Of a stretch of DNA of 45,017 nt, positions 1 through 45,017 are shown one piece after another. How positions within the stretch are numbered: the stretch's first letter is position 1; every line of letters starts with the position of its first letter. The stretch is taken from positions 1 through 45,017 of IMG/VR virus record IMGVR_UViG_3300021180_000020; one strand, given 5' to 3'. This stretch comes from a virus. The notes beneath the pieces are model-generated. The model was not told the DNA's origin and did not search any database. It saw nothing but the letters and a program-made list of their open reading frames with translations. Made by a program: the position numbers and the translations under genes.

Positions 1-4
1 TCTG

Positions 5-1435
5 TCATAAGCCTTGATCTACAGAAACATTAGAAATAGTGGTATAAAAATAAGAATTTGGATCTCCAGGTATAACTCCAGAACTACCTATTGGTTGTTG
101 CGCCACTCCATCGAATGAAACTGCAAAATTGAGAAAGGTTATGTTTTCAGAATGAACAAGACTTTTAACTGATGCTAAAAATACGCATTGCATTTCATAG
201 ATATTAAGTGGAGATATTCCACAATAGAGACTATTGATATAATCAACTAAAGCAGGAGCAGCAGCTTGTGCCATTCCTTGTACTGATATGTAATTAGGAG
301 AATCAGCTTGCCAAGTTACAACCAATGTTACGAGTTGTTGTGCTGGTAGTATAAATGGGATAATGTAAGAATCAGGATAACTATTAATAGTCACTTCTTG
401 AAGAATAGGATTTGGAGAAACAATTCCTCCACCGTTCCATGGACCTAAAATAGTTCCATCTACTGGAACAGAAAATGTTTTATCAGATAAAACTGTCACA
501 GGAAAACTGTTAAAATTTAGAGATTCCATCCCTGTAACTTCTGTAAATTCCTCAACCATCCCAGTAAGTAAATTATGATTATTTACTGTCGTTACAATAA
601 TTGGATTATCATTTGTAATCCCAGCAATATCAATTGTAGGGCGCGCCAAGCAAGATATATCAAATAGTGCATAGTAAATAGCCCAAGCTACTTGATAAGG
701 ATCGCCGCCACCAACTAATATCACCCATCTACAATCATCAATGTCTTGTCTAACTGATACAAGACGAGGAATTACACCAGGTATATTTCCAAGTAATGTT
801 TTAAGGTATCTATCCATTCCTGTAGAGGCGGCAAGGCCAGCAGTTAATGTTCTACTTCTAAATGAAGTCATAGTCTCATTTGTAGTAGAAGGAATACCAT
901 CATTTGGGTTTACAACAGATAAAGTGACATTTAAAGGAACAGAAGTGATAAAACCAGTTACGGTTCCAACAGGTACACCCCAAGTTCCTGCTTGTGTTGC
1001 TACAGCATGGATAGGTAATGAATCACCATCTGTCCCAATAATACCACCATCTGCACAAACATATTGATAAGTACCATCAGTAACAGTAAAGCCAGGAATA
1101 ATAATGAATCCAGGAGTGCCAGTAAATAAAAGATCAACGGCAGTATTTGTTGGACCAGCAGGTTGTATTCCATATATATCAATACCTAGCTGATACAATA
1201 TAAATGCGTTTGCTCCATAAGGAGTTACGCTATTTACCAGATCAACTAAGAATTGATTTGTAGTAATTAATGCTCCAACATCTGTACTAACAATATCCTC
1301 AATTAAAGTACCTGGAAGATTAGCAGTATAATCAGGATTAGTAGCTGCCACCTTTGCAACCAAATTGTTGCGCAACTGTCTGGGTGGCGTAGGAACTAAT
1401 CCAGCAGGTCCCATAACAAGTGGAAGAACAGTCAT
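5..1435 (-). CDS. Baseplate J-like protein
   Basis: A 476-residue protein with the layout of the baseplate J / gp47 family: an N-terminal segment on connecting to the baseplate, a central beta-rich part, and a long C-terminal region. In myoviruses this protein forms the wedge at the tail tip and is needed for sheath contraction. It starts one base into the stop region of the gp25-like gene upstream, so the two are translationally coupled. Its TGA stop at 5-7 overlaps an ATG at 6-8, so another minus-strand baseplate gene probably begins at the window edge. The family call rests on overall sequence character and gene order; no single catalytic motif exists to confirm it. Confidence 0.85.
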   Translation of the reverse strand: MTVLPLVMGPAGLVPTPPRQLRNNLVAKVAATNPDYTANLPGTLIEDIVSTDVGALITTNQFLVDLVNSVTPYGANAFILYQLGIDIYGIQPAGPTNTAVDLLFTGTPGFIIIPGFTVTDGTYQYVCADGGIIGTDGDSLPIHAVATQAGTWGVPVGTVTGFITSVPLNVTLSVVNPNDGIPSTTNETMTSFRSRTLTAGLAASTGMDRYLKTLLGNIPGVIPRLVSVRQDIDDCRWVILVGGGDPYQVAWAIYYALFDISCLARPTIDIAGITNDNPIIVTTVNNHNLLTGMVEEFTEVTGMESLNFNSFPVTVLSDKTFSVPVDGTILGPWNGGGIVSPNPILQEVTINSYPDSYIIPFILPAQQLVTLVVTWQADSPNYISVQGMAQAAAPALVDYINSLYCGISPLNIYEMQCVFLASVKSLVHSENITFLNFAVSFDGVAQQPIGSSGVIPGDPNSYFYTTISNVSVDQGL

Positions 1436-1809
1436 CAGTATGGTATCTCATCTGTTAATACAGCGCCATATTGCGTAATTACATTATATTGATAAGCTGG
1501 TGCAGGTCTACCATCTTCGTCAACTCTATTGGGTAAATTTGTTAACATCAATAACATAAAATACTGTGCAAATCTTTGTTGAATCAAATTCATATAAAAA
1601 TCTGGAGCAATTTGTGTCATAACTGAAGTATGGGCAGGTATGCCCCAATCCGACCAGAAAGGACTTTCATGCAAATTAAGTTTAATTACTTGAATCATAT
1701 TAGTTAAATATACCATATCATTAAAGCCATTTTCATCAGTAGTTACCTCTACCCAACGTTTTTTATTTGGGTACAATATATCAGGTACTATTCTGCCGTA
1801 TACTCTCAT
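1435..1809 (-). CDS. gpW/gp25-like baseplate wedge protein
   Basis: A 124-residue acidic/aromatic protein placed between the spike and the baseplate J gene, the usual position of the lysozyme-like gp25/gpW baseplate subunit. The size and the central region predicted to alternate helices and strands fit that family. No catalytic residues are expected, as phage gp25 proteins are structural. The start overlaps the stop of the spike gene by a few bases, consistent with a tightly packed baseplate operon. The assignment is based mainly on context and length. Confidence 0.6.
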   Translation of the reverse strand: MRVYGRIVPDILYPNKKRWVEVTTDENGFNDMVYLTNMIQVIKLNLHESPFWSDWGIPAHTSVMTQIAPDFYMNLIQQRFAQYFMLLMLTNLPNRVDEDGRPAPAYQYNVITQYGAVLTDEIPY

Positions 1810-2774
1810 ATTATTGTATTATCCGTAATCAAGCCTAAAGTCACAAGAGCTGTCAGTAATGATGCAAGAGCTACATTACCACCTCTTGATCCGGTTACTA
1901 TCACTCGTGCATTTACCAACTGTGGAGGAACAGGTTGCGTCATAGGTGGCACTTCAAATCCTGGCAAACCAATACCAATACTAGGTGCAGAAATACCAAC
2001 ACTTGCCGCTAAACTCCCAATAATATTAACCATTGTCTGACCTCCTGGTGTAGGAGGCTGTAAAGGATCAAATGTTGATGTTGTGCTTGGCGCAGCTATT
2101 GTAAGACCTTGTTGAAGAAGATTTATACTACCATTAGTATTAGCAATTGTCATTGCTGCCGAAGCAACATGATTTATAGTAGCAGCTTGATTACCTATAA
2201 CTTGTTTGGCAATTTTAACTGCATTACGTTCAACATTATGCAGTAAATCTTGCCCAACATTATGAAGCATATCCAAAACAGAATTATGAACTATACTATC
2301 CTTTCCCTTAGCATAATCAATATTAATGTTAGTTTTTGTATCAGCAGATTGTGCTGTTATTCCAGTAGGACCGCCAGTAATTAAGAAATTATTTTGATCC
2401 CTTTGTGCGAAACTCTTTATGCTAATAGGATGATATGTACCAGATGTTAAATTGCTGCGCCCATACATACTAGCAGTTCCACCACCTGCTCCGTCTGTAC
2501 CAGCTATAGCATAATCATTTGGTACAACATATCCTTTATCACCAACTTGTGTAGGTTCTCGATGATATTTGGAAAATGCTTGTGGAATAACAAGTTTTGG
2601 TAAAGTAAATGGTCCTGTTGCATCAATTGTAAATTCTACAAAATCATTAGGAAGTATTTTGGATATATGTCCTTGAATAGTCTTAGGTTGAATCTGCTGA
2701 TTATCAGCAGTCTTAGTACGCGTGAAATTATGTACTTGCGACATAAACGAAAATTTTTGTGAAGTATCACCCAT
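1806..2774 (-). CDS. Baseplate spike protein (gpV/Gp138-like)
   Basis: A 322-residue protein with an N-terminal OB-fold-like segment (about residues 30-120, with the motif GDKGYVVP near 98-105), as in the Gp138/gpV spike family. A Gly/Ser/Thr-rich, repetitive C-terminal half follows and probably forms a trimeric beta helix ending in the cell-puncturing tip. Spike proteins sit under the tail tube and pierce the outer membrane. Neighbours on both sides are baseplate genes with overlapping start and stop codons. No enzymatic domain is visible, so any lytic activity is carried by the tape measure instead. Confidence 0.75.
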   Translation of the reverse strand: MGDTSQKFSFMSQVHNFTRTKTADNQQIQPKTIQGHISKILPNDFVEFTIDATGPFTLPKLVIPQAFSKYHREPTQVGDKGYVVPNDYAIAGTDGAGGGTASMYGRSNLTSGTYHPISIKSFAQRDQNNFLITGGPTGITAQSADTKTNINIDYAKGKDSIVHNSVLDMLHNVGQDLLHNVERNAVKIAKQVIGNQAATINHVASAAMTIANTNGSINLLQQGLTIAAPSTTSTFDPLQPPTPGGQTMVNIIGSLAASVGISAPSIGIGLPGFEVPPMTQPVPPQLVNARVIVTGSRGGNVALASLLTALVTLGLITDNTII

Positions 2775-3262
2775 TACGGGCTCACTTCAAATTGTTTATT
2801 TCGATATACTAATGTTGAATTAAAATAGCTTTTTGTCATACTTACTAAGAAACTTACTATTCCACCTTGTTCCATTTGTCCAGGATCTTGTTTCATAGGA
2901 TAAGTGAATGCTGTTTTACTAATAATAGTTGCCATACCACTTCCGTTATATGTAGTAGGAACTGCTTGAACAATATCAACATTAACAATTTCACCAACCG
3001 GAAATGAATGTTCCTTAGTCAATGTTGCTGTCACTACATTATTATTATCATCCCAAGTTAATGTTGATATGTGTACGCCTATGTCAGTTTCAACTAAAGG
3101 AACCATAAAAATTAATACACCAGAATTTGATTGACAATTCAAATAATATCGTTGAGCAGATACATTCCATAAAATAGATATAGTGTAATATTGCCCATCT
3201 AATGTAGCTATAAATGTTGGTGCCTTTCTATTAGTCGGACTAAATGGATAGTATGTTGTCAT
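2774..3262 (-). CDS. Baseplate-associated protein, unknown
   Basis: A 162-residue protein of mostly beta character with no recognised domain. It lies inside the baseplate operon between the spike gene and a 238-residue partner, sharing the start/stop overlaps of the cluster. The N-terminal part has alternating hydrophobic strands (around TISILWNVSAQRYYLNCQ). Similar small beta proteins between tape measure and spike are hub or tail-tip adaptors in other myoviruses, which is the likely role here, by context only. Confidence 0.6.
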   Translation of the reverse strand: MTTYYPFSPTNRKAPTFIATLDGQYYTISILWNVSAQRYYLNCQSNSGVLIFMVPLVETDIGVHISTLTWDDNNNVVTATLTKEHSFPVGEIVNVDIVQAVPTTYNGSGMATIISKTAFTYPMKQDPGQMEQGGIVSFLVSMTKSYFNSTLVYRNKQFEVSP

Positions 3263-3975
3263 GGCGGCAATGTTGCCATAGGCGCGCCGCTAAATGTTGG
3301 GGTTGTTACATCAAGACCCATATTGCCTACTGAGGAAATACCTTGCGCTGTTGCGATAGAAGTTATTGATCCATCTGTTTGGATACCAGCTGTAATTTTT
3401 GCTATCAAATTACTTTCTGCTCCTTGAATATCTTGCAATGTAGTAAGAGGTCTGGTAAAATCCCATCTCCATGCATTTTGCGGTAATGGAGATTGCGCTG
3501 TTGAAATGTCTACCAAATTAGTCATTAACATATCAGTATAAATATATGCTGGCGTAAAAACAATATATGTACCACCTAAATTATTATGATTATCTAAAAC
3601 AGCTTTAAGAGCAGTCATTGTTGATTGTTTTACTGCCCACGCATTTACCGTTTTCATAGGTGTCATCATTACCAAAGAAATATTAATTGGGTTTCTAAGA
3701 ACTGCATTGGCAGCTACACTTAAATTGGCAAAAGGATATTCTGCAATGGATTGTTCTACTAAAGAGCCTCCAGCAGATGTATTAAAAATTCCAAAAGCAT
3801 TTTCAAAATTCCAATCTGGAGCTAATGTAGCAGTATTTCCTGATACTAATGCATTAAAAACTTCAGGATTAACAATTGAAAGTATAGGTAAATATCCACC
3901 AATAATATTAGAAGCAATACCGTTTTGGAACCATATTGGAGTTATTTGATATAACAATTGAATTAAATTGAGCAT
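3259..3975 (-). CDS. Baseplate/tail hub protein, unknown
   Basis: A 238-residue protein whose last codons overlap the next gene. The N-terminus (MLNLIQLLYQITPIWFQ) is hydrophobic; the middle carries MMTPMKTVNAWAVKQ, a stretch resembling tail-hub proteins of DUF3383-sheath phages, though I cannot name the family with certainty. It sits between a 410-residue protein and the small beta protein near the spike, so a place in the tail hub or inner baseplate is expected. No enzymatic motif is seen. Confidence 0.6.
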   Translation of the reverse strand: MLNLIQLLYQITPIWFQNGIASNIIGGYLPILSIVNPEVFNALVSGNTATLAPDWNFENAFGIFNTSAGGSLVEQSIAEYPFANLSVAANAVLRNPINISLVMMTPMKTVNAWAVKQSTMTALKAVLDNHNNLGGTYIVFTPAYIYTDMLMTNLVDISTAQSPLPQNAWRWDFTRPLTTLQDIQGAESNLIAKITAGIQTDGSITSIATAQGISSVGNMGLDVTTPTFSGAPMATLPP

Positions 3976-5207
3976 TATTGCAGTCCAATACCGCCTGGCG
4001 GGCCACCACTCGGTATGAATGTTTGTATACCACCTGTTTGTGCGATACCTTGCATTCCAGGAAATCCTTGAGAAAAAGTATCTGAAATAGCATTAATAAC
4101 CGTAACCCAATCAGTACCAGTAGGTTGTCGAAATTTTCCAATATGCCTAATTTTATTTACTATCCATTGACCACTAAATAAAAGAGCATTTCCATGTTGA
4201 TAATTATTATTGCCTTGTCCAGGTGAATTGAAACCTAATGCTGCACTCTGACTTACAGTAGTTACTGGAATATTATATGGAAGAGTAATAGAAACATTAT
4301 TTCCGCCATTCCACGCAGCATTAAGATCAGATCTTAAAACAGTTTTAACTTGAATTGTATTAACATCAATCCATGTAGGTTGCCCAACTAAATCCTCAAA
4401 TTGGATAGGAATAGAATAACCCATATTGGTAAAGTCACTAACTAAATAATTACCCCATCCTGTTGGAAACATCTGCACTCCTTGATAACCTGTAGTTTTA
4501 GGCGTACCAAGAAGATCATGACTTAATTGTTTAACATAATTTTGATATTGCTCTATACTTTGATAAAATCCTTGATCTGGATAATTCAATTTAAGTGAAT
4601 TACTAATATTAACCAAAAACTTAGAATTTGGAAAAGCTGTTGAAAGAGCACTTTGTATGGCAGAAGATAATGGTGTACCTTGTGGCATATTATGAATAAT
4701 ATTCTTTACATCAGTAGGACCGCCTTGTCCATTAATTATATTAGTTATGATACATTCTAAACTTAATTCATTTCCTGTCCAATTGCCAAAAGCAGGATAA
4801 ATTGTACCACTAGCTAATAGACCTTGATGTGGAACTTGATCATTTGCTAATGGTAATCCTTCTGTAAATCCACCAAATAATTGAATTCCCATACCTGTCA
4901 AATATGTAGATTCAGAAATTACGCTTTGTGGAATTCCATATATTTTAACTGATCCATTCGAAGAACCAGCAGTATATTCAATATCAAATTCAATATTTAG
5001 CGCGCCAGGGTCATTTACGCCATTAACTACACTACACCATTGCGCGCCAAAAGGATTTGAAGCTGCTGCTGATATCGCTTGAATTGATGCAGGAATTGCA
5101 TTTGCAACAGCAGTTGATGATAAACCAGCTAAAGATGCAGCGCCATTTATAATATTTGACGCGTTTGTAGTTACTCCTGCGTTGATAACTATAGCATAGT
5201 ATCTCAC
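3975..5207 (-). CDS. Tail tip/baseplate protein, unknown
   Basis: A 410-residue protein directly downstream of the tape measure. Its composition (Asn/Gln/Gly-rich with regular beta strands) is that of a structural tail protein. The position immediately after the tape measure is where distal-tail or hub proteins (gp27/gpD-like) are encoded in other myoviruses. The start overlaps the tape-measure stop by four bases, supporting co-translation. I see no catalytic motif, and the hub role is inferred from order. Confidence 0.65.
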   Translation of the reverse strand: MRYYAIVINAGVTTNASNIINGAASLAGLSSTAVANAIPASIQAISAAASNPFGAQWCSVVNGVNDPGALNIEFDIEYTAGSSNGSVKIYGIPQSVISESTYLTGMGIQLFGGFTEGLPLANDQVPHQGLLASGTIYPAFGNWTGNELSLECIITNIINGQGGPTDVKNIIHNMPQGTPLSSAIQSALSTAFPNSKFLVNISNSLKLNYPDQGFYQSIEQYQNYVKQLSHDLLGTPKTTGYQGVQMFPTGWGNYLVSDFTNMGYSIPIQFEDLVGQPTWIDVNTIQVKTVLRSDLNAAWNGGNNVSITLPYNIPVTTVSQSAALGFNSPGQGNNNYQHGNALLFSGQWIVNKIRHIGKFRQPTGTDWVTVINAISDTFSQGFPGMQGIAQTGGIQTFIPSGGPPGGIGLQ

Positions 5208-8200
5208 GCAAAATTACCTTTTGCTGTTCCAAGCATAGCTGTTTGAAGATTAATGTCTGAACCAGATTTATTAAATATCGTTAAATGATTGCCTTTATCC
5301 ATGTGTTGAAATAAACTTGCATCATTCATACTTGACATTTTACCTGTATTACCAGGTCTACTTGGTTGCTGGAAATTTTGAGTTTCTTTAGCTGGTTTAT
5401 CTTTAGGCACATATCCAGCAACCTGATTTTTCATTTCATTACGTTTAGATGCTGCTATCATCTCATCTGTGGCGCCGCGAAATATGAATTGATTAGGATC
5501 TACTTCTCGTTCACCAACCTTTCCCCATCCATGATGAATACCTACACCATATGGATTTGGTCCTTCATCTCTGTTTGATTCATTACCTGCATAAAATTTA
5601 GCTAATCCAGTTTTTGGATCCATACCTTCAAATCTACCAACGTGGCTCCCACCTTTAGTTATCATAACATCGCCAACTTTGGCTTGTTCTGGATTTTCTG
5701 CTTTACCCCAATTTCTAAATGAATCTACACTTAATGCACCAGTACCTTTTACTCCTTCATGCGCTAATTGAGCATTAACCCAAGCAGCGCACCAAGCATA
5801 TTTTTCAGAAGTCGCCGGAATACCTGCCTCTTTCATATAAGCATTAATTTTTTCCCTTTCATCAGGATCGACTGCTTTCATTCCTACATCTGTGCCGAGT
5901 TGAGAACCAAAACCTGTTCCTCCTGGAATAGGTTTACCTGGCTCCCAACTCCCAGAAGCGCCACCACCTCCACTACTTCCGCCACCAGCATTAAATGTTG
6001 ATATTGCTTTTCCATCATCTCCTATGCCACGTCCAAGATTAACTCCAGCAAGAATTTGTTCGCGAGTTGCAGTGTGAGAACCTTTTCGTCCTTCAAAACC
6101 AAATTGTTTCTGCAAAAGACTAGCAACTTTATCTGGATCCATTTTAGAAACATCAAAAGCATCGTTTGGACCAACTCCAGCTGCTTTTGCTAATGGACCA
6201 ATATAAGAATTTTCTGCCCACCCGTGTAGCGCGCCAGCAACAGTATTACCATATTTTGCTTGGTTACGAACCATCAATTTATAGGCTGCTGCCACACCTT
6301 CTGGCATGGTCTTAAACACACCCATTGTATGCATTCCACCAGTATGTGGATCTTTATAACTATATTTGCTTGCTGCGCCTTCCCAAGCTGCATAATTCAA
6401 ATTGCCAGGATTATTAGCGCGCGTTCCGTAGTCACCCCATGTTTTATCACCAGGCAATTGCGATATTTCTGGTGCTTTAGTATCAATTACATTTGATTCG
6501 CCGCCGCCGCCACCTTCTGTAGTACCTTTACCAATACCAAGACCACTACTAGAAATACCACTACCTCTACCAATTGTACCTTCACCAAGAGTTCTTGGTA
6601 CGCCAGCACCTCCAATACCGCCAGTAGAATAAATTGGAGCTACGCCACTTTCTAAGCCACCTCCACCTCCGCCTCCACCACCTGCACCGCCTCCTCCTCC
6701 AAATCTTTCTGCTAAATATTTTCCAGAATTAACTTCTTCATTTAATGCTCCCATATTATCTTTTAATGGTATGATTTCCCTATTAAAATCAACTAAAATA
6801 TTTGAACTTTCCATAAGTTGTCGATTAAATTCACCAAAATCTTTATTACCTTCTGTTGTTCCACCTTTTAACATATCACGAAAAGCAGATGCTTCTTTTG
6901 CTGGCATAACAAGTTCATCTGCATGAAGCATAGCAGGTCCAGTTTCAGGAACGCTATATGCTCCAGTTTGGAAACCAGGCATAGGTGGCATTTTTTTAGT
7001 TTTTTCTTCATTCCCTTTAAACCAATTTTTTGGATTTGACCATTCTCCCCAACTTTCTTTTGGAACTTCTAAAGTTTTTTGAGGTGTAGTATTCCATATT
7101 ATTAACCATTTAATAACATTATCAATAGCACTAGCAAACGGAAGTAAATTTTTAGCAACAAGATTTTCAAGAGATAATCCAAATCTTTCTAAGTCGGAAT
7201 TTAAATCAGTATAAATTTTAACAGTTTCTGGAGGCATAGAAAATCTTTTTTCATCTTCAGCTGCTTGTTTAGCTCTTTCTTCAAGATCTTTTTTTGGTGC
7301 GCCGTAAATACCCCAAGCTCTTTCATCAGTTATCATAGTGCCAAGTGGAGTATTATGGCGAAGAGCCTCCAAATTTTCTTTTGACATAGTTTCTGAAAAT
7401 CTTTTAAAGGCAAGATTTTGATCTGCCATTTGTTGCGCATTAGATTTTTGGGATTCTGCTTGATAATTTAATCCTAACATCCCCATTGCTATACGTTGTT
7501 GAGATGTTGGATCTACTGCTGCGCGTGTTGCTGCCGCAGCAGCACCAACATCCATATACGGTGAAAATGCATATTCACTAGCTTCAAATGCACCATATCC
7601 TTGACCAAATTCTCTCGCTCTTTTTCCTCTCCTTGATACTGGTTCGGCTACAGCAATAGCTGCGCCAGCTGATATAATCGCTGCACCAGCTACTAACGAT
7701 ATTAATTGAATACCAGACGGTGCGAGCAAAAAGCTGCGCAACAATCCAGTCATACCACTTATTAAACCATAATGTACTCCTCCACCTCCTATACCTCTAG
7801 CAACACGCGCACTATTTCCTAAATCATTAATGAGTTTATTATGTTCTGGATTAGACTTATGTGATTGTGTAAAGAAACGTGATATTTTTTCAGTAAGCGT
7901 TTGCTGTTGTTCTTCAACTTTTGGTGTAGCCCAAAGTGGTTTTTGACCCAATTCTCCTGCTGATGGATATTGTGTACCTTGAGATATTCCAAATTTGGCC
8001 CTTTGCATAGGGCCTATCATTGGATCTTTTTGCTCTGCTGTTTTTAAAGCTTCAAGTCTTTTAGCAGCTTGTTCAGCTTTTTTAATTTCTTGTTCAATTC
8101 TAGAAAATTTACCAACAATGCTAGTATCAAATTTTTTACCTGCTCTATCAATTGATTCTCCAAATTTATTAACATTGCCTATAAGATCATTATTGATATT

Positions 8201-8452
8201 CAATCCTAGCCTTTTAACTATTGTCTCAATTTTATTCAATTCTTTTTGTTGATTTACCCATAATTTCTCAGCAGCCGCGGCTGCTTGATCATAAAATATT
8301 TTGGTAGTTTTAGTTGCTTGATTATTTTCTCCTAATCTTCTTGTTACATCAGCAAGACTTTGTTCTAATCGAACAGCCCTGGCAACAGCATCATCAAGCC
8401 CTTTAGAGGCTTGTTCCATTTGTACTTTAATTTCATAGACTGATTCAGGCAC
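5204..8452 (-). CDS. Tape measure protein with two cell-wall-degrading domains
   Basis: A 1082-residue protein. The N-terminal third is helical and coiled coil (residues 1-200); a hydrophobic stretch near 245-270 could cross a membrane. A Gly-rich linker near 585-650 leads to two enzyme-like domains. Around residue 675 is the motif TRANNPGNLNY, typical of structural-lysozyme-type muramidase/transglycosylase domains. Around residues 880-945 is a CHAP/NlpC-P60-like domain of the TIGR02594 type, with Cys in YAWCAAWVNAQL and His in GGSHVGRF. Tape measures set tail length and are ejected ahead of DNA; the C-terminal domains would open the peptidoglycan. The start is GTG six bases past the T-frame stop. 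Located exactly where tape measures are found, after the chaperones. Confidence 0.88.
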   Translation of the reverse strand: MPESVYEIKVQMEQASKGLDDAVARAVRLEQSLADVTRRLGENNQATKTTKIFYDQAAAAAEKLWVNQQKELNKIETIVKRLGLNINNDLIGNVNKFGESIDRAGKKFDTSIVGKFSRIEQEIKKAEQAAKRLEALKTAEQKDPMIGPMQRAKFGISQGTQYPSAGELGQKPLWATPKVEEQQQTLTEKISRFFTQSHKSNPEHNKLINDLGNSARVARGIGGGGVHYGLISGMTGLLRSFLLAPSGIQLISLVAGAAIISAGAAIAVAEPVSRRGKRAREFGQGYGAFEASEYAFSPYMDVGAAAAATRAAVDPTSQQRIAMGMLGLNYQAESQKSNAQQMADQNLAFKRFSETMSKENLEALRHNTPLGTMITDERAWGIYGAPKKDLEERAKQAAEDEKRFSMPPETVKIYTDLNSDLERFGLSLENLVAKNLLPFASAIDNVIKWLIIWNTTPQKTLEVPKESWGEWSNPKNWFKGNEEKTKKMPPMPGFQTGAYSVPETGPAMLHADELVMPAKEASAFRDMLKGGTTEGNKDFGEFNRQLMESSNILVDFNREIIPLKDNMGALNEEVNSGKYLAERFGGGGGAGGGGGGGGGLESGVAPIYSTGGIGGAGVPRTLGEGTIGRGSGISSSGLGIGKGTTEGGGGGESNVIDTKAPEISQLPGDKTWGDYGTRANNPGNLNYAAWEGAASKYSYKDPHTGGMHTMGVFKTMPEGVAAAYKLMVRNQAKYGNTVAGALHGWAENSYIGPLAKAAGVGPNDAFDVSKMDPDKVASLLQKQFGFEGRKGSHTATREQILAGVNLGRGIGDDGKAISTFNAGGGSSGGGGASGSWEPGKPIPGGTGFGSQLGTDVGMKAVDPDEREKINAYMKEAGIPATSEKYAWCAAWVNAQLAHEGVKGTGALSVDSFRNWGKAENPEQAKVGDVMITKGGSHVGRFEGMDPKTGLAKFYAGNESNRDEGPNPYGVGIHHGWGKVGEREVDPNQFIFRGATDEMIAASKRNEMKNQVAGYVPKDKPAKETQNFQQPSRPGNTGKMSSMNDASLFQHMDKGNHLTIFNKSGSDINLQTAMLGTAKGNFA

Positions 8453-8457
8453 TTACA

Positions 8458-8700
8458 TCATCTCAGATACCGTTGACGAAATTCTAACGCACTATAATAT
8501 TCAAGATCAAGATAATACATATACTCCTTAAAACCTTGGGATGATAAGAATTCTAAGATGGAATGGACGACGCTACATGAGCCGGCGGTTTCGGTTGGCC
8601 CATCATTTGTTGTTTCTCTCCAGTATTGACGATCGGAGTCAACGTCTGCAAAGAATGCATGTATTCCGTAGCACTCGATGATATAGTTTCCGCTTTCCAA
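8458..8700 (-). CDS. Tail assembly chaperone, -1 frame extension (T frame)
   Basis: This open frame overlaps the last 148 bases of the upstream chaperone gene in the -1 frame, and continues 95 bases past its stop, ending six bases before the tape-measure start. The extra C-terminal part runs from about SCSVVHSILEF to the end. Order and geometry match the G/GT chaperone pair of many tailed phages, made by -1 ribosomal slippage. The listed left limit of the frame uses a TTG codon and is probably not a real start; the frame stays open further upstream. I found no canonical X XXY YYZ slip site in the overlap, so the mechanism is uncertain. Confidence 0.55.
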   Translation of the reverse strand: MESGNYIIECYGIHAFFADVDSDRQYWRETTNDGPTETAGSCSVVHSILEFLSSQGFKEYMYYLDLEYYSALEFRQRYLR

Positions 8701-9164
8701 ATTCCAGTTAATCCCTGATACGCCATTGGTAGTTCGCTTCTTAAGTGTAGAGCTGAGGCCACAATAAAATATACAATAGCGTTTTCAACCTCCATCAATA
8801 TTTGGTCATCAACAAGTTTTTTGTTTTTTACCTCCACATATGGTAACGTTTGCCATCCTCCACCATTTAAACTTGGCATTATTACATTAGTAAGACGTTC
8901 AATTTCATTTCTTAAATTAACACTAATATCTTTTTCATTATTCATTTCTTTTGCAGCGTCACGCAAAGCTAACGCCGCTACTCGCGGCGACATGGATGGT
9001 CCTATTCCGTTTGCATAAAGATTTGACATTGTTCTTGTCAATAGCAAATAATTCGCTTCAAATACCTCCCTACTAATTGGTATAGAATGAAAGTATATTT
9101 TGCTATTCTCATCTAATTCTATGGGTAGAACTAGATTAAGCTTCTTATTGATAGAGATTGACAT
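8553..9164 (-). CDS. Tail assembly chaperone (gpG-like)
   Basis: A 203-residue, mostly helical protein lying between tail tube and tape measure. In that slot tailed phages encode the chaperone that coats the tape measure during tail polymerisation. The start is well supported by an extended ribosome-binding sequence, GAGGTAGCAA, at 9165-9174 directly before the ATG. A second reading frame overlaps its 3' end (see the T-frame entry), as in lambda G/GT. The C-terminus is Pro/Gln-rich (GQPKPPAHVASS). Sequence similarity alone would not identify this protein; the call rests on position and the overlapping frame. Confidence 0.65.
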   Translation of the reverse strand: MSISINKKLNLVLPIELDENSKIYFHSIPISREVFEANYLLLTRTMSNLYANGIGPSMSPRVAALALRDAAKEMNNEKDISVNLRNEIERLTNVIMPSLNGGGWQTLPYVEVKNKKLVDDQILMEVENAIVYFIVASALHLRSELPMAYQGLTGIWKAETISSSATEYMHSLQTLTPIVNTGEKQQMMGQPKPPAHVASSIPS

Positions 9165-9188
9165 TTGCTACCTCTTTTTGCCTCAGCT

Positions 9189-9680
9189 TTATTGATCGAA
9201 CATCAAGCTGTTAACTTCGTAGTAACCTTTGATTGTTACCACATAAAGCGGTTCTTCACCAGCGAAAGACATTTCTCGAACTGTTTCAAGAACCGCATTT
9301 TTAATATAATATGGTTGTAAAATCAAAGATGATCCAGGCGCTACCACACCTGATGGTGCTGGTACACCCACATCTGGATAAACAGTTATATCACCCAAAA
9401 GTGTATAGTTTTCAAATGTAGACTTGAAATTTTGCGCAAATGGTTGTGATTTGAGCAAATTGATTGTTAGAGTACAAATTTGATACGGAACAGGCGAAGG
9501 AACAGCACCTGTCATGGATGGAAAATAATCAGTTGCATTGCCCTCTAGGGCAAGTCTGATTCCTTCCTTTCCAAGATATGGAGCGGTAATATTTAATGCT
9601 CCATTTTGAACATTTGGTATTTGAATATTAGCCTTTACGCGGTTAAGCGTACCCTGTTGAACATTTGGATTACCAGGCAT
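9189..9680 (-). CDS. Tail tube protein
   Basis: A 163-residue beta-rich protein immediately downstream of the sheath gene, the standard place of the tail tube (gp19-like) subunit. The sequence contains a central LGDITVYPDVG segment and ends in VVTIKGYYEVNSL, in keeping with the beta-barrel tube fold in which a long hairpin makes inter-ring contacts. A good ribosome-binding site (GGAGGT, spacing 5) precedes the ATG. The tube and sheath are expected to be made in similar amounts, which fits their tandem arrangement with a short gap. Confidence 0.8.
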   Translation of the reverse strand: MPGNPNVQQGTLNRVKANIQIPNVQNGALNITAPYLGKEGIRLALEGNATDYFPSMTGAVPSPVPYQICTLTINLLKSQPFAQNFKSTFENYTLLGDITVYPDVGVPAPSGVVAPGSSLILQPYYIKNAVLETVREMSFAGEEPLYVVTIKGYYEVNSLMFDQ

Positions 9681-9703
9681 TAGTACCTCCTATGATCTTA
9701 TAT

Positions 9704-11155
9704 TTAGATCGTCACGATATTAGTCGCGACAACACTCACAAGAATGTGGACGAAACCGCGTGACGGAATAAACAGCACACTAAGTCCGTCATATTCTCCT
9801 ATACCGTAATCGCTGGGATTATCAGCAGTATAAGTTAGGAATGGCACAGCATTCACATTACACGTTGCGCCAAATGTGCCCAGCTGAATTTGCTGAGAAA
9901 GTGTTGCGGGATCATATCCTGTTTGCACAACAGGACCATTAACTAGCCCAAACTGCACACCGCTAGTCATCACACCAGCAAGAACAGCTTCTAGGAAGTT
10001 AATGCCAAATTGATTGTAGTACAATGGTGACAACGGATTGTTAGCACCATTAATAATGGCATTCGACAAATTAAGATTGATTTGAAGTTGGACCCAATCG
10101 ATAGTCCACCACCAATTAAAGTAATCGAAACCATCAGCAGTAACGCCTTCGTAAACATTGGTATAGTTGATACCACCTTCTGAGCCTGTTTGAATATAAT
10201 TACAGAACTGTCGCTTAAGATCCACAAGAAATGGTCCATTATTCTGCAATGGATAAGGAGTAACACCAAAGATATATTTAAAACACATTGGAGCAACACG
10301 CGTAACAGCAGTGGCGCGATACTGCATTCCCCAATAGAACATACCAGCCATAGTGAATTCTGCATATTCACCAGGAATGGATGCTTGTCTAGCTAATGGA
10401 ACAGTTGGCGCCTCAAGAAGTTGAATAACAGATTTACAATCTGGAGGAATCATGCCAACAGCAGCAGGTTCAGTAAGCGTAAGCCAGAAATAAGTCATAG
10501 CTTCTGGACTTGTATATTGCATAAAAGTTTGAAGAACCAACGGGATATTAGCTGCATATCCCCATTCTTCTGGCATTAAATAACCATAATAAGAAAGAGT
10601 ATTATTTGCCAACCAAATATCCATTTTCGCAACTTGATCAGTAATGCCAGCAGATCCAAAACCTAATTCAAGAACTGTGACAGTCGTAGTCGTTCCTTGC
10701 CTAAAGAACGTTGCAACTTGGGCATTAAGTTCAGCCGCTGCATACAATTGAAGTTCACCGATAACTGTTGCAAGACCAGGATCGGTAGCAAGTTGATATG
10801 TAAATTCATCAACCCCAGTAACTGTGCAATCAAATGTACCATTATAACCAGGAGGCGTAAATCCACTAATTTGCAGTGGAATTACACTACCAACACCACC
10901 TACAGACACAGGAAGTGGAACAGGAGTTGTAACAGTAACTGTGCCAGTAGCCCAAACAGCATCTTGAATAGGAAATGGATCAGAAATAATTGCTTCCAAA
11001 TCGGAATATTGCGTCAAAAGGCTTGCTGAGCCGGTAGGCTGATTAGTACCGCCAAACGACACAATTGCACCAGTTTGCTGAAAACCTGATGGAAAAGGTG
11101 CAAGAATAGTAGAAACTGTGACTGTTACAATAGCGTTCGGGTCAAGGGCGGACAT
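9704..11155 (-). CDS. Tail sheath protein (DUF3383 family)
   Basis: A 483-residue protein of the DUF3383 type, a family of contractile tail sheaths. The N-terminus (ALDPNAIVTVTVS) and the repeated beta/alpha blocks, ending in a beta strand that can exchange between subunits (SRGFVHILVSVVATNIVTI), are as expected for sheaths. It is followed directly by the tube gene. A GGAGAAAC ribosome-binding site lies before the ATG. The length and order strongly support the call and establish myovirus morphology for the phage. Confidence 0.88.
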   Translation of the reverse strand: MSALDPNAIVTVTVSTILAPFPSGFQQTGAIVSFGGTNQPTGSASLLTQYSDLEAIISDPFPIQDAVWATGTVTVTTPVPLPVSVGGVGSVIPLQISGFTPPGYNGTFDCTVTGVDEFTYQLATDPGLATVIGELQLYAAAELNAQVATFFRQGTTTTVTVLELGFGSAGITDQVAKMDIWLANNTLSYYGYLMPEEWGYAANIPLVLQTFMQYTSPEAMTYFWLTLTEPAAVGMIPPDCKSVIQLLEAPTVPLARQASIPGEYAEFTMAGMFYWGMQYRATAVTRVAPMCFKYIFGVTPYPLQNNGPFLVDLKRQFCNYIQTGSEGGINYTNVYEGVTADGFDYFNWWWTIDWVQLQINLNLSNAIINGANNPLSPLYYNQFGINFLEAVLAGVMTSGVQFGLVNGPVVQTGYDPATLSQQIQLGTFGATCNVNAVPFLTYTADNPSDYGIGEYDGLSVLFIPSRGFVHILVSVVATNIVTI

Positions 11156-11166
11156 TGAGTTTCTCC

Positions 11167-12186
11167 TTACGGAAGTGGATGAGCAGGGATAAGTGGATCA
11201 ACTTTTACAAACGTCCTACTAAAAGGATTTGATGTTTCAACTTGAACTAAACATTTCGTAATATATTGACGAGCTATGTCGCGCACACAGTTTTGCAGAT
11301 ATGAGACCTTAAACTCTATTGATTTCTTTTGAGCTATAACTTGTAATTCAGATTGTTCCCGTTTTTCATCACGTACAATCGGCATATTCATTAAACCAAT
11401 GTAACTATAGTCTGAGCTATATTGAATAACAAAATTTAAAAAAGTAATAATATCACAATTATCTGCACCATAGATTATTACTTTAACTTTTTCACATACT
11501 AATTGACTACTCTCTAAATGTGGCCCTAACATAGCAACAGATTCCAATGCTTCAGTATCTTCTATATGGACAGAAGCATATGGAGGCGCTTCGTTCTGAG
11601 GTACCAAAAATGATGGATACATTATAAATGGGCAACGAAAACCTGGATAAGGCGGAACATAAGTTGACATTGCTAACCAAATAGGCAATGAATTAGATAC
11701 TATTTGTTCTTCTGGTAATTGTGATAAATCATCAATAATTTGTATATCAGTAATAGATGTTACTGCAACACCCAAATAATGCCATAAACCTGCTTGCTGA
11801 TAGTATTTGCCGTGAGAACTAAAAGCAAACCGAATACCTTGATAAGTAGCTAAATAAATATATTGTGGATTCATATCTTGAAATAAATCAATCGGATTTA
11901 ATGCTGTGAATACAACAGTATTATATGCAATTGTGGCATCTTCTTCTTGTTCAATTTCTGTCGAATAATGCAAAGATCCTGCAATCATCACTAGATCTGG
12001 TTCAACAGGTACAGGCGGCGCCAAATTAGCTCGAACCCAGAATACATAACCATCTAACGGTAATACCAATTTCTTATATAACAAAAATTGAATTTGTGTA
12101 CTTTCTGAAAGAAAATTAACGCCAGCAGCTAATTCAGCAGCAAGTTGTCCTTTCGCGTTATTGGCAGCTTCGTTTACAGTAACCAT
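11167..12186 (-). CDS. Neck/tail completion protein, unknown
   Basis: A 339-residue protein with mixed helices and strands, upstream of the sheath. It has no motif I recognise. Such proteins next to DUF3383 sheaths are usually tail terminator or head-tail adaptor proteins. The start codon is only three bases after the stop of the inserted HNH-like gene, so before that insertion it probably followed the 172-residue gene directly. The role is inferred from the position between capsid and sheath genes. Confidence 0.6.
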   Translation of the reverse strand: MVTVNEAANNAKGQLAAELAAGVNFLSESTQIQFLLYKKLVLPLDGYVFWVRANLAPPVPVEPDLVMIAGSLHYSTEIEQEEDATIAYNTVVFTALNPIDLFQDMNPQYIYLATYQGIRFAFSSHGKYYQQAGLWHYLGVAVTSITDIQIIDDLSQLPEEQIVSNSLPIWLAMSTYVPPYPGFRCPFIMYPSFLVPQNEAPPYASVHIEDTEALESVAMLGPHLESSQLVCEKVKVIIYGADNCDIITFLNFVIQYSSDYSYIGLMNMPIVRDEKREQSELQVIAQKKSIEFKVSYLQNCVRDIARQYITKCLVQVETSNPFSRTFVKVDPLIPAHPLP

Positions 12187-12507
12187 TTAGATAAATCTTC
12201 CATCTCTATCTCTAGGACGAGTTTTACCATATTCTTTATTCCTATTTCTATTTTGAACAGTTCTAGTTGCCCATATACAATTCCAAGGATAATAACCTTC
12301 ATTATTATCAATTCTTTCTAATGTTAAATCTTTTGACGGCTTTGGACCCATATCTTTTATAAATTCCTCAAAGGAATTTGCCCATCTTTCACACATATCA
12401 ATTCCTTTTGCACCATAATCTTGATATGCTACATTAGATGGGTTAATACATCTCTGTTTAGCAGCTTGCCAAATCCAATATTCGTATGGCAATATAGAAT
12501 GTTTCAT
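12187..12507 (-). CDS. HNH-like homing endonuclease, freestanding
   Basis: A protein of 106 residues when read from the ATG at 12507; a GTG at 12516 would add three residues. The signature is that of small phage HNH-like nucleases: YGAKGIDMCERW, then a Leu-Glu-Arg-Ile-Asp core (LERIDNNEGYYPWNC) and a basic tail (RTVQNRNRNK). These proteins cut DNA and often move between phage genomes. It is wedged between two tail/neck genes: its ATG overlaps the TGA of the gene before (ATGA), and its stop abuts the next start. The lack of virion relatedness to the flanking genes suggests insertion without disrupting them. Confidence 0.75.
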   Translation of the reverse strand: MKHSILPYEYWIWQAAKQRCINPSNVAYQDYGAKGIDMCERWANSFEEFIKDMGPKPSKDLTLERIDNNEGYYPWNCIWATRTVQNRNRNKEYGKTRPRDRDGRFI

Positions 12508-13004
12508 TCTATCCACGCTCTAAAACTAGCCATATAAATACCTGTTTTTATGAATGAAGAATGTGGTTTAATACTCATGCCATGTTTACGCTGTTTACCA
12601 AATGAAGCTTTTGTAGGAACGCCAGAAGCCATACCATTCATTTCCTCAGCCCTTAAAAATGATTTAAACATACCTTCAATTTGTTTTGTACTTGGTTTCA
12701 TCAAATTTTTTAATGATGTTCTAGTTTGACCTTTTCTTTCCAAAATCGTTTTTTCTGCAATTTCTTTAAATCCTTCATGTATAATATTATTGATTTCTTC
12801 ATCATAAATTTTCTGAAATGTTTCAACAATACCATATTTTCCTTCAAGAATACTCGCTACCCTTTGAGCTGTCATAGTTTTACTAAAACCACGATTACGT
12901 TTACGTTTTTCCTCCAATTTAGCAGAGGTAGCTGGGCGTGTCTTCGTTTCTTGAGTATATGGGGTATTAATAAAACCCATATGCAATTTAAGTATATTTG
13001 TCAT
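12504..13004 (-). CDS. Virion neck/tail protein, unknown
   Basis: A basic, helical protein of 166 residues, starting at the ATG at 13004 that overlaps the TGA of the gene before. The middle is Lys/Glu-rich (EEKRKRNRGFSKT; EIAEKTILERKGQTRTSL) and the C-terminus ends MASFRAWIE. Its position upstream of the sheath and its size resemble HK97-gp10-like tail completion proteins, but I cannot confirm that from motifs. Its stop overlaps the start of the HNH-like gene. Confidence 0.55.
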   Translation of the reverse strand: MTNILKLHMGFINTPYTQETKTRPATSAKLEEKRKRNRGFSKTMTAQRVASILEGKYGIVETFQKIYDEEINNIIHEGFKEIAEKTILERKGQTRTSLKNLMKPSTKQIEGMFKSFLRAEEMNGMASGVPTKASFGKQRKHGMSIKPHSSFIKTGIYMASFRAWIE

Positions 13005-13447
13005 GGCGGTAAGAGTACCCACGCTCCATCTTGACGAACATACATTTGTCCATCAGACGGTGCATCTGGAAACGAAGGAGGTCCAGCTGGACCAACTAAA
13101 GGCTGTCCAGCAGGAACCCATTGCGTAGAAGTTCCATCGCTATACAAAATATATAAATTACCATCTGGGTCATTACGCCACCACAATTGCCCTGGTTGTG
13201 CACCAGCAGGAGGTAATGGATCAATTGGAACATTGAGCCCGCCACTTGGCGTACTTCCTGCAACGCCCATCCAAACATACCCATCCCACTCGTAAGTGCA
13301 ACCATTAGGCGCTAAAAATTGATCTCCGATATTTGGATTAATTGGAAAATCAATAATTGCATATGGAGATACATTCTTATATGTAGTAACAGATTTTAAT
13401 TGTGGAGGTTGTTTTGTTTGGCCGCGCCAGTCTACTCTCTTAATCAT
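13001..13447 (-). CDS. Virion surface protein with shared C-terminal module
   Basis: A 148-residue Pro/Gly-rich protein. Its last 25 or so residues (PSFPDAPSDGQMYVRQDGAWV) are nearly identical to the C-terminus of the collagen-like protein encoded just upstream. The middle holds a short unit of the type IGDQFLAPNGCTYEWDGYVW, and GAQPGQLWWRNDPDGNLY is a second similar unit; such W/Y-rich repeats occur in phage tail-fibre and capsid-decoration proteins. A surface or fibre role is likely, not proven. The ribosome-binding site is TAGGAA. Confidence 0.6.
   Translation of the reverse strand: MIKRVDWRGQTKQPPQLKSVTTYKNVSPYAIIDFPINPNIGDQFLAPNGCTYEWDGYVWMGVAGSTPSGGLNVPIDPLPPAGAQPGQLWWRNDPDGNLYILYSDGTSTQWVPAGQPLVGPAGPPSFPDAPSDGQMYVRQDGAWVLLPP
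13031..13055. repeat. 25-bp direct repeat, copy 1
   Basis: A 25-base sequence beginning TTGACGAACATACATTTGTC on the plus strand. It is repeated exactly at 13491-13515 and encodes the shared DGQMYVRQ motif of the two adjacent surface proteins. The similarity continues with a few changes for about 20 bases beyond, pointing to duplication of a protein module or gene conversion between neighbours. Confidence 0.9.
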
Positions 13448-13457
13448 AGACTTATTC

Positions 13458-13775
13458 CTACGGTATAGTGACTGCTACCCAAGCACCACTTTGACGAACA
13501 TACATTTGTCCATCATTAGGCGCATCAGGAAAAGATGCAGGACCAGTATTTCCTATTGGTCCTTGAGGACCGGCAGGTCCGGCAGGTCCGGTGGCACCAT
13601 CAGTACCAGCAGTGCCAGGAGGCCCAGAAGGGCCAACAGGGCCAGCAGGGCCAGCAGGACCGGCTGGGCCTTCAGGACCAGGCGTACCACCTCCACCACT
13701 TTGGTCAGCATAGCCTCTATTGGTAAAGGATGCAACACCACCTTTAGCAGCAGGCCCTGGTGCTGTTTGTGGCAT
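13458..13775 (-). CDS. Collagen-like virion protein
   Basis: A 105-residue protein with three parts: a short N-terminus, a collagen-type Gly-X-Y run of about 48 residues (for example PGPEGPAGPAGPAGP), and the C-terminal module SFPDAPNDGQMYVRQ shared with the next gene. Collagen-like repeats in phages form trimeric rods in fibres or capsid decoration. The Gly-X-Y section has higher GC content and much internal repetition, so length variation by slippage is expected. The ribosome-binding site is GAGGTGG. Confidence 0.75.
   Translation of the reverse strand: MPQTAPGPAAKGGVASFTNRGYADQSGGGGTPGPEGPAGPAGPAGPVGPSGPPGTAGTDGATGPAGPAGPQGPIGNTGPASFPDAPNDGQMYVRQSGAWVAVTIP
13491..13515. repeat. 25-bp direct repeat, copy 2
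   Basis: An exact copy of 13031-13055, lying 460 bases away in the collagen-like gene; see that entry. Confidence 0.9.
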
Positions 13776-14050
13776 TAAAATCCACCTCTTACTGGAGGAG
13801 GTCGTCTTGGAGGTGGCACATTTCTTGGAGCCCTAACAGTAAAGGTTTCTCCAGTTAATGGCGAAGTTTCAACTGGTGGCGGCGGTCTAAGCCTACCAGG
13901 TTGCTGCCCAGGTTCTTCAACAGGAGGTTCTTCTCCGGTTGGAGGAGGAAGCTCGGGTGGATTTGGTGCACCAATCGTTCCTAATGGAACATCGTATTTC
14001 CAATATTCCCATCGTGGCATACGGGCATATTGCGTTACTTGAGGCATCAT
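13775..14050 (-). CDS. Proline-rich protein, unknown
   Basis: A 91-residue protein with an N-terminal part rich in aromatic residues (RMPRWEYWKYDVPL) and a C-terminal two-thirds made mainly of Pro, Glu and Arg. Low complexity prevents a family call. It sits among the surface/fibre genes and overlaps the collagen-like gene by one base. Two ATG codons in tandem, at 14050 and 14047, could start it; the second has better spacing from GGAGT. Confidence 0.5.
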   Translation of the reverse strand: MMPQVTQYARMPRWEYWKYDVPLGTIGAPNPPELPPPTGEEPPVEEPGQQPGRLRPPPPVETSPLTGETFTVRAPRNVPPPRRPPPVRGGF

Positions 14051-14056
14051 GCACTC

Positions 14057-14635
14057 CTAACTTACAGAAATTTGATTAGATGAAAGTAAGGCAATACCAC
14101 CGCCAACAGAGTTCATTGCTTGAACAATTGCATCAATTACTGTTCCTACATCAGCAGCGACTGTTGTATAGGTATTTAATGGCGAGCCAGGAATAGTAGC
14201 TCCATTTCGTCTCCAACCATAAAAATAAGATGTAGGATTATTTGTCCATAATCCGGTACTTACAGATAATAAAGTCCCAACGATAGCAGGTCCAACAGGA
14301 GTAATTATTGGAGGAATAATATTAATTGGAACTCCAACAGGTGGTGCGCCAGCATCCCATACTGGCATTCCTATTGGCGAATTATAACAAGGTATAGCAC
14401 CTTCAGAAATTGCTTGGTCATTAGGCCATCTACCTTGAGCATCAGGAAGATTTGGTCCTGTAGCTATATAAACTGGAATTGCTCCTGAACCTGCCGTTGT
14501 TGGCGCAGCTACCATATTTATAGGTATTGCACCAGTATCCTGTTTATTAGGCCACGGCGGCCCAGGTGTGGGTGTAGGAACAATATAAATTGGTATTGCA
14601 CCTGCTGGATTTCTTCTGTCATTAGGATAGCCCAT
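14057..14635 (-). CDS. Virion protein with GAIP repeats and an Ig-like domain
   Basis: A protein of 192 residues, starting at the ATG at 14635 that overlaps the stop of the neck gene. The N-terminal half has four copies of a motif GAIPxYxx or GAIPxNxx (GAIPIYIV, GAIPINMV, GAIPVYIA, GAIPCYNS). Three are preceded by a PND or PNK segment. The C-terminal half is a typical phage Ig-like repeat: a conserved GTLLSVSTGLWTNNPTSYFY, then YGWRRNGATI and YTTVAADVGTVI. Ig-like domains of this kind sit on capsid or tail surfaces and bind carbohydrates weakly. A surface role is likely. Confidence 0.65.
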   Translation of the reverse strand: MGYPNDRRNPAGAIPIYIVPTPTPGPPWPNKQDTGAIPINMVAAPTTAGSGAIPVYIATGPNLPDAQGRWPNDQAISEGAIPCYNSPIGMPVWDAGAPPVGVPINIIPPIITPVGPAIVGTLLSVSTGLWTNNPTSYFYGWRRNGATIPGSPLNTYTTVAADVGTVIDAIVQAMNSVGGGIALLSSNQISVS

Positions 14636-15111
14636 TAGAATGTTAGACCCCACATAGATCCAACGCTTTGAGCAATACCTAAATAGACGCGGCCCCACGG
14701 CGTCTTAAGAGTTTGAAGATCTCCAACAGTAAGATTTTCCATACTAGATAATAGCTTCATTCCTGCCGAAGTTCCTTGATCAGAAGCTTGGTTTATTAAA
14801 CCAGGAATAAAACTATTAATCTGCATTGACTGTCGCAAATCTGTCCAATATGTATTATCTGGAGGTGGTAATGAAGGATCATCTTGTGCTATATTGACTA
14901 AATAATCTCCTGCCAAATTATAAACTGCAACAGTGAATATACCAGGATTTACAGCCCAGATATAACGATTTACAATTTCATATGCTATATCATAAGACAT
15001 TTCTAAATAAATACTATCGTCAGCAAGAACTACATCTGGCACGCCCATTATCTGGCGTACCCAATTAATATATCCTGCTAGAGTTGGTGGTGCAATCCAT
15101 TGTAAAGACAT
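14635..15111 (-). CDS. Head-tail connector protein (putative)
   Basis: A 158-residue mainly helical protein in the capsid-to-neck interval. Length and helical pattern resemble the gp6/gp15-type head-completion adaptors that bind under the portal. The stop overlaps the start of the next gene (TAATG), and its own start overlaps the previous stop likewise. No catalytic motif. The call is from position and predicted helices only. Confidence 0.5.
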   Translation of the reverse strand: MSLQWIAPPTLAGYINWVRQIMGVPDVVLADDSIYLEMSYDIAYEIVNRYIWAVNPGIFTVAVYNLAGDYLVNIAQDDPSLPPPDNTYWTDLRQSMQINSFIPGLINQASDQGTSAGMKLLSSMENLTVGDLQTLKTPWGRVYLGIAQSVGSMWGLTF

Positions 15112-15665
15112 TAGAATATTGATTTCTTTGATTTAGGACGCATAAAATCAGTTATTGCACTTATTGGGCTCTTTGGCGGGCCTTGTGGCGCTCCTTTCTC
15201 TTTATCACGAGTAATTACAATTTTTTCAGCAATTGTAGGATCACGATCCTTCATAGGCTTTTCTGTAATTTCAAATTCAAAACTTGTAAGTTTTTCTCCA
15301 GCATTTTCTTCAATCATTGCGTTTACTGCAACTGCTGCTTCAGCACGAAGCTTTTCACCATTTACCTTATTAACTTCTCTATTGTGAACAATCAATTCAA
15401 CAATAGTCTCTTCTGATATTGGTTCGTCAATAGAATATATATATGGGATATAATAACCACTAAAAGTAGATAATTCATTCGATCTTACCATTCCGTATGA
15501 CGCATGAAATTGCGCAATAATATCAATTTGCTTTTCGTTTAATTCTCCAGAAATTCTAATTTGTCCACCAATTGGGATAGTTTGCATTCTGTACGTTTTA
15601 TATTCTGGTAAACGATATTGGAAATCAATATTTTGATGTGTTCCATTAGCGATGAACATACGCAT
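15111..15665 (-). CDS. Capsid-associated protein, unknown
   Basis: The reading frame could extend to a GTG at 15743, but the ATG at 15665 is preferred: it has AAGGA at proper spacing, while the GTG has no ribosome-binding site. The protein from 15665 has 184 residues: a beta-rich N-terminal part (YRLPEYKTYRMQTIPIGGQIRI) and a C-terminal helical, Lys-rich part ending FMRPKSKKSIF. Zero-gap capsid-neighbour genes like this are often head-completion or internal proteins; I do not recognise a family. A strong pair of inverted repeats lies directly upstream. Confidence 0.6.
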   Translation of the reverse strand: MRMFIANGTHQNIDFQYRLPEYKTYRMQTIPIGGQIRISGELNEKQIDIIAQFHASYGMVRSNELSTFSGYYIPYIYSIDEPISEETIVELIVHNREVNKVNGEKLRAEAAVAVNAMIEENAGEKLTSFEFEITEKPMKDRDPTIAEKIVITRDKEKGAPQGPPKSPISAITDFMRPKSKKSIF

Positions 15666-15676
15666 TTTATTTATCC

Positions 15677-15727
15677 TTGCTACCTCAGGGGCGGTCTCAG
15701 AGGAGGTAGCAACTCCCGAGACCGCCC
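15677..15727 (-). promoter_or_regulatory. Interleaved inverted repeats (possible pseudoknot or RNA switch)
   Basis: Two perfect 10-base inverted repeats interlock here: TTGCTACCTC (15677-15686) with GAGGTAGCAA (15703-15712), and GGGCGGTCTC (15689-15698) with GAGACCGCCC (15718-15727). They could form an H-type pseudoknot or two mutually exclusive hairpins in the minus-strand mRNA, 3' of the major capsid gene. One arm, GAGGTAGCAA, is the recurring ribosome-binding sequence of this phage, and it lies just before the start of the next gene. A translational or transcript-stability switch is an inference. Confidence 0.75.
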
Positions 15728-15767
15728 AAGGATCATCCAGCACATTCTACGGGAGACTGCCGGACAA

Positions 15768-16796
15768 TTACTGATATTGAAGTGTCATAATAGTAATAGC
15801 TTCAGGACGAACGCCCCAACCGCTCGTGATGCGCCACTCGGAGAGAACGTCAATGGCACCACCTGCAAGCGGAGTAGGAATTTCTCTGGGCGCTGCCATA
15901 TCAGCATACATCAACGTGCAAGCCTCGATACCAGGTGCGATCTTGGCAATTTCATTCGTGTTGATTCTTGTTCCCACAGGCTTCTTCACCTCAGGCATAA
16001 CAAGAATAACGGCATCGTTTTGGCCACCACCAACGCCCTTACCAATCAAAGTATCATCGTAACACCAAGCAATGTCGTCATCATTCATAGAGAGAACATT
16101 ATCCAACATTCCTTTAGTTGTCACAGAACCTGCGCCTTCGCGTTGGAACTGAACAATTTGGACGATATTTTGATATTCCATTGCCGCCAGAGTTCTCTGC
16201 GGACCAAGAATAACAAAACTGCGACCAATTCCGAGTTGATTGCATCGTGTCTTGAGAGCAGAGATTTGTGTGAGAAGCCATACGCCAAGCTCGCCATTAT
16301 CATAGGTAACAACAGTATTGTTACCGTTGCTATCAGGCGGCAGAGGAACAGCAGTGGCTCCTTGTGCATTGATAAGACCCTCTCCATTGATAGGATTAAG
16401 TCCATACAGCAGAGCGTTGCGCGCCAATTGGAAATGGCCTTGACGCATACCAAGTCGTTGCGCCTCAACCATATTAAGACCCCACTGCCCCATAGCAGCG
16501 GTATCGTGATGATCATACTCAGCACGGACGCGCAGCAAATAGCTTGCGGTGCTGATCATTGAGAGCGCGACAGAAACGCTGGGCAATTGATTATAAGCAG
16601 CTTGCCCAGCTGCCATTCTCGTGCGAACGTCGAGGCGCTTCATGTAAACATAAAGATCACCATCTGACAATCTGACAAGAGGATCAGCTCCAGCCAAAGT
16701 ATTAAAAGCCCCAGATGCTTGCACATAGGGCAGGATGATACCAGGCTCAATGAACGAAGGATTAACGATTACATATGACGGAGTGGCGCCAGCCAT
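15768..16796 (-). CDS. Major capsid protein (DUF2184 type)
   Basis: A 342-residue protein of the DUF2184 family of HK97-fold major capsid proteins. It lies downstream of a protease/scaffold fusion and a smaller structural gene, the standard order for this group. It has the mixed helix/strand character of the HK97 P and A domains and a conserved C-terminal segment (IDVLSEWRITSGWGVRPEAIT). The SD sequence GAGGTGAAC precedes the ATG. Codon use and composition are less AT-rich than surrounding genes, which is usual for the most highly expressed gene of a phage. A small hairpin (GAGGCG/CGCCTC near 16818-16834) lies upstream. Confidence 0.88.
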   Translation of the reverse strand: MAGATPSYVIVNPSFIEPGIILPYVQASGAFNTLAGADPLVRLSDGDLYVYMKRLDVRTRMAAGQAAYNQLPSVSVALSMISTASYLLRVRAEYDHHDTAAMGQWGLNMVEAQRLGMRQGHFQLARNALLYGLNPINGEGLINAQGATAVPLPPDSNGNNTVVTYDNGELGVWLLTQISALKTRCNQLGIGRSFVILGPQRTLAAMEYQNIVQIVQFQREGAGSVTTKGMLDNVLSMNDDDIAWCYDDTLIGKGVGGGQNDAVILVMPEVKKPVGTRINTNEIAKIAPGIEACTLMYADMAAPREIPTPLAGGAIDVLSEWRITSGWGVRPEAITIMTLQYQ

Positions 16797-16876
16797 GTTA
16801 AGTTCACCTCATGTTTGGAGGCGGGACGCGCCTCAGTTATAGCAAAGTTAGCAGAGTTTAGTGGATTTCGATAACT

Positions 16877-17503
16877 TTAGACTTCCAGAAGGATACAGCT
16901 ACCTTGACGATTCCAAGTGCAAAAACCAGTTGCAGCGGTATAGATAACTGTCATTGAATTACCGACATTGTATCCAATAATATTGACAGGAGGAAGTGCA
17001 ATATCACCAGCAGCAGCAATCCAACCACTTGCGATTAGATAGAAAAGCGGAAGTGCATTTACGATTACGCCTTGAAGAACAAGCGCTGGATCCATAGCCA
17101 TCGCAATACGCGCACGACTTCCAAACCTATAGAAGTTGACTAGCATTCCAGGATCAGCTTGCTGAACTGGACTCTGCGGGCTATTAATCATAGCATGATT
17201 CTGATTAAACACGCTAATTCCAGTTGCTGCCAAAGCTGCTGTGGCACGACGAATAGAATTTTGCAGTGCAGGATCAGGAAGAGTTGGTACAGGCGGAGTA
17301 CCAATATTCACAGGTGTAGGAATAGATTCAGTAATAGGAACGCCACCAAACATTGGCAGCGTTTCTGTTCCTGCCAATTGACCGCCTGTCAATTGGAACC
17401 TGATTGCAGGATCATCCATTGCCATACCTTGAATCATACCATCAAGGTTTGTGGTAAAGGTTCCCGCAGCATTAGTTGTGATAACAGGATTAATCGAGAT
17501 CAT
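16877..17503 (-). CDS. Capsid decoration/head structural protein (putative)
   Basis: A 208-residue protein between the protease/scaffold fusion and the capsid gene. The middle is Pro-rich (PVNIGTPPVPTLPDPAL) and the C-terminal half is beta-rich with Gly/Ala. In DUF2184-capsid phages this slot holds a head decoration or minor head protein. AAGGAG lies ten bases before the ATG. No catalytic residues are visible; the role is by context. Confidence 0.6.
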   Translation of the reverse strand: MISINPVITTNAAGTFTTNLDGMIQGMAMDDPAIRFQLTGGQLAGTETLPMFGGVPITESIPTPVNIGTPPVPTLPDPALQNSIRRATAALAATGISVFNQNHAMINSPQSPVQQADPGMLVNFYRFGSRARIAMAMDPALVLQGVIVNALPLFYLIASGWIAAAGDIALPPVNIIGYNVGNSMTVIYTAATGFCTWNRQGSCILLEV

Positions 17504-17548
17504 GACACAAAAGCTCCTTAATTACTGTGAAACGCTCCTTTGTTGCGC

Positions 17549-19348
17549 TCAGTTGTGGTTTCTGATGCCAGCTAACCTCCGCTTCGGAGAAGAGAATTGA
17601 CTCATCCAAGCAGAGGGTTTACCAACAAACTCCTTGATCTTGCGACCAGTAGCATCCTCACGTACGATCTCGCGAAGGAAATCGTCGCCAATAATTTCTG
17701 GATGCAACCCAGCTTGCTCAGCATCAGCATAAATCGTATTTTCGATATTGCCAAATGCTGTATCGTCTGAGATAACCTTCAGATCGATGGTTTTCCAAGC
17801 TAGAGAATGTTTCTTCAGATCGTTAGCCATACGGCGACGATAGCCCATAAGCGTCTCTCCATCTAGAGGACGAGGCGCACGCTCACCATGCATGGCATAA
17901 ATGCGATCTGCTCTGACTTGCGAATCAGCCATCGCAGCATAATCTGCGTCTGTCATCTGACGCGGAAGTTTAGCTGCAACATCAGCAACGCTTTTGCGAA
18001 CTTCCTCCAAAGCATCAGCTCGCTTCTTCTCTGCTTCCTCAGCATCAGCTTTAGCCTTGGCTTCTGCATCAGCCTTTGCTTTGGCTTCTGCATCGGCCTT
18101 TGCTTTCTCATCAGCCTTTGCTTTTTCTTCATCACTCATAGCTTGGCGAGCCTTATCAGCATCAGCCTTAGCCTTTGCTGCATCTTCTTTGGCTTTTTCC
18201 TTTTCATCCCAAGCATCGCTTACAGTCTGCTTGACTGAATCTTTAACGGAAGCCATCAATGAATCCTTAAACGATGAGAAATAAGAATCCATCTTGGCCT
18301 TATCAGCCTTTTCCTTTTCCTCAGCATCGGCCTTTGCCTTTGCTTCATCAGCCTTACGAGCGGCTTCAAGAGCCGCAGCTTTATCATCATCTGCCATAAC
18401 CAAATCTCCTGCGGTCACTGTTGAAACGCCACTCGGCGGTCTACCTTTGTCCCAAACTCCTTGGAAACAGATTGCTATATGGTCTAGTAATTTTGGTTCA
18501 CCTTCAATTAATAATTTACTACCACCTTTAAGCCTTATTTTTTGATCATCGCCAGTTAAAACTACACAAGGCGAAGTGGATAATTGATTTTTCTCCATTA
18601 ATTCTGCGGCATGTTCATCCCATACTTTGACGATTGCCCAAATTTCATCACCTTTAATATAAGGAATAAATACTGAACCGACATTTCTATCAACATATTC
18701 TTTAGTATTTAATGTTGATGTACCAGGATGTTCAAATATTACAGGGAGCCCATTGCATCTCTGTAAAAATTCATCATTTAAATAAATACCTTTGTCGCGC
18801 CACACATGTTCTTTGATACCACTTCGATACGATAATCCAGTACCAGTTATTCTTATATCAAATAGAGTAATATTAGCATAATGTTGTGGTGAGGTTAACT
18901 CACCTGCCTGCATTAATTTAGCGATACCTAATTCATTAGCAAAATATTTCTGAATCGTTATTGCCACACCAGGATGTAATGGTTCTGGTGGAGCATTTAG
19001 TGGTGCCCAAACATAAGATAAGTGCTCTTTGTCTAGTTTTGGAGGATTAAATTTCTTATCTATTTCTTGAATAAATGTCGTATAGTCTACAACTCTAGTT
19101 GGATTATCACTATCTCCTTCTATTGTGGTTTTTCTACGGGAGAGTTCAAATAATTCTCCAGAAGGGTGAAATCCAATCTCTTCTGAACACTCTCTAATAG
19201 CTGTTTCGACGGAGCTTTCTCCTGATTCTCGTTTACCACCAGGTAAGTCGTAATGTCCAGCATAATCTCCGTATTCTGAACGTTCAAGAAATAATGCCCT
19301 CTTGTCAGAGGTGACAAACATGATCCCGGATGCATAAATAGTCTCCAT
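17549..19348 (-). CDS. Nudix hydrolase - prohead protease - scaffold fusion
   Basis: A 599-residue, three-part protein. Residues 1-140 are a Nudix domain with a complete Nudix box at 38-60 (GKRESGE ... REC-S-EEIGF, matching GX5EX7REUXEEXGU). Residues about 155-310 fit the DUF2213 prohead protease, with His207 (FEHPG) and Ser257/259 (LSTSP) as likely catalytic residues. Residues about 320-460 are an Ala/Lys/Glu coiled coil with an eight-residue repeat (KAKADAEA), typical of scaffolds; a folded C-terminal region follows. The protease would process the scaffold and capsid during head maturation. The role of the Nudix domain is unknown: nucleotide clean-up, NAD or cap-like substrates are possibilities. 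ATG overlaps the previous stop (TAATG). Confidence 0.82.
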   Translation of the reverse strand: METIYASGIMFVTSDKRALFLERSEYGDYAGHYDLPGGKRESGESSVETAIRECSEEIGFHPSGELFELSRRKTTIEGDSDNPTRVVDYTTFIQEIDKKFNPPKLDKEHLSYVWAPLNAPPEPLHPGVAITIQKYFANELGIAKLMQAGELTSPQHYANITLFDIRITGTGLSYRSGIKEHVWRDKGIYLNDEFLQRCNGLPVIFEHPGTSTLNTKEYVDRNVGSVFIPYIKGDEIWAIVKVWDEHAAELMEKNQLSTSPCVVLTGDDQKIRLKGGSKLLIEGEPKLLDHIAICFQGVWDKGRPPSGVSTVTAGDLVMADDDKAAALEAARKADEAKAKADAEEKEKADKAKMDSYFSSFKDSLMASVKDSVKQTVSDAWDEKEKAKEDAAKAKADADKARQAMSDEEKAKADEKAKADAEAKAKADAEAKAKADAEEAEKKRADALEEVRKSVADVAAKLPRQMTDADYAAMADSQVRADRIYAMHGERAPRPLDGETLMGYRRRMANDLKKHSLAWKTIDLKVISDDTAFGNIENTIYADAEQAGLHPEIIGDDFLREIVREDATGRKIKEFVGKPSAWMSQFSSPKRRLAGIRNHN

Positions 19349-19512
19349 TAGGATGGATTCTTTTTACTCAATGCTCCGGTTCGCAATTCGTCTCTATCTT
19401 CATTATCTTTCTTATCGTCTTTGGGCTCTTCAAGTTCATCTTTTTTAGATGACTTAAATGCTGAATCCAACATCGCATCTAGTTTTTCAAGATGTTTGTC
19501 TGGACAAGGCAT
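19348..19512 (-). CDS. Small charged protein, 54 aa
   Basis: A 54-residue gene filling the gap between the portal and the protease/scaffold fusion. It starts at ATG 19512-19510, overlapping the portal stop TAA at 19514-19512, and stops with TAA at 19350-19348, overlapping the next ATG. Both junctions are TAATG, which strongly supports it as a real gene. It begins MPCPDKHLEK and is Lys/Asp/Glu-rich and mostly helical. The function is unknown; a head assembly role fits its place. Confidence 0.75.
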   Translation of the reverse strand: MPCPDKHLEKLDAMLDSAFKSSKKDELEEPKDDKKDNEDRDELRTGALSKKNPS

Positions 19513-21104
19513 TATTGAGCCTCCGTTGTTTGCTGTGTTGACAATCGTTTTGCATTATTTTTTCGATTTTCAACTTCTTGAAGATAATCAATAACAGCAT
19601 CTTCTAAAGAATCAACTCTTGTAGAGCCACTTCTACTCAATTCACCCAACTTATAATGCGGTTTACCAGGTTGCCCTGGAGCGCCACCGGCTCCTGCCTC
19701 CACAGGAGGCTTAAATTTCGCCATTTTCTTGTAATCTAATACCAAAGGAGATGGGAACATTGCTTTCAAATCGTTAAAATTATCGGCTGCCCACTCATAA
19801 ATAGTCTCTTTATTATCATCATCAGCTAATGGAAGCAACAATTCTAGCATAGAAATCACAGATCGTAGCTTGACATTCGCTACTTTTATCTTTTCAGAGT
19901 CAGGTTCAGTCAACAAAGATGGCCAAATCGCAATGAAGTGATTTGACCATTCTATAAATGCTTGATTGTAGCTCTTTTTTCCGTACTCATCCTTGAAATC
20001 GTTCTGAACTGTCTCATAAAATTCTAAATTCCATGCTCTATGTTGTACTATTCTGGTAAAAAATGTGTATAAAGGCTGCATTGATTCACGTAATTTGTCT
20101 ATGTAGCGCGCAATTGCTTTGGCATCTTCCTCACCTTCAGCAAAGGCAACTGCTAATGTCTCACTATTCACAAGTTTTGCTGGCATTCCAGCTGCTGCTG
20201 CTATGTTTTCAAGTATATTTTTCCTGGCAGTCTTGGAAGAATTATCGATATTCTGAAGATTTAATGATTCAATTGACTCATCTATTGAAATGTTCATTAC
20301 AGAACCAGTCATCGCCTCCTTAAGCATACCGCGCTTAATGCCAGCAATCTGTTGCATCACATTATTTATGATGCTACCTGGTGCTTTTAGCTTTGCGACA
20401 ACAACTCCAGCTTTTTTAGTCACTAAATCGTCTGTAATCATCGACTGTAAGAATGATTTAAGTGGATAAAGCGCGCGCTGATAAACAGAACGGCCAACAT
20501 AACCCCAAGCTGAAGTAGTATAATCAAGATAAATTGGATCTTCATTTTGATAAATGCAAGTTCGCGTGAAATGATAGGCTTGTCCTTGAACAGAAATAGT
20601 AATTGGCTTCAAAAATGTCGGAGAATTTGGATTTTGATTTAAAACTAAGCTTCCAGCTGTATTTAGTGGATCAAAAACGTTAAAAGTCATAGGTTTTTGA
20701 GCTAAACTAGCATAATCCAGCGGTTTTGAAGGATCTTCGTTAGGAATCATACACGCTACAGATGAAATTCCATAAATTCTTGCTAATCTTACCACATTTG
20801 CAATAATTCTATCTGCATCTATTCGTTGCCATTCATCTGTAAACGCTTTTCTTACGCGATCTTCGGGTGATCCTGGGATATTTATGTTGCGCCCCTGAGA
20901 TTGTGCCAATTGAACCGGCACATCAACAAGTTTTGCGCCATAAGGATGATAAGAATAGATAAGTTTGCAGAGTTCGTATGATGCACTAGACCCTAATTCA
21001 ATATTATCAGCCATCAAAATCTTCATTAATGGCGTCCCTATAGGGGAGCCACCAAATAATCCACCACCTTGGCCTTCTATTTGAGCTTCGGCCATTACAT
21101 TCAC
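19512..21104 (-). CDS. Portal protein (DUF1073 type)
   Basis: A 530-residue portal protein resembling the DUF1073 (anti-CBASS Acb1-unrelated) portal family: N-terminal region with LCKLIYSYHPYGAKLVDVPVQ, a central VARIYGISSVACMI segment, and the region around ENIAAAAGMPAKLV followed by EGEEDAKAIARYIDKLRE, which makes the stem and wing. The portal is the dodecameric gateway at one capsid vertex through which DNA is packed. It starts at GTG 21104 or, less likely, ATG 21095; the GTG overlaps the TGA of the small gene before. Confidence 0.87.
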   Translation of the reverse strand: MNVMAEAQIEGQGGGLFGGSPIGTPLMKILMADNIELGSSASYELCKLIYSYHPYGAKLVDVPVQLAQSQGRNINIPGSPEDRVRKAFTDEWQRIDADRIIANVVRLARIYGISSVACMIPNEDPSKPLDYASLAQKPMTFNVFDPLNTAGSLVLNQNPNSPTFLKPITISVQGQAYHFTRTCIYQNEDPIYLDYTTSAWGYVGRSVYQRALYPLKSFLQSMITDDLVTKKAGVVVAKLKAPGSIINNVMQQIAGIKRGMLKEAMTGSVMNISIDESIESLNLQNIDNSSKTARKNILENIAAAAGMPAKLVNSETLAVAFAEGEEDAKAIARYIDKLRESMQPLYTFFTRIVQHRAWNLEFYETVQNDFKDEYGKKSYNQAFIEWSNHFIAIWPSLLTEPDSEKIKVANVKLRSVISMLELLLPLADDDNKETIYEWAADNFNDLKAMFPSPLVLDYKKMAKFKPPVEAGAGGAPGQPGKPHYKLGELSRSGSTRVDSLEDAVIDYLQEVENRKNNAKRLSTQQTTEAQ

Positions 21105-21271
21105 ATTGGAAATTGTGTATCACATAAAATTTGAATGCATTCAGCTAACTCAGAAATAACTTCTTTTTTATCATTAATTGAACACATAGTATTTTCTTCA
21201 TCAGGATTACGTTCTGGTGAAGCATAAGAAAATACTATATCGTTTTTTTCATCAGTTACTATGACACGCAT
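21101..21271 (-). CDS. Small protein, 56 aa
   Basis: A 56-residue gene beginning MRVIVTDEKN, from ATG 21271 to TGA 21103-21101. The stop overlaps the portal's GTG start. It is acidic and rich in Cys near the C-terminus (AECIQILCDTQ). It follows the terminator at 21281-21314 by ten bases, so it is probably the first gene of the portal-capsid transcript or is read from a promoter not obvious by eye. Function unknown. Confidence 0.6.
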   Translation of the reverse strand: MRVIVTDEKNDIVFSYASPERNPDEENTMCSINDKKEVISELAECIQILCDTQFPM

Positions 21272-21280
21272 CTTAATATT

Positions 21281-21314
21281 CCAAATAAAAGGCGCGCCAC
21301 CGAAGCAGCGCGCC
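21281..21314 (-). terminator. Intrinsic terminator
   Basis: On the minus strand: stem GGCGCGC / GCGCGCC (arms at 21308-21314 and 21291-21297) closed by a UUCG tetraloop with two wobble pairs and a C-G pair, followed by TTTTATTT. Located 11 bases past the Pro/Gly-rich protein gene, it would end that transcript and separate it from the portal operon. Confidence 0.85.
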
Positions 21315-21324
21315 CAATTTTATT

Positions 21325-22008
21325 TTACGTTTTCGGTTGAGGAACTGGCGGGCGTTGTCCACCAGCAGGCAAGCCCTGCCCAGGTTTCGGCGGCGGCACC
21401 GTCAAAACCGCATAACGATATCCAACGCCTGAAATCGCCACAAGCGCAATCACCTTCCCAGGAGGAATAGTGGGAGGCAACGGCGGCCAAATGGTTCCAG
21501 GAGGCGGATCAACCGGCGGTGGCTCTTCTCCATCAACAGGCGGCAAGCTATTGTCTGGCTTGCCAGGAATTGATGGAAAGATCGGCAGACCATGATCAGG
21601 ACGCTCTGGGCGCCCTCCCGTGCCCCAACCCGGATCAACCGGAAGACCACCTCCACCTGGAGGCCGTGGCCAAACATGCGGAGGCCGTGGAGGACGCGGA
21701 AGTCCTTGATCTGGGCGCCCCCAGAAATGTCCACCACCAGGAAGTCCTTGATCAGGGTGCTCTTCACTAATACCCCAGTCCGGATCAGTTGGGCGAGGCG
21801 GACGCGGCAATCCTTGACCAGGACGACCCGGCCAGCTAGGGCGTTCACCACCCCAGAAACCAGGAGGCCGACCAGGAAGACCCTGATCCGGATATTCCTC
21901 ACCACCACCTTCTCCAATATCTCCCTCATCTACACCATAACCAGGGTCTACAGGGCGACCAAAACGATCGCGAGTGTGAACTCTCAGCCAACCAGAAACT
22001 CTAGGCAT
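21325..22008 (-). CDS. Pro/Gly-rich repeat protein with PDQGLP motifs
   Basis: A low-complexity protein of 227 residues, read from the ATG at 22008, which has AAGGAG at correct spacing. It carries at least seven related units of the type PDQGLP (YPDQGLPGR, RPGQGLPRP, HPDQGLPGG, RPDQGLPRP, RPDHGLPIF, KPDNSLPPV, KPGQGLPAG). A more ordinary hydrophobic C-terminal part (VIALVAISGVGYRYAVLTV) could anchor it in the virion. The gene is much richer in GC than its neighbours. A head or tail fibre/decoration role is likely by analogy with Pro/Gly-repeat phage proteins; the function is not known. Confidence 0.6.
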   Translation of the reverse strand: MPRVSGWLRVHTRDRFGRPVDPGYGVDEGDIGEGGGEEYPDQGLPGRPPGFWGGERPSWPGRPGQGLPRPPRPTDPDWGISEEHPDQGLPGGGHFWGRPDQGLPRPPRPPHVWPRPPGGGGLPVDPGWGTGGRPERPDHGLPIFPSIPGKPDNSLPPVDGEEPPPVDPPPGTIWPPLPPTIPPGKVIALVAISGVGYRYAVLTVPPPKPGQGLPAGGQRPPVPQPKT

Positions 22009-22183
22009 TATCATCTCCTTGGTTTCGCCCTATTGGGCTGTGAACTTGGGTTCTTTAAACGTTATACGTCCCCAAGAGAAATGCAGGGTGGATCAAATCG
22101 GATAGATGAGGAGGTCACCGAGACACACTTGATTATCGCGAAGTTGGGAGGTGCAATGCGACAATCTCAACCCTGCTGAAGCT

Positions 22184-22417
22184 TTAAAATTTCGGAGCAG
22201 GACTGAAAGAACCACCTCCGGTTTTTTCAACTTTCACAGAAGTTTCGGCAGCTTTCGCAGCTTGAAGCTGTTGTTTAGCTACCAATTTAGCTTTACTCAG
22301 AGCCGCTGCTCTGAGTCTCATATCTTGAGAAAATTTCTGCTTTTGCATAGGGGTCATTAGTTTTGCTCCTAGTGATTTAAGATATTGCCTTCGTTTGGCA
22401 CAACCAGAACAGGGCAT
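22184..22417 (-). CDS. Small basic protein, unknown
   Basis: A 77-residue protein directly after the terminase. It begins MPCSGCAKR, with a Cys-X-X-Cys pair, followed by a Lys/Ala-rich helical middle and a Ser/Gly-rich end. The start is four bases after the terminase stop. A small hairpin region without a clear gene (22018-22183) separates it from the Pro/Gly-rich gene. Function not recognised; the high charge is compatible with DNA or head binding. Confidence 0.5.
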   Translation of the reverse strand: MPCSGCAKRRQYLKSLGAKLMTPMQKQKFSQDMRLRAAALSKAKLVAKQQLQAAKAAETSVKVEKTGGGSFSPAPKF

Positions 22418-22420
22418 TTG

Positions 22421-23926
22421 TTACCACAGATCAGGATCGCCTAGAGCACTGGCAATACCATATGTAAAACAATCTACTAAATCATCTTCTTGGTCTGGAA
22501 CGCCTACATTAAATGTATGAACTTGCTTAATTAAATGATTAGCATGTCTCTGTTTAAAATCAATTGTTTTTCTATATGCTAACTCTGTGTATTTGACTTT
22601 ACCCACAGATACATATCCAGAAGCATTCAAAGCGCGCGGCTGTTTTCCTAATTGAACCAACTTAGCATCTATTCCAGTTGCCAACTTATTTTGCCGATTC
22701 AATTGCTGCAACAGAACAATACCAGAACCTTTTTCTTCAATAAAAGGTCCAATCGAGCCTCGACGCGCGCCACATTGTCTAGAATATTCTTCAAGCTTGC
22801 TATAGACAACATCCATCCAATTAACTAATAAATCTGCTGGCGTTTGTACAAGATCATAATCTAAAATCTGTAGTGGCGCCTCAGGTTTATATTGATTAAT
22901 CGCCCAAAATATAACACCTGTTGCGTCATGTTTTGCATCTGCTTTAATACCAGTATCTATGGTAGCAAAGACGCAATCACACCAAGTAAATGAATCTACA
23001 GGATGCCCATCTACTAACAAATCTTTCTCAAGGAAGAATGTACCACCAGGAGGTTGTGGATTCTGTTGATACAAGGATTCAAAATCCCTTAGACCCAAAA
23101 TTGTGCGCTTTCGTTCAATTGCAGCAAGATCTTCCCATTGCGGCCAAAGAACTTCTCCAACTTTTCGCTTAAGAGGATCATCGGCAACTGCAATGGCAGG
23201 AAGATTGATAATATGCCATTGATCTCCACCCTTATCCATCTCATGCAATAGCATACCACCTAAATCTTCTAAATGCCATCGCGTTTGAATGAGAATGATT
23301 CTCGCGTCTGGTTTTAATCTGGTGACCAAGTCACTTTTATACCATTCGAAAGTTTTTGTACGTACAGTTTCTGATTCAGCATCTTCGCGCGATTTAACTG
23401 GGTCATCAATAATTGCAAGATCAGCTCTACGTCCGGTGATTGCTCCTCCAACACCGGCCGCGAAGTATTCACCTCCGTTGGTAGTTTCCCAGCGAGAAGC
23501 GGCTCTGTTCGATTCATCAAGAGAGTATCCTAAAATGGGAGCTTTCAATAATATCTTGTTGCGCACCCTACGGCCAAAGCGTTCAGCTAACTCGCCAGTA
23601 TGTGAACAACCAATTATAGAACTACGTGGAAATATTTTAAACCAATATGGAGGAAGTAGTTCGCTGGTGTAAGTAGACTTGGCACTTCCTGGTGGGGCAA
23701 AAATCATCAACCGATCTATTTCACCAGTAATAACTTTCTGCAACGCTTTGATAATATGTCTATGATGATTTGCAGGTTCGAAACCGAAATCGTGAACACA
23801 TTCTTCGCACCAAGCCAAAAGATTAGATTGACAAGAGCGGCGCCACGCCTCAGATTTATATTTCAAAATTTGAGTTTTTCTAATTCTCTCAAATGGTGAT
23901 TCTGGAGGTTCAAAACCCATACTCAT
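22421..23926 (-). CDS. Terminase large subunit
   Basis: A 501-residue packaging motor. The N-terminal ATPase has Walker A APPGSAKST (residues 77-85) and Walker B LAIIDDP (about 170-176). Its C-terminal nuclease (RNase H fold) has an acidic residue at D324 (ATIDTGIKAD) and further acidic residues near the C-terminus (DQEDDLVDCF). It cuts and translocates DNA into the prohead through the portal. The ATG overlaps the TGA of the small HTH gene (ATGA). The small subunit appears to be separately encoded near 33 kb; see that entry. Confidence 0.93.
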   Translation of the reverse strand: MSMGFEPPESPFERIRKTQILKYKSEAWRRSCQSNLLAWCEECVHDFGFEPANHHRHIIKALQKVITGEIDRLMIFAPPGSAKSTYTSELLPPYWFKIFPRSSIIGCSHTGELAERFGRRVRNKILLKAPILGYSLDESNRAASRWETTNGGEYFAAGVGGAITGRRADLAIIDDPVKSREDAESETVRTKTFEWYKSDLVTRLKPDARIILIQTRWHLEDLGGMLLHEMDKGGDQWHIINLPAIAVADDPLKRKVGEVLWPQWEDLAAIERKRTILGLRDFESLYQQNPQPPGGTFFLEKDLLVDGHPVDSFTWCDCVFATIDTGIKADAKHDATGVIFWAINQYKPEAPLQILDYDLVQTPADLLVNWMDVVYSKLEEYSRQCGARRGSIGPFIEEKGSGIVLLQQLNRQNKLATGIDAKLVQLGKQPRALNASGYVSVGKVKYTELAYRKTIDFKQRHANHLIKQVHTFNVGVPDQEDDLVDCFTYGIASALGDPDLW

Positions 23927-24099
23927 AATCTAAGTTTTCCACCTAAACCTTGAGATCGCAGTATAACGCTAACGGTGCCTTGGGAAACACCAATCTCAAC
24001 TGCAATTTCTTCCTGCGTCTTATTTTGAGTACGTAATTCTTTAATTTTATAAATCATTCGTTGATCAACTCTTGATGGAGCACCTATTTTTGTTTTCAT
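23923..24099 (-). CDS. Small helix-turn-helix protein, 58 aa
   Basis: A 58-residue gene beginning MKTKIGAPSR, ATG 24099 to TGA 23925-23923, overlapping both neighbours by four bases (ATGA). A helix-turn-helix is clear: KTQEEIAVEIGVSQGTVSVI, of the sigma-70 region 4 or Trp-repressor-like type. It lies just before the large terminase and just after the HNH gene. Possible roles are DNA recognition for packaging or transcription control of this operon. Confidence 0.7.
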   Translation of the reverse strand: MKTKIGAPSRVDQRMIYKIKELRTQNKTQEEIAVEIGVSQGTVSVILRSQGLGGKLRL

Positions 24100-24344
24100 G
24101 CGAATAAATCAACTTTTGGTTTCTCAAGTGCTAAGAATAATTCCCAGCTTTTAGTATGTTTGCGTCGATTACAAGGCCAACAAAGAATATGAAGATTGTT
24201 CCTATTTTCACTACCATTTTTAATTTTAGGAACAATATGATCAACAGTTGGTTGGACCATATCCAAATTTGATTTACAATACGGATTAGCGCATTTCCAT
24301 TTTCCTCTAATATTTCGAGGCGGAGGCTTATTGAGTCCATACAA
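24096..24344 (-). CDS. HNH endonuclease
   Basis: An 82-residue HNH nuclease with C-X4-C (KWKCANPYCKS), the DHIVPKIKNG core and LHILCWPCNRRKH. HNH proteins next to the terminase are common in phages and help it cut DNA for packaging in the cos group (HK97 gp74 is the studied example). The start is a TTG at 24344 with GGGGAG at nine bases; an ATG in another frame nearby is not used. It is the first gene of the packaging operon, next to the divergent control region. Confidence 0.85.
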   Translation of the reverse strand: MYGLNKPPPRNIRGKWKCANPYCKSNLDMVQPTVDHIVPKIKNGSENRNNLHILCWPCNRRKHTKSWELFLALEKPKVDLFA

Positions 24345-24360
24345 GAGATGATTCTCCCCA

Positions 24361-24600
24361 TGCGATGATTATCGCATTATGGGCCTTTATTTGGCCTCTT
24401 TCCCTACTTAGTAGGGGCTGACTTAACTGGCGCAGCGGGCCTGGTAGATGGGCCCTGGGTCCTCAGGTGCGGGAGAGGACCCAGGAATTATTAACCTCCA
24501 ACGGGGGTGAATGGAGGCGAATTACTCACCAGCTCGGAGTGAGGAAAATCACACTGGCGAGCCTTTGAGTATGGGATGTGATTATGTCTTTTGTATGTCT
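24361..24600. other. Hairpin-rich divergent intergenic region
   Basis: The stretch between the packaging operon (minus) and the early operon (plus) has no supportable gene. It contains inverted repeats: GCGAT/ATCGC (24362-24375), CCCTAC/GTAGGG (24402-24416), and a strong 10-base pair CCTGGGTCCT / AGGACCCAGG (24454-24463 / 24476-24485). CCTCCA/TGGAGG lies near 24496-24518. None is followed by a convincing U tract. Candidates are a cos/pac packaging site, protein-binding sites, or RNA structures at the start of the packaging transcript. Confidence 0.5.
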
Positions 24601-24649
24601 GTTTACGCCTGTAAACAAGTAAACTTTTATTACACATCAATGAGATGTA

Positions 24650-24678
24650 TTTACAAATCACCTTTCTTGTGCTATACT
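24650..24678 (+). promoter_or_regulatory. Sigma70-type promoter for the early operon
   Basis: TTTACA (24650-24655), a 17-base spacer and TATACT (24673-24678) give a close match to the sigma70 consensus, about 30 bases upstream of the NusG-like gene. Overlapping or adjacent are inverted repeats GTTTAC/GTAAAC (24601-24606/24611-24616) and ACATC/GATGT (24634-24638/24644-24648), which could be operators. Transcript start would be near 24685. Confidence 0.8.
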
Positions 24679-24709
24679 GTAAGAAAGAAAACACAAGGGA
24701 TGGAGTCCC

Positions 24710-25237
24710 ATGCAAGATCTTTTCACTCAATCCCATGATTATGACTTCAGTTGGGTAGTAGCAGTTTTTGCAAATACTGGCGCAGTAGAAGCCATACGAA
24801 AAGCTAATGAAGTACCTCTCAAAACTTTCTATCCTGTCAGATTCAACGGACGTGGAGAACCACAACCCTTGTGGCGCAACTACTTATTCATTGAACACCG
24901 CGAAATATTAACTTCACAAATATGTCGTAGTGTAAATAAATTCATTAGAGTATTGACAATGCGCGATAATGAAGGAATAGAATATCCAGTAATGGTACGC
25001 AAAAATGCTATTGATGAGCATCTAAAATTATTGTTAAGTGGCAAGTTCAATAATAAAACATACATGCGGCGCCACTATGGAAGAGGATCAATAGTTAGAG
25101 TAGTTGATGGTAATTTTATTGATAAGAAAGTACGATTAGAAATGGATATACCATCAGATTGGCCAGGAAATAGAAAGGTACTTATTGACATTAATGGTTG
25201 GAAGGGGCAAATTGAATTGTGGAAGTTGGCGCTCTAA
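24710..25237 (+). CDS. NusG/RfaH-like transcription elongation factor
   Basis: A 175-residue protein with a NusG-type layout. The N-terminal NGN-like domain (about 13-110) has the conserved WVVAVFANTGAVEAI start and PLWRNYLFIEH (53-63), equivalent to PLFPGYxF in NusG. The C-terminal KOW domain (about 120-175) has GRGSIVRVVDGNFIDK and NGWKGQIELW. Bacterial relatives bind RNA polymerase at the clamp and reduce pausing or termination. As the first gene of the early operon, directly after a strong promoter, it probably makes RNA polymerase ignore terminators inside phage operons. Overlaps the next start (TAATG). Confidence 0.78.
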   Translation: MQDLFTQSHDYDFSWVVAVFANTGAVEAIRKANEVPLKTFYPVRFNGRGEPQPLWRNYLFIEHREILTSQICRSVNKFIRVLTMRDNEGIEYPVMVRKNAIDEHLKLLLSGKFNNKTYMRRHYGRGSIVRVVDGNFIDKKVRLEMDIPSDWPGNRKVLIDINGWKGQIELWKLAL

Positions 25238-25392
25238 TGAGCAATGACGACGAAGAAAGTGAATATGATTTTCCTCCTACCAAGCATTCATGGAGAGAAT
25301 TCATTACAATGACATTAGTTGGTGTCATTATTCTTGGTTTTTTAATTTGGGAATTATGGGAGATAATTCGATGGCTGATACGAGCACTATAA
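25237..25392 (+). CDS. Small membrane protein, 51 aa
   Basis: A 51-residue gene beginning MSNDDEESEY, from ATG 25237 overlapping the previous stop (TAATG) to TAA 25392. An acidic N-terminus is followed by a single hydrophobic segment (MTLVGVIILGFLIWELW) and a short basic end (RWLIRAL). This predicts a one-pass membrane protein with the N-terminus outside the lipid. The function is unknown; small early membrane proteins in phages often act in superinfection exclusion. Confidence 0.65.
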   Translation: MSNDDEESEYDFPPTKHSWREFITMTLVGVIILGFLIWELWEIIRWLIRAL

Positions 25393-25580
25393 TCAAATAC
25401 GTCAGAGACAATATCACAGATGCTATAGATAATGGCTATAACTTTAATGATTATACTGATGAGGATCTTGCAGGTGATCTTATTGCATATGCTGAAAATA
25501 TGGAGAACAAAACATTTGAGGAGGTATTAGCAGCAGTCAAGGCTGTTCGAGCTGAAGGAATAGCATGTCAAAAGAGGTAG
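25371..25580 (+). CDS. Hypothetical helical protein
   Basis: A 69-residue acidic helical protein beginning MADTSTIIKYVRDNI. The start at 25371 is chosen because GGGAG lies eight bases before it; the upstream frame extension is a shadow of the membrane protein gene. It overlaps the previous gene by 22 bases. No domain is recognised. Confidence 0.65.
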   Translation: MADTSTIIKYVRDNITDAIDNGYNFNDYTDEDLAGDLIAYAENMENKTFEEVLAAVKAVRAEGIACQKR

Positions 25581-25583
25581 CAA

Positions 25584-26033
25584 ATGTGGGATGATCCTCT
25601 AGAATGGGAGAGAAATCGTTATTTCATATTGGTAGGACATACAGCAGTTCCAACTAATATGGAAGGATGGTCTAACTGGTTCGAAAAATATTGGGATAGT
25701 GGCGAAAGAACAGTAGCATTCACCAAAACAGATCTAATAGAAGTCAGCACTGTATTTCTAGGACTCAATCACAATTTCGATTTCGATGGTAGCGCCCCAT
25801 TGCTGTTTGAAACTATGGCGTTCCATAGAAGAAAAGAACCTAAGAAACTCATAAATAATCTAGAAATAGAATGGGATGGTGAAGAAACTATGCGTTGTAG
25901 CACATGGGAAGAAGCTGAGCTACAGCATAGAATGATGGTAGCAGAAGTTATCAGTAAGGAATATCTAGGAACACCTGAGCAACTCAAAGCTATGGTAGAG
26001 GCAATTTTCAATAATGGAGGCAAAGATGGATAG
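25584..26033 (+). CDS. Conserved phage protein, unknown
   Basis: A 149-residue protein with the widely seen phage segment STVFLGLNHNF ... SAPLLFETMAF followed by RCSTWEEAELQH. I recall this as a frequent early-region phage family without an assigned function. An extended ribosome-binding site, GAGGTAGCAA, stands at 25574-25583 immediately before the ATG. The following gene starts inside its last codons. Confidence 0.75.
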   Translation: MWDDPLEWERNRYFILVGHTAVPTNMEGWSNWFEKYWDSGERTVAFTKTDLIEVSTVFLGLNHNFDFDGSAPLLFETMAFHRRKEPKKLINNLEIEWDGEETMRCSTWEEAELQHRMMVAEVISKEYLGTPEQLKAMVEAIFNNGGKDG

Positions 26034-26304
26034 TAGTAATATTGATATAATATGCGCGCGCATCAAAATGGGTGTTGCGCCACATGTTCATTGCAGAGTT
26101 AAAAACTGTGATGAATGCTTGCACCCAATATGGGTAGCAGATAGCACTCCTGACATGAAAGGAGCGCGCTATCTTTGTATGCAGTGCGCTGATTGGAAAA
26201 ATGCCATAGGCATTCTACCACCTACTCAAGAGCAAAAAGATCAAATCGCGAGTTGGCAGGATGATCAAATGTCTGACGAACTGAGATCCAAAAATAAGAG
26301 GTAG
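26026..26304 (+). CDS. Zinc-ribbon-like protein
   Basis: A 92-residue protein with Cys-X4-Cys-X2-Cys near the start (HCRVKNCDECLHPIW) and Cys-X2-Cys later (YLCMQCADW), likely a zinc ribbon. GGAGG precedes the ATG at 26026. The protein overlaps the previous gene by eight bases. Zinc ribbons of this type bind nucleic acid or proteins; the target is not known. Confidence 0.7.
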   Translation: MDSSNIDIICARIKMGVAPHVHCRVKNCDECLHPIWVADSTPDMKGARYLCMQCADWKNAIGILPPTQEQKDQIASWQDDQMSDELRSKNKR

Positions 26305-26308
26305 CAAA

Positions 26309-26785
26309 ATGAAATTAAATGAGGTAGCAAGCGAAGGTGATCTGAGGTATTGGTTACAAGAATGGATATCAGAATGTGATGGGATACTAAAGCTAGAATG
26401 GATAGAGCCGATGATATATGGTAGCACTATCGGCGTGCCAGATTGCAAAATCAAATCAGGAAATCAATCTATCGGATTAGAGCTCAAATACCTCTTAAGT
26501 ACCAAAAAAGGAATAAAATGGGTGGTGCGCCCATCACAACGAAGATACCATCACATAAATGCTAAGGCTGGTGGACGAAGTGCATTATTGGCATATCTAG
26601 CAGCCAGATCAGAACTTGTGCTAGTGCGCGGCGACCATATCCCATTGCGAGATTACGCCACGGATAAGGAGTCTGGTTGCGCCCATGGATTAGTCATACT
26701 AGATTACATGAGTAAAGATAGCGATAAACAAGCCATATTTAAGTTAGAAAAACTGATCTTTAATGATGAGTACTGGGAGAAGTAA
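26309..26785 (+). CDS. VRR-NUC-like PD-(D/E)XK nuclease (putative)
   Basis: A 158-residue protein with the motif order of VRR-NUC/resolvase-like nucleases: GVPDCK (Asp45), GLELKY (Glu58, Lys60) and RPSQRRYH (Gln77). These make up a D-X12-E-X-K core with the distal Gln. VRR-NUC proteins cut branched DNA; in phages they assist recombination or the resolution of replication intermediates. An exact GAGGTAGCAA ribosome-binding sequence precedes the ATG. The C-terminal part contains a helical GKSE-free tail without further motifs. Confidence 0.7.
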   Translation: MKLNEVASEGDLRYWLQEWISECDGILKLEWIEPMIYGSTIGVPDCKIKSGNQSIGLELKYLLSTKKGIKWVVRPSQRRYHHINAKAGGRSALLAYLAARSELVLVRGDHIPLRDYATDKESGCAHGLVILDYMSKDSDKQAIFKLEKLIFNDEYWEK

Positions 26786-26786
26786 G

Positions 26787-26957
26787 ATGTGTCAACTTCT
26801 TTCTTACCACATCGCTCTTGAAAATGGTAAATGGAAAGTCTTTTTCCACAAAGATCGTAGGAGTGTGGTTTGGAGTGATCCTAAGGATTTATCTGATGCC
26901 ATACGTTATCTCAAATTAAAAGGCAAACTTAACGTATGGGAGAGATGTAATGACTAA
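26787..26957 (+). CDS. Hypothetical protein, 56 aa
   Basis: A 56-residue protein beginning MCQLLSYHIA, with the start at 26787 supported by GGGAGAAG upstream and the preceding stop at 26783-26785. Basic and aromatic (KWKVFFHKDRRSVVW). No family recognised. Its stop overlaps the next start by eight bases. Confidence 0.6.
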   Translation: MCQLLSYHIALENGKWKVFFHKDRRSVVWSDPKDLSDAIRYLKLKGKLNVWERCND

Positions 26958-27288
26958 GGATGAAGAAAAAGAACTCAAAATGTTCCTAAAAGAGCGTGAT
27001 GAACTATTCAGAAATCCCACTCTCGAAGCAGCGCAAGCTTGGTGGAGGAGACACCGCTATTCAACTCCATTTAGAGAAGACGTACCACTAGCAACGGTTC
27101 ATAAAGCCAGGTTACAGTGGCTAGATGCCACAGATGCCATGCTAGCCGAGAGTGTTAAATGGCTAGAAAATAATGGCTATAAATCTTCCCATTTTGACGC
27201 GCCACCACTCACACCAGAAACGCGTGACGCACAGCGAGTAATGTTGGGCAAGAAGCCATTAGGAGGCAGCAATGTTGAAGACACATGA
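26950..27288 (+). CDS. Hypothetical helical protein
   Basis: A 112-residue protein, helical throughout, beginning MTKDEEKELKMF, with WWRRHRYSTPF as its most distinctive segment. GGGAGAGA before the ATG supports the start. It overlaps both neighbours. Not recognised. Confidence 0.65.
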   Translation: MTKDEEKELKMFLKERDELFRNPTLEAAQAWWRRHRYSTPFREDVPLATVHKARLQWLDATDAMLAESVKWLENNGYKSSHFDAPPLTPETRDAQRVMLGKKPLGGSNVEDT

Positions 27289-27541
27289 TATACCAGAAAA
27301 CTATTGCCTCAACTGCGGCTATGCCATAAGTGGTGCCACCAGTGCTGGTCATAGTAATGCTCCAACAGAAAATGCTTTCGCCATCTGCTTTATGTGCGGT
27401 CACGTCATGGCCTTCACCAAAACACGCCACCTCAGAGAGATCACTAATGAAGAAGCACTAGGAATAGCAAACAATCAAGTAATATTAGAGATCCAAAAGT
27501 CAAGAGGATACGTCAGAAATGCCAGCCAAAAGAAAAACTAA
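27272..27541 (+). CDS. Zinc-finger protein, phage conserved
   Basis: An 89-residue protein with two Cys-X2-Cys pairs (YCLNCGYA and ICFMCGHV) spaced by about 20 residues containing His and Pro, a common small phage zinc-ribbon layout. The C-terminal tail is basic. GGAGGCAGCA stands directly before the ATG. Overlaps the previous gene by 17 bases and the next by 23. The function is unknown. Confidence 0.7.
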   Translation: MLKTHDIPENYCLNCGYAISGATSAGHSNAPTENAFAICFMCGHVMAFTKTRHLREITNEEALGIANNQVILEIQKSRGYVRNASQKKN

Positions 27542-27773
27542 GCTTGACGCGCCAGTAGATTGGCTGGGGCGCCCCAAACCAAAAGTCAAACCTCACCAAT
27601 TCTATTGCGTCATCTGCCAGAAGGTATATAAGAAAGGTTGGAGTGATGAGGAAGCAATGGAAGAGAAAAATGAACTGTACCCAGGCATTCCAACTACCGA
27701 GTGTGATTATCTTTGCGATGACTGTTTTCAGATTATGGAATCTATAAATACAAGCTATGGATGGAAGCCATAA
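27519..27773 (+). CDS. Zinc-ribbon protein
   Basis: An 84-residue protein with a basic N-terminus and two Cys-X2-Cys pairs (FYCVICQKVY and YLCDDCFQ), as in zinc ribbons. Overlaps the preceding gene. Partner not known. Confidence 0.65.
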   Translation: MPAKRKTKLDAPVDWLGRPKPKVKPHQFYCVICQKVYKKGWSDEEAMEEKNELYPGIPTTECDYLCDDCFQIMESINTSYGWKP

Positions 27774-27787
27774 ATGGAGGATATCAA

Positions 27788-28285
27788 ATGACACAACGTA
27801 AGAATGACCGTCCAGGCAGCGGAGTAGCGCCCAGACCACTAGATGAGGTCGAGCGCGAAATTGTGATGGCTGACATGCGCTACCTCATACAGAAAGAAAA
27901 AGAGAGTGGTGATTGGGCCAAATGGGAAGAATCACAGAAGAAACTATTTCCAAATTGGAATGATCTACCAGTTCGGTGGGTACCAGTTTTTGACCCACGA
28001 GTCATTCCAAATGACCCAAATATTGAAATCACGCATCATGCTGATGGTTTTACAATGGTATATAGAGCGCCCAGCGATATACGTCATGTTTATGTTGAAA
28101 TTAATGTGACAGATATATTGCCTATCACTGCTGAAACATTTGTACGTCGCGTTGGTCGCGCCCCAGAGAATGATGACCTTGAGCGATGTAATTGTGATCT
28201 GGCTGGGCAATTAGGACATACTAGCTGTGGATGGTGTACGCAGTGCCATAAGCCCAAGTTTATGTGTCTATGTGGGAGGTTGTAA
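27788..28285 (+). CDS. Cys-rich C-terminal protein, unknown
   Basis: A 165-residue protein starting MTQRKNDRPGSG at 27788, where GGAGGATATC gives the ribosome-binding site. The N-terminal two-thirds is ordinary; the last 40 residues are very Cys-rich (RCNCDLAGQLGHTSCGWC ... HKPKFMCLC), probably a compact metal-binding knuckle. Related tails are seen in some phage early proteins. Function unknown. The stop TAA overlaps the next ATG. Confidence 0.65.
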   Translation: MTQRKNDRPGSGVAPRPLDEVEREIVMADMRYLIQKEKESGDWAKWEESQKKLFPNWNDLPVRWVPVFDPRVIPNDPNIEITHHADGFTMVYRAPSDIRHVYVEINVTDILPITAETFVRRVGRAPENDDLERCNCDLAGQLGHTSCGWCTQCHKPKFMCLCGRL

Positions 28286-28506
28286 TGAAGTTGGAAAATT
28301 GGGAACCTGCTGGTGAATCTGAAGCCATAGCATGGCTCATCGAAGAAGCGCAAGAAGCCATATTGATGGCAGCGCGTAGCTTGCGATTTGGGATCGACAA
28401 CATACATGAGCAGCGCCCCAATAGAGAATATCTCCTCGATGAAATTGATGACCTTCTTAGGGCAGCCAGAGTTGCCAAACATTGGCTAGAGAAAGGGAGG
28501 AGGTGA
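28285..28506 (+). CDS. MazG-like NTP pyrophosphohydrolase (putative)
   Basis: A 73-residue, all-helical protein with the acidic pattern EExxE (residues 20-24) and ExxD (53-56) of all-alpha NTP pyrophosphohydrolases (MazG and dUTPase-like families); LRFGIDN lies between them, as in related phage proteins. Members clear non-canonical or excess nucleotides or lower ppGpp. It is shorter than most MazG domains, so activity is uncertain. GGAGGTT lies before the ATG at 28285. Confidence 0.6.
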   Translation: MKLENWEPAGESEAIAWLIEEAQEAILMAARSLRFGIDNIHEQRPNREYLLDEIDDLLRAARVAKHWLEKGRR

Positions 28507-28518
28507 ATTTGGTTGTAA

Positions 28519-28630
28519 AACGAATTCATATAACACAGATGATTATTGTAGAAATGAGGTTCAGTGGATTTTTGACGGATAACGAATTCATATAATACAG
28601 ATGATTATTGTAGAAATGAGGGTCAGTGGA
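28519..28630. repeat. Tandem 62-bp repeat, two copies
   Basis: Two 50-base copies at 28519-28568 and 28581-28630 differ at only two positions and are spaced 62 bases apart. The short sequence TTGTAAAACG occurs before the first copy (28513-28522) and once more after the second (near 28638). The block lies between the end of the early operon and the GC-rich island. Role unknown: duplication at a recombination junction, or protein-binding iterons. Confidence 0.85.
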
Positions 28631-28659
28631 AAATTGATTGTAAAACGCGGACGGTCACC

Positions 28660-28845
28660 ATGGCCACCATGTGCGAAACAGGTAAAACAGAAGATGGCGA
28701 CTGGACCTTCGACAAAACCGAAGGTGCCTACGACCGATCGGTGAGAACAAAACACGAACGGCGCGACGATTGCTTTAGAGGGCCGTCGAGCGGTTTCGAC
28801 GTGTTTCCGCTAGGCGCATACCTGCGAACTATTCGAGGGCATTAG
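28660..28845 (+). CDS. Possible small protein in GC-rich island (weak)
   Basis: An open frame of 61 codons (MATMCETGKTEDGDWTFDK...) in the GC-rich section, with no clear ribosome-binding site. A different frame (28601-28744, 47 codons; basic, ending KPKVPTTDR) overlaps it and looks at least as protein-like. One of the two may be real. The rest of 28507-29053 holds only repeats and structured non-coding sequence. Confidence 0.2.
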   Translation: MATMCETGKTEDGDWTFDKTEGAYDRSVRTKHERRDDCFRGPSSGFDVFPLGAYLRTIRGH

Positions 28846-28920
28846 ACGACGCTGCAAACGCATTTAAACGCCTATTGCAAACAACAACATAGGCGACAAC
28901 GCGCAATGCATGTTCGTCAC

Positions 28921-28953
28921 AACATTACAAAATGTTAATGCAAATGTAATGTT
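28921..28953. promoter_or_regulatory. 9-bp inverted repeat
   Basis: AACATTACA (28921-28929) and TGTAATGTT (28945-28953) form a perfect inverted repeat around 15 bases. It lies about 100 bases before the cassette gene at 29054 and overlaps possible promoter-like hexamers (TTACAA, 16-base spacer, TAATGT). It could be an operator or an RNA hairpin. Confidence 0.5.
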
Positions 28954-28984
28954 GCTAACGTCGTTTATGTGTATTGTGTTTCTT

Positions 28985-29034
28985 GCGCCGCGCGATTGCG
29001 GTGCACCGCTTCCGCTGCGTGCGGCGCGGTTTTT
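28985..29034 (+). terminator. Terminator-like structure ahead of the cassette gene
   Basis: GCGCCGC (28985-28991) pairs with GCGGCGC (29021-29027), enclosing a 12-base palindrome GCGGTGCACCGC (28998-29009). TTTTT follows at 29030-29034. It ends 20 bases before the start codon of the 164-residue gene. It is either the terminator of the upstream transcript or an attenuator in this gene's leader. Confidence 0.6.
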
Positions 29035-29053
29035 CCCTAACGGAGTAGAAAAA

Positions 29054-29548
29054 ATGTCTTCGAATGTATCCTCGAAAGTCTCGGATGTGCTCGCGCAAGT
29101 TAGCGCGGAGAATGCCGAATTGCGCACTAGCATTGCCGCTCTTATTGCTGCAACGGCGCAAACGAACGAAACCGTTGCTGCACTCGCGCAAGCCTCGCTT
29201 GTTAAGACGCGCGCACCGCGCACCGCGAAAATTGCGGTGCAAATGTCGCCCGCAGATGCAGATGCTGCTATGTGCGGTTTCGTTAAGAAAGGCCCGCGTA
29301 GGGATTTTTTCTTGGCGGTGCGCGAACTGCCGAACGGCGTTTATCCTCTTGCGGACTTCGCGGGCGTTTCGCTTGCGGACGCGCAGGTTGTGTATCGTCG
29401 CCTAAGCGGCTTGCGAACGGGCGGGCGGGTGACCGAGAGCTTTTTCGAGCGCCTCGGATTTTCCCTCGCAATCGATAACGAGGTGCGCGGCAAGGCGGAC
29501 ATACACGTTATCCGCGCGGAAAAGGCGGCTGAGGAGAACGTCGCCTAA
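29054..29548 (+). CDS. Cassette protein with coiled-coil N-terminus, unknown
   Basis: A 164-residue protein in a GC-rich section with codon use (many GCG, CGC) unlike its AT-rich neighbours. Residues 1-55 form an Ala-rich coiled coil (VSAENAELRTSIAAL); a basic linker follows (KTRAPRTAK); the C-terminal domain (about 75-150) resembles a winged helix. The start at 29054 has GGAG nine bases before it; an upstream extension of the frame is rejected for lack of a site. Flanked by terminator-like hairpins on both sides, it has the marks of a moron, an independently expressed extra gene. Possible DNA-binding protein. Confidence 0.7.
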   Translation: MSSNVSSKVSDVLAQVSAENAELRTSIAALIAATAQTNETVAALAQASLVKTRAPRTAKIAVQMSPADADAAMCGFVKKGPRRDFFLAVRELPNGVYPLADFAGVSLADAQVVYRRLSGLRTGGRVTESFFERLGFSLAIDNEVRGKADIHVIRAEKAAEENVA

Positions 29549-29557
29549 TCGACTAAC

Positions 29558-29584
29558 GAGCGGTGCGCAAGCACCGCTCTTTTC
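29558..29584 (+). terminator. Intrinsic terminator
   Basis: A perfect 9-base stem GAGCGGTGC / GCACCGCTC with a GCAA tetraloop, followed by TTTTCTT. It begins ten bases after the stop codon of the 164-residue cassette gene. Confidence 0.92.
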
Positions 29585-29611
29585 TTGCCCTCTTGCATCA
29601 GGAAAATATCC

Positions 29612-29824
29612 ATGTTCAAAATATACGAAGGCCATTGGCTCGACGGTATTCACTCGCGCGTTAAAGACTTTGATGATGAAATCAAAGCGCGCGCCCACAT
29701 CGAAGCCCAACCACATGGCGGGCACTATGCCATATTCATTCGCGGGTTCGACGGGCGTGACAGATCATGCGCCCTTTGGTCATACCACGGGAAATGGATC
29801 CAACACAATATCACAGGATATTGA
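29612..29824 (+). CDS. Small cassette protein, unknown
   Basis: A 70-residue protein beginning MFKIYEGHWLDG, with AGGA nine bases upstream. Aromatic and charged (AIFIRGFDGRDRSCALWSYHG). It lies between two intrinsic terminators, so its expression needs read-through or a promoter near 29585. No family recognised. Confidence 0.6.
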   Translation: MFKIYEGHWLDGIHSRVKDFDDEIKARAHIEAQPHGGHYAIFIRGFDGRDRSCALWSYHGKWIQHNITGY

Positions 29825-29846
29825 TGGGGCGCAAAGCCCCATTTTT
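29825..29846 (+). terminator. Intrinsic terminator
   Basis: Stem TGGGGC / GCCCCA with loop GCAAA and a following TTTTT. It starts one base after the stop codon of the 70-residue gene and marks the end of the cassette and of plus-strand transcription before the origin-like region. Confidence 0.9.
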
Positions 29847-29849
29847 ATG

Positions 29850-30447
29850 GCCCATACCATTCAAACCATGATTTGAGTTTGTTGAATGGTTGATTGTCAA
29901 ATCATGATTTGAGTTTGGTGAATGGCTGATTATCATTTTCGGATCGAGGATATACATTTGTGATCACCAGAAGTCATCACCATATACTCTTACTGATTAT
30001 CAGAAGTTGATTGATTTTTATTGATTGGCTGATGATATCATGGCTTCATTGACTGACTTTGGATGCGCCACCATGGAGTGATTGACCACGGTTCATCAGC
30101 CATTGACTGAAGTCAGGAGCGCACCATTGATTAACACTATTGATCATCCATTTCTGATTTCCAGAAGCTGACCCAGAAGCGCCCCATATCATACTATTAT
30201 CCTATTTATCCTATTTCAATAAAAATAAACAGGACAGGAAAAGCGCAACGATTACAGGCACTTACCAATGGTTGTCCGGTTTGTCCGGTTAGTCTGTTTA
30301 TTTTCCATACCTTTCGCGCGAACCTTGAAATACAGCGATGTGTGACCAGCAAACAGGACTCATTTGGTTCACCTAAAAACCCTGTGGAATCATACACTTA
30401 CACTCGAAAGTTAATTTAAAACATTAACCGGACGGATTGCAATAATT
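29850..30447. other. Gene-free repeat region, possible replication origin
   Basis: About 600 bases without a supportable gene, lying between convergent transcripts and beside the primase/helicase gene. It begins with two 35-base tandem repeats (29861-29895 and 29897-29931; three differences). Each is built around TCAAAYCATGATTTGA, a perfect 16-base palindrome in the second copy. ACCATTCAA (29856-29864) and TTGAATGGT (29882-29890) form another inverted repeat. The rest is packed with TGATT, TGACTGA and CAGAAG words, then TGTCCGGT twice (near 30275-30292). Iterons, palindromes and a neighbouring helicase gene suggest a replication origin; it is not proven. Confidence 0.5.
29861..29931. repeat. 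35-bp tandem repeat with internal palindrome
   Basis: Copies at 29861-29895 and 29897-29931 match at 32 of 35 positions. The second contains the perfect palindrome TCAAATCATGATTTGA. These look like protein-binding iterons at the edge of the proposed origin. Confidence 0.85.
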
Positions 30448-32013
30448 TCAAAATAAATTATGACTACTCATGATATTTGATTCAGTATACGTAGGAAGCG
30501 ACCATTCTGACTCACTACCATAATCATAATCCGTTTTTAATCTGTAATTCATTACCATTCGACACATTTCCAATTTCGGAAAAACATGCACATTCAATCT
30601 CTCGGTATTACCTGGACTACCACTAGTATATTTTTGGTCACTTACTACCATTGACTTAACCTTACCATTTTTATGGTGTTCTATTCTACCAGTGGATATA
30701 TCAGGTATCAACTCATATAGTTTCATACCAAAACTTCTTTCATTATATCTATTACGGTCACCCATCCTATTCTGGGCGCGACAAAAATCCATATACAATT
30801 TCTCTTTGATAACCCAATAACCCATATCGTCTTGTTTGACAAATGGCAATTTACCTGAACATAATAGATCAAACCACCATTTCTCTACTCCAGACATATT
30901 TTGGGTTTTTTGCTCTATGAGAGCTTCAGTAACCAATGCTGTTCTAAGATTGACATCAATAGTATGGTTCATAAATACATACATGAGCGCCTCAAATCCG
31001 CCATTATTTAATTCATTTTCGAGTGAATCAAAATAAATTTTGTCATCTTTACGATCACCATTTACATTGAGAACGAAAAATCTGCGCTCATCTTCTGTAG
31101 CTGGTACGACCCAATCAGAATTACTCATCATTATGACTCTGATATAATTGATAACTGTTCTGCCTGGTAAATTCTTTGGATTAATAAATAATGTTTCGCC
31201 AGATATAGTCTGTTTAAATGTGGATTCATGAGCTCTATCGCCAGCCCAAATAGCTTCTTCAATAGCCATTAATAATACATTTTCCAAATGATCGTTATGA
31301 TTGCCGAATATGCTATTCTTATTATCAATGGTAATATATAGTTTCTTGCGTCTGGGCGCGTCAAGTTTGCCATTCATCAATATGCCTAATGTTTTGGCTA
31401 AAAATGATTTACCAATACCTTTGAGTCCTCTCAATACTACAGCGGTATCATATTTCTTCCATGGCTCTTGGAAAATTTGAGATAACCAACACATAAGCCA
31501 GTTATAATGAATATCATTATTATTGCATATGATTTGCTTAATGAAATCCAAAAATAGATGACAATCACCTTTGTTTGGTTCAATTGCAAATCCGGTCCAT
31601 GTATTATATAATCCATTACGCATAATTTTAGCATCAAATTTCCATTTTGGATCAAATATAATGCCACGCTCATATGTGCGGCGCAATGGATATTCAAGCC
31701 ATAATTTGCTAACTTGAAATGTTTTTGGTTCTCCGTTATCCATTTGAACTATTCTAATATTTTCTAATGAATCTACAAAATCCTTTTTTGACATTAAATG
31801 ATATTCACTAGGTATTCTTTCGTTGAGAATCATAAATTTACCTAATATCCATATGATTGCATAATATTGGTCAACCCAATCTATTGCTGCTTGTTTGGAA
31901 TCAAGTTGGGGCGCACCATGAGCAGATGATTGTTTTTGTTGAAATTCTGGATATTGTGAGAGATTGGAGATTTGTTCTGGACGAACTGGTGTATCATCAA
32001 AATCGTCTGCCAT
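30448..32013 (-). CDS. Replicative helicase/primase-type ATPase (DUF5906, SF3-like)
   Basis: A 521-residue protein of the phage/plasmid DUF5906 group. The ATPase core has Walker A GLKGIGKS (196-203), an acidic B region (LLMAIEEAIWAG), and the typical RVIMMSNSDWVVPATEDERRFFVLNV segment. The N-terminal 180 residues have no primase catalytic motif I can see, so this is probably the helicase part, with the priming function elsewhere. It is transcribed towards the proposed origin. SF3-like helicases load at phage origins; adjacency here fits. Confidence 0.82.
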   Translation of the reverse strand: MADDFDDTPVRPEQISNLSQYPEFQQKQSSAHGAPQLDSKQAAIDWVDQYYAIIWILGKFMILNERIPSEYHLMSKKDFVDSLENIRIVQMDNGEPKTFQVSKLWLEYPLRRTYERGIIFDPKWKFDAKIMRNGLYNTWTGFAIEPNKGDCHLFLDFIKQIICNNNDIHYNWLMCWLSQIFQEPWKKYDTAVVLRGLKGIGKSFLAKTLGILMNGKLDAPRRKKLYITIDNKNSIFGNHNDHLENVLLMAIEEAIWAGDRAHESTFKQTISGETLFINPKNLPGRTVINYIRVIMMSNSDWVVPATEDERRFFVLNVNGDRKDDKIYFDSLENELNNGGFEALMYVFMNHTIDVNLRTALVTEALIEQKTQNMSGVEKWWFDLLCSGKLPFVKQDDMGYWVIKEKLYMDFCRAQNRMGDRNRYNERSFGMKLYELIPDISTGRIEHHKNGKVKSMVVSDQKYTSGSPGNTERLNVHVFPKLEMCRMVMNYRLKTDYDYGSESEWSLPTYTESNIMSSHNLF

Positions 32014-32034
32014 AGTGCGCCCACCCTATTGTGA

Positions 32035-32268
32035 TTATATGATATTTATTGAACCTGGTATAGATTTGGATATGACATCAAAGGCTGCTTGAGCTTCATC
32101 TCTGTTTCTCATTTTAAATAAATAAGAATTGTCTTTACCTAAAAATTTGACTTTCAATACCCAATATCCTAATTCTTTCTCTTCATAATCCTCCCATATC
32201 TTATCTGTTATAGATACACTTATTGCATTGTTGAGATTGAATAGTTTATTTTGAATATGAATCCACAT
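32035..32268 (-). CDS. Hypothetical protein, 77 aa
   Basis: A 77-residue protein beginning MWIHIQNKLFNL with regular beta strands and a C-terminal helix, of unknown function. A GAGGTAGCA ribosome-binding sequence (32269-32277, minus strand) precedes the ATG, the same as used elsewhere in this phage. First or second gene of the replication operon. Confidence 0.65.
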   Translation of the reverse strand: MWIHIQNKLFNLNNAISVSITDKIWEDYEEKELGYWVLKVKFLGKDNSYLFKMRNRDEAQAAFDVISKSIPGSINII

Positions 32269-32291
32269 TGCTACCTCCCATTATCATATTA

Positions 32292-32492
32292 TTACGCTGC
32301 GAATAAGTCACGCTTCTTGGGCGCCTCAACAGAAGCGGCTTCAATAGCCTCAATAATTTTCTTCTTGTTTTGATAACCTCTTTGCCTACAAACGTTTGAG
32401 CAAAATCTCTGCGTTGGCTGAATTTTAATAAATTCGTCTCCGCAATCTGCACATCTGATGATATGTTTTTTTAGTACTTCTGGATCAATCAT
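32292..32492 (-). CDS. Small zinc-finger protein
   Basis: A 66-residue protein with Cys-X2-Cys (RCADCGDEF) and Cys-X3-Cys (QRFCSNVCRQR), a zinc-finger of the kind seen in phage DNA-binding or ribosome-associated small proteins; the C-terminus is helical and charged. First gene of the minus-strand replication operon, just downstream of the divergent region at 32493-32610. Confidence 0.7.
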   Translation of the reverse strand: MIDPEVLKKHIIRCADCGDEFIKIQPTQRFCSNVCRQRGYQNKKKIIEAIEAASVEAPKKRDLFAA

Positions 32493-32503
32493 GGTTCTCT
32501 CCT

Positions 32504-32525
32504 GCTACCGGAAAACGACGGTAGC
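32504..32525. promoter_or_regulatory. 7-bp inverted repeat in divergent region
   Basis: GCTACCG (32504-32510) and CGGTAGC (32519-32525) flank eight bases in the 118-base gap between the replication operon (minus) and the packaging-related gene pair (plus). A possible operator or leader hairpin. No convincing promoter pair was found here by eye. Confidence 0.45.
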
Positions 32526-32610
32526 ACAATCCGCGGAGCAGCGATAGTACTTTCTTTTTATGTTGATTTTCAGCCTTAATTCTGCCGCAATTTTCATGTA
32601 TCATATCGAT

Positions 32611-32898
32611 ATGTCCGAGGACTCAATTGAAACTGCACGCGAGCGCGCCACAAGGATCTGGCGGAATCAGTGGATTCAAAGACAATCACAACTTCACCAA
32701 CAAGAACCGTCCCCATCAATTGAGCAAGAACGCTTATTGAATCAAGGCAGAACTAAATTGATTAGAGCTATTAATAAAGTATTTGATGAGCACAAACATA
32801 CATTGACATTAGAATATTATAAGTTGGCCATTAATAGTAGACGAAGGAAGCTGTTGGAAGAAAAGCTGAAGCGTTTGGAGCACCACCAGAATGACTGA
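32611..32898 (+). CDS. Hypothetical helical protein
   Basis: A 95-residue, Arg/Gln/Glu-rich helical protein beginning MSEDSIETARERATR, chosen over upstream ATGs because the sequence becomes protein-like from there; none has a good ribosome-binding site, so the start is uncertain and could be near-leaderless. It precedes and overlaps the small-terminase-like gene. Confidence 0.5.
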   Translation: MSEDSIETARERATRIWRNQWIQRQSQLHQQEPSPSIEQERLLNQGRTKLIRAINKVFDEHKHTLTLEYYKLAINSRRRKLLEEKLKRLEHHQND

Positions 32899-33535
32899 TC
32901 CCATCCATAATATAGATCCAGAACCCACAGTTATGTGGGAAGAGGATTATGAGCGCCTCAAAAAGCAACAGCGTATTGATGCTGAGATTGAGCGCGTCAA
33001 TAAAGAGAAGCGTGATGCATTGGCACGTGAGTTGTATAAAGAACAACTCAAAGTTAAAGATAAAATCAATTATACTGAAGAATTGGCAACTGAGATATGT
33101 GAGCGCATTAGTGCTGGAGAGTTGCTCATCAATATTTGTCATGATTCACACATGCCCACTGTGCGCCGCTGTTCAGCATGGTTGAAGGCAGAATCTGATT
33201 TCCAAGCACTATACAATATGGCAATTGCTGATAGATTGACTATATTTGAAGAGGAAGTCATCAGTATTGCTGATGATGCAGCTAATGATTTAAAGGAAAT
33301 CATTAAATCTGGGAAGAAAATTAAGGTTCAAGATGCTGATGTCATTGCGCGTGCCAAATTGCGCGTCGAAGTGCGCTTCAGACATTTGAAAGCTGGACGT
33401 CCACAGAAATGGGGTGACAGTACTACTATCATATCTAAATCTGAAGAAGAAAATATTGCAGAGATGCCATTACCTGAGTTGGAAAAGAAAATTGCTGAAC
33501 TTGAGCTTAAAGATAGAGTGGTGAAAGCAGTTTGA
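32891..33535 (+). CDS. Terminase small subunit-like protein
   Basis: A 214-residue protein whose middle matches the small-terminase DNA-binding type: ELATEICERISAGELLINIC, then SHMPTVRRCSAWLKAESDFQALYNMA, and a C-terminal region containing VIARAKLRVEVRFRHLKAGRPQKWGD. Small terminases recognise the packaging site and form a ring that feeds DNA to the large subunit. In this phage it lies about 9 kb from the large subunit and on the opposite strand, unusual but seen in some phages. The N-terminal 60 residues form a charged helix. Confidence 0.75.
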   Translation: MTDPIHNIDPEPTVMWEEDYERLKKQQRIDAEIERVNKEKRDALARELYKEQLKVKDKINYTEELATEICERISAGELLINICHDSHMPTVRRCSAWLKAESDFQALYNMAIADRLTIFEEEVISIADDAANDLKEIIKSGKKIKVQDADVIARAKLRVEVRFRHLKAGRPQKWGDSTTIISKSEEENIAEMPLPELEKKIAELELKDRVVKAV

Positions 33536-33543
33536 ATATCATC

Positions 33544-33562
33544 TGTTACACTGTTACGTAGT
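33544..33562. repeat. 19-bp inverted repeat, left copy, with GTTAC iterons
   Basis: TGTTACACTGTTACGTAGT matches the reverse complement of 34822-34840 exactly. Including the next bases, GTTAC occurs three times at eight-base steps on this side and three times on the other. The pair encloses a promoter and the DUF3631 gene. Confidence 0.92.
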
Positions 33563-33589
33563 TACGTAGCCTATCGGGCACGTTTATTT

Positions 33590-33607
33590 TTGACAATATA
33601 TAGTCAA
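33590..33607. promoter_or_regulatory. TTGAC/GTCAA inverted repeat
   Basis: TTGAC (33590-33594) and GTCAA (33603-33607) surround eight AT bases, near a second TTGACT at about 33629. Operator-like element in the 268-base gap before the DUF3631 gene. Confidence 0.4.
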
Positions 33608-33658
33608 TCATTAAATATATTGACTCCAGTATTCATCTAATTCATACGAAAATAACAC

Positions 33659-33687
33659 TTGCATCATCATTAGTAATGTGTTATACT
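33659..33687 (+). promoter_or_regulatory. Sigma70-type promoter
   Basis: TTGCAT (33659-33664), a 17-base spacer and TATACT (33682-33687), about 115 bases before the DUF3631 gene. Same -10 element as the early promoter at 24673. It lies inside the inverted-repeat-bounded cassette. Confidence 0.75.
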
Positions 33688-33803
33688 GTTCTGTAATCGG
33701 ACAAATCACCGATCGCAGGCTGTTTGTCATCGTGAATATTAGACACTGTGACATGTAACTCTGTGGCGTATATCTCAATCATCACACGCTAGGAGAAACA
33801 GTT

Positions 33804-34820
33804 ATGTCACCAATAAAGCAAGTTATAACCCAAGAACCAAGTCAGAATCCTCTTGAGTTTATAATTGACATCTTCGCTAAACACCTAGACGCGCCCAGAC
33901 ATTACTTGATAGGCTTGTCTCTATGGGCGCTACATACCCACGTCTATGCCAAGTATAGCAAAACTCCAAGATTGGCAATTCTTAGTCCAGTTCCTAACTG
34001 TGGTAAGAGTACAGTTTTGGAAATATTAGCTGCAATGGTATGGAATGGTAAACGAGTAATAGACCCAACTGAAGCAGCACTATTTCGTTTAGCGAGTAAT
34101 CATACAATGTTGCTAGATGAAGTAGATAACATGTCAATATCAAGAGGTATGAAGTCTGTTTTAAATGAAGGAGACAGGCTAGGTGGGAGCGTAATAAGAA
34201 CAGGAAAGGATGGTGAAGTTATATCCTATCCAGTTTTTGCTCCTCTTGCGCTTGCTGGAATCGGTAAATTGCCAGCAACACTAATGACTCGATCATTAGT
34301 AATAAGACTACATCGCTCAGATAAAGCAATGGAGAGATTTAGTTCAAGAGAGCAATACTATGCATCACAACTACATAATTGGATTGAACAAGCAGTTCTT
34401 AGTCCAGAACCGCAAATGCCAGTTCAGTTAGGAGGTCGTGATGCAGATAAATGGAGACCTCTTATATCTATCGCTGACTCGCTTGGAAGAAGCGCAATGG
34501 CTAGAGAGGCTGCTCTCAAATTTTTAGAAGAGAGCATAAATCCAGATATCAAAGAGTTAGTGTTGCGTGATACACAGAGAATATTCAATAGAGCTAAAGT
34601 CAATAAGATCTCTGTGAAAAGAATGCATGAGAAACTGCTAGAAGATAAAGAAGGTGAACACGAAGTAGACTATGAAGGCCAAAAAATAACAAAGCGGAAA
34701 ATTGGAGATACACTACGTGATTTCCAGATAATAAGCCGAGTTGAAAGACTAGAAAGAGGAGAGACAATAAGATATTGGCTCAAAGACGACTTTGAAGAAA
34801 TGTGGAAAAGGTATGCCTAA
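33804..34820 (+). CDS. DUF3631-like ATPase (primase/helicase associated)
   Basis: A 338-residue protein with Walker A PVPNCGKST (62-70) and Walker B TMLLDEVD (101-108), followed by GKLPATLMTRSLVIRL. This is the DUF3631-type domain usually found at the C-terminal end of phage and plasmid primase/helicases. Here it stands alone with a charged helical C-terminal region (RRKIGDTLRDFQ). It probably takes part in replication or its control. The gene is enclosed by two inverted GTTAC iteron clusters and has its own promoter; GGAGAAAC is the ribosome-binding site. Confidence 0.78.
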   Translation: MSPIKQVITQEPSQNPLEFIIDIFAKHLDAPRHYLIGLSLWALHTHVYAKYSKTPRLAILSPVPNCGKSTVLEILAAMVWNGKRVIDPTEAALFRLASNHTMLLDEVDNMSISRGMKSVLNEGDRLGGSVIRTGKDGEVISYPVFAPLALAGIGKLPATLMTRSLVIRLHRSDKAMERFSSREQYYASQLHNWIEQAVLSPEPQMPVQLGGRDADKWRPLISIADSLGRSAMAREAALKFLEESINPDIKELVLRDTQRIFNRAKVNKISVKRMHEKLLEDKEGEHEVDYEGQKITKRKIGDTLRDFQIISRVERLERGETIRYWLKDDFEEMWKRYA

Positions 34821-34821
34821 C

Positions 34822-34840
34822 ACTACGTAACAGTGTAACA
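34822..34840. repeat. 19-bp inverted repeat, right copy, with GTTAC iterons
   Basis: The exact reverse complement of 33544-33562; three GTTAC units at eight-base steps in the opposite orientation. Starts two bases after the DUF3631 stop codon. Confidence 0.92.
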
Positions 34841-35037
34841 ATGTAACAGTGATAATCATAATATTGGCGCCTCTAAGACGCTATTTTATTCATTCATTGA
34901 TTGAATTCTGGGCGCAACCAACACGTTGGATACATCATCATTCATTGAATATCATGGTATTTTCCCTATATGTTCTCTTTATGTTCTCTTTACGTTCTCG
35001 CTTGCTTTCCCTGCCGAAAGGTGCTAGCCTATCCTTG
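34841..35037. other. Non-coding stretch with 11-bp tandem repeats
   Basis: No gene is supportable between the DUF3631 gene and the structured RNA. The notable structure is TGTTCTCTTTA twice in tandem (34971-34981, 34982-34992) plus a decayed third copy, immediately upstream of the RNA's promoter region. Confidence 0.5.
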
Positions 35038-35059
35038 CGGGCAATCCTGCCCGTATAAT
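35038..35059 (+). promoter_or_regulatory. -10 element with overlapping palindrome for the structured RNA
   Basis: A consensus TATAAT (35054-35059) is preceded by CGGGCA-ATCC-TGCCCG (35038-35053), an inverted repeat placed where the spacer and -35 would be. No good -35 is seen at 17 bases, which suggests activator- or repressor-controlled transcription. The start of the RNA would be near 35066. Confidence 0.55.
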
Positions 35060-35065
35060 AGAGGC

Positions 35066-35319
35066 CCAACCCAACTTCTAAACATATATCTATATCCTCG
35101 CTCATCCGAAGCCCCCTCCATAAGGGCTAGTTGCGTCACAGGTCTAACAAGACATGCAACAGTGGCGCAAGAGTAGCGAACAGCCATCCTCCCGGATATA
35201 ACTTGCTGGAGCAAGCTCTACTGGGACCCGAAGCCGCAAATAGGCGACGGGACGGGCGCTGGCCTCGGTACGGAGGCAGTGCAAAGTGGCGGATATAGAT
35301 ATTTGTTTAGAAGTTTTTT
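35066..35319 (+). ncRNA. Structured non-coding RNA with long closing helix
   Basis: A GC-richer stretch with no supportable gene. Bases 35073-35097 pair with 35291-35315 over 25 positions with one mismatch, closing the whole molecule. A T6 tract follows directly, as in an intrinsic terminator. Inside are at least six hairpins: AGCCC/GGGCT (35110-35128), GTTGC/GCAAC with inner GTCT/AGAC (35130-35160), TGGC/GCCA (35163-35186), TCCCGG/CTGGGA enclosing CTTGC/GCAAG (35190-35226), CCCG/CGGG (35227-35251), and GCGCTGGCCTC with GAGGCAGTGC (35256-35282). I cannot match it to a known RNA family. The gene for a basic protein starts 18 bases later. Confidence 0.75.
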
Positions 35320-35337
35320 GGCGTTTAGGAGAACAAA

Positions 35338-35811
35338 ATGTTGAGAAGTCCAAAACTTAAATTATTTAGACGTCTCAAATGCGCTAATCTTAAGAAATTG
35401 GCGCAACGAGAGAAAGCAAGATTTGATGTATCTCAAATCGCGAACGATGATCCGCGTAGCGCACATAAAAATATGAATATTACGCCGATCAGAAAAACAT
35501 ATAAAATTGATCGTAATAAGGAATTGAAAGAGCGGGACGAAAAGCCGCTGGAAGAATTAAAGATTGATCAGAACTATGATATTATGAAGAAGCAAGTAAA
35601 AACATTGGTAAGAACTGGCAAGATAGTTATAAAATATGTGAAGAATAATCCTCCAGGAAAGCGTTATTATCCGCTTTCAGAATCTAAGATTGCAAAGGGT
35701 GATAAAATCGAAACATACGGATCTGTTACTGGAACTACATTTATTGATTATATAAACAAAATTAAAGCTCAAAAGAAGGAAGCTGAGGAAGCTTCTTGGC
35801 GTAAAAAGTAA
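35338..35811 (+). CDS. Basic protein, unknown
   Basis: A 157-residue, strongly basic, Lys-rich protein beginning MLRSPKLKLFRRLK; the middle contains KQVKTLVRTGKIVIKYVK and the C-terminus is Lys/Glu helical. TTAGGAGAAC before the ATG supports the start. It directly follows the structured RNA and could bind nucleic acid, perhaps that RNA, but this is conjecture. No family recognised. Confidence 0.65.
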   Translation: MLRSPKLKLFRRLKCANLKKLAQREKARFDVSQIANDDPRSAHKNMNITPIRKTYKIDRNKELKERDEKPLEELKIDQNYDIMKKQVKTLVRTGKIVIKYVKNNPPGKRYYPLSESKIAKGDKIETYGSVTGTTFIDYINKIKAQKKEAEEASWRKK

Positions 35812-35823
35812 GGAGTAAGCGTT

Positions 35824-35982
35824 ATGATCAATAATAAGTTCAAAAGACCGCCTTTTCAGAAGCAGAAACCATTGTCTACGCTTCAAAAAGTTTTTGTAGG
35901 AGCTGCAATTGCTCATTCTAATCGCAGTAAAAGAACTCCACCTTCACTACCTACTGTGAAATTTACCAAAAAAGAGAAATAA
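35824..35982 (+). CDS. Small basic protein, 52 aa
   Basis: A 52-residue gene beginning MINNKFKRPP, ATG 35824 to TAA 35982, with AAGGAG upstream. It is basic and Pro-rich (KRTPPSLPTVKF). The first hammerhead ribozyme starts at the base following its stop codon. Not recognised. Confidence 0.65.
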   Translation: MINNKFKRPPFQKQKPLSTLQKVFVGAAIAHSNRSKRTPPSLPTVKFTKKEK

Positions 35983-36046
35983 GACCGAAACTAGTGGGCG
36001 CTACAAGCGCCCACAGTCGTGCTGTAAGGCAGCACCTGACGAGGTC
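35983..36046 (+). ncRNA. Hammerhead ribozyme 1 (type II)
   Basis: All core elements in order: GACC (open stem II, 5' arm), GAAA, an 11-pair stem III hairpin with one bulge (GTGGGCGC/GCGCCCAC), GTC cleavage triplet (36016-36018), stem I hairpin GTGCTG/CAGCAC, CTGACGA (36036-36042), and GGTC (stem II, 3' arm). Cleavage expected between 36018 and 36019. Confidence 0.95.
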
Positions 36047-36064
36047 AATAATAGGAGATATAAA

Positions 36065-36484
36065 ATGAAAATCAACCTAGATATACACATAAATTCGTGG
36101 ATAAATCGTAACGAGGATGAAATAGATCCTGATCTTATTCAATTGAAAGGGCATAGCGAACAGATGATAGTAGATACTTCAAATAGAATCTCAATTAGAT
36201 TTGATTATCCACTTTCCCATCCTGTGCTTCGTCAATTCGACGGCAAAAAGCCGTGGAGATTGTGCGATCTGATTGATTCTATTGCTCAAGGATATGTCAA
36301 GATTTACGACGAAGAAGATGAAACCAGAACACTACCAGCTAGTGCTCCACTAGATTCGATTTTGGTTAATCGTCCTAAAACTGACGGTAAGCACGGTATT
36401 TGGGGACACATTCTTAATGATCTATTTATTGAGAGTGTGTCTAAAGGATCAGACGGTGTTTGGTTACTAGATATTGGGTCATAA
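36065..36484 (+). CDS. Hypothetical protein between ribozymes 1 and 2
   Basis: A 139-residue protein beginning MKINLDIHINSWI, with AGGAGATATAAA before the ATG. Acidic with beta strands; no family recognised. It would lie on a cleaved mRNA unit of its own (36019-36520). The stop codon TAA is immediately followed by ribozyme 2. Confidence 0.7.
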   Translation: MKINLDIHINSWINRNEDEIDPDLIQLKGHSEQMIVDTSNRISIRFDYPLSHPVLRQFDGKKPWRLCDLIDSIAQGYVKIYDEEDETRTLPASAPLDSILVNRPKTDGKHGIWGHILNDLFIESVSKGSDGVWLLDIGS

Positions 36485-36548
36485 GACCGAAACTATGGGC
36501 GCACAAAGCGCCCCATAGTCGCAGCGTTCCTCGCTGCCTGACGAGGTC
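36485..36548 (+). ncRNA. Hammerhead ribozyme 2 (type II)
   Basis: GACC, GAAA, stem III ACTATGGGCGC with GCGCCCCATAGT (one bulge), GTC (36518-36520), stem I GCAGCG/CGCTGC, CTGACGA (36538-36544), GGTC. Cleavage expected between 36520 and 36521. Confidence 0.95.
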
Positions 36549-36568
36549 AGTAACCAAGAGGTAGCAAA

Positions 36569-36847
36569 ATGTCAAGACCAACACAGAGAGAGAAATTTGA
36601 AATAGATTCTGGAAACAGAGTTGCACAAAGTAATTTTGATCCAAATAAAGGTTTTCGCCCAGGCTCAGATAGAGATGTTCTCTTCAATTTAATGTTGAAG
36701 AAGACTTCCATTGAAGAGTGCAGTACATTGTTTCCAAATAAGAAAATATCCAAAATTAGGTGGGAATTTGGAAGTATTTCTATTATAGCTGGAGATTATT
36801 ATAACTGTATTGAGAAAAACAATAAAGTTCAATTGATAAGAAAATAG
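36569..36847 (+). CDS. Hypothetical protein between ribozymes 2 and 3
   Basis: A 92-residue protein beginning MSRPTQREKFEIDSG, preceded by the full GAGGTAGCAA ribosome-binding sequence (36558-36567). The C-terminal part has beta strands (KIRWEFGSISIIAGDYYNCI). Single gene of the cleaved unit 36521-36884. The last base of its TAG stop is the first base of ribozyme 3. Not recognised. Confidence 0.7.
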   Translation: MSRPTQREKFEIDSGNRVAQSNFDPNKGFRPGSDRDVLFNLMLKKTSIEECSTLFPNKKISKIRWEFGSISIIAGDYYNCIEKNNKVQLIRK

Positions 36848-36912
36848 ACCGAAACTATGGGGCGCCACAAAGCGCCCCATAGTCCTAGCGTTAGACGCTA
36901 GCTGACGAGGTC
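36847..36912 (+). ncRNA. Hammerhead ribozyme 3 (type II)
   Basis: GACC, GAAA, a perfect 12-pair stem III (ACTATGGGGCGC/GCGCCCCATAGT), GTC (36882-36884), stem I CTAGCG/CGCTAG, CTGACGA (36902-36908), GGTC. Cleavage expected between 36884 and 36885. Confidence 0.95.
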
Positions 36913-36932
36913 AGTAATTATGAGGTAGCAAA

Positions 36933-37184
36933 ATGTCAAAAGTTACCATTGAACTAGAAGTAGAACAAGCTCAAGAGCTTGCTTCTACTGTCAGAACAAC
37001 AGTCAAGAAAATAGACTGGGTTCTGGAGAATACTCCACCAAAGAAGCCTGGTCAAGCAAAAGATCTTGACGCGCGAGCTAAATTGCTTACATTGGCTGCT
37101 AACACAATCGAAGAGGCGCTCCATGCGAGGGCGCTCGCCAACAGTAATGTTGTCCTGATGGGAGAAAAAAATGTCAGATCATAG
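36933..37184 (+). CDS. Hypothetical helical protein
   Basis: An 83-residue, fully helical protein beginning MSKVTIELEVEQAQEL, with GAGGTAGCAA directly before the ATG. It has a Lys/Pro hinge (ENTPPKKPGQAKD). First gene of the two-gene unit 36885-37423. Overlaps the next gene by 14 bases. Confidence 0.7.
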   Translation: MSKVTIELEVEQAQELASTVRTTVKKIDWVLENTPPKKPGQAKDLDARAKLLTLAANTIEEALHARALANSNVVLMGEKNVRS

Positions 37185-37395
37185 AATCGAAGATGATGTT
37201 ACTATGGGTAAGTTAAAACGATATCACACTGATAACGCAATACGAATATTTACTCACAAAGATATAACATTACTTCAACTTAGATATAAAAATTGGTATT
37301 TAATTCGTCAATTGAGTAACGAAGATATAATTGAACTCATACAAGCTCTTTCTACTGTCCTTTTGGAACGAACCAAAGAAGTTGAAAAAGTATAG
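37171..37395 (+). CDS. Hypothetical protein
   Basis: A 74-residue protein beginning MSDHRIEDDVTMGK, with GGGAGAAA upstream. Mixed strands and a C-terminal helix (IIELIQALSTVLLERTKE). Its TAG stop shares its last base with ribozyme 4. Not recognised. Confidence 0.65.
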   Translation: MSDHRIEDDVTMGKLKRYHTDNAIRIFTHKDITLLQLRYKNWYLIRQLSNEDIIELIQALSTVLLERTKEVEKV

Positions 37396-37451
37396 ATCGA
37401 AACTGGCAGTGCGATTGCCAGTCGCAGCGTGTGGCGCTGCCTGATGAGATC
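37395..37451 (+). ncRNA. Hammerhead ribozyme 4 (type II)
   Basis: GATC, GAAA, stem III ACTGGCA/TGCCAGT, GTC (37421-37423), stem I GCAGCG/CGCTGC, CTGATGA (37441-37447), GATC. Stem II has changed from GACC/GGTC to GATC/GATC on both arms, so base pairing is conserved by covariation. Cleavage expected between 37423 and 37424. Confidence 0.95.
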
Positions 37452-37471
37452 AGTAACCAGGAGAAATAAAA

Positions 37472-37777
37472 ATGTCAAAGAAGAAAAGTGACCCATGGAT
37501 CGTATGCCCAGTCTGCAATGGCGAGGGCAAAACAGTCAATCCTAATATAGATGCACATGGATTGACTGCGGACGACTTCAGAGAAGATCCAGACTTTGCT
37601 GAAGATTATCGCAATGGAATATATGACATTATATGTGCTGCATGTCATGGAAATCGCGTTGTAAAAAAGCAGCGCATCGAAGAACTTCAGCAAAATGCTG
37701 AAGATCGTCGTTTGGCTGCGCGTGAGAACGGCGATTATGAGTCATACTCTGTCGCTGGTGATTGGAGGTATGGATAA
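37472..37777 (+). CDS. DnaJ-type zinc-finger protein
   Basis: A 101-residue protein with two CxxCxGxx units (CPVCNGEG and CAACHGNR), as in the DnaJ zinc-finger, a very common phage early protein of unknown job. GGAGAAATAAAA is the ribosome-binding site. Stop TAA overlaps the next ATG. Confidence 0.75.
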   Translation: MSKKKSDPWIVCPVCNGEGKTVNPNIDAHGLTADDFREDPDFAEDYRNGIYDIICAACHGNRVVKKQRIEELQQNAEDRRLAARENGDYESYSVAGDWRYG

Positions 37778-37944
37778 TGCATATCTTCATTATTCTACTG
37801 GTGATAGTCGTAGTTATGGTTATCGCCAGTAACTTGCACTCGCAAGGACTGATAACAGCGTGGAAAGGACCCAATAATAATCTTGGATGCATTCCATTGC
37901 TGTTATTTTTTATATTTTGTGTTTGGGTAATTACATTGATATAA
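37777..37944 (+). CDS. Small membrane protein, 55 aa
   Basis: A 55-residue protein beginning MHIFIILLVIVVVMVIAS, with two hydrophobic segments separated by a polar loop, the second near IPLLLFFIFCVWVITLI. A two-pass inner-membrane protein is predicted. ATG overlaps the preceding stop. Ribozyme 5 starts at the base after its stop. Confidence 0.7.
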   Translation: MHIFIILLVIVVVMVIASNLHSQGLITAWKGPNNNLGCIPLLLFFIFCVWVITLI

Positions 37945-38001
37945 GACCGAAACAGCCAGTGCGATTGGCTGTCGCGTTGTAATGCAACGCCTGACGAGGT
38001 C
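37945..38001 (+). ncRNA. Hammerhead ribozyme 5 (type II)
   Basis: GACC, GAAA, stem III ACAGCCA/TGGCTGT, GTC (37971-37973), stem I GCGTTG/CAACGC, CTGACGA (37991-37997), GGTC. Cleavage expected between 37973 and 37974. Confidence 0.95.
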
Positions 38002-38020
38002 AGAAAAAGGAGAAGGTAGC

Positions 38021-38227
38021 ATGACGAAGATTGATACCAAATCTGCGTTTGAGGGAGATACTATCACTCCGGTTGAGAAGCCTAAGACAAGGGCTCAAAA
38101 GATCGCTGAATACAGAAAGGCTCATGAAGCTGAGTACAGGCGCGCTTGTGAGAATGAGCGTTGCACCTGCACTCCAACTCGTGCAGAGATGTTGATTATG
38201 GAGAACTATAATCATCCACCAGTCTAA
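38021..38227 (+). CDS. Hypothetical protein, 68 aa
   Basis: A 68-residue protein beginning MTKIDTKSAFEG at the ATG with AGGTAGC before it. Charged, helical, with Cys pair CTCTP. Upstream frame extension runs through ribozyme 5 and is rejected. First gene of the longest cleaved unit (37974-39035). Confidence 0.65.
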   Translation: MTKIDTKSAFEGDTITPVEKPKTRAQKIAEYRKAHEAEYRRACENERCTCTPTRAEMLIMENYNHPPV

Positions 38228-38244
38228 GAAAATTTATTGAACTT

Positions 38245-38268
38245 GTGGCGCAGCAATGCGCCACCTTT
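38245..38268 (+). terminator. Terminator-like hairpin inside the operon
   Basis: GTGGCGCA / TGCGCCAC (38245-38252 / 38257-38264) with a GCAA loop, followed by CTTTTAGG. The U run is short, so it may be a weak terminator, a processing signal or an mRNA stabiliser. Confidence 0.55.
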
Positions 38269-38302
38269 TAGGTCATTTGAGACCACTAACCAGGAGAATA
38301 AA

Positions 38303-38605
38303 ATGGACATTGAAATACATGATAATCTGCATTATATTGATCCACAATATCCAAAATTTAAATGGCAGATGCGGAACGACCATATTTTGACACTTTTTGG
38401 GATACCAGCACACGGACATATTCCACCAGATATGTTTGCATATAAAGTCATAGGAAATGTGCAGGTTATGATTGTACCGCTTGGATATTTTAAAATTAAG
38501 CGTCGTGTGGTTGCGTTTTGCCCAAAATGCAAGAAAATAGTGTGTGCAGGGCATCTTGATCAACATATGAAGGTACATAATGACAGAACAAGAAGATGCA
38601 TTTGA
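38303..38605 (+). CDS. C2H2 zinc-finger protein
   Basis: A 100-residue protein beginning MDIEIHDNLHYI (AGGAGAATAAA before the ATG), with a C-terminal C2H2 finger: FCPKCKKIVCAGHLDQHMKVH. May bind nucleic acid or proteins. Overlaps the next gene by 26 bases. Confidence 0.65.
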   Translation: MDIEIHDNLHYIDPQYPKFKWQMRNDHILTLFGIPAHGHIPPDMFAYKVIGNVQVMIVPLGYFKIKRRVVAFCPKCKKIVCAGHLDQHMKVHNDRTRRCI

Positions 38606-38789
38606 CAAATGGATGTCCAGAGTAGACATTTATCTGGAGCAAATGGTAAAGAAATTAAGTGGAGATTTTCATTATAATTATCTCCAAGACTTCTATAACA
38701 AAGTACCACCAGAAATAACTGCGACACGTGTGATTAGTCTCAGTTATCGTACAGGAGTTACCAATGACAGCAACAACGTACACAGTTAA
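38580..38789 (+). CDS. Hypothetical protein, 69 aa
   Basis: A 69-residue acidic, helical protein beginning MTEQEDAFDKWMSRVD. Ribosome-binding site is weak (AAGG). Overlaps both neighbours. Not recognised. Confidence 0.6.
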   Translation: MTEQEDAFDKWMSRVDIYLEQMVKKLSGDFHYNYLQDFYNKVPPEITATRVISLSYRTGVTNDSNNVHS

Positions 38790-39000
38790 GCCAAATGGCA
38801 AAAAGCTTCTCGATGAATATCGAGGAGACAGAATATATGGAGACTGTTATATCATTCTAAAGAATGGAAAGGAAACGTATGAAGTTGTTCTATCTACCAT
38901 AGCTGATTTTTGTAATTGTCCTGCTGGTCAACATGAAAAACATTGTAAACATATCGATATGGCATACAAAGCAGCATTTGTTTCTGAAGTAGACCAATAG
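38764..39000 (+). CDS. SWIM zinc-finger protein
   Basis: A 78-residue protein with a SWIM-type CxCxnCxH finger: FCNCPAGQHEKHCKHI (Cys50, Cys52, Cys61, His63). SWIM domains bind DNA or proteins. GGAG is upstream. Its TAG shares its last base with ribozyme 6. Confidence 0.75.
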   Translation: MTATTYTVKPNGKKLLDEYRGDRIYGDCYIILKNGKETYEVVLSTIADFCNCPAGQHEKHCKHIDMAYKAAFVSEVDQ

Positions 39001-39063
39001 ATCGAAACTTGGAGCGCCACAAAGCGTTCCAAGTCGTGCTGTAAGGCAGCACCTGATGAGATC
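39000..39063 (+). ncRNA. Hammerhead ribozyme 6 (type II)
   Basis: GATC, GAAA, stem III ACTTGGAGCGC/GCGTTCCAAGT (one wobble pair), GTC (39033-39035), stem I GTGCTG/CAGCAC, CTGATGA (39053-39059), GATC. Cleavage expected between 39035 and 39036. Confidence 0.95.
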
Positions 39064-39087
39064 GTCAGAAATTATAAGGAGACACAA

Positions 39088-39216
39088 ATGGGAGATCCAG
39101 AAGAGCATAAAGATGAAGAATTGAGTGCTCCGACAGAAGCAGAAGCTCCAAAGGAAGAGATCAAAGAAGATACTCCTCCAACAGAAGATAAAGACGATCA
39201 ACCTCAAGTAGCGTAG
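39088..39216 (+). CDS. Acidic small protein, 42 aa
   Basis: A 42-residue gene beginning MGDPEEHKDEEL, ATG 39088 to TAG 39216, with AAGGAGAC upstream. Nearly all residues are Glu, Asp, Lys, Pro or Thr; likely disordered. Acidic phage peptides often mimic DNA or bind host enzymes. Follows ribozyme 6. Confidence 0.55.
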   Translation: MGDPEEHKDEELSAPTEAEAPKEEIKEDTPPTEDKDDQPQVA

Positions 39217-39226
39217 CGTTAACTTA

Positions 39227-39256
39227 CCGCTCCCAGCGTTCGAGTTTTGGGAGCGG
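39227..39256 (+). terminator. Hairpin inside the operon
   Basis: CCGCTCCCA (39227-39235) pairs with TGGGAGCGG (39248-39256) around a 12-base loop, followed by CCTTTAA, then a ribosome-binding site. Resembles the hairpin at 38245 and the two at 39898-39971. Weak terminator or RNA-processing element. Confidence 0.5.
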
Positions 39257-39276
39257 CCTTTAACCAGGATAAAAAG

Positions 39277-39480
39277 ATGAAATCTGCAATTATCAATTTT
39301 TGTGTTGCATGTACCATATATAATCATAATGCATATATAAAAATTTGCCTTCGTTCATTATCTCCACCAATTTGTTATAGTATGTGGGATGGATTAACAT
39401 CACATCCTACCAATGGACAAACATGTGTTCTAAGCAATAATGATGAAACTGTAACTTGTACTCTAACCAAAGGAAAGTAA
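39277..39480 (+). CDS. Cys-rich small protein, unknown
   Basis: A 67-residue protein beginning MKSAIINFCVACTI, with AGGATAAAAAG before the ATG. Six Cys over 67 residues suggest disulfides or metal binding. No signal peptide cleavage site is convincing. Not recognised. Confidence 0.5.
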   Translation: MKSAIINFCVACTIYNHNAYIKICLRSLSPPICYSMWDGLTSHPTNGQTCVLSNNDETVTCTLTKGK

Positions 39481-39481
39481 A

Positions 39482-39652
39482 ATGGCAAATATCTCTGTGA
39501 CTGAAAAAGAGCTATTCACAATTAGGAGTGCTCTTAGAGTTTTAGTTGCTGATCAAACTGTTCACTATGATAGTAATCCAACTAAGAAAAAATTGGAAGA
39601 AATCAATCATATTGAGAAACTTCTCAAAAAATTAGGAGCAAAAAATGGCTAA
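39482..39652 (+). CDS. Small helical protein, 56 aa
   Basis: A 56-residue gene beginning MANISVTEKELFTI, ATG 39482 to TAA 39652, overlapping the next gene by eight bases. Helical and Lys-rich at the C-terminus (EKLLKKLGAK). Not recognised. Confidence 0.6.
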   Translation: MANISVTEKELFTIRSALRVLVADQTVHYDSNPTKKKLEEINHIEKLLKKLGAKNG

Positions 39653-39893
39653 TTTTAAAGATTTACCACCACTTCGTCCTTGCCATTGCGGCAGCGGTTT
39701 GGAACGAGAAGCGCGATTTGATGCGCGCGGCATCTTTCTCACATATGTTTGTGAGAAATGTCAAGAAGAAAAATTGGGACATTATCGTCCAGAAGTGCTA
39801 GTTGATCCCAATTATGATTTAATGGGCGAAGAATTAGACAGTGACGGCGACTTCGCAGACCCTGATATTCATAGAGACTTGGAAGATTTTTAA
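39645..39893 (+). CDS. Zinc-ribbon-like conserved phage protein
   Basis: An 82-residue protein with RPCHCGSG and YVCEKCQEE, two Cys pairs about 20 residues apart, a very common small phage protein layout; the C-terminus is acidic (DSDGDFADPD). LGHYRPEVLVD lies between. Function unknown. Confidence 0.7.
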   Translation: MANFKDLPPLRPCHCGSGLEREARFDARGIFLTYVCEKCQEEKLGHYRPEVLVDPNYDLMGEELDSDGDFADPDIHRDLEDF

Positions 39894-39897
39894 AGAT

Positions 39898-39978
39898 CAC
39901 CTGGTCTATAGTGCCCCCCAAGCTGACCAGGTGTACCTTGCCGCCAGGATTTGTAACGAGTACCTGGCGGCCCTTTTA
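39898..39978 (+). other. Paired hairpins, second terminator-like
   Basis: CACCTGGTC (39898-39906) pairs with GACCAGGTG (39925-39933). Seven bases later GCCGCCAGG (39940-39948) pairs with CCTGGCGGC (39963-39971), followed by CCTTTTAGG. The order hairpin, then terminator-like hairpin, then gene is like the elements at 42909 and 43935, though the sequences differ. Candidate attenuator before the 340-residue gene. Confidence 0.55.
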
Positions 39979-40013
39979 GGCCATTTAGCTAACAAACTAG
40001 GATAAAAAATGTC

Positions 40014-41036
40014 ATGTACCTTATGGATCACATAACAGAAACTGTTCATGAAGCTAAAAAGAGACGTTTGATAAATCATCCTGTCGTAAGTATCTTCCCA
40101 ATATTGGAAGAAAAATTAAAAGGATGCCCACGTTTCTTATTTGACGACGCTACTATCCACACAGCAGTGGAGCTTACTCTGGGGCGCCCCAAGGTGCTTA
40201 GAGAAGCCATGGCTCATCTTAGGATACCATATACTAAGATGTGGATAGAATGGCCAGAAAGCGGACGAGAAAAATTGAGAAAAACATTCTCAATAGATTC
40301 TTACGAGTATCCTGATCGTCCATTACCAACTCGTTTGGGTTTTCTGTTAGAGACAGATGAGTTTGGTAGAAAAGGTCAAGTAACTTGGGTATGGAGTAAC
40401 CATTTTATCAGGAAGGGTGAACCTCCAAATGTTAGTCCAATATCTGCTTTCTTTGATCTAGATTTTGATTATAGTAAAATAGCAAGTCCAAGTTTTGTTA
40501 AAAGTTTTTTGGATGCTAACCTGGCACACATTTGGAAGGATAATAAAATCCAATTGGATGCTCTTCTTAGCATTTGGGATACATCATACCATAAACCATC
40601 CGAATGGGGGGAAGAGTTTTTGGAGTTACCTCCTCATTATCGACTTAGGCTTAGTGGAGATAATGAAGATGCTCGCGTAGCCAATTACTATGCAGATGTT
40701 TATGGCGAATACATTATGGTTTGGTCGTGTCTAATGTTACTGACATCTTCCAGAAAAATTGTAGAGTTAGAGCATGTCAATATGTCTCCACTCAATAGAA
40801 TACGCAGAAGAATGAATAAAGCTCAGAGATTAGACCATACCATAGTTACCATGCATATTAGCCAAGAAACCAGTATGCATCAACAAGGTATGCCGCTTGG
40901 ATATACTCGAAAGAGTCCACGCATACATATGGTAGGCTCATATCTCAACAGACGCGGCGATAAGCACTGGATCGTGCAGCCTTTCTGGCGCGGCTCAGGA
41001 GAAGTTATTAGTCGCCACGTACACGTTAAACCATAG
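40014..41036 (+). CDS. Conserved phage protein with C-terminal RGH-like motif, unknown
   Basis: A 340-residue protein, the largest in this operon. The C-terminal segment RIHMVGSYLNRRGDKHWIVQPFWRG resembles the conserved end of a widespread phage protein family of unknown function (HxVRGHxxxxxxGKxxWVxPHWRG). The rest has no motif I know. The ATG at 40014 or 40023 could start it; a nearby ATG in another frame stops after nine codons. Confidence 0.65.
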   Translation: MYLMDHITETVHEAKKRRLINHPVVSIFPILEEKLKGCPRFLFDDATIHTAVELTLGRPKVLREAMAHLRIPYTKMWIEWPESGREKLRKTFSIDSYEYPDRPLPTRLGFLLETDEFGRKGQVTWVWSNHFIRKGEPPNVSPISAFFDLDFDYSKIASPSFVKSFLDANLAHIWKDNKIQLDALLSIWDTSYHKPSEWGEEFLELPPHYRLRLSGDNEDARVANYYADVYGEYIMVWSCLMLLTSSRKIVELEHVNMSPLNRIRRRMNKAQRLDHTIVTMHISQETSMHQQGMPLGYTRKSPRIHMVGSYLNRRGDKHWIVQPFWRGSGEVISRHVHVKP

Positions 41037-41045
41037 GAGTCCAAA

Positions 41046-41294
41046 ATGGCAACTTATTACTATTCAATGCTAGGAATGGTACGAGTCAGAGAAGTACCAC
41101 CTAAATGGATAGTTGAAATAAGTTATAAAGATGAAGATATCCATTTTGGTCAATATAAAACTGAGCACATATGGCATCACGCAGGCGAATTTTCCAATCT
41201 TTCAAAAGTAGGTGAATTCGTTTTAGACATAGTCAAAGAGGAGACCAAACGTGAAATCCAGCCTAATCATCCTGACACTACTGATATCGGGTAG
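41046..41294 (+). CDS. Hypothetical protein, 82 aa
   Basis: An 82-residue protein beginning MATYYYSMLGMVRV, aromatic and beta-rich at the N-terminus, helical at the C-terminus. Overlaps the next (secreted) gene by 44 bases. Not recognised. Confidence 0.65.
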   Translation: MATYYYSMLGMVRVREVPPKWIVEISYKDEDIHFGQYKTEHIWHHAGEFSNLSKVGEFVLDIVKEETKREIQPNHPDTTDIG

Positions 41295-41604
41295 TGCCAA
41301 AGCAGAAATGTGCGATTTTGAGAAACATTGTTACCCAGAACAGCCATATTACGATCTGAATGGTAATAAGATTCCTCCACCTGCACCTCAATATCTAAAA
41401 CCTAAACCAATACCAATACCAAATCAAATAACAGTACAACCAACAATTAATTCAAACATTTGTAAGTTGGCAAAGATCAGGGTTGCTCCTGAGGCACCAC
41501 AAACGATAGTTGAAATCTGCACAATGTCAGATGAAGAAGAACATATGTATCGTGAGAGGCAGAAAGAAAATCAAGCATTAATCCCTAGAATTGGAGAGTA
41601 CTAA
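41251..41604 (+). CDS. Secreted or periplasmic protein, signal peptide
   Basis: A 117-residue protein starting with GTG, preceded by GAGGAGACC. A Sec signal peptide is clear: KSSLIILTLLISGSAKA, cleavage after AKA. The mature part is Pro-rich, with three or four Cys. An early phage protein for the periplasm could protect the host envelope or exclude other phages. Overlaps the next start (TAATG). Confidence 0.7.
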   Translation: MKSSLIILTLLISGSAKAEMCDFEKHCYPEQPYYDLNGNKIPPPAPQYLKPKPIPIPNQITVQPTINSNICKLAKIRVAPEAPQTIVEICTMSDEEEHMYRERQKENQALIPRIGEY

Positions 41605-41879
41605 TGGAACATTCATCTGGACGTATAGGCAGAACTGACGGAGAATTTCATGTATGTCAGTTCTTTGAAGATGATACATACGAGTATGTGCGCCGCTATG
41701 TTGGGCCAGAAGAAGCTGTCAAAGCATTCCAACATTACACATCCAACATAGCTGTTAAAATGGGCATCATAAAGAAGGTCATCATAACAGATGGAGGTGA
41801 CTGTATTGCTATGGAATGGCAAAAAGATAAAGGTATAACGTTTCCAACACAACAGGAGATGAAAAATGCCAGAACATAA
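41604..41879 (+). CDS. Hypothetical protein, 91 aa
   Basis: A 91-residue protein beginning MEHSSGRIGRTDGEF, mixed alpha and beta, with HVCQFFEDDTYEYVRRYVGPEEAV as its conserved-looking portion; such 'F-x-DD-x-YEYV' proteins recur in phages. Start overlaps the preceding stop. Unknown function. Confidence 0.65.
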   Translation: MEHSSGRIGRTDGEFHVCQFFEDDTYEYVRRYVGPEEAVKAFQHYTSNIAVKMGIIKKVIITDGGDCIAMEWQKDKGITFPTQQEMKNART

Positions 41880-42240
41880 ACTTCCAAAAAAACCTAAATC
41901 AAACTTTCCACAAGTCCCTCCTACTGGAAGCTATATGTATATCATTAAGCCTACTGATACTACATATGCGGAGGGTAGAGTGCTCATAGCACAGCCAACA
42001 CTCGACATGTTGGTTTATGGTGTCGAAGGTCATATCGAGATTGTTCCACGTTTTAATAAGTTCGGTGGACGCCCATGTATTGCCTTCTGTAATGAAGAAG
42101 GCAAAATGCAAGGTAAAGCTCCAAATCATCTAGCCCAGATTCTATGGGAAGAAAACTTGGGGCGCATCATAACAGAAGACCATCTCGTTGGCAACATAGT
42201 AATCATTGTTGCTGATATAGACTTTTTGAGGGCAATGTGA
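41866..42240 (+). CDS. DUF3846-like protein
   Basis: A 124-residue protein with the core GRPCIAFCNEEGKMQGKAPNHLA, then GNIVIIVADIDF, typical of DUF3846-like small phage proteins, whose function is unknown. Overlaps the previous gene by 14 bases and the next by one. Confidence 0.65.
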   Translation: MPEHKLPKKPKSNFPQVPPTGSYMYIIKPTDTTYAEGRVLIAQPTLDMLVYGVEGHIEIVPRFNKFGGRPCIAFCNEEGKMQGKAPNHLAQILWEENLGRIITEDHLVGNIVIIVADIDFLRAM

Positions 42241-42545
42241 TGCGGAAAATAATCTCAATCAGCCTACTAACTATAGGATTGGTAAATGCAGCTGATGCTC
42301 ATTGTTATGCTCATTGGTATTATCCGTGGCCACAAAATTGTGGAGTAGCTTATAGAGGTCATTCTCGCCGTATGGCTCTTCTTCAATTTGATTCTAATAC
42401 TCCTGTTCATTCTATTACTTTTAATATTCCATTACCAGATATGAGTGGTATATGGATCAATTCGACGGAAACTGAAGAACAATTAGAATTGATGGAAGGT
42501 TTAGATCGTATCAAAGCTATAAAGTCTCTATCAAATAATAATTAG
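42240..42545 (+). CDS. Secreted or periplasmic protein, signal peptide
   Basis: A 101-residue protein with a Sec signal (MRKIISISLLTIGLVNAADA, cleavage after ADA) and a mature part starting HCYAHWYYPWPQNCG, with two Cys and many aromatics. The start ATG at 42240 overlaps the previous stop (TGATG). Second secreted protein in 1.3 kb; both may act at the envelope. Confidence 0.68.
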   Translation: MRKIISISLLTIGLVNAADAHCYAHWYYPWPQNCGVAYRGHSRRMALLQFDSNTPVHSITFNIPLPDMSGIWINSTETEEQLELMEGLDRIKAIKSLSNNN

Positions 42546-42568
42546 CCAATTTGGCAAGGAGACTTCTT

Positions 42569-42901
42569 ATGAACAAGACCCAACTTAAAGTGGTACAGGA
42601 TACAAAAGAAGCTATTGATAAAGCAAAGGAGAAGTTCTCAAATCTTATTGACGAAATTATATCAAAAACAATAGATAAAGAAATAGAAAATATTGGAAAC
42701 TTGCAAGATGAATTGCAAGGAGAATTTGATGAACTTTCTGAGAAACAACAGGAAGGTGATAAAGGAACAAAGTTGACAGAAGAAATAGAAGCTCTTGAGA
42801 ATCTCAAGAATGAATTAGACACGTTTAAAGCAGAATGTGACGATAGCGTGTTTGATGATATCATCTCTAGAATAGATGATGTCCCAGGAGTACATAAATA
42901 A
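42569..42901 (+). CDS. Coiled-coil protein
   Basis: A 110-residue, Glu/Lys-rich, fully helical protein beginning MNKTQLKVVQDTKEA, with AAGGAGACTTCTT before the ATG. Heptad patterns suggest an extended coiled coil (ENLKNELDTFKAE). Not recognised. The structured RNA at 42909 starts eight bases after it. Confidence 0.65.
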   Translation: MNKTQLKVVQDTKEAIDKAKEKFSNLIDEIISKTIDKEIENIGNLQDELQGEFDELSEKQQEGDKGTKLTEEIEALENLKNELDTFKAECDDSVFDDIISRIDDVPGVHK

Positions 42902-42908
42902 AAGTTTT

Positions 42909-43009
42909 GCTTGACGTACCAGCCTGTTGAGTCGATCAAATCTATGACAGGAACTGGCGACTAGGGAAGGTTTGTTGACATTTTCCAGCCCTAGACACGA
43001 AAGTCAAGC
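42909..43009 (+). ncRNA. Three-way-junction RNA element, copy A
   Basis: P1: GCTTGAC (42909-42915) with GTCAAGC (43003-43009). Then GTA. P2: CCAG plus CCTGT (42919-42927) with ACAGG, AA bulge and CTGG (42947-42957). Then CGA. P3: CTAGGG/CCCTAG (42961-42966 / 42989-42994). Then ACACGAAA. The shared linkers GTA and AAA, and the AA bulge, recur in copy B. A terminator starts three bases later. It is neither a hammerhead nor HDV type as far as I can see; family not recognised. Confidence 0.8.
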
Positions 43010-43011
43010 GG

Positions 43012-43061
43012 GTGGGAGGGCGTTTGATCACCAAAACTGGTGCCCTCCCACTTTCCTTTCT
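43012..43061 (+). terminator. Intrinsic terminator after element A
   Basis: GTGGGAGGGC / GCCCTCCCAC (43012-43021 / 43042-43051), ten pairs, followed by TTTCCTTTCT. Lies between the structured element A and the 59-residue gene at 43075, making an expression-platform-like arrangement. Confidence 0.82.
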
Positions 43062-43074
43062 ATGGAGCGCAACA

Positions 43075-43254
43075 ATGACAAGAGAAATATTGGTTGATAG
43101 CAAATCTTGGGATCTTGCAGAACATTTCTTGCAAGATGAACAGATTAAAGATGAGGATAGAAAAAGAATCACAGATATGTTGGCACAAGAAATTCAACAA
43201 TGTGTTGAAGATTTTTGTAGCTTGACATTGCCACACTTGGGAGTATTAAAATGA
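43075..43254 (+). CDS. Hypothetical protein, 59 aa
   Basis: A 59-residue acidic helical protein beginning MTREILVDSKSWDL, with TGGAGCG before the ATG. It follows element A and its terminator. Overlaps the next gene (ATGA). Confidence 0.6.
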   Translation: MTREILVDSKSWDLAEHFLQDEQIKDEDRKRITDMLAQEIQQCVEDFCSLTLPHLGVLK

Positions 43255-43472
43255 CAATGATAACATGTAATGTAAGAGAAGCGACTCATGTAGAAATAAA
43301 TAATCAAATCAAAAAGATACTTTTTAAATATGGTATTACAGAAGGTACTGGAGTTTTATTAAAGCCATCAAAAGGTGGCTTTGGTGTTATTACAGAAGAT
43401 AATCAAACTATAACTATGTGGGAAGCACAACGTTACTTCAAGGAAGAAACAAATGACAATGGGTCCAGGTAA
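43251..43472 (+). CDS. Hypothetical protein, 73 aa
   Basis: A 73-residue protein beginning MTMITCNVREATHVEI, with a beta-rich middle (GVLLKPSKGGFGVITEDN). ATG overlaps the preceding stop; the next gene starts 20 bases before its end. Not recognised. Confidence 0.6.
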   Translation: MTMITCNVREATHVEINNQIKKILFKYGITEGTGVLLKPSKGGFGVITEDNQTITMWEAQRYFKEETNDNGSR

Positions 43473-43731
43473 ATATGACGAAGAAGCCACTCTAGTTATG
43501 GAGCGCACCAAAGCTAAAGGTGTGATAGTGATAGTTTTAGGTGGTAATCAAGGAGAAGGATTTTCTTGTCAAGCTACACTTGAAGTAGTATTGACATTAC
43601 CTGCTATGCTGCGCGACATAGCAAATCAATTAGATGCTGATCTGCCTAATGTAAGAAAAGATGATATTGAAAAATATAAAGATGAAACATTAAGATATTA
43701 TAAGGAAGCTAATGATGACAAAACCAACTAA
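43453..43731 (+). CDS. Conserved small phage protein
   Basis: A 92-residue protein with GVIVIVLGGNQGEGFSCQA, a segment frequently seen in small phage early proteins of unknown function, and LTLPAMLRDIANQLD. AAGGAAG lies before the ATG. Overlaps both neighbours. Confidence 0.7.
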   Translation: MTMGPGKYDEEATLVMERTKAKGVIVIVLGGNQGEGFSCQATLEVVLTLPAMLRDIANQLDADLPNVRKDDIEKYKDETLRYYKEANDDKTN

Positions 43732-43933
43732 CGACTATGTGCAATTCCGATTGCTGCAAATGCCATGTTGCAATATATTGATTTGTTGGGTTAATCCACG
43801 CAGACCAATGTACTGTCCTGAATGTGGAACTAGAGTGTTTCACGAGTATCCAAAAGAAAAATGGGAAGCTCAGTACTCAGAAGCATGGTTGCGCGTCGAG
43901 GATTATGATAAAGCAACATGGATTAAATATTAA
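43715..43933 (+). CDS. Zinc-ribbon protein
   Basis: A 72-residue protein with PCCNILICW and YCPECGTRV, a Cys-pair zinc ribbon. Start at the second of two tandem ATGs (43712, 43715), which has better spacing from AAGGA. Element B begins two bases after its stop. Confidence 0.65.
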   Translation: MTKPTNDYVQFRLLQMPCCNILICWVNPRRPMYCPECGTRVFHEYPKEKWEAQYSEAWLRVEDYDKATWIKY

Positions 43934-43934
43934 G

Positions 43935-44020
43935 TTTGCCTGACGTACCAGCCTTGAGGGTTCCCCGCCCTGCACACATCAAGGAACTGGCGTCACAAGC
44001 AGCGACGAAAGTCAGGCAAA
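43935..44020 (+). ncRNA. Three-way-junction RNA element, copy B
   Basis: P1: TTTGCCTGAC (43935-43944) with GTCAGGCAAA (44011-44020). GTA. P2: CCAG plus CCTTG (43948-43956) with CAAGG, AA bulge, CTGG (43980-43990). P3: GTC/GAC (43992-43994 / 44004-44006), then G and AAA. Compared with copy A, P1 and P2 change at several positions with compensatory changes on the other arm, as expected of a real RNA. A terminator follows at 44024. Confidence 0.82.
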
Positions 44021-44023
44021 GGG

Positions 44024-44074
44024 TGGGAGAGGGTCTGAATTAGCCTTCCGTTCCCTCTCCCATTTCCTCTTTTT
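44024..44074 (+). terminator. Intrinsic terminator after element B
   Basis: TGGGAGAGGG / CCCTCTCCCA (44024-44033 / 44053-44062), ten pairs, followed by TTTCCTCTTTTT. Same spacing from the structured element as in copy A. Confidence 0.85.
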
Positions 44075-44085
44075 AAGGAATCAAA

Positions 44086-44337
44086 ATGAAGAAGCTCAAA
44101 CATGATGAGAAAACCTGCTTTCGTTGCAGGCTTCATGCGTTAGTTGAAGAATTATATCCCAAAAAATTATCATCTAACGATGTAGATGAATGTCGTTTTC
44201 TATTGGTATCTTTAGCTGAAGCAGCTGGCCAAATGTTATCACAATTAGAAGATGAGGAAATACGCCTCTTCATGACAGCAGTAATAAAATTTCATAACGA
44301 AAGCGTAATAGAAGATGAAAACGAAACACGTCACTAA
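44086..44337 (+). CDS. Hypothetical protein with CxxC
   Basis: An 83-residue helical protein beginning MKKLKHDEKTCFRC, with one Cys-X2-Cys near the N-terminus and an acidic C-terminus. AAGGAATCAAA before the ATG. First gene after element B and its terminator. Confidence 0.65.
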   Translation: MKKLKHDEKTCFRCRLHALVEELYPKKLSSNDVDECRFLLVSLAEAAGQMLSQLEDEEIRLFMTAVIKFHNESVIEDENETRH

Positions 44338-44354
44338 CTAAAAGAGGTAGCAAA

Positions 44355-44720
44355 ATGGACTTTACCCAAGACCAACTAAATGTAGCTTTAGCTCGATATC
44401 ATATTCCAATTCGTATGCATCCTGGAATAATAAGATGGATACAAAGTGGAGTTAAACCTGGTCAATTTTTAACTGCTATAATAGAAAATGATTTAAAGGA
44501 GGCAATCAACAGAGCAGATGATGAAAATATAATAAGATTAGTTGCATATGTCAAATTTTTCTACAATGCAGCGCCAGGAGGTTGTTGGGGATCAAAAGAA
44601 AAGGTAGAACAATGGCAAAAACAAGGGGGATTAAGAAATGATATTGATAAAGAAATTTTAAAAGAAATCGCGCAAGAAACAATCGCTAATGGAGAATACG
44701 AAGACGAAGACGGAGAATAA
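44355..44720 (+). CDS. Conserved phage protein, unknown
   Basis: A 121-residue protein with the widespread phage segment PGIIRWIQSGVKPGQFLTAI, IIENDLKEAINRAD and PGGCWGSKEKVEQW, a conserved early-region family without known function. GAGGTAGCAA precedes the ATG (44344-44353). Confidence 0.75.
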   Translation: MDFTQDQLNVALARYHIPIRMHPGIIRWIQSGVKPGQFLTAIIENDLKEAINRADDENIIRLVAYVKFFYNAAPGGCWGSKEKVEQWQKQGGLRNDIDKEILKEIAQETIANGEYEDEDGE

Positions 44721-44722
44721 TA

Positions 44723-44926
44723 ATGAAAACTTCTCCGTTCAACAAAAATCTTCATGCTTTCTTATTGAAGAAAGGCTATAAATATATTGAACATACACGT
44801 TATGATAGATACGATAAAGATGGAATAACAGTATTCTATTATATGAATAATTATATAATGGTCTTAGATAAAGATGGAGAACCAGCACCCAAAAGTGTAG
44901 TACGTGAACTAGAAAGAATCCTCTAA
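44723..44926 (+). CDS. Hypothetical protein, 67 aa
   Basis: A 67-residue basic protein beginning MKTSPFNKNLHAF, rich in Tyr and Lys, with beta strands in the middle. Begins two bases after the previous stop. Not recognised. Confidence 0.65.
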   Translation: MKTSPFNKNLHAFLLKKGYKYIEHTRYDRYDKDGITVFYYMNNYIMVLDKDGEPAPKSVVRELERIL

Positions 44927-44936
44927 GGAGAACCAA

Positions 44937-45017
44937 ATGCCGCGGATGACAATAAACATAAATCAGACAAATGTCGAAAATGTTGAGTTTACGGCAGCAG
45001 AAGTTAATAGCTGGATA
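44937..45017 (+). CDS. Partial gene, truncated by window edge
   Basis: A frame starting MPRMTININQTNVENV at ATG 44937, preceded by AAGGAGAACC, runs off the end of the window (27 codons seen). Too short for a family call. Confidence 0.6.
   Translation, partial: MPRMTININQTNVENVEFTAAEVNSWI

Follow-up and report, generated by a model that had tools for sequence, protein, structure and literature searches.

A conserved Nudix domain fused to a phage head-maturation protease, in a gene with a probable internal start for its scaffold

A single reading frame in the viral DNA analysed here joins a Nudix domain to a head-maturation protease and a scaffold, and this gene appears to be built for two products. 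The DNA is that of IMG/VR virus record IMGVR_UViG_3300021180_000020, and its whole stretch of 45,017 nucleotides is referred to below as the window. We tentatively propose that the Nudix domain is an active accessory hydrolase, held rigidly on the protease instead of on a cleavable leash, and most plausibly carried as virion cargo that would be delivered to the next host cell along with the DNA. The long form, Nudix-protease-scaffold, would enter the prohead by its scaffold tail, and the short form, the scaffold alone from an internal ATG (18397), would probably be the abundant product. The Nudix part would hydrolyse some nucleotide-diphosphate-linked molecule, and would occupy a slot in which relatives appear to place other host-directed enzymes. 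Catalysis by the Nudix domain and prohead entry by the scaffold tail are what we infer; its survival of maturation, its ejection and a NAD- or ADP-ribose-linked substrate are conjectural.

The long form is encoded by an intact ORF of 599 amino acids (17549-19348, minus strand) and belongs to PHROG 6216, a family with no assigned function whose match covers residues 4-596 (E 6e-149). The head operon, likewise on the minus strand, runs in the order terminase large subunit (22421-23926; PF03237, E 3e-13; PHROG 38), portal protein (19512-21104; PF06381, E 8e-18; PHROG 146), the fusion gene, a small gene of PHROG 6268, function unknown, which separates the protease and capsid genes (16877-17503), and a probable major capsid gene (15768-16796; PHROG 6671, with a weak match to PHROG 264, major head protein, E 2e-4), whose syntenic counterpart in Pantoea phage PdC23 is annotated as major capsid protein. 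Tail sheath and baseplate genes come next, and the phage is therefore of the myovirus type. An Sf6-like terminase small subunit is encoded at 32891-33535, on the other strand and about 9 kb away from the gene for the large subunit. The portal and protease genes of the window are only 163 bases apart (19349-19511), and an extra gene found between them in relatives, annotated as head morphogenesis in PdC23, was not seen in the window.

The sequence-only reading had reported a complete Nudix domain with an intact box at the N-terminus of the polyprotein, and this is borne out. The domain spans residues 4-132 (18953-19339, minus strand); Pfam NUDIX (PF00293) matches residues 8-127 with E 2.4e-13 and 50.7 bits (cut-off 21.1), and Foldseek matches in the PDB are MutT/Nudix enzymes (best E 4.5e-8, with a TMt of about 0.8 to MutT). 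The box, residues 38-60 (GKRESGESSVETAIRECSEEIGF; 19169-19237, minus strand), reads G38-X5-E44-X7-R52-E53-X2-E56-E57-X-G59 and agrees throughout with the consensus GX5EX7REUXEEXGU, its U positions being C54 and F60 and its catalytic set E44, R52, E53, E56 and E57. In an alignment of 73 fused members (A2), R52, E53, E56, E108 and W114 are invariant, and E44 and E57 are each present in 72, though members are only about 40-50% identical to the window protein; loss of these residues from homologues, which would have told against the earlier reading, is thus not what we found. Such near-complete conservation makes the domain very probably an enzyme in most members, and probably an active one in the window. 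Estimates of dN/dS between close relatives of the window, some with saturated synonymous distances, are about 0.1-0.4 for the Nudix part and 0.05-0.19 for the protease, values that in the former indicate purifying selection. Exceptions are found in one Erwinia prophage, with EE changed to EK in the box, and in two Saccharibacter prophages (L123, L124), where the box is ruined and the fold still recognisable, and where the domain is likely a non-catalytic version.

Assignment of a substrate class by sequence was rejected, no signature fitting. MutT, NudG and other NCBIfam models score far below their cut-offs, the MutT 8-oxo-dGTPase equivalog TIGR00586 giving 27.4 bits against 97.9. ADP-ribose pyrophosphatases of the Nudix superfamily are marked by a proline about 16 residues past the box, and NADH-hydrolysing members (NudC) by SQPWPFPxS. 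The conserved proline is absent here, residues 73-78 being variable or gapped, and SQPWPFP is absent from both the window protein and the consensus. NudG and MutT lead the PDB sequence matches, and the sequence of the Nudix part leans toward MutT/NudG-like enzymes over any named ADP-ribose or NAD class.

The protease domain, residues 137-310 (18419-18940, minus strand), is recognised from PHROG 530, DUF2213 and predicted fold. The PHROG 530 match is weak; DUF2213 (PF09979) matches 9 of 14 family members (best 1e-8), with no match to the window protein itself at E 0.1, and residues 137-310 have no PDB relative at the sequence level. An AlphaFold model of the domain alone (pLDDT 93.7, pTM 0.88) is closest to the herpesvirus assemblins of EBV and PRV and to T4 gp21 (Foldseek E 2e-3 to 6e-3, probability 0.98-1.0). 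H207, S257-T258-S259-P260 and D289 are invariant in alignment A2 (73 members), and in the window and relatives alike the gene sits between portal and major-capsid-like genes. Beyond the protease, the window protein consists of a low-complexity, K/A/D/E-rich coiled-coil region and a conserved C-terminal domain.

Several observations bear on how the Nudix and protease parts are joined. In a model of residues 1-312 (pLDDT 95.2, pTM 0.91), the last Nudix helix, residues 126-136 (PGVAITIQKYF, directly after LH125; 18941-18973, minus strand), leads almost straight into protease helix 139-147 with no obvious linker. The boundary of this helix rests on predicted secondary structure and on loci in which the gene is split, the Nudix domain being encoded by its own gene in L170-L172, L176, L178 and L201. 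There the protease ORF starts with the last Nudix helix (IHPGVxxSLxRLG), which is likewise kept on the protease in L016, L182 and L184, and the split genes of L170, L176 and L201 nest among fused ones within a well-supported clade. The junctions are of two kinds, an ATGA overlap (L170, L201) and TAA-ATG (L176, L178), which argues for ordinary translational coupling; programmed frameshifting and stop read-through were considered for the split genes and rejected. From the pTM and the split genes together, Nudix and protease are predicted to form one rigid unit, in which the Nudix domain would dock on the protease and covalent linkage would not be essential. Release of the Nudix domain by protease cleavage, raised in the sequence-only reading, is unlikely on the same evidence, since the model is rigid and, where the gene is split, the final Nudix helix goes with the protease. 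Divergence of the two domains is correlated (Mantel r 0.68, 0 of 1000 permutations). In L016 (2381-3220), the split Nudix ORF extends further, and the additional region has a zinc-peptidase-like VLAHEAGHAIDH motif.

The position ahead of the protease is open to other domains. An ADP-ribosyltransferase domain (PF03496, E 1e-19) precedes the Nudix domain in L156 (1753-2628) and L064 (3275-3997), so that ADP-ribosyltransferase, Nudix, head protease and scaffold all occur in one chain. A PBECR1 nuclease domain (barnase/EndoU/colicin E5-like) lies upstream of the Nudix domain in L140 (1894-2628), and its sister locus L136 has neither; a rubrerythrin/EncFtn-like ferritin-like domain replaces the Nudix domain in L145 (2707-2997), and DUF6321 takes the slot in L018. 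Nudix domains related to this one also occur on or beside other head genes, at the C-terminus of the portal of Burkholderia phage Bcep781 (gp17, NC_004333) and, in Bm1, as a gene of its own flanked by those for head morphogenesis and the protease. By analogy with T4 Alt, such a distribution fits a host-directed cargo, and the ADP-ribosyltransferase on the same polypeptide in two relatives lends some support to a link with NAD or ADP-ribose. Separately, PHROG 595, "head maturation protease", also bears an ADP-ribosyltransferase domain, at its C-terminus. Two short N-terminal motifs recur across several loci (among them L002, L017, L108 and L136-L142), MPSVSEKQHRAMEAAAHGHSTLGIPxxVGxEFV (PHROG 16759) and MPLEKGSSxEAISKNIATE..AGKxxKQAxAIA (PHROG 2423), and are possibly head-targeting peptides. 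A broader form of the proposal, which we regard as possible though doubtful, would make the protease N-terminus a general loading dock, from which interchangeable host-directed enzymes, in limited copy number, ride the scaffold tail into the prohead; the Nudix domain (sometimes with an ADP-ribosyltransferase in one chain) would then manage NAD or ADP-ribose chemistry as the next infection begins.

Because no obvious linker separates the Nudix domain from the protease, the fate of the one should follow that of the other. T4 and HK97-type proteases mostly depart or digest themselves after maturation. The number of gp21 copies in T4, for example, falls from 72 in the prohead to 3 in the mature head (PMC9026906). 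Rigid attachment to a partner that usually vanishes is a real argument against packaging and ejection, and virion proteomics for phages with the Nudix-protease fusion was not found in the literature, a paper on the Yersinia relatives (PMC9224151) reporting none. The Nudix domain might instead act late, in the producing cell or in the assembling prohead, for example by removing a nucleotide or dinucleotide signal or by sanitising nucleotides, and then be lost or digested with the protease. Such a late role, which we think rather unlikely, would suit the rigid coupling, the retention of the docking helix on the protease in split genes and a sequence nearest to the MutT/NudG nucleotide-triphosphate enzymes, as well as the behaviour of the T4 and HK97-type proteases; it leaves unexplained, however, the ADP-ribosyltransferase, nuclease and ferritin-like domains in the same slot and the Nudix domain on the Bcep781 portal.

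We consider it unlikely that the Nudix domain serves the protease itself, as a structural or regulatory module whose ligand binding or hydrolysis would time the activation of head maturation. The predicted rigid unit, the co-divergence of the two domains and the Saccharibacter prophages that retain the fold despite a ruined box are all in keeping with a module of this kind, but the catalytic residues are almost never lost, unlike those of Nudix domains that only bind ligands, and the proteases of many relatives have no Nudix domain at all.

How many copies of the Nudix domain are made depends on where translation of the scaffold begins. Directly after the protease, the window frame contains an in-frame ATG (residue 318, its A at 18397) that opens a nested scaffold frame of 282 amino acids (17549-18397, minus strand), comprising the coiled coil and the conserved C-terminal domain, and a Shine-Dalgarno sequence, AGGAG (18406-18410, minus strand), stands ahead of it. 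Among 107 sequence clusters, which are related to one another so that p-values overstate their independence, 104 have an ATG in the post-protease stretch and 90 an ATG with a Shine-Dalgarno core. The core precedes the first post-protease ATG in 84 of 104 cases, as against 17 of 258 ATGs elsewhere within the protease (p 4e-45), and a synonymous-codon null predicts 33 +/- 4 such starts where 89 are observed. The peptides around this start vary among clusters and the Shine-Dalgarno/ATG motif persists; at least 10 loci encode the scaffold apart from the protease, as a gene that has a Shine-Dalgarno sequence and ATG to itself. Ribosome-binding sites are weaker at the start of the long form (mean -4.5 versus -6.5 kcal/mol; n=49, p 1.6e-4), and in the window a Shine-Dalgarno core is absent before it. 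These signals suggest that the scaffold is translated mainly from the internal start, and that the Nudix domain sits on the protease form, probably the minor product. With a start of its own the scaffold would not carry the Nudix domain, and hundreds of Nudix copies per prohead are unlikely; the idea, in the sequence-only reading, of a hydrolase on a protein made in such numbers is thus probably wrong. For the long form to be the sole product, with a Nudix domain on every scaffold subunit, the cluster counts, the enrichment at the first ATG and the separate scaffold genes would all have to be set aside, and we hold this to be very improbable.

The fusion is widespread. Searches by tblastn found matches in 17 phage records, and profile scans recovered 33 related stretches from bacterial genomes and at least 568 from IMG/VR. 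The same domain order, for which the sequence-only reading had suggested a search, recurs in Shewanella phage QDWS, Pantoea phage PdC23, Yersinia phage vB_YenM and Klebsiella phages Chronis and RothC, and across many environmental and prophage loci. Of 206 protease ORFs collected, 170 have a Nudix domain on the same polypeptide and 36 lack one, counts that come from similarity-ranked samples and so give no unbiased frequency. On the protease tree the two kinds interleave, with at least 15 state changes; many forks are weak, about four changes are forced by well-supported branches, and the root is unknown, so that gain and loss are indistinguishable. A single fusion followed by simple vertical descent was rejected on this count, and the sequence data indicate that the Nudix domain has been repeatedly gained or lost. 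In the 11 Nudix-bearing records that were searched, the Nudix domain occurs exactly once per record, fused to a head gene or, in Bm1, encoded beside one. No Nudix domain was found anywhere in the Nudix-less phages pPE4 and Rac-SA53, searched whole, or in the 43-kb L017 contig, and a compensating free Nudix enzyme was accordingly rejected for these; the existence of several phages without any Nudix domain implies that its function is dispensable. Frequent turnover is also what would be expected of a neutral hitch-hiker captured by recombination, a reading to which we give almost no credence, given dN/dS well below 1 and catalytic residues invariant among such divergent members.

If the proposal of an accessory enzyme carried as cargo holds, this gene is a concrete and widespread example in which the maturation protease is a phage's means of bringing an enzyme into the head, and the Nudix domain, if ejected, would become a candidate for countering defences that use nucleotide signals. 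The scaffold start inside the gene and the occurrence of split genes illustrate a way for a protease-scaffold gene to acquire cargo and yet not overload the capsid. The fusion itself is real, conserved and already on record, the window protein being a further member: Iyer et al. 2022 mention a Nudix-capsid peptidase fusion, the same kind as this one, and propose packaging and injection for fusions of Nudix domains with head proteins (PMC9503650). An internal scaffold start, a split form and a catalytic census are not named in those passages, where the domains are placed in a T4 NudE-like clade, whereas NCBIfam and PDB comparisons here rank MutT/NudG-like enzymes above NudE. The present analysis contributes the scaffold start inside the gene, the split genes and the helix common to them, the count of catalytic residues across members and the other domains found in the cargo slot. 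Existing annotations as PHROG 6216 or "NUDIX hydrolase" (Chronis gp4, PdC23 gp04) denote the same full-length family, of which the window protein is a divergent member at about 40% identity, and those of the two phage proteins overlook the protease and scaffold parts. Bcep781 resembles the window in attaching a related Nudix domain to a head protein, and differs in that this protein is the portal, its head protease (gp14) being a separate gene with no Nudix match. The lambda C/Nu3 gene is a protease-scaffold gene of the same type as herpesvirus UL26/UL26.5, and both differ from the present gene in having no Nudix domain. In the herpesvirus gene, too, protease and scaffold are fused and the scaffold is also made from an internal in-frame start (PMC4498786), for which the evidence here is that of sequence; the window family has an invariant D289-H290 together with H207 and S257-S259, as distinct from a proven Ser-His-His triad. 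T4 Alt, an ADP-ribosyltransferase, enters the prohead core and persists in the mature head until its ejection (PMC9026906). It differs in being a core protein that stands free of the protease; the likeness lies in a host-directed enzyme borne by prohead components, and a domain of that kind is carried beside the Nudix domain in L156 and L064.
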